DNA of 64,000 nt, taken from positions 1,802,556 to 1,866,555 of the forward strand of contig NZ_CM001558.1 of assembly GCF_000281895.1 (NCBI RefSeq), in the 5' to 3' direction. Shown one piece after another: positions 1 through 64,000 of the stretch. The first letter of the stretch is position 1, and each line of letters opens with the position of its first letter. Below the pieces are notes generated by a model. The model worked only from the letters and a program-made list of their open reading frames with translations, made no database searches and was not told where the DNA came from. This DNA is from Pseudomonas fluorescens Q2-87 (GTDB taxonomy: Bacteria; Pseudomonadota; Gammaproteobacteria; Pseudomonadales; Pseudomonadaceae). The position numbers and the translations under genes are program-made.

Positions 1-3000
1 GGCGTCTGGACGCCGGGCTGACCCGGCAGTTGTTGCAACAGGCACCAGCGGCGTATCGCACGCAGGTCAATGATCTGCTGCTCACCGCGTTGGCCCGCAC
101 TATCAGTCGCTGGAGCGGGCACTCGGGCACGCTGGTCGAGCTCGAAGGCCATGGTCGTGAAGACCTGTTCGAGGACATCGACCTGACCCGCACGGTCGGT
201 TGGTTCACGAGCCTGTTCGCGGTGAATCTGAGCGCTGCCGACGACCTCGGCGATTCGATCAAGGCGATCAAGGAGCAACTGCGCGGCGTTCCGCACAAAG
301 GCCTGGGCTATGGCGTGCTGCGTCATCTGGCGGCGCCTTCGGTGCAAGCCGAACTGGCGGACCTGCCGCCAGCGCGCATCACGTTCAATTACCTGGGCCA
401 GTTCGACCGTCAGTTCGACGAATCGGCGCTGTTCGTGCCATCCGGCGAAAGCAGCGGCGTGGCCCAGGATCCGACGGCGCCCTTGGCCAACTGGCTGACC
501 GTGGAGGGGCAGGTGTATGGCGGCGAACTGACGATGAGTTGGGGCTTCAGCTGTGAGATGTTCGACGGCGCGACCGTGCAGCGACTGGTCGATCGATATG
601 CCGTCGAGCTCACGGCGCTGATCGAGCATTGCGTCAACCTGGCCGCGCCGCAAGCCACGCCGTCGGATTTCCCGCTGGCCCGCCTTACCCAGGCGCAACT
701 CGATGGGTTGCCAGTATCGACCGGCCAACTCGACGACATCTATCCGCTGTCGCCGATGCAGCAGGGTTTGTTATTCCACACCCTCTACGAGCACGCCGCG
801 GGCGAATACGTCAACCAGCTGCGGGTGGACGTCCAAGGCTTGGACGTCGAGCGTTTCCGCGCGGCGTGGCAGGCGTGCATGGATGGGCAGGACATCCTGC
901 GCAGCGGTTTCGTCTGGCAAGGTGACTTGCAGCAGCCGTTGCAGATCGTCCACAAAGAACTGCCAGTGCCATTCACCGTGCTGGACTGGCGTGAACGTGC
1001 CGACCAGCCGCAGGCCCTTGCCGCGCTGGCCGAGGATGAGCGCGCGAAAGGCTTCGATCTGAGTCGGGCGCCCTTGTTGCGTTTGGTGCTGGTGCAGACC
1101 GGTGTCGGTCAATGGCATTTGATCTACACCCACCACCACATCCTGATGGATGGCTGGAGCAACGCACAGCTGCTCGGCGAAGTAATGCAACGCTACAGCG
1201 GCCGTGTGCCGGCCAGCATCACCGGCCGTTACCGTGACTACATCGCTTGGCTGCAACGCCAGGACGCTCAAATCAGCGAGGCTTTCTGGAGCGCTCAACT
1301 GGCCACCCTGCAAGAGCCGACCCGGTTGGCGCGGGTCATGTCCGCCAGCGAGACCCACAGCGGTCATGACGACCATTACCAGACCCTGGATGCGCCTCGC
1401 ACCCAGGCCCTGGAACAGTTCGCCCGCCAGCAAAAAGTCACCCTCAACACCCTGGTGCAAGCGGCGTGGCTGTTGCTGCTGCAACGCTATACCGGCCATG
1501 ACAGCGTGGCCTTCGGTGCCACCGTCGCCGGGCGGCCGGCGGACCTGCCGGGCATCGAGCAGCAAGTCGGCCTGTTCATCAACACCTTGCCGGTGATCGC
1601 CGCGCCGCGTCCGGACCAGTCGGTCGGTGCCTGGCTGCAAGCGGTGCAAGCGCAGAACCTGAGCCTGCGAGAGTTCGAACACACGCCATTGGCGGACGTC
1701 CAGCGCTGGTCCGGGCAGGGCGGCGAGGCGCTGTTCGACAACATCCTGGTGTTCGAGAACTACCCGATTGCCCAGGCGCTGCAACAGGGTGGAGAACAGG
1801 ACGTGGTGTTCGGCGAGGTCACCCATCTGGAGCAAACCCACTATCCGTTGAGCGTTGCCGTGACCCTCGGCCAGACACTGGCGTTGCACTACAGCTTCGA
1901 CCGGGCGCATTTCAGCCCGGCGGCCATCGCCGGCATCAGCGCTCACTTGATGCATCTGCTGGAAACCTTCGCTGAATCGGCGACCCGTAACCTCGGGCAA
2001 ATCGCCCTGGTCAGCAGCGCGGAACAATCCCGGCAACAGGCGGCCAATCACCCGCAGCCGTACCCGACCGATGTCGCGGTGCATCAGCGCATCGCCCAAC
2101 TGGCGGCGCAGCAACCGCAGAGCACGGCGGTGATCTTCGACGGGCAACGTTTCAGCTATGGCGACATCGACCGCCGGGCGAACCAACTGGCGCACGCCTT
2201 GATTGCCCGTGGTGTCGGCCCGGAAACTCGGGTCGGCGTGGCCCTGCCGCGCAGCGAAGGGGTGATTGTCGCGCTGCTGGCGGTGCTCAAGGCCGGCGCC
2301 GCTTACGTGCCGCTGGACACCCGCTACCCGCGCGAGCGCCTGGCGTACCTGATCGAGGATTCGGGATTGGCGCTGTTGCTCACCGATTCCCGGGTGTCGG
2401 CGCAGTTGCTCCTGGAAGGCGCCGCCCAGGTGTTGGAGTTCGACCGCCTCGACCTGAGCCAGCAACCATTGGAGGCGCCATCCGTCCAGGTCGATCCTCA
2501 GAACCTGGCGTACGTCATCTACACCTCCGGCTCCACCGGCAACCCCAAAGGCGTGAGCGTGGCCCATGGGCCTCTGGCGATGCATTGCCAGGCCATCGGC
2601 GAGCGCTACGAGATGCAGGGCAGCGACTGCGAATTCCATTTCATGTCCTTTGCCTTCGATGGTGCCCATGAGCGCTGGCTCACCAGCCTGACTCACGGCG
2701 CCTCGCTGTTGATTCGCGACGACAGCCTGTGGACGCCGGAGCAAACCTACAACGCGATGCGCGAGCACGGCGTGACGGTGGTGGCGTTCCCGCCGGTGTA
2801 CCTGCAACAACTGGCCGAGCACGCCGAGCGCGAAGGCAATCCGCCCAAGGTGCGCATTTATTGCTTCGGCGGCGATGCCGTGCCCAACGCCAGTTTCGAA
2901 CGGGTCAAGCGCGCCCTCGATCCGCAATTCATCATCAACGGCTACGGCCCGACCGAAACCGTGGTCACGCCGCTGATCTGGAAAGCCGGCCGCGAGGTGG

Positions 3001-6000
3001 CGTGTGGCGCCGCCTATGCGCCCATCGGCAGCCGCATCGGCGACCGCAGCGCCTACGTGCTGGATGCTGACCTGAACCTGCTGCCCCAAGGCATGGCCGG
3101 TGAGCTGTACCTGGGCGGCAGCGGGTTGGCCCGGGGCTACCTGAACCGTCCGGGCCTGACGGCCGAGCGATTTGTCGCCGACCCGTTCAGTACGGTCGGC
3201 GGCTTGCTGTATCGCACCGGCGACCTGGTGCGCCATCGCGCCGACGGCACCTTCGATTACTTGGATCGCATGGACAACCAAGTGAAGATTCGCGGTTTTC
3301 GCATCGAGCTGGGCGAAGTCGAAGCCAGCCTGCAAGCCTTGGACGGCGTGCGCGAAGCGGTCGTCGTGGCCCAGGAAGGCGCTGCCGGCAGCGGCAAGCA
3401 GCTGGTGGCCTATGTCGTGGCGGAGCAGGCGGAGGCCTTGCTTGAGGCATTCACCGAGCAGCTACGCGAGCAACTCAGGGCGACCCTGCCGGCGCACATG
3501 GTCCCGGCGTACCTGTTGCTGCTCGAACGCCTGCCACTGACGCCGAACGGCAAGCTCGACCGCAAGAACCTGCCCAAGCCCGACGTCAGCCAACTGCAGC
3601 AAGCCTACGTGGCACCCCGCAGCGCGCTGGAACAACAACTGGTATCGATCTGGCAGGACGTGCTCAAGCTTGGGCAAGTCGGCCTGCGGGACAACTTCTT
3701 CGAGTTGGGTGGCGATTCCATCGTCTCGATCCAGGTGGTCGGCCGCGCCCGTCAGGCCGGCATTCATTTCACGCCGAAAGACTTGTTCCAGCACCAGACC
3801 ATCGAGAGGCTGGCAACGGTGGCCCGCGTGGGCGCAACCAGCCAAGCCATCGATCAAGGCCCGGTGAGCGGTGAACTGATCCTGTTGCCGGTGCAGCAGG
3901 TGTTCTTCGACGAGGCCATCCCACAGCGTCAGCACTGGAACCAGTCGGTGATGCTCAAACCGACGCAACCGCTGGACGCCGGGGTGCTGGCGCAAGCCTT
4001 GGCCGCGCTGGTCGTGCATCACGATGGCCTGCGCTTGGGCTTCAGCCAGGAAGGCGAAGGCTGGCAGGCCCGCTACCGTTCGCCGGCCAGTCGTTGCGAC
4101 GACCTGCTCTGGGTGGCGGACATCGCGGACGCCGAGGCCCTGCACAGCATCGGCAACGAGGCGCAACGCAGCCTGGACCTGCAAACGGGGCCGCTGCTGC
4201 GAGGGGTGCTGGCGAACCTGGACGATGGCAGCCAACGGTTGCTGCTGGCGATCCATCACTTGGTGGTAGACGGCGTGTCGTGGCGGATTCTGTTCGAAGA
4301 CCTGCAAGGCGCCTACCGTCAGTTGCTCGCCGGGCAAGCGTTGCAATTGCCGGCGAAAACCACGTCGGCGCAGATCTGGGCCGAACGATTGCAAGGCTAT
4401 GCCCGCAGCGCCCCGTTGCAGGCAGAACTGGCGTATTGGCAGGCGCACCTTGAGGGCGTCGATGGGCAATTGCCGATGGACAACCCTTCAGGCGGTCGGC
4501 AAAACCGCCTCGCGCAAACCGTGCGCACCCGACTCGATGCGTCACTGACAGGCCAATTGCTGCAAGACGCGCCCAAGGCCTATCGCACCCAGGTCAACGA
4601 CTTGCTGCTTACCGCCCTGGCCCGGGTCATCGTGCGCTGGACCGGCAGCGACAGTGCCTTGATCCAGCTCGAAGGGCACGGCCGTGAAGCCTTGTTCGAT
4701 AATGTCGACCTGACTCGCACGGTCGGTTGGTTCACCAGCCTTTACCCGGCCAGGCTCACGCCGGTAACCGACCTGGGGAGCTCGCTGAAACAGATCAAGG
4801 AACAGCTGCGGTCGATTCCGAACAAGGGCCTGGGCTTTGGTGCCCTGGCGCACCTGGCCGATGACGCGTCGCGGGCGACCCTGGCCCGGCTACCCGTACC
4901 GCGCCTGACGTTCAACTACCTGGGCCAGTTCGACGCCAGTTTCAACGAGGCCGATGGCGCCTTGTTCGTACCGGCCGGCGAAGGTGCAGGGGACGAGCTG
5001 GACCCCGAAGCACCGCTGTCCAACGTCCTGGCGGTTAACGGTCAGGTGTTCGGCGGTGAGCTGAACCTGGGCTGGACCTTCAGCCGCGAGCAGTTCAACG
5101 AAACCACTGTCCAGGCCCTGGCCGACGATTACGCCCGTGAACTGCAAGCGTTGATCGAACATTGCTGCGACGGCGAGCAGGGCGGCGTAACGCCGTCGGA
5201 CTTCCCCCTGGCACGCCTGAACCAGCAGCAGGTGGATGGCTTGCCTGTGGCGGCGGCGCAAATCGCTGATGTGTATCCGCTGTCTCCGATGCAACAGGGC
5301 ATGCTGTTCCATGGCGTCTACGGCGATGCCAGTGGCGACTACATCAACCAACTGTGCCTGGACGTGGAAGGGCTGGACCCGGAACGTTTCCGCCAGGCCT
5401 GGCAGGCGGCGGTGGACGCCCATGACATCCTGCGGAGCCGGGTCGTCTGGCAGGGAGATCTTCCCGAGCCCGTGCAGTTGGTCAGCAAGCATCTGCAACT
5501 GCCTTACAGTCTCCATGTCTTGCGGGCCGACGAAACCTTGCAGGCGTTGGCCGATGCCGAGCGCCGGCAACTGGACCTGAGCGCGCCGGCCCTGTTGCGG
5601 TTGATGATCGTGCGCCTCGACGAGCAGCGCTATCACCTGATCTACACCCACCACCACATCCTGATGGATGGCTGGAGCAATTCGCAGTTGCTCGGCGAAG
5701 TGCTGCAACGCTACAGCGGCCAGGCTGTCGCCGGACCGGGCAGCCGTTATCGCGATTACATTGCCTGGCTGCAACGCCAGGACGTCGCCGCCAGCGAAGC
5801 ATTCTGGACGCCAGCGCTGCAACGCCTGGAGACGCCGACGCGGCTGGCCGATGTCATTGCCAACTCGAGGCCGGTGGGCAGCGGTCATGGCGATCACGTG
5901 CAGGTATTGGACGAGGCACTGACGCGCCGCCTGGAAGCCTTTGCCCGTGCTTCGAAAGTCACCGTCAACACGCTGGTGCAGGCGGCGTGGCTGCTGTTGT

Positions 6001-8503
6001 TGCAGCGTTACACCGGCAAGGACACCGTGGCGTTCGGCGCGACGGTGGCCGGTCGCCCGGCGGATTTGCCCGGCATCGAGCAGCAGATCGGTTTGTTCAT
6101 CAACACCTTGCCGGTGATCGCCAGCCCTCGGGCCGAGCAGTCCCTGGACAGCTGGCTGCAAGCGGTGCAAGGGCAGAACCTGGCGCTGCGGGAGTTCGAG
6201 CACACCGCGTTGCTGGACATCCAGCGCTGGGCCGGGCAGGGCGGTGAGGCGCTGTTCGACAGCCTGCTGGTGTTCGAGAACTACCCGATTGCCCAGGCCT
6301 TGGAGCAAGGCGCACCGGACGGCCTGTGCTTCGGTCCGGCGACAACAGAAGAACAGACCCACTATCCGTTGACGCTGCTGGTGGGCCTGGATCGGCAGTT
6401 GACGGTACACATGAGTTATCAAAGGGCGAGTTTCCAACCCGCCAGCGTCGCGAGGCTGGCGGCGCACCTGGCGCACTTGTTGGGCCAGATGACCGGGCAG
6501 GGCGAGCGCTGCCTGGGTGAGCTGTCGATGCTCGAGTTCGATGAGTATCAGCGCCTGACCCATGATTGGAACCCGGTGGACGCGCCGTTCGAGCAAACCC
6601 TGTGCATCCACCAGATCATCGCCCGCCAGGCCGAAGCCACGCCGGACGCCTTGGCCGTGACCTTCGCCCACACCCAGCTGAGCTACAGCGAACTCGACGG
6701 CCGCGCCAATCGCCTGGCCCACAAGCTCATCGAACTGGGCGTGGGCCCGGAGGTGCGCGTGGGCGTGGCGATGCCGCGCTCCGAGCATCTGCTGATCGCC
6801 TTGCTGGCGGTGCTCAAGGCCGGCGGTGCCTACGTGCCGCTGGATCCGGATTATCCGGCCGAACGTGTGGCGTACATGCTCGACGACAGCCGTGCCCGTG
6901 TGTTGCTGACCGAGCAAGCGGTGGCGGCGACGCTCACCGTTCCGGCTGAAACCACTGTGCTGATGCTGGATCGGATTCAGCTGGGCGAATACCCATTGAG
7001 CGCGCCGCCTACCTCGGTCGCCGCCGACAACCTCGCCTACGTGATCTACACCTCCGGCTCCACCGGCCAACCCAAGGGCGTGGCGATTGCCCATCGCAAC
7101 GTGCTGGCGCTGATCGATTGGTCGAAATCGGTCTACAGCCGCGACGACATCCAAGGCGTGCTCGCGTCCACCTCGGTGTGCTTCGACTTGTCGGTATGGG
7201 AGCTGTTCGTGACCCTGGCCAACGGCGGCTCGCTGATCATCGCCCGTAACGCGTTGGAATTGCCGCAACTGCCGGCTCGGGATCAGGTGCGGCTGATCAA
7301 CAGCGTGCCGTCGGCCATCGCCGCCTTGCAGCGCAACGGTGAAATCCCCGCCAGCGTGCGCATCATCAACCTGGCCGGTGAGCCGCTCAAACAAAGCCTT
7401 GTGGAAGCGCTGTACCAATGTGAATACCCAGGTGGGAGCGGGCTTGCTCGCGAAAGCGGTGGGTCAATCAACGATGGGCCAACTGACAGGACGCCTTCGC
7501 GAGCAAGCCCGCTCCCACAAGTTGGCGGGGTTGAGCATGTGTACGACCTTTACGGCCCCTCGGAAGACACCACCTATTCCACCTGGACCCGCCGCACCGC
7601 CGGCGGTACGGCGAACATCGGCCGGCCCCTCAAGCACACCGCTGCCTACCTGCTCGACGCTGACCTGCAACCGGTGCCTCAAGGTGTCTCGGCCGAGCTG
7701 TACCTGAGCGGCGCGGGCATCACCCGTGGCTACCTCGGTCGGGCCGCGATGACCGCCGAGAAGTACGTGCCCAACCCGTTCTCCAGCAGCGGCGAGCGCT
7801 TGTACCGCAGCGGCGACCTGAGCCGTTATCGCGCCGATGGTGTGCTCGAATATCAAGGCCGGATCGACCATCAGGTGAAGATTCGTGGTTTGCGTATCGA
7901 ACTGGGGGAAATCGAAGCGCGGCTGTTGCAACAACCCCAGGTGCGCGAAGCGGCGGTACTGGCCCAGGACGCCCCGGGTGGTCAGCAATTGGTGGCCTAC
8001 GTGGTTGCCCCGGCGCTGGACCTGGGCGTCGGCGAAGACCTGCGGGCCTTGCGCGATCAACTCAAGGCGGGCCTCCGGGCGCATTTGCCCGATTACATGG
8101 TCCCGGCCCACGTGCTGTTCCTCGACCAATTGCCCCTGACCCCCAACGGCAAGCTCGACCGCAAGGCCTTGCCCGCCCCGGAAATCGCCTTGCTACAGGC
8201 CAGTTATGTCGCACCGGCCACTGAACTCGAACAGCAGGTCGCGGCGATCTGGGCGCAAGTACTCACGGTGGAACGCGTAGGCCTGAACGATCACTTCTTC
8301 GAGCTGGGCGGCCACTCGCTGCTGGCAGTCAATGCCGTCTCGCGCATGGCCCTCGAACTGGGGTTGACCCTGACCCCCCAGCTGATTTTCCAGCAACCGG
8401 TCCTGAAGGATTTTGTCGCGCAACTCGACGCCGGAGACGGGCCGATCAACGAACAGAAACTGAACAAGCTGGAAGCCCTGCTTGATGAAATGGAGGAAGT
8501 CTG

Positions 8504-8504
<1 letters not shown>
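1..8504 (+). CDS. Pyoverdine NRPS, 5'-truncated by window edge: (E)-C-A[Lys]-T-E-C-A[Ala]-T
   Basis: The reading frame is open from base 3, so the gene starts upstream; about 2833 residues are visible. Domains: tail of an epimerase (to ~nt 700); D-to-L type C domain (~736-1990, HHHILMDGWS near 1131); A domain (A3 YVIYTSGSTGNPKG near 2512, A5 near 2938); T domain (FFELGGDSI near 3700); epimerase (~3870-5190, HHLVVDGVSW); second C (~5269-6540); second A (A3 near 7038, A10 near 8134); T (FFELGGHSLL near 8298). The code residues D-G-E-A-C-G-G-V-T fit pyoverdine Lys modules and D-L-W-N-N-A-L-T-Y fits Ala. The LGGDS carrier before the epimerase and LGGHS in the last module agree with D-Lys then L-Ala. 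The second A domain contains an in-frame REPIN at 7432-7518. The C-terminus (EQKLNKLEALLDEMEEV) looks like a docking helix. The stop overlaps the next start by one base. The protein is cytoplasmic. Family certain; substrates inferred. Confidence 0.96.
7432..7518. repeat. REPIN (REP doublet) inserted in frame inside the Ala adenylation domain
   Basis: Two perfect 23-bp inverted arms, at 7432-7454 and 7496-7518, enclose 41 bp. The arm begins GTGGGAGCGGGCTTGCTCG and matches the intergenic REPINs at 38251 and 55481. The element is 87 bp, exactly 29 codons, so the frame stays open. It lies just before the A5 motif (DLYGPSEDTT) of the A domain. Confidence 0.93.
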
Positions 8505-22032
<13,528 letters not shown>

Positions 22033-22036
<4 letters not shown>

Positions 22037-25000
22037 ACGAGGTCACCATGGACGCGAACGATCCGGGCTTCGCCCTGACACCCGAGCAACAAACAGCGCT
22101 TGAGCAACTGTCGAACACGGCGACGTGTGGCGAGGCATTGCGCTGGTTGCATGTGGTCATCGACGGCGACCTCGACCCGCAGCGTTTGCAGGTGGCGTTC
22201 GATACGCTACTGGCGCAGCAGCCGATGCTGCTGGCGCGGTTGGGCAAGGTTGCCGGTTTCCACGGGTTGCGCCAGGCCGCCGCCGGCTTCGGGCACTTTC
22301 CGCTGACGGTCCAGGCGCAGGCGCAACGGGCCGAGGAAATCCAGGCGCAGGTCGAGGAACTGACGGACCGCGCTTTTGTGCTCGGCGAATCGGCAAGCGT
22401 CCAGGCCGTGCTTTATCGACTGGGGCCAAGGCAATGGCAGTTGGTGCTGGGCATCGCCCGCTTCAGCGTCGATGGGCAATCGCTGAATGTATTGCTCGAA
22501 CAGCTCCAGCAAGCCTATGCCGGGGCACAGGCGTCGGAGGACGAAGTGCCAGGGGAGTTTGCCCAGTACCTGGAATGGCGCAGTGAAGTGGTGCTGGATG
22601 AAGACGCCGGCACCGCGCAGACCTATTGGCGGGAGCACTTGCAGAATGTGCAGGCGGACATCGCCACGCCGTGGTTGGCCGCGCGCAGTGCTGGCCATGA
22701 GGCAACGGTCGCCGACTCGTGCGTATCGCTGGCGCTGGAACCGGCGCAGCGCGACGCGTTGCAACGCCTGGCCGAGCAGCTCGGCCAGCCCCTTGCCACG
22801 TTGCTGCAAGGCGCCTGGTGGGTGTTGCTGGGACGCTTGAGCGGGGGTGAACAGGCGCTGGTCGGCGTGCGCCATGACAGTCGCGGCGACTACGACTATT
22901 TCGCCAATGCCGTGGGGGTGTTCGAAAAAAACCTGCCGCTGTGCGTTGCCTTGCCCGCCGTTGCATCCTTCAGCGAATGGCTGGGCACCCTGGCGGCTCG
23001 CCTCGATGATCACCGCACCTGGCAGGAATACTGGACGCCGGAATTGAGCCCTGACGCGGCGCGTCCGGCCTATGGCTTTACGATGGCCGAGGCGAGCCAT
23101 ACCCAGGCCAGTGGCGGTCTGAACTGGGCCGCGTCGGCGCCTGTTCAGGTCGATGGGTTCGAGTGCTTGTTGCAGGTCCAATTGGACGGTGTCCAGCAGC
23201 CTGCTGCGTTCAATGTGCATTACGCCAGTTCGCGTTATTCGCGAGCGTCCATCAACGCCGTGCTGGAGCAATACGGCGTGCTGTTGGCGTCGATCCTTGC
23301 GGCACCGCATGCTCAACTGGCACAGCTCAACCTGCTGGGCAGCGCCGAGAAACAGCGCTCGCTGGCGATCAACCCGCCGGTGCAGGCGCTGGCGGACAGT
23401 CGTTATTTGCCGCAACGCATCGCCGACTGGGCGATCCATACGCCGGACGCCATTGCCCTGACTGACGCCGACCAGCAGTTGAGCTATGGCCAGTTGCAAG
23501 CGCGGGTCGACAGCGTGGCCCAGGGCCTCCAGGACCAAGGGCTGGGCGCCGGGTCGATTGTCGCGCTGGCGTTGCCGCGTTCGGCGGAACTGGTGATTGC
23601 CATGTTGGCGAGCTGGCGCATCGGGGCGGCGTATCTGCCCCTCGATGTGCAGTGGCCCCAGGCGCGTCAGGCGTTGATGCTGGAGCAGGCCGGCGCCGCT
23701 GTGTTGCTGACTGATGCGGCGCAGCTGCCGGCCTGGCACGATCAGCCATACAAGGTATTGACTGTTGCAGGGCTCAGTCAGTCGGCTGCGTCGTTGCCGC
23801 CTCTTGTCACTCAGGGCAACGACATTGCCTATGTGTTGTTTACCTCCGGCTCCACCGGTGTGCCCAAGGGCGTGGTGATCGAGCATCGGCAGTTGCTCAA
23901 CTACACCGCCCAGGTCAGCCAGGCGCTGGGGCTTGAGTGGTGCAAACACGTCGGTTTTACCTCTACCGTGGCGGCGGACTTGGGCAACACCACCTTGTTT
24001 GGCGGGTTGTTCAATGGCGTGACCTTGCACGTGGCCAGCGATGAACAGATGCAGGACGGCGCGTTGTTTGCCGACTACCTGCACCAGCACCAGATCGACT
24101 GCCTGAAGATCGTGCCGTCGCACCTCGCGGCGCTGCTGGACAGTGAGCGGGCGACCCTGCCGCGTACGCTGGTGCTGGGTGGCGAGCCAATCGCCGGGCC
24201 GTTGATCGAACGCATCGCCCGGCTGCGCAGCGATTGCCAGGTGTTCAACCACTACGGGCCGACCGAAGCCACGGTCGGGGTGATGATCCATCCCTTGGCA
24301 CTGGACGGTACTGCCGACGATTGTTCGGCGCTGACCCAGGTGCTGGGCAACAACCAGGTCTACGTGCTTGACGCCGATCTGCGTTTGGCACCGGTGGGCA
24401 TGCTGGGTGAGGTGTACCTGGGCGGTGCCCAGGTATGCCGGGGCTATGTGAATGTCGACACCGAGGGGCAAGCGTTCATCCGGAGTCCGTTTGATCCGGC
24501 CCAACGTCTCTATCGCAGCGGCGACCTGGCGCGCTATCGCCCGGACGGAGCGATCCAGCTGCACGGCCGGCGCGATCAGCAGGTGAAGGTGCGCGGGTTC
24601 CGGATCGAATTGGCGGAGATCGAGGCCGAGCTCCTGCGCGTGCCACAGGTTGCCGAAGCGCTGGTGCTGCCGGCTGCGGCGGCCGAGCAGGGGTTGTTGG
24701 CGTTTATCGTGGCGCAGCAAGGCACGTCGGCGGGCTTGCTTGACGCCGCGCGAGCCGAGCTGAGCGCCCGCTTGCCCAGTGTGATGCTGCCGCAGCACCT
24801 GCAACTTATCGAACAGTTCCCGCGGCTGGCCAACGGCAAGATCGATCGCAAGGCGCTGCAGCTGTTGGCGAGTGCGACGGCAGACGATGAAGACACCGCA
24901 CCGCGCGATGCGCTGGAACAATTGCTCGCCGCGCGCATGGCACAGTTGCTGGGGCAAGACCGACTGGGCATTGACCGCGACTTCTTCGCCGCCGGTGGGC

Positions 25001-25257
25001 ATTCGTTGTTGGTGATCAAGTTGGTGGCCGGTATTCGCAAGTTGTTGCAGTGCGACATTCATCCGGGACTGGTTTTTGATCATCCGACCGTGGCCTCGCT
25101 GGCCCAGGCCTTGCGAGCGGTGGAGAGCAGCCCGGGGCAACTGGAAAAAATCGCCCAGGTGCGCTTGCGCATGGAAGCGATGAGCCCAGAGGAAAAAGCC
25201 CTGCTGGCCGAACAGGCTCGGCAGTTGCAAGCCGCCAGGGCGGCGCCGCTGGGCTGA
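22033..25257 (+). CDS. Pyoverdine NRPS module: degenerate C (interface-like)-A[Asp]-T, no thioesterase
   Basis: 1074 residues, overlapping the previous gene by ATGA. The first ~440 residues are condensation-like, but the catalytic HHxxxDG site reads A142-R143-F-S-V-D147-G148, so both histidines are gone. This resembles the non-catalytic interface domains reported beside Asp beta-hydroxylases in siderophore synthetases (family knowledge). The A domain (FTSGSTGVPKG near 23833, NHYGPTEAT near 24247, NGKIDRKAL near 24830) has code D-L-T-K-L-G-H-V-G, the Asp type. The T domain has FFAAGGHSLL near 24979. A charged helical tail follows (LEKIAQVRLRMEAMSPEEK) and there is no TE domain, so the chain must pass to another protein, probably the Thr-TE synthetase at 28460-32605. 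With the C and hydroxylase domains ending the preceding protein, it forms one module split over two chains. Confidence 0.94.
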
Positions 25258-25297
25258 TTCAGAGGCGGGTCAAATCTTAAAAACCAAGCAGAACCCT

Positions 25298-25427
25298 GTG
25301 GCGAGGGAGCTTGCTCCCGCTGGGCTGCGCAGCAGTCCTGAAACCGGCTGCCGCTATTTGTCTGGCTCACCGCGTGAGGGCTTTTGGGGCTGCTGCGCAG
25401 CCCAGCGGGAGCAAGCTCCCTCGCCAC
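25298..25427. repeat. REPIN, family A
   Basis: Inverted arms GTGGCGAGGGAGCTTGCTCC and its complement face each other at 25298 and ending at 25427. They extend inward with GCTGGGCTGCGCAGCAG. The element lies between the Asp NRPS and its terminator. Confidence 0.9.
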
Positions 25428-25464
25428 ACGAGTGTTCACAGCTTTGGTATTGGCGGTGTTCATT

Positions 25465-25500
25465 AAAAAAGCCGGCGCCCATCAGCGCCGGCCTTTTTTA
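25465..25500 (+). terminator. Rho-independent terminator of the NRPS operon
   Basis: A perfect 8-bp GC stem (GCCGGCGC / GCGCCGGC, 25471-25478 with 25485-25492) has a 6-nt loop. A-tract precedes it and TTTTTT follows, so it may act in both directions. Confidence 0.88.
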
Positions 25501-25511
25501 ACTTTTTACGC

Positions 25512-25532
25512 GAATGATAAATAAACTCATTC
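25512..25532 (+). promoter_or_regulatory. Candidate Fur-type operator upstream of fpvA
   Basis: GAATGA-N9-TCATTC is a perfect 6-bp palindrome in an AT-rich 21-bp window. The core TGATAAA-T-AAACTCA matches the TGATAAT-N-ATTATCA Fur pattern at 10 of 14 positions by my count. A TAAAT lies at 25518, but CAT rather than CGT sits 16 bases on, so this is not a canonical PvdS box. The remaining gap to fpvA (25533-25785) shows nothing else I recognise. Confidence 0.4.
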
Positions 25533-25785
25533 CGGTTTCATACCGGTGCTGCGTCTTACAAAGGTATGTGGGCAAATCGGGTCGGGCAGGGCTGCCCAGG
25601 CGCCGGATGCGTCCAGCAAAAACTTTGTCGTCGTCCAGCCGGATGACCGTGCCCGGGGAGGGGCCGGTCGGCCATGCACTGGCGCATTGCCGTGAGGCAA
25701 TCGACAGCGCGGGTTCACTTGTGCGGGCGAGCGGCGGGCCATTTGGCCCCATGGACTTTCACTTCTACCAATAATAGAGAGCACG

Positions 25786-28254
25786 ATGTCGGCAATTCAT
25801 GAGTTGAAACCGCTGTTCAAGGCACTCGTCATGTCCCGCGGCCTGCGTTCGCGTCGGGTGTTGACCGGTTTGGGGTTGGTCTGCGTAATGCCACTCAGCG
25901 CCCAGGTGATGGCTGAAGATGTCAGCATCGACATTCCTGCGCAATCGCTACCGCAGGCATTGCAAGCGTTCGGCCAGCAGACCAACCAGCAAGTGATCTA
26001 CAACGCCGCCGATATGGCCGGACTGAAAAGCACCCGCGTCAGCGGCAAGATGAGCCCGCAGGCGGCCATCGCCGAATTGCTCAAGGGCACCGGCGTGCGC
26101 TACAGCCTCGAAGGCAGCACTATCATGCTGGTGCGGGGCTCCGCCACCACCGGCATGGAGTTGGGCGCGACCACCATCAACGCACAGCAATTGGACGCGA
26201 CGACCGAAGGCAGCCACTCATACACCAGTAACGCCGTGACCATCGGCAAGGGCACCCACACCCTCAAGGAAATTCCCCAGTCGATCACCGTGATGACGCG
26301 CAAGCAGATGGACGATCAGAACCTGGTCAGCCTCAAGGACGCGGTCAACCAGACCACCGGCATCGTCGGCCTGCAGGGCGTCGGCCAGGGCATGATCCTG
26401 TCTTCCCGCGGTTTCCAGATCGATGACTGGCAATACGACGGTGTGCCGATCCCGCGCAATACCTATTCGCTGGGCAACTGGGCGACCCAGGACCTGATTT
26501 TCTTCGACCGCCTGGAAGTCATGCGCGGCGCCTCCGGCCTGCTGCAAGGCACGGGCAGCCCTGGTGGCGCCGTCAACCTGGTGCGCAAGCGTGGCCAGAG
26601 CGCACCGACCGTGACCCTGACCGGCAAGGCTGGCTCGTGGGATCACTACGGCCTGCAATTGGACGCTGGCGGCCCGCTGAACGACGCCGGCAACATTCGC
26701 GGTCGTGTCGTCCTCGACGAAGACCAGAGCAATTCCTTCGTTGACCATACGTGGAACAAAACCCACTCGATGTACGGCGCGCTGGACGTCGACCTGAGCG
26801 AAGACACCACTCTGGGCTTCGCCGTCAGCCAGTCCAACGGCGAGTCGCGCGGCAACATCCGCGGCCTGCCACGCTACGCCGACGGCTCGATGCCGGACGT
26901 GTCGCGTTCGACCTACACCGGCGCGCGCTGGAACCGTTCCGATATCGACGTCACCACCCTTTATGCCGATCTGGAGCATCGCTTCAACGAGGATTGGGCC
27001 TTCAAGGTTGGCGCTGTGCATATGTCCGAAGACAACCAGGCGAAAAACCAGCGAACGCAAAATGGCAGCGTGGGCCTCAACCCGAATGGCACGGGTGTGC
27101 AATACGCCGACTTCGTGACCGATTTCCAATCCACCAAGGTTGGCCTGGACATGAACCTGTCCGGCAAATTCGAAGCCTTGTCGATGCAACAGGAAGTCAT
27201 GCTGGGCAGCAACTTCTCCCAACTGGAGACGGACGATAAATATGCCCGCACGTTCAACAACAGCAGCGACTCGATCTTCGACCTGAATAATAATCGGCCG
27301 GAGGTCAGCTACGACAGCTTGGTCAACGCCTCGAACGGGCGGGGCACCCTCAGTAAATACGACATTCGCCAGAAAGGCGTGTACGGCACCTGGCGCGTCA
27401 AACCGGTCGACGACCTGACGCTGGTGCTGGGTTCGCGCGTCAGCTGGTACGACTTCAGCTACAAATCGAAAACCCAGACGGCGAGCGGTATCACCGGCAA
27501 TGCACCGAGCACCGCCACCGAGACCGGCGTGGTTACGCCCTACGGCGGTATCATTTATGACCTGAGCCGTGAATGGGCGGTGTATGCCAGCTACACCGAC
27601 GTATTCCAGCCGCAAACCAACCTCGATACCAGCGGTTCGGTGCTCAAGCCAATCGTCGGCACCAACTACGAAGTCGGCCTCAAGGGCGAGCTGATGGACG
27701 GTCGGGTCAATACCTCCATGGCTGTCTTCCGTTACGACCAGGAGAACCGTGCCATCCCCGTCGCCAGCTGCACGGGCGTGAACTGCTCCGCTGCTTCGGG
27801 CAAAGTGCGTAGTCAGGGGATCGAGGCCGAAATCAGTGGTGAAGTGATAGATAACCTGCAGCTGTTCGCGGGCTATACCTACAACACCACCAAGTACCTG
27901 AAAGATCCGAGCAATGAAGGCAGTGTCTTCAGCACCTGGACGCCGAAACACATGCTGCGGGTGTGGGGCAACTACCAGTTCACCGGCGACTGGAACCGTG
28001 TCAGCACCGGCCTGGGCTTCACCACCCAAAGCCACACGATGGTCTACGACTATGATCGCGAGGTTCCGGGTTACACCGTTTGGAACGCTCGTGTCGGCTA
28101 TCGGATGACGTCGGAGATCGATCTGGCGGTCAACCTGAATAACCTGTTCGATAAGACCTACATTGCCCCGGGTTACAACCAGCTCAATGGCAACAACAAC
28201 TTTGGTGATCCGCGTAATGTGATGTTCAGCGTGAAGTACACCCCGCAGTTCTGA
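25786..28254 (+). CDS. fpvA: TonB-dependent ferripyoverdine receptor FpvA, with signalling domain
   Basis: 822 residues. An N-terminal signal sequence ends near AQVMAEDVS. It is followed by a secretin/TonB short N-terminal (STN) signalling domain (about residues 45-120), a plug (KEIPQSITVMTRKQ, LDRLEVMRGASGLLQGTG-like region) and a 22-strand barrel ending in aromatic Phe (FSVKYTPQF), as outer-membrane proteins do. It imports ferripyoverdine across the outer membrane using TonB energy. The STN domain implies trans-envelope signalling to an anti-sigma factor such as FpvR, and the FpvI-like sigma gene is at 47691. Direct adjacency to the pyoverdine synthetases supports FpvA over other siderophore receptors. 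The start at 25786 puts a longish n-region before the signal; an internal Met at codon 16 is possible. A strong terminator follows. Confidence 0.92.
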   Translation: MSAIHELKPLFKALVMSRGLRSRRVLTGLGLVCVMPLSAQVMAEDVSIDIPAQSLPQALQAFGQQTNQQVIYNAADMAGLKSTRVSGKMSPQAAIAELLKGTGVRYSLEGSTIMLVRGSATTGMELGATTINAQQLDATTEGSHSYTSNAVTIGKGTHTLKEIPQSITVMTRKQMDDQNLVSLKDAVNQTTGIVGLQGVGQGMILSSRGFQIDDWQYDGVPIPRNTYSLGNWATQDLIFFDRLEVMRGASGLLQGTGSPGGAVNLVRKRGQSAPTVTLTGKAGSWDHYGLQLDAGGPLNDAGNIRGRVVLDEDQSNSFVDHTWNKTHSMYGALDVDLSEDTTLGFAVSQSNGESRGNIRGLPRYADGSMPDVSRSTYTGARWNRSDIDVTTLYADLEHRFNEDWAFKVGAVHMSEDNQAKNQRTQNGSVGLNPNGTGVQYADFVTDFQSTKVGLDMNLSGKFEALSMQQEVMLGSNFSQLETDDKYARTFNNSSDSIFDLNNNRPEVSYDSLVNASNGRGTLSKYDIRQKGVYGTWRVKPVDDLTLVLGSRVSWYDFSYKSKTQTASGITGNAPSTATETGVVTPYGGIIYDLSREWAVYASYTDVFQPQTNLDTSGSVLKPIVGTNYEVGLKGELMDGRVNTSMAVFRYDQENRAIPVASCTGVNCSAASGKVRSQGIEAEISGEVIDNLQLFAGYTYNTTKYLKDPSNEGSVFSTWTPKHMLRVWGNYQFTGDWNRVSTGLGFTTQSHTMVYDYDREVPGYTVWNARVGYRMTSEIDLAVNLNNLFDKTYIAPGYNQLNGNNNFGDPRNVMFSVKYTPQF

Positions 28255-28267
28255 TTCACGTACGCAC

Positions 28268-28304
28268 AAAAAAACCGACCCGCCTTGTGCGGGTCGGTTT
28301 TTTT
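28268..28304. terminator. Bidirectional terminator between fpvA and the convergent Thr NRPS
   Basis: A 9-bp GC stem (CCGACCCGC 28275-28283 / GCGGGTCGG 28289-28297) with loop CTTGT is flanked by an A-run on one side and a T-run on the other. It can serve both convergent genes. Confidence 0.9.
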
Positions 28305-28353
28305 ATGGGATTTGCCAGGCCTTCCAGCCAGCTCCTGAGGAAACGCGAAACCT

Positions 28354-28442
28354 GTGGCGAGGGAGCTTGCTCCCGCTTGAGTGCGAAGCGCTCACAAAAA
28401 AGGGCTGCTGCGCAGCCCAGCGGGAGCAAGCTCCCTCGCCAC
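28354..28442. repeat. REPIN, family A
   Basis: GTGGCGAGGGAGCTTGCTCC at 28354 faces its complement ending at 28442. It sits between the fpvA terminator and the 3' end of the Thr NRPS gene. Confidence 0.88.
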
Positions 28443-28459
28443 AATGACCGTGCCTGACG

Positions 28460-31400
28460 CTACTTACAGCCCAGAAAGACCTCGACCAGCGAATCAAGCA
28501 ATCCATCGTCGAAGATCATGCTGCGATGACGCAACGGCGAATACACCGAGCATTGCAGCTCCCCCGTCAAACTGTGTTCTTTAATCAACCCTTCGCAAAA
28601 AGCCAACTCCTCCGGGGTCTTTTCCGCCTGTGTCCACCAGCAGCTCGGACGTACCCGTACCGGCTTGAAAGTGAACCCATCGAAGGCCTCCAACAACCGG
28701 TCATGCACCGAAAACGCCTGGGCATTCATGACCTCATCCTTGACGCTCTGCACGATCGACAGCAAGTCGCCTCGCCCCGGCTCGATCTGGCTGGCGGCCC
28801 ATTCATGGAATGCCTGGACCGTGCTGTCGGGGTGCTGTTGCCGGTAAGCCGCCGTGCGCTCGGTGAGGGTAGGAAACAGCAGGTCGAAGTATTCGATGGC
28901 TTCGATCAGGTCCTGGGACGCCGGGTCGGCTGTTTCCAGGCTTGGCAAATGCCGATGGCGCGGCAAGGTCGCCGGGTAAAGGTGTTCCGGAATCGTGCTG
29001 TCCACCAGACCGAGGAAGCTCACGGTGTGGCCCTGGCTTTCCAGCGTGGTGGCGATATCCATGGCAATGGCGCCGCCCAAGGACCAACCCATCAGGCAAT
29101 ACGGGCCTTGGGGCTGGGCCTTGACGATTTCCTGGCTGTAATCGGCGATCATCTCGCCCCAGGCTTCGGGCCCTGCATGGGGTTCGCTGAAGCCGCGATG
29201 CATGACGCCAAACGTGCGCGCACGGTGTTGGAGTTTGCGTGCCAGTGGCTGGTAGCAGAACACGATGCCCCCGCTGGGGTGCAGGCAAAATAGCTGCGGT
29301 GCGGTGGCGGGGGCGTTGTTCAATTCGACCAGGCATTGAGTCTGCTCCCGGTGCTTGTGCGAAATGAACAGCGCCAGTTCGGCGATGCTCGGGTTGGCCA
29401 GCAGTTCTTGCAGCCGCACGGTGATATTCAGGCGCGCCTTGAGGTTGGCAATCAGCTCGATGGCGAGGATCGAATGGCCGCCCAATTCAAAGAAGCTGTC
29501 ATCGATGCTCACGCGCTCAACCCTGAGCGAATGCTGCCAGAGCTGCGCCAGGGCTTCTTCCAACGGGGTGCGCGGCGCGACGTATTGGCCATGCCAAAGG
29601 CCGGCATCAGGTTCTGGCAAGGCCTTGCGGTCGAGCTTGCCATTGGTATTGAGCGGGAAGCGATCGATGAACAGCAGGTGACTGGGCACCATATAGTCCG
29701 GCAACTGGGCTTTGAGGGCGTTCAACACGCTTTCGCGTAACTCGGCCGTGGACGGTTGCGTCGCGATCACATAGGCGATCAGTTGCAGGCCGCCCGAGCC
29801 TTCATGGGTCAGTACCGCGCAATCCTGGACTGCCGGCAGCGTTTGCAGACGTGCCTGGATTTCCCCCAGTTCAATGCGGAAACCACGGATCTTGACCTGA
29901 TGATCCAGGCGCCCGACGTATTCGATGCTGCCGTCGCTGCGGTAGCGGGCAAGGTCGCCGGTGCGATACAGGCGTCCACCCGGCAGCGGGTCGAACGGAT
30001 CGGGGATGAAGCGGCTGGCGGTCAAGTCGGCGCGCTGGTGATAGCCGCGCGCCAGGCCGGCTCGACCGACATACAGCTCACCGATGCAACCCTTGGGCAC
30101 CGGGTTCAGATGAGCGTCGAGCAAGTACCAGGACAGGTCGACGATAGGCTCGCCGATAGGGCTCGCCGCCTCGCGGTGCAGGTCGTTCATCGACAGCGGC
30201 CGCCAAGTGACATGCACGGTGGTTTCGGTGATGCCATACATGTTGATCAACCGTGGCGTCTGGTCCCCGAAACGTTCAAACCAGGGACGCAGGCTTTGCA
30301 CGTCAATCGCCTCGCCGCCAAAAATCACCTGGCGCAGTCGGTGGACAAGCGGCTGCCCAGGCTCGCACGCGACTTGCAACAACGACTTGAAGGCCGAGGG
30401 CGTCTGGTTGAGCACCGTGACGTTTTCCTGGCAAAGCAGGGCATAAAAATCCTGCGGCGAACGGCTCACGGCGTAGGGCACGATGACCAGTCGACCGCCA
30501 TGCAGCAGGGCGCCGAAAATCTCCCACACGGAAAAGTCGAAGGCATAGGAATGGAACAGGCACCACACATCCCGCTGGTTGAAACTGAACCAGTGCTTCG
30601 TGGCCTGGAACAAACGGTTGACGTTGTGGTGCGCGAGCAATGTGCCCTTGGGCTTGCCGGTCGAGCCTGAGGTATAGATCACGTACGCCAGGTTATCAGT
30701 GTCCATCGGCACATCCGGATTGTGCTCGGGACAGGTGCCATCGGCATCGACCGAATCCAGCAACAGACAATCCATGCCGGCGGGCAGCGCAAGCGACTCA
30801 AGCAGATGCGCCTGGGTCAGGACCTGCGTGACGCCACTGTCCTCAATCATGTATGCCAGGCGATCGGCCGGGTAGGCCGGGTCCAGCGGCACGTAGGCGC
30901 CGCCGGCCTTGAGAATGGCCAGCAGGCCGATGATCATCTGGGGCGTGCGCTCCACCGCGATGCCGACCAACACGTCGGGCCCAACGCCTCGCTCGATCAG
31001 CCGATGGGCCAATCGGTTGGCCTGTCGGTTGAGTTCGCCGTAGCTCAGGTGCTGCCCTTCAAACGTCAGGGCAATCGCGTCGCCCGAGGCAGCGGCATGG
31101 CTTTCGATCAAGTGGTGCAGGCAGCGCTCACGGGGCAGTTGGGTCGGCTGGCGGTTCCAGTCGCTGAGGGTTTGCTGACGCTCGGTGGCACCCAGCAATG
31201 GCAGTTCACCGAGTGCGCGCTCGGGCGTCTCGATCAGGCCTCGCAGCAGGTTTTGCCAATGCTCGGCCATGCGCTCGATGGTCGTTGCCTGGTAAAGATC
31301 GCGGCTGTACTCGAACGTTGCCACGATCTGTTGCTGTGAGTAGTCGACGTCCAGCGACAGGTCGAACTTGGCTTGGCTGTCTCCGGTATCGAGAAACTCC

Positions 31401-32605
31401 AGCACCCGTTGGCCTTGGGTCGGTGCTGGCGGTTTGGGCGAGCAGGTGCGCCAGTTGAACAAGACCTGGAACAGCGGATTGGAACCCTGGGCGCCAGGAC
31501 GTTGCAGTTGATCGAGGATCAGCTCCAGCGGGTAGTCGGCATGTTCCAGCGCGGCGAGGGACTGCGCGCGCAAATCCCGAAGAAAATCCAGCCCGCTGCG
31601 GGTCGAGTCGATTCGCGCGCGATACACCTGACTGCTGACAAAAAAACCCACCAGGTCCTGGCTTTCAGGGCTGTTGCGGTTGGCGTTGGGGACGCCGACG
31701 GTGAAATCGCTCTGGTTGCTGTACCGGCCCAGCAACAATTGCCAGGCACCCAGCGCCACCACGAAAGGCGTCAACCCCTGGCGTTGGCAGAACGCGTCCA
31801 AGGCCTGGGACACTGCGGGGGCAAGCGACAGATGCACGCGGCCGGCCATAGGTTGATGACTCGCGGCTCGGGGAAAATCTTGTGGAAGCTCCAGCGCAGG
31901 CAGGTCATGTCCCAGGTAGCGACGCCAGTATTCGCCACTGCGCTGGCAGGCCGTGCTTTGCAAATACGCGCCGCGCTGGTGGGCCGCGTAGTCGGCGTAT
32001 TGCATGGACAACGGCGGCAGCGCTGACGGATCGCCACACAAGGCCTGCCCATAGGCCTGGGTCATGTCCTGCATGAGGATCGTGTTGGACCAGGCATCGG
32101 AGACGATGTGGTGCATGTTGAGCAACAGCACATGTTCGTCATCGCCCAGCCCGAGCAGCGTTGCGCGCATCAGCGGCGCCTGGGTGAGATCGAAGGGTTG
32201 CCGGGCATGGCGCTCGATGCGCGCTGACAGCGCCACGGCCCGAGCCTGCGGATCGAGTGCACCGAGGTCCTCGCGGTGCAGAATGAGCTGGGCATTGCGC
32301 TCGACCACCTGGCTCGCGGCGCCGTCGATTTCAACGAACGCAGTGCGCAGGATGTCGTGGCGGTCGATGACGCGATTCAGTGCCTGCTCCAGAGCATCGG
32401 CATCGAGCGCGCCGGTCAGGCGCAGGGCCCGGGGCAAGTTGTAGGCCGAGCGGCTCGGATCTCTCTGTTGCTCCAGCCACAAGCGTTGCTGGGCGAAGGA
32501 CAAGGGGGCGCGGTCGAGCCGGCTACGGTGGGTGCTGGCGTGCAAGTCGCCAGCAACCTCATCGAGCAGCAGCGTCAGCAGATCATCATCTAGCAATTCG
32601 TTCAT
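28460..32605 (-). CDS. Pyoverdine terminal NRPS module C-A[Thr]-T-TE
   Basis: About 1381 residues from the ATG at 32605 (MNELLDDDLL, after GAGAACACC). An in-frame ATG at 32671 lies inside pvdE and is less likely. Domains: LCL-type C (LSFAQQRLWLEQQRD, HHIVSDAWS); A (YVIYTSGSTGKPKG; code D-F-W-N-I-G-M-V-H, the classic Thr code); T (FFELGGHSILAIEL near 29480); type I thioesterase (nucleophile motif GWSLGG near 29080). It adds the last residue, Thr, and releases the peptide by hydrolysis or cyclisation. It is the only TE in the window, so it probably takes the chain from the Asp module, although it is on the opposite strand and served by a different promoter. The gene starts 37 nt after the pvdE stop, so the two are likely cotranscribed. 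PAO1 PvdD is the comparable chain-ending synthetase. Confidence 0.94.
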   Translation of the reverse strand: MNELLDDDLLTLLLDEVAGDLHASTHRSRLDRAPLSFAQQRLWLEQQRDPSRSAYNLPRALRLTGALDADALEQALNRVIDRHDILRTAFVEIDGAASQVVERNAQLILHREDLGALDPQARAVALSARIERHARQPFDLTQAPLMRATLLGLGDDEHVLLLNMHHIVSDAWSNTILMQDMTQAYGQALCGDPSALPPLSMQYADYAAHQRGAYLQSTACQRSGEYWRRYLGHDLPALELPQDFPRAASHQPMAGRVHLSLAPAVSQALDAFCQRQGLTPFVVALGAWQLLLGRYSNQSDFTVGVPNANRNSPESQDLVGFFVSSQVYRARIDSTRSGLDFLRDLRAQSLAALEHADYPLELILDQLQRPGAQGSNPLFQVLFNWRTCSPKPPAPTQGQRVLEFLDTGDSQAKFDLSLDVDYSQQQIVATFEYSRDLYQATTIERMAEHWQNLLRGLIETPERALGELPLLGATERQQTLSDWNRQPTQLPRERCLHHLIESHAAASGDAIALTFEGQHLSYGELNRQANRLAHRLIERGVGPDVLVGIAVERTPQMIIGLLAILKAGGAYVPLDPAYPADRLAYMIEDSGVTQVLTQAHLLESLALPAGMDCLLLDSVDADGTCPEHNPDVPMDTDNLAYVIYTSGSTGKPKGTLLAHHNVNRLFQATKHWFSFNQRDVWCLFHSYAFDFSVWEIFGALLHGGRLVIVPYAVSRSPQDFYALLCQENVTVLNQTPSAFKSLLQVACEPGQPLVHRLRQVIFGGEAIDVQSLRPWFERFGDQTPRLINMYGITETTVHVTWRPLSMNDLHREAASPIGEPIVDLSWYLLDAHLNPVPKGCIGELYVGRAGLARGYHQRADLTASRFIPDPFDPLPGGRLYRTGDLARYRSDGSIEYVGRLDHQVKIRGFRIELGEIQARLQTLPAVQDCAVLTHEGSGGLQLIAYVIATQPSTAELRESVLNALKAQLPDYMVPSHLLFIDRFPLNTNGKLDRKALPEPDAGLWHGQYVAPRTPLEEALAQLWQHSLRVERVSIDDSFFELGGHSILAIELIANLKARLNITVRLQELLANPSIAELALFISHKHREQTQCLVELNNAPATAPQLFCLHPSGGIVFCYQPLARKLQHRARTFGVMHRGFSEPHAGPEAWGEMIADYSQEIVKAQPQGPYCLMGWSLGGAIAMDIATTLESQGHTVSFLGLVDSTIPEHLYPATLPRHRHLPSLETADPASQDLIEAIEYFDLLFPTLTERTAAYRQQHPDSTVQAFHEWAASQIEPGRGDLLSIVQSVKDEVMNAQAFSVHDRLLEAFDGFTFKPVRVRPSCWWTQAEKTPEELAFCEGLIKEHSLTGELQCSVYSPLRHRSMIFDDGLLDSLVEVFLGCK

Positions 32606-32642
32606 GGTGTTCTCGCGGTAAACAGCATTGCATCGGGCAGGT

Positions 32643-34301
32643 TCAGGCAAAGGCTGCCGGGGCCTTTTCACTGACGACCCGACCTGCCTGCATCCGGACC
32701 AATTGGTCGGCGATGTCGAAGTAACGGTCGTCGTGGGAAATGACGATGATGGTTTTGCCCAGTGCTTTCAGTTCCGGCAGCAGTTCGGTATAGAAAACGC
32801 GGCGAAACACCGGATCCTGATCAGCGGCCCACTCATCGAAGACCAGCACCGGGCGTTCTTCGAGCCAGGCGTTGAGCAGCGCCAGGCGCTTGCGTTGGCC
32901 GGTGGACAGATCGGTGGTGCTGAACGCGCCGTCCCGAACGCTGACCTTATGGGCGATTTCCAAACGCTCCAGGTAGCGGTTGGCATCTGCCGGCACCTGT
33001 TGATTGCCCTGGACCAGCTCATCGAACAGGTAGTAGTCGGCAAAAATCGTGGTGAACAACTGGCGGTAATCGTCCCGTCGGGCGACCGATACCGGCTCGC
33101 CATCCAGCAGGATTTCGCCGCCCTGGGGCGCATAGAGACCCAACAGCAATTTGATCAACGTGGTCTTGCCGCCGCCGTTCTCGCCGACGATGAAGACGAT
33201 GTCGCCTTGGGTGATGGACAGGTTGACCGGCCCAAGGGCGAAGGGTTGGCTGCCATCGACTGCCGGGAAGGCGTAGTGCACGTCCCGCAACTCCAACTGC
33301 TGGAGCGTCGGCTTGGCCGCACGCGTGTCGTTGAGCAGCAGGTGCGGCTCCGGTGAGGAAAACTGCTCGGCCAGCTCGGCAATGCGCTTGAAGGCGATGT
33401 TGGCCCGGCTGATCACCGGCAGGGTCATCACCAGGTATTCCAGCGGGCCCTTCACGTACAGCAGCACCAGCACGAAGCCGCTGAGCACCGCTTTATCCGT
33501 GCCCAGCCACAGCGATTGCAGGGCCAGGACCAGGCCGATGACCACGAAAAACAGCATCGAACCGAAGGTCTTGGCCACCACGAACGTATTGACCGAGCGG
33601 ATATTGGTGGCGCAGATGTGGTCGGCGGTGGCTTCGATGCGCTGGCTGAACATGCGTTGGCGGCGCGGACGATGAATGCGCAGCTCCTTGGCGCCGGCGG
33701 CAATCGCGCTGTAGTGCTTTTGCAGCGCGTCCTCGGCCTCGCGAGCCGCTTCGAACCCCCGGATGCCACGGGCTCGTGCGACGTATTGCACGACGGTGCC
33801 GATGACCAGCGCCACCAGCAGCAGCAAGAACATCGGCAGGGACAGGTAGGCCAGGTATCCCAGGCAACCGAGGGTCACGGTGAAGGCGATGGCCAGCGGT
33901 GCGAAAGAAAACGCAAAGTTGCTGACGGTGTTGACGTCGTGGGTCAACACCGGGATGAGCCGATGGCTGCGATAGCGTTCGATCTGCTCGATGGGTGCCA
34001 GCAAGACTTTCTGGCCCAGGGATTTGCGCAACCCGGCAATGATGTTCTGGCCGACATGGTTGGTGCCGATGTCCGAGAGAATCGAGGTCAACAGCGCCAC
34101 CGCACAGAGCCCGGCGAACGTCGCCAGCATCCGGGGCGTGGGCGTGGTGGCGGCGTTCAGGGCGTCGTTGATGGTTGCCAGCAGGGCGGTGATGCTCAGG
34201 CCGCCCAGCATGCCCAGGACGATGGAGCCCAGGACAATCAGCCGGAAGGGTTTGAGCAGGCTGAACAGTTCATTCATCGCCCCGCGTGTTGGTTGGCTCA
34301 T
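32643..34301 (-). CDS. pvdE: PvdE, ABC exporter of the pyoverdine precursor (cyclic-peptide exporter type)
   Basis: 552 residues from the ATG at 34301 (MSQPTRGAMNEL). An upstream in-frame ATG at 34376 would add 25 low-complexity residues; the chosen length is close to the ~549 of PAO1 PvdE. It is an ABC half-transporter: roughly 300 residues of membrane helices (for example LIVLGSIVLGMLGG, AFTVTLGCLGYLAYL), then an ATPase with Walker A GENGGGKTT (near residue 370), signature LSTGQRKRLAL and Walker B VLVFDEWAADQD. As a dimer in the inner membrane it moves the acylated precursor to the periplasm, where PvdP/M/N/O act. It is transcribed with the Thr-TE synthetase, and a PvdS box lies at 34404-34427. 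Confidence 0.92.
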   Translation of the reverse strand: MSQPTRGAMNELFSLLKPFRLIVLGSIVLGMLGGLSITALLATINDALNAATTPTPRMLATFAGLCAVALLTSILSDIGTNHVGQNIIAGLRKSLGQKVLLAPIEQIERYRSHRLIPVLTHDVNTVSNFAFSFAPLAIAFTVTLGCLGYLAYLSLPMFLLLLVALVIGTVVQYVARARGIRGFEAAREAEDALQKHYSAIAAGAKELRIHRPRRQRMFSQRIEATADHICATNIRSVNTFVVAKTFGSMLFFVVIGLVLALQSLWLGTDKAVLSGFVLVLLYVKGPLEYLVMTLPVISRANIAFKRIAELAEQFSSPEPHLLLNDTRAAKPTLQQLELRDVHYAFPAVDGSQPFALGPVNLSITQGDIVFIVGENGGGKTTLIKLLLGLYAPQGGEILLDGEPVSVARRDDYRQLFTTIFADYYLFDELVQGNQQVPADANRYLERLEIAHKVSVRDGAFSTTDLSTGQRKRLALLNAWLEERPVLVFDEWAADQDPVFRRVFYTELLPELKALGKTIIVISHDDRYFDIADQLVRMQAGRVVSEKAPAAFA

Positions 34302-34403
34302 GGAGGTTTCCCTGCTTGATGAAAAGGGCGAAGCCCCTGGCGGGTGTTCACCTGAAGGCTTGGAAGGCGCGGGCATGCCGGTTGGATCGTGCCCGTTTGT
34401 AAA

Positions 34404-34427
34404 ACGATTGTCGGCGCAGGCGATTTA
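34404..34427 (-). promoter_or_regulatory. PvdS iron-starvation promoter for pvdE and the Thr NRPS
   Basis: On the minus strand TAAAT (34427-34423) is followed after exactly 16 bases by CGT (34406-34404), the known PvdS -35/-10 pattern. It lies about 100 bp upstream of the pvdE start. Confidence 0.82.
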
Positions 34428-34453
34428 ACGATTGATAGCCAGAGAAACACGTC

Positions 34454-34545
34454 GTGGCGAGGGAGCTTGCTCCCGCTGGGCTGCGCAGCGGCCCCAAGAT
34501 TTTGCGGTCGCTGCGCAACCGAGCGGGAGCAAGCTCCCTCGCCAC
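34454..34545. repeat. REPIN, family A
   Basis: Family A arms at 34454 and ending at 34545 lie between the pvdE promoter and the 3' end of pvdO. They separate the two minus-strand transcription units. Confidence 0.88.
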
Positions 34546-34574
34546 GGAGGCCTGTCTCAGCGGCATCAGCGGGG

Positions 34575-35450
34575 TCACATGTCCCGCGCCACCCGCAACC
34601 CCAGCCAATCGCCCCTGGCATCGGGGTACACCGCGTTGCGGTTGCCCGAACGGGAGAACACCGGTGCTTCGCCCCAGTCGTTGCCACGGATACGCCGCGC
34701 CTTGCAGTCGCCGCTGAGCCAGGCGCTGCCGTCGCTCGGAGCGTCGACGTAGTTTTCGTTGTAGCAATCGGCCGTCCACTCGTAGACGTTGCCATGCATG
34801 TCGTAGACGCCGAAGTCATTGGCCGCGAAGCTGCCGGCCGGTGCGGTGAAGTTGTAGCCGTCGGCCGCGCCGTAGGTGTTGGCGTGTTGGGCGATGCTGT
34901 ACGGCTTGCCTTCATCGAACGGGAAGGGGAACGGGCCGGTGCTGCCGCCACGTGCTGCGTATTCGCGCAGGGATTCGCTGACCAGCCGGTACTGTTTGCC
35001 GGTTTTTTTCGACAGCCACGCGACGTAGGCGTTGGCCTCGGCGAAATCCATGCACACCGCCGGGTGTCGGTCGGTGTATTGCTTGTGTGGGTCGCTGCCC
35101 TGGTAGTCGGGGACGCCGGCCTTGCACGCGCGACCGGGGCGCTTGTCGCCGTCGGGCATCGAGTAGCCGCTGTCGCGCAGATAGGCGAACCACTCGCCTT
35201 TCAACACCTGGAAACGACTGATCGCCAGCGGCTTGGCGAAGGTCACCGGGTGCATCGGGCCTTCGTCCGGCTCGCGGCCGACCTCATCGTCGGGGGTGCC
35301 CATCTGGAACGTGCCGGTGGGCAGCACGACCATTTCCGGGCAGTCCTTGCAGTCGCGGAACACCTGGCCCGGTTGCGAGGCCTGGGCGCCTGAGGGCAGC
35401 AGGGCGGCGAGAACCAGTGCTGGAAATAGCTTCAACGAAGAACTGTTCAT
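34575..35450 (-). CDS. pvdO: PvdO, periplasmic FGE/sulfatase-modifying-like pyoverdine chromophore oxidase
   Basis: 291 residues with a Sec signal peptide (LFPALVLAALLPSGAQA). The rest is a formylglycine-generating-enzyme-like fold: CPEMVVLPTGTFQMG near the start, NDFGVYDMHGNVYEWT in the middle and WLGLRVARDM at the end. In studied pseudomonads PvdO oxidises dihydropyoverdine (or ferribactin products) to the mature chromophore in the periplasm. GAGAGAGACGG precedes the ATG. It lies 19 nt behind pvdN, completing a pvdM-pvdN-pvdO operon. Confidence 0.93.
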   Translation of the reverse strand: MNSSSLKLFPALVLAALLPSGAQASQPGQVFRDCKDCPEMVVLPTGTFQMGTPDDEVGREPDEGPMHPVTFAKPLAISRFQVLKGEWFAYLRDSGYSMPDGDKRPGRACKAGVPDYQGSDPHKQYTDRHPAVCMDFAEANAYVAWLSKKTGKQYRLVSESLREYAARGGSTGPFPFPFDEGKPYSIAQHANTYGAADGYNFTAPAGSFAANDFGVYDMHGNVYEWTADCYNENYVDAPSDGSAWLSGDCKARRIRGNDWGEAPVFSRSGNRNAVYPDARGDWLGLRVARDM

Positions 35451-35469
35451 CCGTCTCTCTCGATAAAGG

Positions 35470-36750
35470 TCAGAGTGTTTTGCTTAGCAAGCCCATGAAA
35501 CGGTCGATCTCGGCTTCGTTGTTGAGCAACCCCGGTGCGGTGCGGATCACCGGCCCTGCGTCGCGGTGCACAGCGTCGGCAATCACTCGGTTCTTCATCA
35601 GGTAGCCGGCGATTTCATCGCTCTCGCGACCCTTGATCCGGAAGAAGGTGAAACCGGCCGACAGCTCCGGGCTCAGGGGTGTGACCAGCTCGATTGGCGG
35701 CTTCGCCAGCAGATGTTTTTTCAGGTAAGTGTTGAGGGCATGGATGCGCGCTTGCACGTCGGCCTTGCCCAGTTGCAGGTGCAGCTTGAACGCCTCGTCC
35801 GCGGCCCAGCGATGCTCGAAGGCGTGGTAGCCGCCCGGTGTCATGGTGGTGGAAAACGCCGTGGCTTCGGAAAAGGTCGGGATGATCGGCGTGACGTACT
35901 TGACCTCTTCGCTGCGGCTACACACCAGGCCGGTGCCCCGTGGGCCGAACATCCATTTGTGGGTGCCGGCGATGAAGAAATCGCAATTCATGGCGGGGAA
36001 ACCGAGGTCCTCGACGCCGAAACCGTGCACACCATCGACCACGTAAATGATGCGCTGCTCGTCGCTGCGGCCCTGGTTGTGCTTGTCCACCAGCGCGCCG
36101 ATCTTGCCGATGGGCAACTTCACGCCGCTGCCCGAATGCACCCAGGTCATGCCCAATACCCGGGTTTCGGGGCGGATATTGCGGTCGATGCCCGAGAGGA
36201 TTTCTTCCTCGCTGGCGTCATGGGCCTTCTCGAACAGTTTGATTTTGCGCACCCGGGTGCCGTCGCGCTGGGTGCGCAGGCTGAGAATGGTGTGGGTGGC
36301 GTAGTGTTCGTGGGCCGTGGTGAGGATTTCCTGGTCGGCGCCGACATGGACCCCGCCGTAGATCATGGCCAGGCCCTCGGTGGTGCTGCCGGTGAGGGCG
36401 ATCTGTTTCGGGTTCGCTTGCAGGTAACGGCCAGCCCAGGCCCGCACGTTTTCTTCACGCTCCTCGGTGACGCCCAAGTCCCAGTCCATCAACAGCCCGG
36501 GGTTTTTATCCAGGGCGGCGCGGTGTTTTTCGATGGCCTCGCGTACCGGGCGCGGGTGGGTGGTGACCAGGAAGTTGGAGAAGTGCAGGTAGTCCGGGTC
36601 CTGGTCGAACAGCGTGCGCAATTGCGCCCATTTGTTGCGTGGCAATGGCGGCAGCGAATCGGCGACGGCTGTGGTTGGCAGGCTGGCGGCCAGCGGCAAA
36701 CCGGCGGCGAGGATCCCGGCTTGCTTCAAGAACGTCCGGCGTTCATTCAT
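35470..36750 (-). CDS. pvdN: PvdN, Tat-exported PLP enzyme modifying the pyoverdine side chain
   Basis: 426 residues from the ATG at 36750. A longer frame exists to 36837 but would bury the signal peptide. The N-terminus NERRTFLKQAG followed by a hydrophobic run is a twin-arginine (Tat) signal. The body is a class V aminotransferase/cysteine-desulfurase-like PLP fold, with the lysine in AGTHKWMFG expected to hold PLP. In P. fluorescens PvdN converts the chromophore glutamate to succinamide in the periplasm (established for the family). The ATG overlaps the pvdM stop (ATGA), so the two are translationally coupled. Confidence 0.93.
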   Translation of the reverse strand: MNERRTFLKQAGILAAGLPLAASLPTTAVADSLPPLPRNKWAQLRTLFDQDPDYLHFSNFLVTTHPRPVREAIEKHRAALDKNPGLLMDWDLGVTEEREENVRAWAGRYLQANPKQIALTGSTTEGLAMIYGGVHVGADQEILTTAHEHYATHTILSLRTQRDGTRVRKIKLFEKAHDASEEEILSGIDRNIRPETRVLGMTWVHSGSGVKLPIGKIGALVDKHNQGRSDEQRIIYVVDGVHGFGVEDLGFPAMNCDFFIAGTHKWMFGPRGTGLVCSRSEEVKYVTPIIPTFSEATAFSTTMTPGGYHAFEHRWAADEAFKLHLQLGKADVQARIHALNTYLKKHLLAKPPIELVTPLSPELSAGFTFFRIKGRESDEIAGYLMKNRVIADAVHRDAGPVIRTAPGLLNNEAEIDRFMGLLSKTL

Positions 36751-38117
36751 GGCTGGACGGCCTTCTGGGTCGAGGCGACGGCGGGCCGGGCGGCTTTCTG
36801 GACCCGATCCCAGACCCGCAGGAAATTGGCGCCCCACAGTTTGGCGATGTCGGCTTCCGAGTAGCCACGGGTCAGCAGTTCGGCGGTGACGTTGCGGATG
36901 TCGCCGACGTTCTCCCAGCCTTTCACGCCACCGCCTTCATTGAAGTCCGAACTGATGCCGACGTGGTCGATGCCGATCTTGCGCACCGTGTAGTCGATGG
37001 CGTCCCCCAAGTCCTTGAGGCTGGCCTTGGGTTCCTCTTCGAGAATGCCGTAGAGCTGGCCAGCGTATTCGCCGAATTTCTGCTCAGGCCACGCGGCAAT
37101 GATCGGGTCGCCGGGCATCAGCGCCATGGCGAGGTTGGGCAATGGCGGCAAGTCGAAGCGTTCGCGCAGGGCGTTGAGCTTGTCCTGGGTTTTTTGCGTC
37201 AGCGGGCGCAGGTACTGCGAGAAACCGACGATCTGCACCACGCCGCCACTGGCCTTGATCAACTGCATTTCCTTGTCGCTGAGGTTGCGCGGGATGTCCA
37301 CCATTGCCCGTGGCGCCGAATGCGAGGCCACCAGTGGCGTGCGGCTCAGGTGTGCGACTTGCTCCAGGGCCAGGGTCGACATTTGCGACACGTCGATGAT
37401 CACGCCGAGGTCGTTCAGGCGTGTGACCGCTTGCTTGCCGATATCCGACAGGCCGCCGAGGGCGTCCGGCGAGTCGTTGAAAAACGGCAGTGGGCGAGAC
37501 GAATCGGCCCAATCGTTGTTGCCGATGTAGCTGAAACCGAACATGCGCATGCCCCGCGCCGTCCACAGGTCGAGCAGGTTCAGGTCGTGGCCGAGGGGGT
37601 AGGCGTTGAGCATGCTGATGAAAATCGCAAACTTGCCTTCGCCATGCAGGCGGCGAAAATCATCCGGGGTGTAGGCGATGGCGACCTGGTTGGGGAAGTC
37701 GCGGACCATGCCGCTGATGATCTTGTAGCGCACCTCCTGCTGGTTGCGCGCCTCTTCGACGAAACCGGCGGTGGGCTTGTGCGGCGCGTTGGGGCCGTTC
37801 CACAGCTCGGGCCAGCCGAAGATCGTCAGCGCGGCGCCGGACAGGTGACCGCGATTGGCTTTCACCAGGTCGAACTGGCCTTTGCCATCCTTGTCGGCCT
37901 CATTGCCGGCGGTGCCGAAATCCAGCGGCACGGTGATGTGGCTGTCGAAGGAGAGCAGGCGCTCATGCAGCTCCCGGGCTTGCTTCATCACCTTGACCGC
38001 GTAGCCGGGGTTATCCCGCCACCAGTGATCCCAAGCTGCCAGGCCGCCACCCACCACCAGCGCCAGGGCCAGGGGCACGCCAGTGAAAAGAGCCTTTTTC
38101 GAACGTGGTGTTGTCAT
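36747..38117 (-). CDS. pvdM: PvdM, membrane-anchored periplasmic dipeptidase-like pyoverdine maturation protein
   Basis: 456 residues. After MTTPRSKK there is one hydrophobic segment (ALFTGVPLALALVVGGGLAA) acting as signal or anchor. The rest resembles renal dipeptidases (peptidase M19), with metal-ligand-like FDSHITVPLDFG near residue 58 and VASHSAPRAM further on. PvdM is needed for periplasmic maturation of ferribactin in pseudomonads; its exact reaction remains less settled than those of PvdP, N and O. It is first in the pvdMNO operon behind the PvdS box at 38167-38190, and divergent from pvdP. Confidence 0.92.
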   Translation of the reverse strand: MTTPRSKKALFTGVPLALALVVGGGLAAWDHWWRDNPGYAVKVMKQARELHERLLSFDSHITVPLDFGTAGNEADKDGKGQFDLVKANRGHLSGAALTIFGWPELWNGPNAPHKPTAGFVEEARNQQEVRYKIISGMVRDFPNQVAIAYTPDDFRRLHGEGKFAIFISMLNAYPLGHDLNLLDLWTARGMRMFGFSYIGNNDWADSSRPLPFFNDSPDALGGLSDIGKQAVTRLNDLGVIIDVSQMSTLALEQVAHLSRTPLVASHSAPRAMVDIPRNLSDKEMQLIKASGGVVQIVGFSQYLRPLTQKTQDKLNALRERFDLPPLPNLAMALMPGDPIIAAWPEQKFGEYAGQLYGILEEEPKASLKDLGDAIDYTVRKIGIDHVGISSDFNEGGGVKGWENVGDIRNVTAELLTRGYSEADIAKLWGANFLRVWDRVQKAARPAVASTQKAVQP

Positions 38118-38166
38118 TGCCGATCTCAGTCAGGTTCGCCGCGGGGGCCTTTGCTATCTGGGGAGA

Positions 38167-38190
38167 ACGAGTGATCGGCGGGGAAATTTA
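38167..38190 (-). promoter_or_regulatory. PvdS iron-starvation promoter for pvdMNO
   Basis: On the minus strand CCTAAATTTCCC begins near 38192. TAAAT (38190-38186) and CGT (38169-38167) are separated by exactly 16 bases. It is about 50 bp upstream of the pvdM ATG. Confidence 0.85.
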
Positions 38191-38208
38191 GGTGGCTTAA
38201 AGGGCCGC

Positions 38209-38406
38209 TTCGCGAGCAGGCTCGCTCACACAGTGGGAATGCGGTCACCTGTGGGAGCGGGCTTGCTCGCGAAAACGGTGGGTCAGTTTGCATCGATGTT
38301 GGATGTGCCGACGCCTTCGCGAGCAAGCCCGCTCCCACACTCGCTCTGTGATGTTCATAAATTCGGTGCCCAACACAAAACCTGTGGGAGCGAGCCTGCT
38401 CGCGAT
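38209..38406. repeat. REP cluster, family B: one REPIN flanked by two single REPs, between the pvdM and pvdP promoters
   Basis: A single REP (TTCGCGAGCAGGCTCGCTC) is at 38209. A complete REPIN follows at 38251-38338, and a further single REP (GTGGGAGCGAGCCTGCTCG) starts at 38384. The cluster fills the space between two divergent PvdS boxes. It accounts for most of the 379-bp gene-free stretch 38118-38496. Confidence 0.88.
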
Positions 38407-38426
38407 GAGGCCGTCACGAACACCCT

Positions 38427-38450
38427 TAAATTTGTTGCTTCAGCCATCGT
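38427..38450 (+). promoter_or_regulatory. PvdS iron-starvation promoter for pvdP
   Basis: TAAAT (38427-38431) and CGT (38448-38450) are separated by exactly 16 bases, 46 bp upstream of the pvdP ATG. Confidence 0.83.
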
Positions 38451-38496
38451 CCTAGCTTGGATAAAGCCCGCTCCAGGGCTGGAAACAGGTAAGGCA

Positions 38497-40119
38497 ATGA
38501 CGATTTCTCGACGATGGTTCATGGCAGGCCTGGCGCTGACCGGTGCCGCCGTGCCTGCGGTGTATTACGGGCATCGCGAACTGACCCGGCCGGACCCGAC
38601 CATCACCCCCGGCGAAGCCTCGTTCGATGTGGCGGACGTCGCGGGCCAGCGCCTGGCCAATACGCTGCGGGGGATCTGGACAATCCGTTTCACCGGCCGC
38701 GACGCCGGCCTCGACGGCTTGCCCCGGGACGAACTCCAAGTGTTTCTCGACATTGGCCACAAGGGCCGTGGCCTGGTGGGATGCCTCGACACCGCCGAAC
38801 GGCTGCGCGCTGGTGAAGAGCCGCGCTATCGGGTGCTCGGCGATCTGGCCGGCACCGACCCCAAGCAACTGAGTTGGCGACTGATCCGGACCGAGGCCTC
38901 GGATGGCGCGCCGGACTACGAATTCACCATGACCCTCGACGAGGTCTGGGCCGGCTTCGGCAATGCCGGCCCCGCGACCCTCAGCGGTAAGGTGTTGCGG
39001 CTGGATCGCCCGTTGGCCCTGCCTGAGCTCGACAACCAGTTCGTCGCCCGCAAACAACCGTTCCCCGAGGCCCGCGAACGTACGCCGCTGAGCCCAGCAT
39101 TGCTGGCTTGGCTGGTCTCGCCCGAGCATCGGTTGTTTCACCAGCTCTGGCATGCTTCGCGGGACAAGTGGCACAGCCTGGACGAAGACAAGCGCAACGC
39201 CTTGCGCGGCATCGGCTGGCAGCCCGGGCCCAGGGATCAAGAGCGCGATGCCCGTGGGCCGCGCAAAGACCGCAATGGCTCGGGCATCGATTTCTTTTTC
39301 ATGCACCGGCGCATGCTTGGCACGGCGCGTTCCTTTCAGCCGCTGCCGTCATGGTCGAGTTTCCCGTTGCCGCAACCGGAACTGGAACGCGATCGCCTTG
39401 GCTTCGCCCGCTATTTCGATAACCACGACGGCACGGCGCTGCCGCCGACCTGGCTGGCCAGGGGTGACGAGCAGTACGCGCAATGGGTGAGTGATATCAA
39501 GACCGCCGAGACCTATCACAGCAATTTCCAGGTATGGGAATCGCGCTACCGCGACCCGCGCTATCTGTCGAAACTCTCCTTGGGCCAGTTTGGCTCGGAA
39601 GTGGAACTGGGCCTGCACGATTGGTTGCACATGCGCTGGGCCTCGGTGCCGCGTGACCCGTCCAACGGCCACCCAGTGCCGTTCGCCCGCGACCCGGCGG
39701 ACTTCGCCCAGCGTTGGTACGCGCCGGAAAACGACTTCCTGGGCGATCCCTTCTCGTCCCACGTCAACCCAGTGTTCTGGGCCTTCCACGGCTGGATCGA
39801 CGACCGCCTGGAAGACTGGTTCCGTGCCCATGAACGTTTTCATCCAGGCGAAGTGAGCCGCTTGCAAGTCAACGGCGTGCCCTGGTTCGCCCCGGGCCGC
39901 TGGGTGGAAATCGGCGACCCCTGGCTGGGGCCGGACACCCACGGCTGCAGCACCACGCCAGGCCTGCAAGTCGGACGCTCGGTGGAGATGGACCCGGAAA
40001 CCATGAAACTGGCGCTGCGCATCACCTTTGGCAGCGACGACGACAAGCTCTCGAAACTGTTCCGTCGCGTGCCGCAACGGCCGTGGTATGCGCGCAACCT
40101 CAAGAGCAAACCGGTGTAA
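38497..40119 (+). CDS. pvdP: PvdP, Tat-exported tyrosinase that forms the pyoverdine chromophore
   Basis: 540 residues from the ATG at 38497, chosen because GGTAAGG precedes it and because a Tat signal (SRRWFMAGLALTGAAVP) follows directly. In-frame codons further upstream run through REP sequence. The C-terminal half has tyrosinase-type His-rich stretches (FHQLWHASRDKWHSL, WAFHGWIDDRLEDW) for a dicopper site. PvdP oxidises and cyclises the D-Tyr-Dab part of ferribactin in the periplasm to dihydropyoverdine (established for PAO1 PvdP, ~544 residues). It is transcribed alone from its own PvdS box, divergent from pvdMNO, and is followed by a REPIN. Confidence 0.94.
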   Translation: MTISRRWFMAGLALTGAAVPAVYYGHRELTRPDPTITPGEASFDVADVAGQRLANTLRGIWTIRFTGRDAGLDGLPRDELQVFLDIGHKGRGLVGCLDTAERLRAGEEPRYRVLGDLAGTDPKQLSWRLIRTEASDGAPDYEFTMTLDEVWAGFGNAGPATLSGKVLRLDRPLALPELDNQFVARKQPFPEARERTPLSPALLAWLVSPEHRLFHQLWHASRDKWHSLDEDKRNALRGIGWQPGPRDQERDARGPRKDRNGSGIDFFFMHRRMLGTARSFQPLPSWSSFPLPQPELERDRLGFARYFDNHDGTALPPTWLARGDEQYAQWVSDIKTAETYHSNFQVWESRYRDPRYLSKLSLGQFGSEVELGLHDWLHMRWASVPRDPSNGHPVPFARDPADFAQRWYAPENDFLGDPFSSHVNPVFWAFHGWIDDRLEDWFRAHERFHPGEVSRLQVNGVPWFAPGRWVEIGDPWLGPDTHGCSTTPGLQVGRSVEMDPETMKLALRITFGSDDDKLSKLFRRVPQRPWYARNLKSKPV

Positions 40120-40156
40120 AACCCCGCCTGACCCAAAAACTAAAGCGAACGCAGTT

Positions 40157-40288
40157 GTGGCGAGGGAGCTTGCTCCCGCTGGGCTGCGAAGCGGCCCCCA
40201 AACCAGCCCCCTCAAAAACATCTGACCCACCGAGGTGCCGGCCATTGGGGCTGCTGCGCAGCCCAGCGGGAGCAAGCTCCCTCGCCAC
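40157..40288. repeat. REPIN, family A
   Basis: Family A arms at 40157 and ending at 40288, with inner GCTGGGCTGCGAAGCGG, lie between the convergent pvdP and the DUF6124-like gene. No other terminator is visible here. Confidence 0.88.
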
Positions 40289-40312
40289 GGGTGTCACTTG
40301 ACTTGAGTGCGT

Positions 40313-40639
40313 TTAGCGCGGCGCGGCGATGTCCAATGCGCGGTTCGCCAACAGTTCACTCAGTTCGACCATCTGCTGGATCCCCAAGGCAAAATGCCGC
40401 CGCGAGCCGTCCAGTTCGAATGCCAGCTCGCTGGCCATGACATTGACCGAGGCGAGGGTTTCGCTGAGGTTGGCCAGCAGGCATTCCATGTCCGCGCCTT
40501 CTGCAACGGTGAACAACTGGCCCGGTGGCGGATTGGGTTTTTCAGGTTTGGGGTCGAGGTAAAAGGCGAGGGCGCGGTCGGCGGCTTCGTTGAGTTTTTT
40601 CGAATCGTCTTCGGGGGGATTGGGCGTGATCTTGAACAT
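40313..40639 (-). CDS. Small DUF6124/DUF3077-like protein of unknown function
   Basis: 108 residues from the ATG at 40639 (MFKITPNPPEDDSKKL), preceded by AGGAGC at good spacing. A 16-codon upstream extension would run through the hairpin and is rejected. The protein is acidic and probably soluble, with a Pro-rich middle (KPEKPNPPPGQLFTV) and a helical C-terminal half (CLLANLSETLASVNVMAS). This resembles the many paralogous DUF3077/DUF6124 proteins of Pseudomonas, whose role I do not know. The Shine-Dalgarno sequence lies in a hairpin (40646-40669). The family assignment is from recall. Confidence 0.72.
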   Translation of the reverse strand: MFKITPNPPEDDSKKLNEAADRALAFYLDPKPEKPNPPPGQLFTVAEGADMECLLANLSETLASVNVMASELAFELDGSRRHFALGIQQMVELSELLANRALDIAAPR

Positions 40640-40645
40640 GGTGTA

Positions 40646-40669
40646 GCTCCTAGTATTGGTTTCAGGAGC
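40646..40669 (-). promoter_or_regulatory. Hairpin sequestering the ribosome-binding site of the DUF6124-like gene
   Basis: On the minus strand GCTCCT (40669-40664), a 12-nt loop and AGGAGC (40651-40646) form a perfect 6-bp stem. The 3' arm is the Shine-Dalgarno sequence, six bases before the ATG. Translation is probably controlled by opening this stem. Confidence 0.55.
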
Positions 40670-40680
40670 CGACACTATCG

Positions 40681-41304
40681 CTACCAAACGATGGGGTGGC
40701 GGCCGTACGCGGGTTGGTAGACCGGAGCACTAGGAACCCGGCGCGCCCGAAGACGCCCTGCGCACGGCCACCATGAAACAGACACCGAGAAAGCATCTGT
40801 AGGAGGTGGCGCTTGCGCCTAGTTGACTCGCGGGCTACCAAACCCGATCGCTGACATCAGCGACCCGGAAACAATAAAAGCCGCGAGCCAGGCGCACAAG
40901 CCGGCGGATTCTGGCGCAGTTGTAGGTAACGGCGCAAGGTGATGTAGCCTGGCTCGGGAGTCCTACATGGCCGGATAAACAGAACCAAAGCCGGACAACA
41001 TTTATGTGGAGAAGAATTATCCGTGGCGAGGGCGCCAGCTCGCTCCACAGGTTGCTGTGCCTGGCGCCTGTTCACGCAAGATGGCAGCGTCCTGCGCCAT
41101 TGCCCACAGCTACGCCAGAATCCTCCGTCTTGTGCGTCTTGGGCTTCATCGGTAGGTTGAGTTTCGTCGCTGCGGTTCTCTGAGTTGGCCTGTATCCCCT
41201 CGGCTGATCTATACTGAGCAGGTATGAGCACGGTTTGTATTAAAAATCTATATAAAACAGTATGTTGTGTGTTGTTTGGACATAGGTGCTGTCTGAGGTG
41301 AGAA
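40681..41304. other. Structured non-coding stretch with inverted repeats, no convincing gene
   Basis: CTACCAA (40681) pairs with TTGGTAG (40714-40720). CTACCAAACCCG recurs near 40835. GAGCCAGGC (near 40885) pairs with GCCTGGCTC (near 40947). A block at about 40893-40938 recurs inverted at about 41093-41138 with roughly 80% identity. A short REP-like palindrome (GTGGCGAGGGCG...) lies near 41023. The last ~120 bases are AT-rich and probably carry the promoter of the toxin-antitoxin pair. A minus-strand open frame here (40857-41381) has no ribosome site or family likeness. Confidence 0.5.
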
Positions 41305-41712
41305 ATGATTATCGAAGAGCGTGTCAGGAGATCAATCGCCTTGCGAAAGGACGACGTGTTTCTGCGCTCTGAATTTTCCAAATTCGGCAGCCCCGCACAG
41401 GTATCCCGAGCATTGCGTCATCTGGTGGCTAGCGGTGTATTGGTCAGACTTGGCGTTGGCGTCTTCGCAAAGGCTAAAACCAGTGTGCTCACCGGTAAGC
41501 CAATCCCGATACGTCCACTTGAAGTTCTGGCGCCTCTGGCTTTGCAAAAGCTTGGCGTGAAGATCACGGCGGGGCGCGCGTTGCGTGAATATAATGCCAG
41601 CGATAGTTTACAACTACCCGCCGGCGTTGTTTTTGATACAGGGTCACGCCGTATTAACCGGAAGCTCGGCTTTGGTGGGCGCTACGTAGTTTATGAAAAC
41701 CATCACGCCTGA
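41305..41712 (+). CDS. AbiEi-like antitoxin/regulator (DUF6088-like, winged helix)
   Basis: 135 residues starting after GAGGTGAGAA. The N-terminal ~60 residues look like a winged helix (FLRSEFSKFGSPAQVSRALRH read in pieces: SEFSKFGSP, VSRALRHLV, VRLGVGVFA), the usual DNA-binding part of AbiEi-type antitoxins. The C-terminal part (RPLEVLAPLALQKLGV) matches DUF6088-style proteins that accompany AbiEii toxins. It overlaps the toxin gene by 20 nt. In AbiE systems the antitoxin represses its own operon and neutralises the nucleotidyltransferase toxin without direct binding (type IV). The surrounding DNA is less GC-rich than the pvd genes, suggesting transfer. Confidence 0.75.
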   Translation: MIIEERVRRSIALRKDDVFLRSEFSKFGSPAQVSRALRHLVASGVLVRLGVGVFAKAKTSVLTGKPIPIRPLEVLAPLALQKLGVKITAGRALREYNASDSLQLPAGVVFDTGSRRINRKLGFGGRYVVYENHHA

Positions 41713-42655
41713 TCAGGTTGAGTTAATTGATGCGGTACTGGCTGAAGTTGACGTCGGTTTTCTGACCGCTAGCATCCTGGAAAAAGACATCCATGTAACC
41801 GATGCCTTGCAGCAACTGATGGGAATACAATTCCCGGGCATTCGATTAGTGTTTTGCGGTGGGACGAGCTTGTCAAAGGCCTATCGATTGATCGAGCGTA
41901 TGTCAGAAGACGTTGACTTGAAGATCGTATGGGATGAGTCGAGCATGTTCAGCGCTTCGGCTCAAAAGCGACACCTCAGCCAGTTGAAGGCTGAGGTGTC
42001 CCAAGCGCTCGCTAGGCTTGGCTTCGAAGAAACCGTGGACGCGCGTATTGCCCGGAATGAAAACCGATATTTCTCCAGTCGTTGGCAATATGCACCCCAA
42101 TACCCGCACGACGTGAGTTTGCGTCCTTATCTGAGCCTCGAACTGACCGCACGAACTCCCGAGTTCGAAATGACCCTGCGACCGCTGGAACACCTGGTCG
42201 ATAGACTTGCCGCAAAGCCTGGGTACATGGGAAGTATTCTTTGTGTAGCGGTTGAAGAAACGCTTTCGGAAAAAGTAATTTCATTTCTTCGGCGTTATGC
42301 CCAACACCAGGCCGGGGCTATGCTTCAGCCGTGGGACGATACGTTGGTGCGTCATATCTACGATATTTATTGCATCAGTGTTGACGATCCTGCAGTCAGC
42401 GAACGAGCCGCCAGCGGTTTCAAAAAGCTGGTTGAATTCGATGCCGCTGAGTTTGGTCGACAGTTTCCTCCGTTCGCTGCCAATCCAGGAAAGGTCATGC
42501 AGGGGGCTTTGGATCAAACAAGCTCGGACGCGGCGATTCGTGGCCAATATGACGCGAGGCTGATGCCGCTGATTTTTGGATCCGTCCGCCCAAGCTTCGA
42601 TGAGGCTTTTGCTGTGTTTCGTGAGCATGCCGAGGCGTTAATTCGGACTCTTTGA
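41693..42655 (+). CDS. AbiEii/AbiGii-family nucleotidyltransferase toxin
   Basis: 320 residues. The nucleotidyltransferase core is clear: GGTSLSKAY at residues 56-64 and SEDVDLKI at 71-78, giving the GGTxL...SExxDLK signature of AbiEii/MenT-like toxins. The C-terminal half (RRYAQHQAGAM, TLVRHIYDIY) fits the family's DUF1814 region. These toxins add nucleotides to tRNA or similar targets to stop growth, in phage defence or plasmid stabilisation (family knowledge; target here unknown). The start overlaps the antitoxin gene, so translation is coupled. The pair is the only non-iron-related gene set between pvdP and opmQ apart from the DUF6124-like gene. Confidence 0.85.
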   Translation: MKTITPDQVELIDAVLAEVDVGFLTASILEKDIHVTDALQQLMGIQFPGIRLVFCGGTSLSKAYRLIERMSEDVDLKIVWDESSMFSASAQKRHLSQLKAEVSQALARLGFEETVDARIARNENRYFSSRWQYAPQYPHDVSLRPYLSLELTARTPEFEMTLRPLEHLVDRLAAKPGYMGSILCVAVEETLSEKVISFLRRYAQHQAGAMLQPWDDTLVRHIYDIYCISVDDPAVSERAASGFKKLVEFDAAEFGRQFPPFAANPGKVMQGALDQTSSDAAIRGQYDARLMPLIFGSVRPSFDEAFAVFREHAEALIRTL

Positions 42656-42710
42656 ATTATTGGTCAGATTAGTTGGCCCCCGCTGCGCTTGATGTCATTT
42701 GGCTTTAGCC

Positions 42711-44105
42711 TTACATCCCCCGCCAACCCCCACCCAACGCCTTGTACAACGCCACACCCGCCTGCACCCGCGCCAGCTTTAGTTGCACGTTCATATCCTG
42801 GGCTGCGTAAAGGGTGCGTTGGGTTTCCAGCACGGTGAGCAAATCCTCGGCGCCGGCCTGGTAGCGGCGCTGGGCGATGTCGAAGGCGGTCTGGGCCTGG
42901 TGCAGTTCTTCGGTTTGCCACTGCCGTTGCTGGTCGAGGCCGTTGATGCTGTTGAGGGCTTTTTCGACGTCGGCGAAGCCGTTGATGATGGCGGCTCGAT
43001 AGAGCTCCAGCAGTTCTTCCTGGCGTGCGGTGGCTTTGTCCCGTTCGGCCCTCAAGCGGCCGTTGTTGAAGATTGGCGTGGCGAGGCCGGCGCTGAGGTT
43101 GTAGACGTTGTTGCGCAGCAACTGGTCGGCGATGTCGCCGCCGGTGGCCAGGCTCAGGCCCAGGGTCACGGACGGCAGCATGGCAGCGCGAGCTACGCTG
43201 ATATCCGCCCGGGCGGCGCTGAGCCGTGCTTCGGCGGCGGCGATGTCGGGGCGTCGGCGCATCAGTTCGCTGGGTACTCCGGCGTCGATGGAAGGCCAAC
43301 GCAGGCGGTCAAAAGGTTCGTCGTCGAGCCTGACCGACTGCACCGGTTGCCCCAGCAAAGTCGCCAGGGTAACCAAGGCCTCCCGTGCCTGTTGCTGCAC
43401 CTGGGGCAACCGGCGTTGCTGCGCCGCCACCAGGCTTTTTTGCTGGGACAGTTCGAGGGCCGTGGCGCTGCCGGCATCGTAGCGGGTTTGCACCAGGTCG
43501 AGCACACGCTGGGCGTTGCCCAGGTTTTGCTCGGCGATGCGCTGTTGTTCGCGCAGGGACAACGCCTGGGTGTAGCTGTTGGCGACGCCGCTGAGCAGGG
43601 TCAACTCCACGGTCGCCCGGTCGAACTGGCTGGCGGATAAACTGCTCAACGCACTGTCGCGGGCCGCCCGTTTACCGCCCCAGAAATCCAGCTCATAGCT
43701 GGCACTGAGGTTGGCGTCGTAGTAGTCGATGGTGCGGTTTTCCCGATCCACGTCCAACTGGCTGTAGCCCTTGCCTCGCAGCAGTTCCTGGCGATTACCG
43801 TTGAGCCTGGCCTGGACTTCCGGTAGCAACGGCGCGCCGGCGATCACGGCACTGGCCTGGGCCTGGCGAACCCGGGCCATGGCGGCGGCCAGGTCATGGC
43901 TGTCCAGGCGCGCCTGTTCGATCAAGCGGTTCAGCTGCGGACTGCCAAACTGTGTCCACCATTGCGTGTTATCGGCGCGAGTGCTGGGCGCGTCGAGGTT
44001 CTGCCAGGCCAATGGCGGTTGGATGCCACTGTCCGGTGCCTGCGAAGGCGTGCCGCAAGCCGCCAGTAACAGGCCGGCGGCCAGGAGGGCCAGGTGCGTT
44101 TTCAT
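42711..44105 (-). CDS. opmQ: OpmQ, outer-membrane lipoprotein channel of the PvdRT-OpmQ pump
   Basis: 464 residues from the ATG at 44105. The longer frame to 44204 overlaps pvdT and would bury the signal. The lipoprotein signal MKTHLALLAAGLLLAACG has lipobox LAAC. The rest is a NodT/TolC-type outer-membrane factor with two repeated halves (LNRLIEQARLDSHDLAAAMA, and later VLDLVQTRYDAGSATALELS read in pieces). It forms the outer-membrane duct for pyoverdine secretion and recycling with PvdR and PvdT. The start is 10 nt after the pvdT stop. Confidence 0.92.
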   Translation of the reverse strand: MKTHLALLAAGLLLAACGTPSQAPDSGIQPPLAWQNLDAPSTRADNTQWWTQFGSPQLNRLIEQARLDSHDLAAAMARVRQAQASAVIAGAPLLPEVQARLNGNRQELLRGKGYSQLDVDRENRTIDYYDANLSASYELDFWGGKRAARDSALSSLSASQFDRATVELTLLSGVANSYTQALSLREQQRIAEQNLGNAQRVLDLVQTRYDAGSATALELSQQKSLVAAQQRRLPQVQQQAREALVTLATLLGQPVQSVRLDDEPFDRLRWPSIDAGVPSELMRRRPDIAAAEARLSAARADISVARAAMLPSVTLGLSLATGGDIADQLLRNNVYNLSAGLATPIFNNGRLRAERDKATARQEELLELYRAAIINGFADVEKALNSINGLDQQRQWQTEELHQAQTAFDIAQRRYQAGAEDLLTVLETQRTLYAAQDMNVQLKLARVQAGVALYKALGGGWRGM

Positions 44106-44115
44106 AGGATGAGGT

Positions 44116-46077
44116 TCATTCACTGGTGAGGGCCGCGACCGGGTCGAGGCGGGCGGCCTTGCGGGCCGGCATGAAGCCGAAGACGACGCCGGTGACCAGG
44201 GCACAGCCGAAGGCGCCGAACACCGCCAGCCATTCGAACGCCACGGCGATCTTGCCCAGCACCAACGCGCCGCCCACCAGCAGGGCCAGGCCGATGCCCG
44301 CCAGCCCGCCGACCACCGAGAGCATCACCGCTTCGGTGAGAAACTGGCGCAGGATGTCGCGCTGGCGAGCGCCAGTGGCCATGCGAATGCCGATCTCCCG
44401 GGTCCGTTCGCGCACGGTCATGAGCATGATGTTCATCACGCCGATGCCACCCACCAGCAGCGAAATCGCCGCGATGGCTCCTAGCATCAGTGACAGCGTG
44501 CCCTGGGTGCGGGCCTCGGCCTGGATCATCGCGGCGTTGTTGGTCAATTCGAAATCCTGCTGGCCGTCATGCAGGCTCAACAGCGTGCGAGAGACGGCTT
44601 GCTCGGCCTCCTTGACCTTGCCCGCGTCCCTGGCGGCGATCACCACATACTCGGGGTGACGCGTGCCGAACAGCCGCACACTGGCGGCGGAGTAGGGCAC
44701 GGCGATGCGGTTGTCGGCGTCGGAATCTCCGGAGCTGGCGCCTTTTTCGGCCAGTACCCCGACGACCTGGAACGGCACGTTTTCGATCAGGATGTAGCGG
44801 CCGATGGGGTCGGCGACGTCCTTGAGCAGCTTTTGCCGGACCTTGTGGCCGATCACCGCAATCGCTGCGGCGCTGCGTTCATCGGCGTCGGTAAAATAGC
44901 TGCCCTGGGCCACCGGCCAATTGAAGATGATCGGGAAATTCGTGTCGTTGCCGCCCACGTAGCTGGTGTGGTCGAGGTTGCCGAACCTCACATTGGCGTT
45001 GGCACCGTTCACCGGCATGATGCGCTGCACCTCGGGCAGGGCGGCGAGGGCGCTCAGGTCATGTTCGCTGATGATGCCCTTGGCGGCGCGCGGATTGGGC
45101 GCGCTGCCGTTGAGGTAGATGATGTTCGAGCCGAAGGCGCCCATCTGGGCCATGACCTGGCGCTTGCTGCCTTCGCCCACCGCCAGCATGACCACCACCG
45201 AGGCCACGCCGATGACGATGCCGAGCAAGGTCAGGGCGGTGCGGAAGCGGTTGATCCACATGACGCGCCACGCCGCCTGCACCGCGTCGATCAGTTCACC
45301 TTTCCAGGCGCCGTTGTGTTCGCTGCCGGCACTCAGGCGCTGGCGCAGATCCACGGCTTGCAATGCCTTGGCGTTGGCCTGCGGTGCGGCGGTGGCGCTG
45401 TCGCTGATGATCAATCCGTCGCGGATCTCGATGATGCGCTTGGCCCGGGCCGCCACTTCACGGTCGTGGGTGATCAGGATCACCACGTGGCCCTGGCTGG
45501 CCAGTTCATCGAGCAACGCCATGACTTCAATGCCGCTCTGGCTGTCGAGGGCGCCGGTGGGTTCGTCGGCGAGGATGATATGGCCGCCGTTCATCAATGC
45601 CCGGGCAATCGATACCCGTTGCTGCTGGCCGCCTGACAACTGGTGCGGACGGTTGCCGGTGCGGCTGGCCAGGCCCAGGCGTTCGAGTAGGGCGCTGGCG
45701 CGGGCGTGACGCTCCACGGCGGAGGTGCCGGCATAGATGGCCGGCATCTCGACGTTTTCCTGGGCGGTGCCGGAGGGGATCAGGTGATAGCCCTGGAACA
45801 CGAACCCGAACGCTTCGCGCCGCAGCCAGGCCAATTCATCGCTATTCAGGTGGGCGACGTCTTCACCGGCAAAACGGTACTCGCCGGTTGTGGGGCGGTC
45901 GAGGCAGCCGAGGATGTTCATCAGGGTGGATTTACCGGAGCCGGACGCCCCGACAATCGCCAGGAACTCCCCGGCGTGAATGGACAGGTCGATGCCCCGC
46001 AGCACCTCCACCCGAGGGCTGTCGCCGCCACCGTAGGCCTTGCGAATGTCCCGCAATTCGATCAGGGGTGTGTTCAT
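44116..46077 (-). CDS. pvdT: PvdT, MacB-type ABC transporter of the pyoverdine efflux pump
   Basis: 653 residues. The N-terminal ATPase has Walker [10 protein letters not shown], signature [16 protein letters not shown] and Walker [14 protein letters not shown] MacB-like permease follows with four membrane segments: one after the ATPase ([18 protein letters not shown]), then a large periplasmic domain, then three near the C-terminus ([19 protein letters not shown] onward). The ATG directly follows the pvdR stop with no gap. In PAO1 PvdRT-OpmQ exports newly made and recycled pyoverdine from the periplasm. Confidence 0.94.
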
Positions 46078-47229
46078 TCAGCCCCCGCTGCCGGTGGCTG
46101 GGCCGATCAGCACCTGCTCGCCCTCGCGCAGCCCGTCGAGCACTTGGGTGCGCAAGCGATCACTGACGCCGGTGCGCACGGCACGCGCCTGGACATCGCC
46201 ATTGTCGGCCAGCACTTGCACCTGGCCAGCGTTGTCCTGCAACGCGGCGGTCGGCACGGTCAGCACGCCTCGCGCCTCGGCGGCGACGAAGAAGACTTGG
46301 GCGGTCATGTCGGTCATCAGCGTGCGGTCGGCATTGTCGACATCGAGCAGCACGGTATAGAGCACCACCCGTTCGCTGCCGCTGCGGCCACCGGTGGGGC
46401 TGCCGCCCTGGCTGGCCTCCAGCGGGCGCGGCGGCACCGGCAGGATCTGGCGCACAGTGCTGCTCCAGCGCCGGGTGCCGCCTGACAACGTGGTGAAATA
46501 AGCGGTCATGCCGGGTTTGACGTGACCGATGTCCGCTTCCGAGACTTCGGCCCATACCGTCATCGGCGTCAGGCGGGCGATGCGCAGGATCAACGGGGTT
46601 TGTTGCTGGGCGTTGAGGGTCTGGCCTTCCCGCGCGCCGACAGCGACCACGGTGCCGCTCATGGGCGCGTAGATTCGCGTGTAGCCCAACTCGGCCTCGT
46701 CACTGCGCAAACTGGCCTGGGCCTGACGGATCTGGGCCTGGAACATGTCGATGCGCGCCTGGGTCGCCCGCACCTCGGCCTGGGCGGTCTGCACGTCTTC
46801 CTCGCGAGTGGCGCCGCCGGCCTTGAGTTGCTGCTGGCGGCGAAATTTCTGCTGCGCCAGGTCGTGCTGGGCTCGTTGTTCCTGGAGTTGAGCCTTGAGG
46901 TTTTCAATCGAGAAACGTCCGGCGTCGAGCCGGGCTTTTTGCGTGGAGGGGTCGATTTCGACCAGCAACTGGCCTTCGCGCACTTCGTCGCCGGCTTCTA
47001 CATGGATCTTCTGGATCTGCCCGGACGCCTGGGCGCCTACGTCCACGTAGCGCCGCGGCTGCAGGGTGCCCAGGGCGGTGACGCTGTTTTCGATATCGCC
47101 ACGGCTGACGGGCGCGATGGCAAGCGGCGCACGGCTGGGCGCAACCGCTTGCCACGCGGCGAACGCCACGGCCGGAAGCAGGGCGAAGGTTAAAAGCCAG
47201 GCGCGTCGGGTAGGGCGGGGACGTTTCAT
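46078..47229 (-). CDS. pvdR: PvdR, periplasmic membrane-fusion protein of the pyoverdine efflux pump
   Basis: 383 residues from the ATG at 47229 (MKRPRPTRRAWLLTFALL). The longer open frame reads through a REPIN and is rejected. An N-terminal membrane anchor is followed by a HlyD/MacA-like adaptor: a barrel-sandwich half (GDEVREGQLLVEIDPSTQ), a long alpha-helical hairpin (KAQLQEQRAQHDLAQQKF), the second lipoyl half (YAPMSGTVVAVGAREGQ) and a beta-barrel domain. It bridges PvdT and OpmQ. It is first gene of the operon, with a PvdS box 68-90 bp upstream. Confidence 0.93.
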   Translation of the reverse strand: MKRPRPTRRAWLLTFALLPAVAFAAWQAVAPSRAPLAIAPVSRGDIENSVTALGTLQPRRYVDVGAQASGQIQKIHVEAGDEVREGQLLVEIDPSTQKARLDAGRFSIENLKAQLQEQRAQHDLAQQKFRRQQQLKAGGATREEDVQTAQAEVRATQARIDMFQAQIRQAQASLRSDEAELGYTRIYAPMSGTVVAVGAREGQTLNAQQQTPLILRIARLTPMTVWAEVSEADIGHVKPGMTAYFTTLSGGTRRWSSTVRQILPVPPRPLEASQGGSPTGGRSGSERVVLYTVLLDVDNADRTLMTDMTAQVFFVAAEARGVLTVPTAALQDNAGQVQVLADNGDVQARAVRTGVSDRLRTQVLDGLREGEQVLIGPATGSGG

Positions 47230-47296
47230 ACAGGGTTCCGGCCGGTGGTATCGGGCCCGTCCCAGGAAGGGCAGGGACGGGAGGCTGTTCTGGTAG

Positions 47297-47320
47297 ACGA
47301 GCGCTTGGGGCGGGAATTTA
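47297..47320 (-). promoter_or_regulatory. PvdS iron-starvation promoter for pvdRT-opmQ
   Basis: On the minus strand TAAAT (47320-47316), continuing TCCC, is followed after exactly 16 bases by CGT (47299-47297). Confidence 0.83.
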
Positions 47321-47378
47321 CTGGTTTGGAGCACTGGGTAGCAGGTTAACAAATCAACTGAAGCGACCCCCGATCCCC

Positions 47379-47509
47379 GTGGCGAGGGAGCTTGCTCCCG
47401 CTGGGGCGCGAAGCGGCCCTGAAGCCTGAGTCCCGGATCCTCCAGGTTCAAGGGGGACGTCTGTTTTGGGCCTGCTGCGCAGTCCAGCGGGAGCAAGCTC
47501 CCTCGCCAC
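47379..47509. repeat. REPIN, family A
   Basis: Family A arms at 47379 and ending at 47509 lie between the divergent pvdR and fpvI-like promoters. They fill much of the 461-bp gap 47230-47690. Confidence 0.88.
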
Positions 47510-47579
47510 AAAAGCAATGCCTGACGCCGAATCAGATAAACCAATCAACCCCGATACAAAGCAAAGCTTTAAATCTATA

Positions 47580-47594
47580 TGAGAATTACTATAA
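47580..47594 (+). promoter_or_regulatory. Candidate Fur box upstream of the fpvI-like gene
   Basis: TGAGAAT-T-ACTATAA matches the TGATAAT-N-ATTATCA Fur pattern at 11 of 14 positions by my count. It is in AT-rich DNA about 97 bp upstream of the ATG. Fur control of fpvI is established in PAO1. Confidence 0.5.
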
Positions 47595-47690
47595 ATTACG
47601 TCATTGAATCTGCCACCATCGTGCCACTGCCTGTTCCAGGCGTGCCGGGTGGCACAGGGATAGCTGGCGCAGCCCTTGCGCACGGGAGTC

Positions 47691-48173
47691 ATGTTGGAAA
47701 ACTACTATCGCGAGCTGGTGTGTTTCCTGAACGCCAGGCTAGGCAACCGCCAGGCGGCCGAGGATGTGGTGCATGACGCCTATGTGCGGGTGCTGGAGCG
47801 CGCCAGCGATACGCCCATCGAACAACCCCGGGCGTTTCTGTACCGCACGGCATTGAATCTGGTGATCGACGGCCATCGGCGCAATACCCTGCGCCAGGCC
47901 GAGTCGTTGGATGTGCTGGACAGCGAAGAACGTTTCTTCACGCCGTCGCCCCATGCCAGCTTCGATCATCGCCAGCGCCTGGACATGCTGCAGCGCGCCC
48001 TGGCCGAGCTGCCGCCGCTGTGCCGCGAGAGCTTCCTGTTGCGCAAGCTCGAAGGCTTGTCCCACCCACAAATCGCCGCACGCCTGGGCCTTTCCCGGGC
48101 ACTGGTGGAAAAACACATCGTCAACGCCATGAAGCACTGCCGCACCCGGATGCGCCAGTGGGACGGTTGCTGA
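47691..48173 (+). CDS. fpvI: FpvI-like ECF sigma factor
   Basis: 160 residues from the ATG at 47691 after GGGAG; a TTG at 47676 is in frame but lacks a ribosome site. Sigma region 2 is seen in NRQAAEDVVHDAYVRVLE (residues ~20-37) and region 4 in LPPLCRESFLLRKLEGLS followed by a helix-turn-helix (HPQIAARLGLSRALVEKH). FpvI (159 residues in PAO1) directs transcription of the receptor gene fpvA when ferripyoverdine binds FpvA. Position next to pvdA and the pvdRT-opmQ operon supports this name. PvdS is an alternative but is longer and normally has a different region 1 and 2. No anti-sigma gene (fpvR) is adjacent. Confidence 0.82.
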   Translation: MLENYYRELVCFLNARLGNRQAAEDVVHDAYVRVLERASDTPIEQPRAFLYRTALNLVIDGHRRNTLRQAESLDVLDSEERFFTPSPHASFDHRQRLDMLQRALAELPPLCRESFLLRKLEGLSHPQIAARLGLSRALVEKHIVNAMKHCRTRMRQWDGC

Positions 48174-48187
48174 CCCATCCCGTGCGC

Positions 48188-48211
48188 TAAATTTTTTTTC
48201 ATCGTCCTCGT
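48188..48211 (+). promoter_or_regulatory. PvdS iron-starvation promoter for pvdA
   Basis: TAAAT (48188-48192, within GCTAAAT) and CGT (48209-48211) are exactly 16 bases apart, 97 bp upstream of the pvdA ATG. Confidence 0.85.
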
Positions 48212-48308
48212 TCCTACTCAACAGACGACTTGTCGGCTCGCCAAGAACCGGTCCAGTCACACCAGGCTTTTCGCGCCCTGTTGAGGGCTTCTCCAGAGGA
48301 CACTGGAC

Positions 48309-49643
48309 ATGACACAGGCAATTGCATCGCCCATCGTTCACGACTTGATCGGCATCGGCTTCGGCCCCTCGAACCTGGCGCTGGCCATTGCGCTGCAGGA
48401 ACGGGCCCCGGTCCAGGGCGAACTGGATGTGCTGTTCCTCGACAAGCAGGCCGACTACCGCTGGCACGGCAACACCCTGGTGACCCAAAGCGAGTTGCAG
48501 ATTTCCTTCCTCAAGGACCTGGTGACCCTGCGCAACCCCACCAGCCCGTATTCGTTCGTCAATTACCTCAAGCACCATGGCCGGCTGGTGGACTTCATCA
48601 ACCTCGGCACCTTCTACCCGTGCCGCATGGAGTACAACGATTACCTGCGCTGGGTCGCCGCGCAGTTCGCCGAACAGAGCCGCTACGGTGAAGACGTGCT
48701 GCGCATCGAACCGCTGCTGCACAACCAGCAGGTGGAAGCCTTGCGGGTGATTTCCCGCAACCAGCAAGGCGAAGAGTTCGTGCGTACCGCCCGTTCGGTG
48801 GTGGTCAGTGCTGGCGGTACGCCGCGCATTCCCGAGGCGTTCAAGGCCTTCAAGCAGGATGGCCGGGTGTTCCACCATTCCCAGTACCTGGAGCGCATGG
48901 CGACCCAGCCGTGCGTGAGCGGCCAGCCGATGAAGATCGCGATCGTCGGTGGCGGACAGAGCGCGGCGGAAGCCTTCATCGATCTCAACGACAGCTTCCC
49001 TTCGGTGCAGGTCGACATGATCCTGCGCGGCTCGGCCCTCAAGCCGGCGGACGACAGCCCGTTCGTCAATGAAGTGTTCTCCCCGGAATTCACCGACCTG
49101 GTGTTCCAGCAACCCCACAGCGAGCGCGAGCGGCTGGTCAACGAGTACCACAACACCAATTATTCGGTGGTGGACATCGACCTGATCGAACGCATCTACG
49201 GGATTTTCTATCGCCAGAAAGTCTCGGGCGTGGCCCGTCATGCGTTTCTTACCCTGACCACGATCGAGCAAGCCACGGCCACCGATACCGGCATTGAGCT
49301 GACGGTGCGCAACAACGCCACCGGCGAGCTGACCGTGCGTTGCTACGATGCCGTGGTGCTGGCCACCGGTTATGAGCGTCAAATGCACCGCACGTTGTTG
49401 GAGCCGCTGGCGCAATACCTCGGGGACTTCGAGGTGGACCGCAACTACAAGCTGATCACTGACGAGCGCTGCAAGGCGGCGATCTACATGCAGGGCTTCT
49501 GCCAGGCGAGCCATGGCTTGAGTGACACCTTGCTGTCGATCCTGCCGGTGCGTGCCGATGAAATTGCCGGTTCGCTCTATGAGCACGGGAAAAATCGCGG
49601 TCAGGCGCGTCCGGTACGCGATCTGTTACTCGCTGCCGTGTAG
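48309..49643 (+). CDS. pvdA: PvdA, L-ornithine N5-monooxygenase
   Basis: 444 residues, the same size as PAO1 PvdA (443). The FAD-binding motif GIGFGPSNLALAIAL is near the start, the NADPH-binding motif VGGGQSAAEAF is in the middle, and the C-terminal family motif is seen in DAVVLATGYER. It hydroxylates the side-chain nitrogen of L-Orn at the start of pyoverdine synthesis and is loosely attached to the inner membrane. No A domain in this window shows a hydroxyornithine-type code, so the product must be used by NRPS modules upstream of base 1. It has its own PvdS box; AGAGGA precedes the start. Confidence 0.96.
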   Translation: MTQAIASPIVHDLIGIGFGPSNLALAIALQERAPVQGELDVLFLDKQADYRWHGNTLVTQSELQISFLKDLVTLRNPTSPYSFVNYLKHHGRLVDFINLGTFYPCRMEYNDYLRWVAAQFAEQSRYGEDVLRIEPLLHNQQVEALRVISRNQQGEEFVRTARSVVVSAGGTPRIPEAFKAFKQDGRVFHHSQYLERMATQPCVSGQPMKIAIVGGGQSAAEAFIDLNDSFPSVQVDMILRGSALKPADDSPFVNEVFSPEFTDLVFQQPHSERERLVNEYHNTNYSVVDIDLIERIYGIFYRQKVSGVARHAFLTLTTIEQATATDTGIELTVRNNATGELTVRCYDAVVLATGYERQMHRTLLEPLAQYLGDFEVDRNYKLITDERCKAAIYMQGFCQASHGLSDTLLSILPVRADEIAGSLYEHGKNRGQARPVRDLLLAAV

Positions 49644-49648
49644 GCCCT

Positions 49649-49734
49649 GTGGAGCGAGCCTGCTCGCGAATGCGGTGGGCCAGTCACATTGATACCGACG
49701 GTCACACTGCTTTCGCGAGCAGGCTCGCTCCCAC
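49649..49734. repeat. REPIN, family B
   Basis: GTGGAGCGAGCCTGCTCGCGAA at 49649 faces its complement ending at 49734, immediately behind pvdA. It is in place of a recognisable terminator. Confidence 0.88.
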
Positions 49735-49883
49735 AGGTCATAGGCCGGCCTTGGGTCACCCGCAGGCAATTCTTCAGAAACTTCCTACACTCATGTCATG
49801 CGTCTATTCGACAGGCGCATCGACGGTTCGCTGTTCCCTCGTATTGGCAGTCTGAACCCCTCAGCCGGTCACCCTGACTGAAT

Positions 49884-52800
49884 ATGAAGTCGAGGGCGTT
49901 CCGGGCCGACTACGCCAAACGATGCAACCTGATACAAATGATGCTGCTTCTACGCGCAGGCCTGGCGGCGCTGTTGCTGGGCACATTGAGTGTGGCGCCG
50001 GGGGTTGGCGCGGCACCCGAGTCGCTGCAGGTGCTCGGGCGATCCGATGTGAGCGACTATTCGGTGTCCCTGGGCGAAGCCGACAGGATCTGGCTCAAAC
50101 AAAAAGGCCGGTTGTTGCTGGGCGCCTCGGCGCCGGACTACGTGCCCTTCAGCATCACCGGCAATGGCCGCGATTATGAAGGCCTGACCGCCGACTACGC
50201 GCAACTGCTGGGGCAGCTCCTTCAGATTACGGTGCAGGTCCAGCGCTATCCATCCCGTGCCGAATCGCTCCAGGCCCTGCGCAGCGGCGAAATCGACCTG
50301 CTTGGCACCGCCAACGGCTTTGAAGCCAGCGATCCGGACCTGGCGATGTCCCAAGCTTACGCGGATGACCTGCCGACCCTGGTGGCGCGCATCGACGACA
50401 GCCAGGATCTACCCCCGGACCTCGCGGGCAAGCGTGTGGCGATGCTGTATCACTACTTGCCGCCGGACACGGTCGAGGCTTTCTACCCACAGGCGTCTTT
50501 GCGGCTGTACCCCTCGACCTTGAGCGCCATCGGCGCCGTGGCGTTCGGTCAGGCCGACGTCTATCTGGGGGATTCGATCAGCGCCAACTACCTGATCAGC
50601 AAGAATTACCTGAACAATGTCCAGCTGGCGGACTTCTCGCGCATGGAAGTGCAGCCGTTTGCCTTTGCACTCGCTCGCGACAATGCGCGCTTGTTGCGCA
50701 TCGTCAACGCGGCGCTGCAAGCCATTCCCGCCAGTGAGCGCATGAGCATCCTGCGCCGTTGGAGCGCCGGCGGCGCGAGCATGCCGGGCCAGCAAGCGTT
50801 GCATTTCAGTGTCAACGAGCAACGCTGGCTGGATGCCCATCCGCGAATCAAGGTGGCCATCCACGAAAGTTTCCTGCCGCTGACATTCATCGACGAACAA
50901 GGCCATTTACGCGGTATCAGCGCCGATGTGCTGGCGAGGATCAGTTTGCGCACCGGATTGAAATTCGATATCCAGCGCAGTAACTCGGTCCCCGACCTCA
51001 TCGCGCAGATCAAGAGCGGCAAGGCCGACGTGCTCGCGGCCATCACTACCAGTACCGAGCTTGGGGATGACCAGGCGTTGCGCTTCACCCGGCCGTACCT
51101 GACCAACCCCTACGTGCTGGTGACATCGCTCAAGGCCAAGGCCCTGACATTGGACCAGATGGACGGCAAGCGGCTGGCACTGGTGCGGGGCAATGTCTTG
51201 CATGAATACCTGCTGGAAGCGTTTCCCCGGGTGAACCTCGTCCCCGCCGAAAACGTGCCGGACGCCATGGCTATGCTCGCCGCGGGCACGGTGGACGGCG
51301 CGATCAATTCATTGATCAGCGCCCGCTACATGATCTCCCGCCAATACCGCGACAAGCTGCAGATCACCAGCACCGTCGGTACGTTGCCTGCGCGCATTGC
51401 CCTGGCGACCAATCCGGATGCGTTGGAACTGCATTCGATCCTGGACAAGGCATTGCTGAGCATATCTCCCGAGGAAATGGACGAACTGACCAACCGCTGG
51501 CGCAGTGAAGTGGTCGTCGATGACAGCTACTGGCTGCGCAACCGCACGACCATTGTCCAAGGTTTCTCCATTGCCGCGCTGTTGTTGCTGGTGACGTTGG
51601 GATGGGTCTTTTACCTGCGCCGCCTGCTGGAGCAATTACGCCTGGCCAAGGAGAGCGCCGACGACGCCAATCGGGCCAAGACCACTTTCGTGGCAACCAT
51701 GAGCCATGAAATCCGCACGCCTATGAACGCGGTAATCGGCATGCTGGAACTGGCCATGAAGAAGGCCGACCAGGGCGTGGTGGACCGCTTTGCCATCGAA
51801 GTCGCCTCGGGTGCCGCCCGGGGCATGCTGGACCTGATCGGCGACATCCTGGACATCGCCCGCATCGAGTCAGGCAAGCTGTCGCTGGCGCCGCAGCGGG
51901 CCAATCTGTACGAGCTGATCGAGTCGGTGGCGCGAATCTTCGAGGGCCTGGCCCGACAAAAACACCTGCGCCTGCAACGGGACCTGGATCCTGCGATCAA
52001 CTGTGAGGTGTTGATCGATCCGTTGCGCTTCAAGCAAATCGTGTCGAACCTGCTGAGCAACGCCATCAAGTTCACCGACCAGGGCGCAGTGCGCCTGAGC
52101 GTGCGCGGCGAACCGAGCCTTGACGGTGGGCACCTGGGCATTGATGTGCGGGTCGAGGACACCGGCTGCGGTATTTCACCGGAGGACCAGCGGCGCTTGT
52201 TCAGCCCCTTTGCCCAAGTCGGCCCTAACCCCCAGTCGGCCCGCAGCGGTTCAGGGTTGGGGTTGGTCATCAGCCGCACCTTGTGCGAAATGATGGGGGG
52301 CACCCTGGTCTTGAACAGTGTGCCGGGGCAGGGCACGCAGGTCGAAATCCGCCTCAACCTGCCGCTGCTGGATGCACGGGCGCCCGCGCCTCCCGCGCAA
52401 ATCGAGGCGCTGCTGCCAGGGCGGGCCCTGAGCATACTGGTGGTCGACGATTACCCGGCCAACCGTTTGTTGTTGTCCCAGCAACTGAGTTACCTGGGCC
52501 ACCGCGTCCGGGAGGCGGAAAATGGTGTGCAGGGCTTGCACGCCTGGCGCAGCGAACCTTTCGATGTGGTCATCACCGACTGCAACATGCCCTTGATGAG
52601 CGGCTATGAGTTGGCCCGCGCCATTCGCGAGGAAGAGAGCGCCAGCAGCTTGCCGCCGGTGGTGATCCTGGGGTTCACGGCCAATGCCCAGCCCGAGGAA
52701 AAAGACCGTTGCGCCGAAGCCGGCATGGACGATTGCCTGTTCAAGCCCATCGGCCTGAAGGAACTCAATGAACGCCTGGCTTCGATAAAGCCTGCGTTTA

Positions 52801-53177
52801 TCGACGACATTGATTTGACCAGCCTTGAACAACTGACCGGCGGCGACACGGCCTCTGTCAACCAACTGTTGCAGGCGCTGATCAACAGCAATGCCGACGA
52901 TGCGGCCCGGCTGCTGCGTTTGTCCGGCCAGCGAGACCTGCTGGGCCTGTCCGACCTGGCGCATCGGATCAAGGGCGGGGCGCGCCTGATCAATGCCCAC
53001 GCCTTGATTGCCGCATGCGAGGCGCTGGAAAGCGTTTGCCGAGGGGGCGACGGAGCATTGCTCGTCCGGGCTGTAGAGGATCTGCGCCAAGCCATGGATC
53101 AACTGGCTGAACGACTGAACACCCACCTGGTGACCGAGCCCGTTCCAGGTCCTACGTCCGGCGACCGGTCGGCATGA
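49884..53177 (+). CDS. BvgS-type hybrid sensor histidine kinase with two periplasmic solute-binding domains and Hpt
   Basis: 1097 residues. A signal region ([20 protein letters not shown]) precedes two bacterial extracellular solute-binding type 3 domains (about residues 60-280 and 305-535), a transmembrane segment ([18 protein letters not shown], ~555-572), HisKA with phospho-accepting His608 in [16 protein letters not shown], an ATPase domain ([18 protein letters not shown]), a receiver domain with Asp899 ([13 protein letters not shown]) and a C-terminal Hpt domain with His1027 ([11 protein letters not shown]). This His-Asp-His relay matches BvgS and the RocS/SadS kinases controlling fimbriae and biofilm in Pseudomonas. 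Its ligand is unknown. The start is uncertain: 49884 has no clear ribosome site, and Met codons at 49938 would leave the signal peptide at the very N-terminus. Its stop overlaps or abuts the downstream regulator genes. Confidence 0.9.
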
Positions 53178-53290
53178 CCATTTTCTCTTCGATTTTCGGA
53201 TTAGTCCTACAGCGGCCTTCAAAAGCTTCCTCTAGCCTGACGCCCCTTATCTCCATGAAGCCGGTTCATACCTGGCGCGTTGCTACTGGA

Positions 53291-53734
53291 ATGCCTGCCA
53301 TGCCGAACAAAGCACTACGTATTCTGATTGCCGACAAGCAACACACTCATCGAATCGTGCTGGAACGCCTCTTCAATCAACAGGGCTATTTTCGGATCGT
53401 CCCGGTGAGCGACATGCAAGAGCTGTTGACACTGGTGGGGTACGACGGCGACCCGTTCGACCTGGTGGTCGTCAACGCAGGGCTGGCGAACGGGGTGCTG
53501 GATTTGCACGAGTTCATTATCGACAACCCGCAGATTCGTCACGCAATGGTCTACAACGCGCCACAAGTGGGGCGCTCGTCGGTTCCGGTTGCGCGCCGGT
53601 CCAGTCTGCATTTGAGCCATGCCCCACTGCCTGACCGCGCGTCGCTGCAGCGCCTGATGGAACGGGTCGACCGCCCGGCCAGCGAGCCCCTGCAATCATG
53701 GGATCAAGCCTTGCGCCAGGGCCGTGGCGGCTGA
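53291..53734 (+). CDS. Degenerate receiver-domain protein (phospho-acceptor Asp replaced by Asn)
   Basis: About 147 residues from the ATG at 53291; 53300 is an equally plausible start, and the frame stays open back to 53174 overlapping the kinase gene. It has the receiver-like core ALRILIADKQHTHRIVLERLF, but the expected phosphorylated Asp is Asn in FDLVVVNAGLANG, and the acidic pair before it is reduced to one Asp (ADKQ). No output domain follows. The position between a RocS-like kinase and a RocA-like regulator matches where RocR (receiver plus EAL) sits in P. aeruginosa, but there is no EAL domain here. It may sequester the relay partner or be a remnant. Confidence 0.7.
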   Translation: MPAMPNKALRILIADKQHTHRIVLERLFNQQGYFRIVPVSDMQELLTLVGYDGDPFDLVVVNAGLANGVLDLHEFIIDNPQIRHAMVYNAPQVGRSSVPVARRSSLHLSHAPLPDRASLQRLMERVDRPASEPLQSWDQALRQGRGG

Positions 53735-53848
53735 CGCGGGCCGCCGGTCCGGACTGTCGGACCTGACAGGTGCCAAGCCCTGGCATGTGTGCAAGAGTCC
53801 GGTGCAGCCAAGGCATCGGTGCCGTTTGTTTTGAATGGGGGAACTGCC

Positions 53849-54463
53849 TTGAAAGACGTATTGATCGTGGATGACCACCCTGTCATACGGGGAGCATTGC
53901 GGCTCATTTGCCAGAATGAAGGCTTCACTCAGATCCGGGATGCCAGCGGGGCGGCCGATGCCCGGAGCTTCATCAAGGAAGGCGTGCCAGACCTGGTGAT
54001 CCTGGACCTGGTGATGAACGGTTTCGATGGCCTGGACCTGCTGGTGTGGATCACGGGCCAGTTTCCCGACTGTGGTGTGCTGGTGTTCACGTCCCAGGAT
54101 GCGCAGCATTTCTGCAACCGCTGCATCTCGGCCGGGGCCAGGGGGTTCGTCACCAAGAAAAGCGACCTGAAGGAACTGACCAAGGCCATTCATGCGTTGA
54201 AGTCCGGCTATGCGTATTTCCCACAAATGTCCGTCAGGCTGGATTTTCAACAGCGCACCGAACAGCAAGCCCTGGAAAGTCTTTCCACCCGCGAACTGTC
54301 CATCCTGCGCATGCTGGCCATGGGCATGCGCGGCAAGGACATCGCCGAGAGCCTGTTCCTGAGCCCGAAAACCGTCAGCACCTACAAGACTCGCCTGTTG
54401 GAGAAGCTTGGGTTGAAGTCATTGGTGGGCCTGTCAGAGTTCGCCAAGCGCAATCATCTATAA
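53849..54463 (+). CDS. LuxR/NarL-family response regulator (BvgA/RocA-like)
   Basis: 204 residues from the TTG at 53849, chosen because GGGGGAAC precedes it and because the receiver fold starts at once (LKDVLIVDDHPVIRGAL). An in-frame ATG at 53789 would add 20 residues not typical of the family. The receiver keeps the Asp pair (VDDH), the phospho-acceptor (DLVILDLVMNG) and the Lys (TKKSD). The C-terminal LuxR helix-turn-helix has LSTRELSILRMLAMGMRGKD and SPKTVSTYKTRLLEKLG. It is the likely DNA-binding output of the hybrid kinase at 49884. Targets are not visible here. Confidence 0.88.
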   Translation: MKDVLIVDDHPVIRGALRLICQNEGFTQIRDASGAADARSFIKEGVPDLVILDLVMNGFDGLDLLVWITGQFPDCGVLVFTSQDAQHFCNRCISAGARGFVTKKSDLKELTKAIHALKSGYAYFPQMSVRLDFQQRTEQQALESLSTRELSILRMLAMGMRGKDIAESLFLSPKTVSTYKTRLLEKLGLKSLVGLSEFAKRNHL

Positions 54464-54465
54464 AT

Positions 54466-54480
54466 GTGGGAGCGAGCTTG
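54466..54480 (+). repeat. Truncated single REP, family B
   Basis: GTGGGAGCGAGCTTG matches the first 15 bases of the family B arm, directly after the response-regulator stop, and then ends abruptly. No partner arm is visible. Confidence 0.6.
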
Positions 54481-54591
54481 ATCACTGTTCTTCATATAGA
54501 ACGCTAAAGCCGATTTTTGCAGTCTAGTGCTTCAAAGGTGACGGTTTTATCCTGTCTCATCGAATCGCATCACCTGATTTGGAGACACGGC

Positions 54592-55473
54592 ATGAAGAAC
54601 ATCATCGGCCTCTACACCAGCCCGCAGCCCCATTGGGTCGGCGACGGCTTCCCGGTTCGCACGCTGTTTTCCTACGACAACCTGGGCAAGCACATCAGCC
54701 CGTTTTTGCTGCTGGACCACGCGGCCCCCACCGAATTCGCACCCACCACCGAGCGTCGCGGTGTCGGGCAACACCCGCATCGCGGCTTCGAAACCGTGAC
54801 CATCGTCTATCAGGGCGAACTGGAACACCGTGACTCCACCGGCAGCGGCGGCAAGATCGGGCCCGGCGACGTGCAGTGGATGACCGCCGCTTCCGGCATC
54901 ATCCATGAAGAATTTCATTCCGAAGCCTTCGCCCGACAGGGCGGGTTCATGGAAATGGTCCAGCTGTGGGTCAACCTGCCAGCCAAGGATAAAATGGCCG
55001 CGGCCGGCTACCAGACGCTGCTCAAGGGCGACATTCCAACTATCGCCCTGAAAGACGATGCCGGCAGTCTGCGCCTGATCGCCGGGCACTTCGACGGCCA
55101 GCAAGGCCCAGCGAAAACCTTTACTCCCATCGATGTCTGGGACATCCGCTTGAATGCCGGGAAAAACCTCATCCTCGACCTGCATGAAGGCCACAGCACC
55201 GCCCTGGTGGTGCTGCGTGGTTCGGTCCTGGCCAACGACCGCGAGCGGGTCGAGGCCGGGCAACTGGCCCTGTTCGACCGGGCCGGTGACCAGTTGAGCC
55301 TGCACGCCAACAACGACGCGGTGATGCTGCTGCTCAGTGGCGAGCCCATCGACGAACCCATCGTCGGTCATGGTCCGTTCGTGATGAACAGCGAGCAGGA
55401 AATCCACCAGGCCTTCAATGACTTCCATTCCGGGCATTTTGGGCGGATGGAGGCGAAATCACAGCCACACTGA
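54592..55473 (+). CDS. Pirin-family cupin protein
   Basis: 293 residues from the ATG at 54592 after GGAGACACGG. The N-terminal cupin carries the pirin metal site (QHPHRGFETVTIVYQGELEH read in parts: HPHRGFET, GELEHRDS) and the motif IIHEEFHSE. The second cupin half follows, ending with PFVMNSEQEIHQAFNDF, a typical pirin C-terminus. Bacterial pirins can have quercetinase or redox-related regulatory roles; nothing here tells which. It stands alone between regulator genes and a REPIN pair. Confidence 0.9.
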   Translation: MKNIIGLYTSPQPHWVGDGFPVRTLFSYDNLGKHISPFLLLDHAAPTEFAPTTERRGVGQHPHRGFETVTIVYQGELEHRDSTGSGGKIGPGDVQWMTAASGIIHEEFHSEAFARQGGFMEMVQLWVNLPAKDKMAAAGYQTLLKGDIPTIALKDDAGSLRLIAGHFDGQQGPAKTFTPIDVWDIRLNAGKNLILDLHEGHSTALVVLRGSVLANDRERVEAGQLALFDRAGDQLSLHANNDAVMLLLSGEPIDEPIVGHGPFVMNSEQEIHQAFNDFHSGHFGRMEAKSQPH

Positions 55474-55480
55474 ATTTCCT

Positions 55481-55567
55481 GTGGGAGCGGGCTTGCTCGC
55501 GAACGCGCAGTGTCAGTGAAACAAGTGCTTGTTGATACATTGCCTTCGCGAGCAAGCCCGCTCCCAC
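55481..55567. repeat. REPIN, family B
   Basis: 87 bp with perfect arms GTGGGAGCGGGCTTGCTCGC at 55481 and complement ending at 55567. It has the same length and arms as the element inside the NRPS at 7432. Confidence 0.92.
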
Positions 55568-55614
55568 ACTTTGGTCGTGGTGAACACAAATCTTGCAACT
55601 ACCGAAAGTCTCCT

Positions 55615-55701
55615 GTGTGAGCGAGCTTGCTCGCGAAGGCGGCCTGACAGTCGATGCTTCATTGACTGATACAGCGAAATCGCGAGCAAGCTCGCTCCCA
55701 C
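55615..55701. repeat. REPIN, family B, second of a tandem pair
   Basis: GTGTGAGCGAGCTTGCTCGCGA at 55615 (one base off the arm consensus) faces its complement ending at 55701. With the preceding element it fills the 306-bp gap 55474-55779. Confidence 0.88.
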
Positions 55702-55779
55702 AACTGATTCGTGGGGATCTCTACAGCGTCTGCAATCTGTGCCAATCTTCGCCCCAATGATCTCCCTGGAGCTGTCCCG

Positions 55780-57222
55780 ATGCCGTCGCTGATTTCCGAC
55801 CACCCGCTGCTCTGTGCCTTGGCGTTGCTTGTGCTCGACTTACTGATGTGGCGGCTGGTCAGCGCAGATCGGATCTATTGGAAAGTGGGCGGGCGATTGG
55901 TGATTTTTTCGCTGTTCAGCGTGCTGCTGTTCAACGAAGGGCTCAACCCCATGGAGCCGGCACAATGGGTCGAAGATGTGCCCCGGCACCTGGCGGCCAC
56001 CGGTTTGCAGATCGCCTGGTGGTTGTTCGCCGCGCGAACCCTGACGGTGATGATTGTCGCGGCGATGATGCAGCGGGTCGGCCATACCGGGCGCTTATTG
56101 CAGGATTTGCTGGGCGCGGTGATTTTCCTGATTGCCGTCATCGCGGCGTTGGCGTATGTGCTGGACCTGCCGGTCAAGGGCGTACTGGCCACGTCCGGCG
56201 CGATGGCGATCATCGTCGGCCTGGCCTTGCAGAGCACCCTCAGCGATGTGTTTTCCGGGATCGTGCTCAACACCACCAAGCCCTACCAGCTCGACGACTG
56301 GATCTCCATCGACGGCACCGAGGGTCGGGTCACCGACATTGATTGGCGGGCCACCCGGTTGCAGACCGCCCAAGGCAGCATGGCAGTCATTCCCAATTCG
56401 CTGGCAGCCAAGGCCAAAGTGATCAACTTCAGCCGGCCCAGCGATGTCCACGGCTTATCCATCAGCGTCCAGGTCAGCCCCCACGTGCGTCCACAAACCG
56501 TAATCGACGCGTTGGAGCGAGCGATGATCGGCTGCCGTACCTTGCTCGCCAGTCCGGCACCCTGCGTCACGCTCAAAAGTAGCGGCAATGAGGGCGCGGA
56601 ATACGAGATCAGCGGGTTCGTCGCCTCCCGCGCCCAGAAGCGCGAGGTGCGTAACCAGTTGTTCGACCTGGCGTTCCGGCACTTGCAAGCATCGGGCGTG
56701 AGCCTGTTGTCCGGCAGCGAAAGCGCCATGGCCAAGGACGCATCGCGGCCCCGGGCGTTGCTGGAAAGCTCGAATATTTTCTCCACGTTGCGCCAGGACG
56801 AGAAAGAGACCTTCAGCCAGAACATGAGCTTGCAGACGTTCCGTGCCGGCGACCTGATTTTGCCGGCCGGGGAAGTCAGCGATCATTTGTTCATCGTCGA
56901 GTCCGGCGTGGTCAGTGTGACGCTTGTACGCAACGGCCAGCCTTTCGAGGCCGCGCGCATGGGGCCGGGGGAGGTGATCGGCGAAGCCGGGATCGTGTCC
57001 GAGCAGGCTACCCTGGCAAGCTTCTCGGCCAAGACGTTCTGCACCCTCTATCGTATCGAGAACAGCTATCTCAAACCTTGCCTCGACGCCCGTCGCGACA
57101 TCAACGATGCCATGAAAAACTTGCTGGACGTGCGCATCCACCTCGCCCAGAACCTGACCCGTGACGTGCCCAAGCCAATCGCCAAGAAGCGCTTCCTGCA
57201 ATGGCTGCGCAGTCGGGCCTGA
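55780..57222 (+). CDS. MscS-type mechanosensitive channel with C-terminal cyclic-nucleotide-binding domain
   Basis: 480 residues from the ATG at 55780 after GGAG. About four to five membrane segments occupy the first 150 residues. The MscS pore region follows (VLATSGAMAIIVGLALQSTLSD), then the beta domain (PYQLDDWISIDGTEGRV; AVIPNSLAAKAKVINFS) and the cytoplasmic cage. From about residue 335 a cyclic-nucleotide-binding-like domain follows (FRAGDLILPAGEVSDHLF, MGPGEVIGEAGIVSE). It is presumably an inner-membrane channel gated by tension and modulated by ligand. The canonical phosphate-binding Arg of cAMP sites is not evident at GEAGIVSEQAT, so ligand binding is uncertain. Confidence 0.9.
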   Translation: MPSLISDHPLLCALALLVLDLLMWRLVSADRIYWKVGGRLVIFSLFSVLLFNEGLNPMEPAQWVEDVPRHLAATGLQIAWWLFAARTLTVMIVAAMMQRVGHTGRLLQDLLGAVIFLIAVIAALAYVLDLPVKGVLATSGAMAIIVGLALQSTLSDVFSGIVLNTTKPYQLDDWISIDGTEGRVTDIDWRATRLQTAQGSMAVIPNSLAAKAKVINFSRPSDVHGLSISVQVSPHVRPQTVIDALERAMIGCRTLLASPAPCVTLKSSGNEGAEYEISGFVASRAQKREVRNQLFDLAFRHLQASGVSLLSGSESAMAKDASRPRALLESSNIFSTLRQDEKETFSQNMSLQTFRAGDLILPAGEVSDHLFIVESGVVSVTLVRNGQPFEAARMGPGEVIGEAGIVSEQATLASFSAKTFCTLYRIENSYLKPCLDARRDINDAMKNLLDVRIHLAQNLTRDVPKPIAKKRFLQWLRSRA

Positions 57223-57251
57223 ACGACCCTCGAAAGGTGCATCGTCCCCCC

Positions 57252-57381
57252 GTGGCGAGGGAGCTTGCTCCCGCTGGGTGGCGCAGCCGCCCCAAAATGG
57301 CCCAACACCATTTTCCAGGCAGACCGCATCGGCTGGGTTACGACTGCTTCGCAGCCGAGCGGGAGCAAGCTCCCTCGCCAC
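57252..57381. repeat. REPIN, family A
   Basis: Family A arms at 57252 and ending at 57381 lie behind the channel gene. Confidence 0.88.
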
Positions 57382-57454
57382 AATTGCGGTCTTCAATAGC
57401 CCCGCGCCCGGCCGCGCTGATTGGCTACCCGAACTTCCCAATAATTGGCTATTT

Positions 57455-57474
57455 GCCCTGCGCCAGCGCAGGGC
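57455..57474. promoter_or_regulatory. 20-bp near-perfect palindrome upstream of the AhpD-like gene
   Basis: GCCCTGCGC-CA-GCGCAGGGC has 9-bp perfect arms, 37 bp before the ATG. Two copies of TTGGCTA (57421, 57445) lie just upstream. It may be a repressor operator. Confidence 0.35.
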
Positions 57475-57511
57475 TAACGTAGCGCCACACCCAATTGTCC
57501 TGGAGTTCGCC

Positions 57512-57952
57512 ATGCAACCGCGTATCGATTTCTACACCGCGTCCCCTGAGGCCCTCAAAGCCATGATCGCCCTGGAAACCGCCGTCTCCAAGCTCGGCCT
57601 GGAAAAGCCGCTGCTGGAACTGGTCAAGCTGCGCTCCTCGCAGATCAATGGCTGTGCCTTCTGCATCGACATGCACACCGCCGATGCCCGCAAGGACGGC
57701 GAGACCGAACGTCGCCTGTACGCCGTGACCGCCTGGCGCGAAGCACCGTTCTTCACCCCGCGTGAACGCGCCGCACTGGCCTGGACCGAAGCGCTGACCC
57801 GCTTGAGCGACACCCATGCGCCGGACGCCGACTTTGAACTGCTCAATCAGCATTTCACCGCCAAGGAAATGGTCGACCTCACCGTGGCGATCAACACCAT
57901 CAACGGCTGGAACCGCCTGGCGGTGGGTTTTCGTAAGATGCCCGAGGCGTGA
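57512..57952 (+). CDS. AhpD/carboxymuconolactone decarboxylase-like protein
   Basis: 146 residues from the ATG at 57512 after TGGAG. The AhpD-like core has the paired cysteines and His of the family (NGCAFCIDMHTADAR, a CxxC...H redox motif near residue 48) and the C-terminal NTINGWNRLAVGFR. Such proteins are alkylhydroperoxidase-type antioxidants or CMD-like enzymes. The intact CxxC favours peroxidase or disulfide activity over a decarboxylase. The longer open frame upstream runs through the REPIN. Confidence 0.9.
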   Translation: MQPRIDFYTASPEALKAMIALETAVSKLGLEKPLLELVKLRSSQINGCAFCIDMHTADARKDGETERRLYAVTAWREAPFFTPRERAALAWTEALTRLSDTHAPDADFELLNQHFTAKEMVDLTVAINTINGWNRLAVGFRKMPEA

Positions 57953-57982
57953 GCCGCTGCTCCATTCAATAGACACAACCCT

Positions 57983-58070
57983 GTGGGAGCGAGCTTGCTC
58001 GCGATGGCGTCGGTACCTTCGACATCACCGCAAACTGACACACCGCCTTCGTGAGCAAGCCCGCTGCCAC
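57983..58070. repeat. REPIN, family B, slightly decayed
   Basis: GTGGGAGCGAGCTTGCTCGC at 57983 faces a partner ending at 58070 that carries two substitutions (GTGAGCAAG, GCTGCCAC). Confidence 0.82.
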
Positions 58071-58166
58071 AAAAAATCTTCGTCCACCGATCCGCCCAGG
58101 ACCGGCTCGCCAGCCAGTCATCCCACGCCGGGAACTTCGCCCGTTTGATTTTCTTCTACCTACAAC

Positions 58167-58187
58167 AGACGGCTCCAGCCGTCTTTT
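58167..58187 (+). terminator. Hairpin with T-run in the hpf leader (terminator or attenuator-like)
   Basis: AGACGGCT-CC-AGCCGTCT is a perfect 8-bp stem followed by TTT, four bases before the AGAGGAG ribosome site of the HPF-like gene. It could end upstream transcription or regulate the gene. Confidence 0.45.
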
Positions 58188-58203
58188 GTCAGAGGAGTCG
58201 ATC

Positions 58204-58626
58204 ATGCAAGTTCAAGTCAACAGCAACCATATCGAAGGCAGTGCCCGCTTGCAGGAGTGGGTCGGCAGCACGGTGGCGGACGCCCTGCACCGGTTTGAAG
58301 ATCAACTGGCCCGGGTCGAGATTCATGTCAGTGATGAAAATGCGCAGAAGGGCGGTGCGGCGGACAAGCGTTGCCAGATCGAAGCACGGTTGCAGGGTGT
58401 TTCGCCGGTGTCTGTCAGTCACAAGGCTGAAAACCTGGAGCTGGCCGTGGAAGGGGCTGCGGAGAAAATGGTCCACGCGCTCGATCATCAGATCGGCAAG
58501 CTCAACCCTGCCGTGGAGTCCATGGGCCGCGTGACCGCTCCCGTGGATGAGGCGCCGCCCGAGGTGGTGGATTCGATGTTGGAGGAAGACTTCCTCGAAA
58601 ACCAAGAGGCCCGGGGCAAAGAATAA
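58204..58626 (+). CDS. HPF/RaiA-family ribosome-associated protein
   Basis: 140 residues from the ATG at 58204, with AGAGGAG at good spacing. The N-terminal ~100 residues form an HPF/RaiA domain (VQVNSNHIEGSARLQEWV; ARVEIHVSDENAQKGG; VSVSHKAENLELAVEGAA). HPF-family proteins bind the 30S decoding and P-site region and silence ribosomes in stress. The acidic C-terminal tail (VVDSMLEEDFLENQEA) is not part of the canonical short HPF. It is eleven bases upstream of a baeRF gene, forming a two-gene operon. Confidence 0.86.
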   Translation: MQVQVNSNHIEGSARLQEWVGSTVADALHRFEDQLARVEIHVSDENAQKGGAADKRCQIEARLQGVSPVSVSHKAENLELAVEGAAEKMVHALDHQIGKLNPAVESMGRVTAPVDEAPPEVVDSMLEEDFLENQEARGKE

Positions 58627-58636
58627 GGAGACGATC

Positions 58637-59812
58637 ATGACCGCTCATCAACCCTTCAGCCGCCAAATGCTGACCGAGCTACTGGCGTTCGACGAACAGC
58701 CGAGCCTTTCGTTGTACATGCCCACCCACCGCACGTTCCCGGAGCGCAGCCAGGACCCGATCCGCTACAAGAACCTGGTGCGCGAACTGCAGGCCCAACT
58801 GGAACAACAGCATCCGGATCTGGATAACACATCATTGCTCGAACCGTTCCTGGCGCTGGTCGATGACCAGGATTTCTGGAACTCCAATCGGGACGGCATC
58901 GCGGTATTCGGCGCACCCGACTATTTCAAGGTCATCGCAGTGAACCAGCGCTTGCCGGAATGCGCCTTCGCCAACAGCCATCCGTATCTCAAGCCATTGC
59001 TGCGACTGGCCCAGTCCACCGAGCGCTATCAGGCGCTGTGCCTGACTCGCGATGAAGTCTGGTTGTATGAAGGCAGCTCGCAGCAACTGGAGAAAGTCGA
59101 GCTGTCCGAACAAGTGCCGCGCAACCAGGTAGAAGCCCTGGGCGAGGACTTGACCTCTGGCGACCAGCAAGGTTTCCCCAACGGGTTCAGCCGCAGCAGC
59201 GAACGCGGCGATCCGATGATGCACGAGTCGGCCGGCGGCGGTAAGCAGGACGAAATCAACCTGGACCGCGAGCGGTTCTTCCGTGCCGTGGACAAAGCCA
59301 TTCTTGAACACCATTCCCAGCCGTCAGGGTTGCCGATGATTCTGGTGGCGTTGCCGGAGAACCAGGCGGTGTTCCGCGCCGTCAGCCACAACTCGCACCT
59401 GCTGGGCCAGGGCATCGATGCCGACCCGTCGCGCATGAGCGTGGAAGAGTTGCGCGTGCATTGCTCGAAGCTGATGAACCACAGCCACTCGGACCGGATC
59501 GTCGACAGCCTGAACCGTTATGGCGTTGCGGTGGGGCAGGGACGGGCGCTGGACGGTCTCGCCGCCATTGCAAAGGCTGCTTGGGAAAGCCGCGTGGCGC
59601 TGCTGTTGGTGGAGGCGGAGCGCCAAGTGCCAGGCCAGCTCGATCCAGACAAGGGCAAGCTGATTATCGATGAGACCGGCGATGCACAGGCGATCGACGT
59701 GCTGGACGAGCTGATCCTGGCGGTCACCCGGCAAGGCGGCGAGGTGGTCGTGGTTCCTCCTGAGCATGTCATGCCCACCGACACGGGCGCGGCGGCCGTG
59801 TGCCGGTTCTAA
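58637..59812 (+). CDS. baeRF-family protein (bacterial relative of archaeo-eukaryotic release factor)
   Basis: 391 residues from the ATG at 58637, after AAGGAG. The N-terminal part (LSLYMPTHRTFPERSQDPIR) and the overall layout match the baeRF family 3, bacterial relatives of eRF1/Pelota. A Gly-rich loop ESAGGGKQDE near residue 200, followed by LDRERFFRAVDKAI, sits where eRF1 has its GGQ loop; this is a positional suggestion, not proof of activity. The C-terminal half (LLVEAERQVPGQLD, EVVVVPPEHVMP) resembles the L7Ae-like domain, whose end motif matches VVVPxxxMP. Cotranscription with an HPF-like gene points to ribosome hibernation or rescue. Confidence 0.82.
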   Translation: MTAHQPFSRQMLTELLAFDEQPSLSLYMPTHRTFPERSQDPIRYKNLVRELQAQLEQQHPDLDNTSLLEPFLALVDDQDFWNSNRDGIAVFGAPDYFKVIAVNQRLPECAFANSHPYLKPLLRLAQSTERYQALCLTRDEVWLYEGSSQQLEKVELSEQVPRNQVEALGEDLTSGDQQGFPNGFSRSSERGDPMMHESAGGGKQDEINLDRERFFRAVDKAILEHHSQPSGLPMILVALPENQAVFRAVSHNSHLLGQGIDADPSRMSVEELRVHCSKLMNHSHSDRIVDSLNRYGVAVGQGRALDGLAAIAKAAWESRVALLLVEAERQVPGQLDPDKGKLIIDETGDAQAIDVLDELILAVTRQGGEVVVVPPEHVMPTDTGAAAVCRF

Positions 59813-59841
59813 GGAAATCACGCGTTTGAATGCCGAGCCTG

Positions 59842-59930
59842 GTGGGAGCGAGCTTGCTCGCGACAGTGGTGTGTCAGTTGGCATGCGTAGGGGCAGTCAG
59901 TCTGTCATCGCAAGCAAGCTCGCTCCCATA
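59842..59930. repeat. REPIN, family B, decayed right arm
   Basis: GTGGGAGCGAGCTTGCTCGC at 59842 faces a right arm ending near 59930 in CTCCCAT, with one arm substitution (CGCAAGCAAGC). Confidence 0.8.
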
Positions 59931-59983
59931 GGCTGGCATTGCAGCTTCGGACGACAGGCACCGTAATAGGTTTGCTTCGTATT

Positions 59984-60002
59984 AATAGGAAGCATTACTA
60001 TT
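59984..60002 (+). promoter_or_regulatory. Candidate iron-responsive operator upstream of fecI
   Basis: AATAG-N9-CTATT is a 19-bp palindrome in AT-rich DNA, 27 bp before the fecI start. Size and position suit a Fur box, but agreement with the Fur consensus is weak (8 of 14 positions by my count). Confidence 0.3.
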
Positions 60003-60029
60003 CACGCCCCGTTTCCACAGCGCGCCGCG

Positions 60030-60530
60030 ATGACCTCCAAGCTGCCCCGCAGACCTGGCTTCCTAGAGCATTACGAAGAGTTGATCGGCACCTGGACCCG
60101 TCGCCTGCGCAATCGCCAGCAGGCCGAGGACTTGGCCCATGACACCTTCGTGCGGGTGCTTGAGTCGAATTCGGCGGAGGTCGAACAACCACGGGCCTAT
60201 CTGCACCAGACCGCGCGCAACATTGCGGTGGATGGCTATCGGCGCGAAGATCGACGGGGGGCCATGGAGGAGGTGGCGGTTGACCATAGCCAGTCGCTGT
60301 CGGGCGACCCGGAGCATTTCATGCACGCGATCCAGTTGGCAGACTCCATCGAACGAGCGCTTGCCGAACTGCCGGCCAACTGCCGTACGGTGTTTGTCTG
60401 GCAGAAGATCGAAGGCTTGACCCAGGCCGAGATTGCCGAGCGCCTGGGACTGTCCAAGAACATGGTGGAAAAATATATGATCCGCACCCTGCGGCATCTG
60501 CGTGATCGCCTGGACGGGCCTGAGCAATGA
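60030..60530 (+). CDS. fecI: FecI-like ECF sigma factor
   Basis: 166 residues from the ATG at 60030. Sigma region 2 is NRQQAEDLAHDTFVRVLE and region 4 is LPANCRTVFVWQKIEGLT followed by a helix-turn-helix (AEIAERLGLSKNMVEKY). It should drive fecA transcription when ferric citrate is sensed. Its stop overlaps the fecR start by four bases (ATGA), and fecA follows, giving the classic fecI-fecR-fecA order. The first 12 residues are weakly conserved, so the start could be slightly downstream. Confidence 0.9.
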   Translation: MTSKLPRRPGFLEHYEELIGTWTRRLRNRQQAEDLAHDTFVRVLESNSAEVEQPRAYLHQTARNIAVDGYRREDRRGAMEEVAVDHSQSLSGDPEHFMHAIQLADSIERALAELPANCRTVFVWQKIEGLTQAEIAERLGLSKNMVEKYMIRTLRHLRDRLDGPEQ

Positions 60531-61549
60531 CCCGTCGCTATTTTCCACCTGAGCCACAGGACCTTCCGATGGACAGCCGTGAATGCCCGTGCGGGCAGGA
60601 CAGGGTTCGCGACGAGGCGGCGCAGTGGTTCGTGCGCTTGCAAGCGCCGGCCATGGGTGTCGAAGAGCGCCAGCGGTTTGAAGCCTGGCTGGACGAACAC
60701 GCCAATCACCGCGATGAAATTCAATTGCTCCAGGGGATCTGGAGCGCCACGGACCTGCTGCCCAAGGAACGCCTGCAAGCGTTGTGCGAGCCACCGGCCA
60801 AACGTCCTCAGCGCCGGCCATTGTTACGCTACGCGGTCGCCGCCGGGCTGCTGGCGGTGGTGGTCGGGTTGGGGTTGTTCAGCGGCTTGAGTTCCTCCAC
60901 CGACTACAGCGGCGAATATGCCACCGCCTTCGGCGAGCGCCGGCACATTGCATTGCCGGACGGTTCGGTGATCGACCTCAACAGCCGCAGCCGGGTGCGC
61001 GTTCGATTCGCCCACTATCAGCGCCGGGTGGAACTGGCCGAAGGCGAGGCGTTGTTCAACGTCGAGCACGATGCCAGTCGGCCATTCACTGTCGACGCGG
61101 GCAACGGCCAGGTGACAGTGACCGGCACGCGCTTCGATGTGCGCCGTGATCCCGACAAGACCCGTATCGCGGTGGCGCAGGGCAGCGTCAAGGTCCAGGG
61201 ACGCGCCGCGCGCCAGGCTCAATCGGTCAGCCTGACTGCGGGCCTCGGTACCCAGATCGATGCTCAGGGCAAAGTCGCCACACCCTATGCGGTAAACACC
61301 GAGGCGCTCACTGCCTGGCGCAACGGCAAGCTGGTGTTCAACGACGCGCCGCTGAAGGACGTGGTTGAAGAAGTTTCCCGTTATCGCGCCCAGCCCTTGC
61401 GAGTCGCCAACACGGCGGTGGGCAACTTGCGCCTGACCAGCGTGTTCCGCGCCGACGATCCCGAGGCGCTGCTCAAGGCGCTACCGAACATTTTGCCGGT
61501 GGCGGTGCGGTCCCTGGATGACGGCAGCCAGGAAATAATTGCGCGATAG
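60527..61549 (+). CDS. fecR: FecR-like anti-sigma / signal-transducing protein
   Basis: 340 residues. The N-terminal cytoplasmic DUF4880 domain (DEAAQWFVRLQAPAMG) is followed by one membrane segment (AVAAGLLAVVVGLGLFSG, ~105-122) and a periplasmic FecR domain (RRHIALPDGSVIDLNSRSRV in parts; GTRFDVRRDPDKTRIAV), with a C-terminal STN-interacting region (LVFNDAPLKDVVEEVSRY). It holds FecI inactive until contacted by the signalling domain of FecA. The ATG at 60527 sits in ATGA overlap; a second Met at codon 15 (MDSRECPCGQ) could be the true start. Confidence 0.92.
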   Translation: MTRRYFPPEPQDLPMDSRECPCGQDRVRDEAAQWFVRLQAPAMGVEERQRFEAWLDEHANHRDEIQLLQGIWSATDLLPKERLQALCEPPAKRPQRRPLLRYAVAAGLLAVVVGLGLFSGLSSSTDYSGEYATAFGERRHIALPDGSVIDLNSRSRVRVRFAHYQRRVELAEGEALFNVEHDASRPFTVDAGNGQVTVTGTRFDVRRDPDKTRIAVAQGSVKVQGRAARQAQSVSLTAGLGTQIDAQGKVATPYAVNTEALTAWRNGKLVFNDAPLKDVVEEVSRYRAQPLRVANTAVGNLRLTSVFRADDPEALLKALPNILPVAVRSLDDGSQEIIAR

Positions 61550-61647
61550 ATTCAGGTTTTTTTCGAGTTCTTCGTCTTCTTGTCCAACTGCAACTGGTTT
61601 GCATTAACAGACGCGTATTCTTGCGATTCGACAGGACAAGGTTCGAC

Positions 61648-64000
61648 GTGAAAACCTCCGCCAAACACCACTACCGTTCCTCTTCGCGCTGGCTGCCGCT
61701 GGCCTTGACCCTGGCCGTCAGCGCCGCGCTGCCCCAGGCATTTGCCGATCAGGCCGCAGCCATTCACATCCAGGCGCAACCGCTGGGCCAGGCCCTGAGC
61801 CAACTCGGCCAGCAGACCTCGTTACAGGTGTTCTTCAGCCCTGAGTCGGTGGTCGGCAAGCAAGCCCCGGCGGTGGAGGGCAACCTGTCGCCGGAGGCGG
61901 CCTTGCGTCAATTGCTGCAAGGCAGCGGGCTGCGCTACCAGATCGATGAAGGGGCGGTGACGGTGGTGCCGGCGCCGTCGACATCCAGCGCCGGCCCAAT
62001 GGAACTGGGGGCCACGCAAATCCAAGTGGTCGGCGACTGGCTCGGTGACGCCAACGCCGAAGTGGTGCAGAACCATCCCGGCGCGCGGACGGTGGTGCGC
62101 CGCGAGGCGATGGTGGAACAGGGCGCCATGAACGTCGGCGATGTGTTGCGGCGCATACCGGGTGTGCAGGTGCAGGACGCCAATGGCACCGGTGGCAGCG
62201 ATATTTCCTTGAATGTCGGCGTGCGCGGCCTCACCTCGCGCCTTTCACCGCGCTCCACGGTACTGATTGACGGCGTGCCGGCGGCGTTCGCTCCTTACGG
62301 CCAGCCGCAACTGTCCATGGCGCCGATTTCTTCGGGCAACCTGGACAGCATCGACGTGGTGCGCGGTGCCGGCTCGGTGCGCTACGGGCCGCAGAACGTC
62401 GGCGGGGTCATCAACTTCGTGACCCGTGCGATTCCGGAAAAAGCCACCGGTGAAATCGGCAGCACGCTGGAAACGTCCCAGCGCGGCGGCTGGAAGCACA
62501 TCGACACGGCGTTCCTCGGCGGCACCGCCGACAATGGCCTGGGCGTTGCGCTCCTGTATTCGGGCGTCAACGGCAACGGTTATCGTCAGAGCAACAACGG
62601 CAACGACATCGACGACGTCATCCTCAAGACCCATTGGGCGCCCACCGAGGTGGATGATTTTTCGCTGAACTTCCATTACTACGACGCCAAGGCCGACATG
62701 CCCGGTGGTCTGAACCAGAAGCAGTACGACGCCGACCCGTATCAGTCCGACCGCGACTGGGACAACTTCAGCGGCCGGCGCAAGGATGTGTCGTTCAAGT
62801 GGTTGCGACAGATCGACGACCACACCCAGGCCGAAGTGCTGACCTATTACTCCGACAGCTATCGCGGCAGCACCATCGCGTCCCGGGACCAACGCAACCT
62901 GGTGTCCTACCCTCGCACCTATTACACCTTCGGCATCGAGCCGCGGGTGTCCCATGTGTTCGACCTGGGGCCCACCACTCAAGAAGCCAGTGTGGGTTAT
63001 CGCTACCTCAAGGAGGGCATGCACGAAGAGGCCAGCCGCCTGGCATTGCGGGATAACCAACCGGTGGTGCGACCGGGCGCCGACGGTCACGTCTATCAGG
63101 ACCGTACCGGCGGCACTGAAGCGCACGCGGTCTACATCGATGACAAGGTTGATGTCGGCAAATGGACGATCACCCCAGGCATCCGCTTCGAGCGCATCAG
63201 CACCGAGTGGCACGACCGGCCGGTCCTCGACACGGCCGGTAGCCCTGTGCAGGAAAAGCGCCGCAGCATCGACAGCAACGAACCGCTGCCGGCCCTGAGC
63301 GTGATGTATCACCTGTCCGATGCCTGGAAGCTGTTCGCCAACTACGAGACCTCGTTCGGCAGCCTGCAGTATTTCCAACTGGGCCAGGGCGGCGACGGCA
63401 ACAACACGGCCAACGGACTGAGCCCGGAAAAGGCCAAGACCTACGAGATCGGCACGCGCTATAACGATGACGTGTGGGGCGGGGAGGTGACGCTGTTCTA
63501 TATCGACTTCGATGACGAGCTGCAATACATCAGCAATGACGTCGGCTGGACCAACATGGGCGCGACCAAGCACCAGGGCCTGGAAGCTTCGGTGCATTAC
63601 GACATGGCCGCGCTGGACCCGCGCCTTGAAGGCCTGACCGCCAACGCCGGCTTCACCTACACCCGGGCGACCTACGAAGGTGAAATCCCGCGCTTCAAGG
63701 GCCGTGATTTGCCGTTCTATTCCCGTCAGGTGGCTAACGTGGGCCTGCGCTACGACGTCCACCGCTGGACCTACAACCTCGATGCCTTTGCCCAGTCCAA
63801 GCAACGTTCACCGGGCAACAGCGTGAACGCCGATGGCAGCTTCAGCGGCGATTACATCACCGATGGCAGTGCCGATGGACAGTACGGCGACATGCCGGGC
63901 TACGTGCTCTGGAACGTGCGCGCCGGCTATGACTTCGGCGCGCAGCTGTCGAACCTGAAAGTCGGCGCCGGGGTGAAGAACCTGTTCGACCACCAGTACT
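61648..64000 (+). CDS. fecA: FecA, TonB-dependent ferric-citrate receptor (3' end outside window)
   Basis: About 784 residues are visible from the GTG at 61648 (VKTSAKHHYRSSSRW), preceded by AGGACAAGG. No ATG is in a better position. After a signal peptide (LALTLAVSAALPQAFA) there is an STN domain, then the plug with the FecA-type run SPRSTVLIDGVPAAFAPYG, VVRGAGSVRYGPQNVGG and INFVTRAIPE, then barrel strands to the window edge. The plug is very like E. coli FecA, so ferric dicitrate is the probable substrate. It works with the adjacent FecI and FecR. The 98-bp gap before it should contain the FecI promoter; I could not pin it down. Confidence 0.93.
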   Translation, partial: MKTSAKHHYRSSSRWLPLALTLAVSAALPQAFADQAAAIHIQAQPLGQALSQLGQQTSLQVFFSPESVVGKQAPAVEGNLSPEAALRQLLQGSGLRYQIDEGAVTVVPAPSTSSAGPMELGATQIQVVGDWLGDANAEVVQNHPGARTVVRREAMVEQGAMNVGDVLRRIPGVQVQDANGTGGSDISLNVGVRGLTSRLSPRSTVLIDGVPAAFAPYGQPQLSMAPISSGNLDSIDVVRGAGSVRYGPQNVGGVINFVTRAIPEKATGEIGSTLETSQRGGWKHIDTAFLGGTADNGLGVALLYSGVNGNGYRQSNNGNDIDDVILKTHWAPTEVDDFSLNFHYYDAKADMPGGLNQKQYDADPYQSDRDWDNFSGRRKDVSFKWLRQIDDHTQAEVLTYYSDSYRGSTIASRDQRNLVSYPRTYYTFGIEPRVSHVFDLGPTTQEASVGYRYLKEGMHEEASRLALRDNQPVVRPGADGHVYQDRTGGTEAHAVYIDDKVDVGKWTITPGIRFERISTEWHDRPVLDTAGSPVQEKRRSIDSNEPLPALSVMYHLSDAWKLFANYETSFGSLQYFQLGQGGDGNNTANGLSPEKAKTYEIGTRYNDDVWGGEVTLFYIDFDDELQYISNDVGWTNMGATKHQGLEASVHYDMAALDPRLEGLTANAGFTYTRATYEGEIPRFKGRDLPFYSRQVANVGLRYDVHRWTYNLDAFAQSKQRSPGNSVNADGSFSGDYITDGSADGQYGDMPGYVLWNVRAGYDFGAQLSNLKVGAGVKNLFDHQY

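Follow-up and report, generated by a model that had tools for sequence, protein, structure and literature searches.

A REPIN translated within a pyoverdine NRPS gene

REPINs are short palindromic elements that are thought to be moved by RAYT transposases. The window analyzed here, a stretch of 64,000 nucleotides from Pseudomonas fluorescens Q2-87, opens inside an NRPS gene, and such an element interrupts the final A domain encoded in that gene (Table 1). The Pfam AMP-binding match falls into two stretches around the insert, which abuts the motif DLYGPSE, taken by us to be A5. The gene has motifs matching A3, A5, A7, A8 and A10 as well as the carrier site (motif names as we assume them to apply), and the pocket residues of the insert-bearing A domain, judged by eye, resemble what we presume to be the alanine code. 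The window also encodes PvdO (510.7 bits, cut-off 500) and PvdN (778.2 bits, cut-off 650), both above the curated cut-offs, as well as a TIGR01194 cyclic peptide exporter and a TonB siderophore receptor. The NRPS gene thus lies next to pyoverdine maturation genes, as a pyoverdine NRPS gene should. A separate 1403-aa frame on the minus strand (28460-32671) has NRPS model matches and adjoins the exporter-like gene and the siderophore receptor.

Table 1. Positions of the REPIN, its host gene and related elements in the window
Feature	Position	Strand	Remarks
NRPS ORF, open at window start	3..8504	+	4205-aa frame in the whole genome
A domain interrupted by the REPIN	6621..8153	+	Pfam AMP-binding and AMP-binding_C
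Full additional tract	7419..7529	+	37 codons vs 3 in empty orthologues, net +34 aa; limits taken from peptide comparison
REPIN, 87 bp	7432..7518	+	translated in frame; sequence GSGLARESGGSINDGPTDRTPSRASPLP
Left REP arm, 23 nt perfect	7432..7454	+	27 nt when extended to 7458 (96%)
Right REP arm, 23 nt perfect	7496..7518	-	27 nt from 7492 at 96%
A5 motif DLYGPSE	7545..7565	+	immediately downstream of the insert
REPIN of the same family, 88 bp	38251..38338	+	outside the NRPS; exact 23-mer pair 38251/38316
REPIN of the same family, 87 bp	55481..55567	+	outside the NRPS; exact 23-mer pair 55481/55545

An earlier note on this DNA had described a complete REPIN of 87 bp with perfect 23-bp arms, in frame beside A5 of a pyoverdine NRPS and of the same family as the elements at 38251 and 55481. 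All of this was borne out. The arms are identical inverted 23-mers, which can be extended to 27 nt at 96% complementarity around a spacer of 33 nt, giving the inverted REP repeat with a hairpin that is typical of REPINs; the same exact 23-mer pairs recur in both other elements, and the ORF continues through the 87 bp with zero stops. The usual, though not absolute, extragenic position of REPINs does not apply to this copy, which shares its in-gene, in-frame location with the intragenic REPs described in the accessible part of PMC3733652. Copies of the 23-mer arm with up to 3 mismatches occur 14 times in the window and 0 times in 100 shuffles. Additional REP arms near both reference REPINs (38209-38406 and 55481-55701) indicate that these belong to small clusters and are not lone elements.

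As expected for a REPIN, the element has many relatives in its own genome. At least 102 matches to the 87-mer (both strands counted, and based on 40 scored of 557 first-look candidates) were found in this single-contig genome of 6,368,168 bases. The genome further contains five Y1 transposase matches (PF01797), and for one of these five candidate RAYT genes (L236) the REP of the window element adjoins it on both sides within 1.5 kb.

Empty and filled versions of the site in related domains

Relatives of the interrupted domain were collected from two sets of 298 and 398 Pseudomonas genomes, which overlap and for which two candidates of each genome were scored, together with 79 loci from named genomes, some of which are shared with these sets. 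Of the 144 loci L031-L174, 87 were matched by a segment pattern spanning the site, hereafter site 1; the 57 unmatched loci all came from the 79 named-genome loci and are mostly A domains of other kinds. In-frame segments were obtained from 30 of 30 loci of the 298-genome set and from 25 of 25 of the 398-genome set, which means that no out-of-frame insert was dropped among them. Together, 59 distinct site-1 peptides were recovered, of which 45 are empty and exactly 34 aa long and 14 are longer, while none is shorter and none contains a stop. The distance between the anchors is 27 nt in empty domains and 129 nt in the window gene, a net difference of 102 nt or 34 aa. This is the clean gap that the earlier note had expected from such an alignment, within its range of 29-35 residues.

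The 14 filled peptides derive from 12 genomes: the own genome (G000), G267, G376, G289 (two domains), G035, G297, G266, G153 (two domains), G280, G209, G125 and Pseudomonas sp. Q11. Each contains an in-frame REPIN or its remnant, the loop being mostly deleted in G125. Their net inserts range from 81 to 363 nt (27 to 121 residues), every one a multiple of 3, and strong hairpins are predicted for all 14. A one-strain accident is rejected by this distribution, and the copy, which the earlier note had called unusual, is not unique to this strain, with 13 other distinct peptides filled at site 1 and a second site filled in 16 domains (see below). The chance that an assembly error created the insert is negligible, as the genome is a single contig and site 1 is filled in 11 other genomes. 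In the plasmid collection no orthologue was found, the best cover being 11%.

Two of the filled loci have a more complex structure. At about 610-900 of L036 (G153), two REPINs are separated by a duplicated host segment, NLAGEPLKQSLVDTLY, and the frame is kept. At about 2640-3030 of L061 (Pseudomonas sp. Q11), the arms are extended outwards on both sides by repeats of ~15 bp; this insert is the one of 363 nt net and is likewise in frame.

With 34 additional residues immediately before a catalytic motif, it could be suspected that the A domain has lost its activity through the insert and that the NRPS is decaying. We searched the 398 genomes with a protein query comprising the insert and its flanks, scoring at most 15 candidates per genome. 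Matches at E <= 1e-10 were obtained in 12 genomes, and in 10 of these the insert lies in stop-free frames of 621-4567 aa; the matches in G363 and G053 comprise the REPIN only, in a 70-aa frame. Since G280 was missed by this search, site 1 is filled in at least 11 of the 398 genomes. For pairs of insert-bearing domains, median dN/dS of the upstream flank was 0.105 (89 of 91 pairs) and that of the downstream flank 0.206 (90 of 91), compared to 0.175 (968 of 990 pairs) and 0.220 (641 of 990), respectively, for empty domains, in each case over pairs with dS within 0.2-0.9. As judged from these ratios, the flanks of insert-bearing domains evolve under purifying selection. The open frames and the low dN/dS, along with motifs A3, A5, A7, A8 and A10 and the carrier site in the window gene, make a dead gene highly improbable. 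The suggestion in the earlier note that the strain might be unable to make its own pyoverdine likewise finds no support, in view of the 4205-aa open frame, the catalytic motifs and the low dN/dS in the flanks of insert-bearing domains.

Presence changes of the insert at site 1

A tree was built from the flanks of 62 sequences with the insert excluded; 4 distant rows were dropped and short-flank rows were not used. The 14 insert-bearing rows and the empty domains of G112 and G160 form one 16-member clade (support 100/100). Monophyly of the 14 inserts on their own was rejected (AU test, p 1.5e-9), and the tree requires at least three presence changes, so that up to three gains are possible. A single gain followed by two losses fits the flank tree, and so do histories with as many as three gains. 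The junctions in G112 and G160 are cleanly empty, with no foreign tract in either. Trees from the separate halves of the flanks gave three presence changes upstream and four downstream, the 16-row clade being broken in the downstream-half tree.

A glycine ahead of the following V/I is present in all 14 inserts and in 1 of the 45 empty domains, and the type-1 elements at site 1 (see below) are 87 nt long in nine of nine copies. A single gain is favored because of these two shared features. Judging from the sequences, the most likely history would be a single ancestral insertion that was later lost twice, inherited with the module and also through module duplication.

Further in-frame inserts ahead of motif A3

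In Pseudomonas kilonensis DSM 13647 (L077), a nested in-frame REPIN occupies the stretch preceding A3 in a different NRPS A domain, and a simple REPIN is found in the same position in P. zanjanensis SWRI12 (L085). A search for this site 2 in the 398 genomes yielded 15 near-full-length matches in six genomes, all in open frames of 1538-4264 aa: three each in G209, G424 and G039 and two each in G125, G297 and G266. One G039 insert is identical to that of P. kilonensis DSM 13647. Including L085, this gives 16 distinct site-2 inserts, whose segments span 51-66 aa, whereas the nine nearest loops without an insert have 23 aa; as these inserts came from a protein query, they represent in-frame cases only.

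Both sites are filled in G209, G266, G125 and G297, and each of these genomes has three or four copies within one NRPS locus. PvdN was found above its cut-off in all 13 insert genomes searched. It lies on the same contig and at most 45 kb from the inserts in G000, G039, G209, G266, G125, G424, G376, G289 and G267, and 64 kb from one insert on the same contig in G153, while in G297, G035 and G280 PvdN and the inserts are on separate contigs.

Exchange of REP type and orientation in place

The elements at site 1 are of two REP types. Type 2, defined by GGGAGCAAAGCTTGCTCGCGA or a remnant of it, is present in G289, G035, G280, G125 and Q11. The insert type mostly tracks the REP type of the genome itself: exact type-2 REPs number 239 in G289, 89 in G035, 349 in G280 and 185 in G125, whereas the type-1 carriers G000, G267, G376, G297, G153 and G209 have 1, 1, 18, 11, 0 and 16, respectively. 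G266 goes against this trend, with 151 type-2 REPs and yet a type-1 insert. Among the genomes of empty domains, G112 likewise departs from it with 65 such REPs; G156 and G160 have 0. The loop is in forward orientation in seven inserts and inverted in six, that of G125 being unassignable. On the flank tree, REP type and orientation have each changed at least four times, and the frame was kept throughout.

By eye, type-2 inserts appear to retain type-1 arm ends on their outside, and they have 15-bp, that is five-codon, repeats at both arms. To see whether such 15-bp arm extensions occur outside NRPS genes, we screened 60 type-2 REP occurrences at the fetched loci, some of them counted twice (both strands or overlapping loci); a single occurrence was flagged, and it belongs to the NRPS insert of L077. 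A further REP copy that looked nested was noted by eye in L215 (G266).

Element length offers an explanation for how inversion leaves the frame intact. Site-2 elements are 88 nt long when of type 1 (11 of 11) and 90 nt when of type 2 (5 of 5). Among the best 30 REPIN copies in the own genome, 14 are 87 nt, 13 are 88 nt and three are shorter. In the 14 own-genome REPINs of 87 nt (window copy included), the frame used by the host is open in 13 and the matching reverse frame in 12. With palindromic arms that give an identical peptide in either direction, and with type-1 elements of 87 nt at site 1, a flip in place leaves the frame intact.

These observations bear on whether site 1 is an insertion hot spot, in which REPINs entered the same codon repeatedly and independently, only in-frame survivors being seen and the clade reflecting a susceptible sequence. 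Repeated entry would fit the three presence changes on the tree, the two empty domains without a foreign tract, the tracking of genomic REP type and the occurrence of both orientations. It does not readily account for the single length class of type-1 elements at each site (87 nt at the first, 88 nt at the second), for the downstream glycine codon common to all 14 inserts, or for the type-1 arm ends apparently retained outside type-2 inserts. On balance we consider such a hot spot unlikely.

The arms have diverged far less than their surroundings. In all seven forward type-1 elements (the inverted G153b copies being left out), the third-position difference was 0.034 in the arms, 0.276 in the 100 upstream codons and 0.293 in the loop, so that arm third positions are ~8-fold less divergent than those of neighboring codons. 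Slow arms combined with low flank dN/dS suggest that the gene is under purifying selection while the arms are either constrained or refreshed. Over type-1 arms of both sites, 99.6% of cells are paired, compared to 98.0% on average and 99.3% at most after shuffling, and two-sided changes occur at three positions; as few positions vary, little weight can be given to this pairing.

Arm conservation far above that of flanking silent sites, the strong hairpins predicted in all 14 inserts and the three or four copies per NRPS locus in four genomes would also be in line with a selected function of the hairpin or loop, for instance in mRNA structure, translation pausing, module recombination or domain tuning. 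We regard this as very unlikely, given that 45 of 59 related domains do without an insert, that G112 and G160 represent clean losses or absences, that G125 lacks the loop and that inserts vary widely in sequence and length.

A probably tolerated insertion with REPIN-like arms

We consider it probable from these comparisons that an old in-frame REPIN insertion is tolerated as a loop, with the genomic pool keeping its arms REPIN-like and selection keeping its frame. A REPIN would have entered an ancestral pyoverdine A domain in frame just ahead of A5, where the additional residues would form a surface loop on an A domain that still works, and out-of-frame versions would have been purged by selection. 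The presence of different in-frame versions at the same spot in relatives suggests that the host has long been tolerant of the REPIN. The arms could have been refreshed in place from genomic REPINs by gene conversion, or alternatively through new REPINs landing inside the old one or via hairpin-templated copying. The likeness of the arms may reflect such a refreshing mechanism or plain constraint, as both fit the data.

It is quite unlikely, in our opinion, that REPINs have turned into a permanent protein segment of pyoverdine A domains, one open to conversion and inversion, in which the REPIN/RAYT system keeps the palindrome in the DNA, frame selection keeps it in the protein and near-identical copies in several modules seed recombination or provide a tunable loop. 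If this were true, a mobile-element system would contribute to diversifying a siderophore assembly line. The inserts in any case provide a natural series for one codon position, at which the REPIN may be absent, single, inverted, type-switched, nested, doubled or deleted, and by which mobile-element evolution can be compared with host frame and phylogeny. Moreover, the frame is kept at two A-domain positions despite 27 to 121 (site 1) and ~28 to 43 (site 2) added residues, and both positions may aid NRPS engineering.

Relation to known palindromic elements

According to the parts of PMC3116915 available to us, Pseudomonas REPINs are primarily extragenic, 14 of the 1,067 top 16-mers overlapping genes in SBW25. 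The element described here resembles those REPINs in being an inverted REP doublet with a hairpin, many copies and a matching REP adjoining a Y1 gene, and differs from them in being translated in frame within one domain family. In the portion of PMC3390384 at hand, REPs are placed in non-coding regions. The accessible text of PMC3733652 reports GTAG and CGTC REPs or REP dimers in frame within genes of several bacteria, often adding 20-30 residues for which its authors suggested flexible loops, and assigns Pseudomonas REPs to GTAG-1. Like those intragenic REPs, our REPIN is read in frame inside a gene. The cases in that text concern DNA repair, replication and RNA genes, whereas the host here is an NRPS, and they differ from the present two fixed sites in tens of orthologous domains with type and orientation exchanged in place; the words 'NRPS' and 'pyoverdine' have 0 occurrences in its main text. 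The RPE of Rickettsia, as presented in the part of PMC10969869 available to us, are also palindromic repeats read in frame in protein genes that stay open, but they would belong to other sequence families and lie in many unrelated genes; the likeness is in mode alone.

In the literature searched, a limited library of articles without their supplements, we came across no description of REPs within NRPS genes. The main text of PMC11366639, so far as accessible, deals with pyoverdine NRPS evolution, including that of P. kilonensis DSM 13647, without the words insertion, REPIN, palindromic or repeat. REPs that are read in frame within genes are already known; what is new here is that a single domain family has long retained them at two fixed sites, with exchange of the element in place. 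A REPIN census confined to extragenic copies would overlook this long-lived in-gene class.

Other in-gene REPINs of the own genome were sought among the 30 best DNA copies and 150 peptide-frame matches (150 of 706 candidates scored). Frames of 1028, 947 and 861 aa were inspected individually, the rest being at most 721 aa long and some containing stops. The 947- and 861-aa frames were rejected as REPIN-bearing genes, as they run opposite to recognizable genes on the other strand, and the 1028-aa frame was judged antisense from its composition alone. Elsewhere in this genome, at G000:C1:5407509-5408828, ten REPINs of the window family are arranged in tandem with a spacing of ~137 bp.
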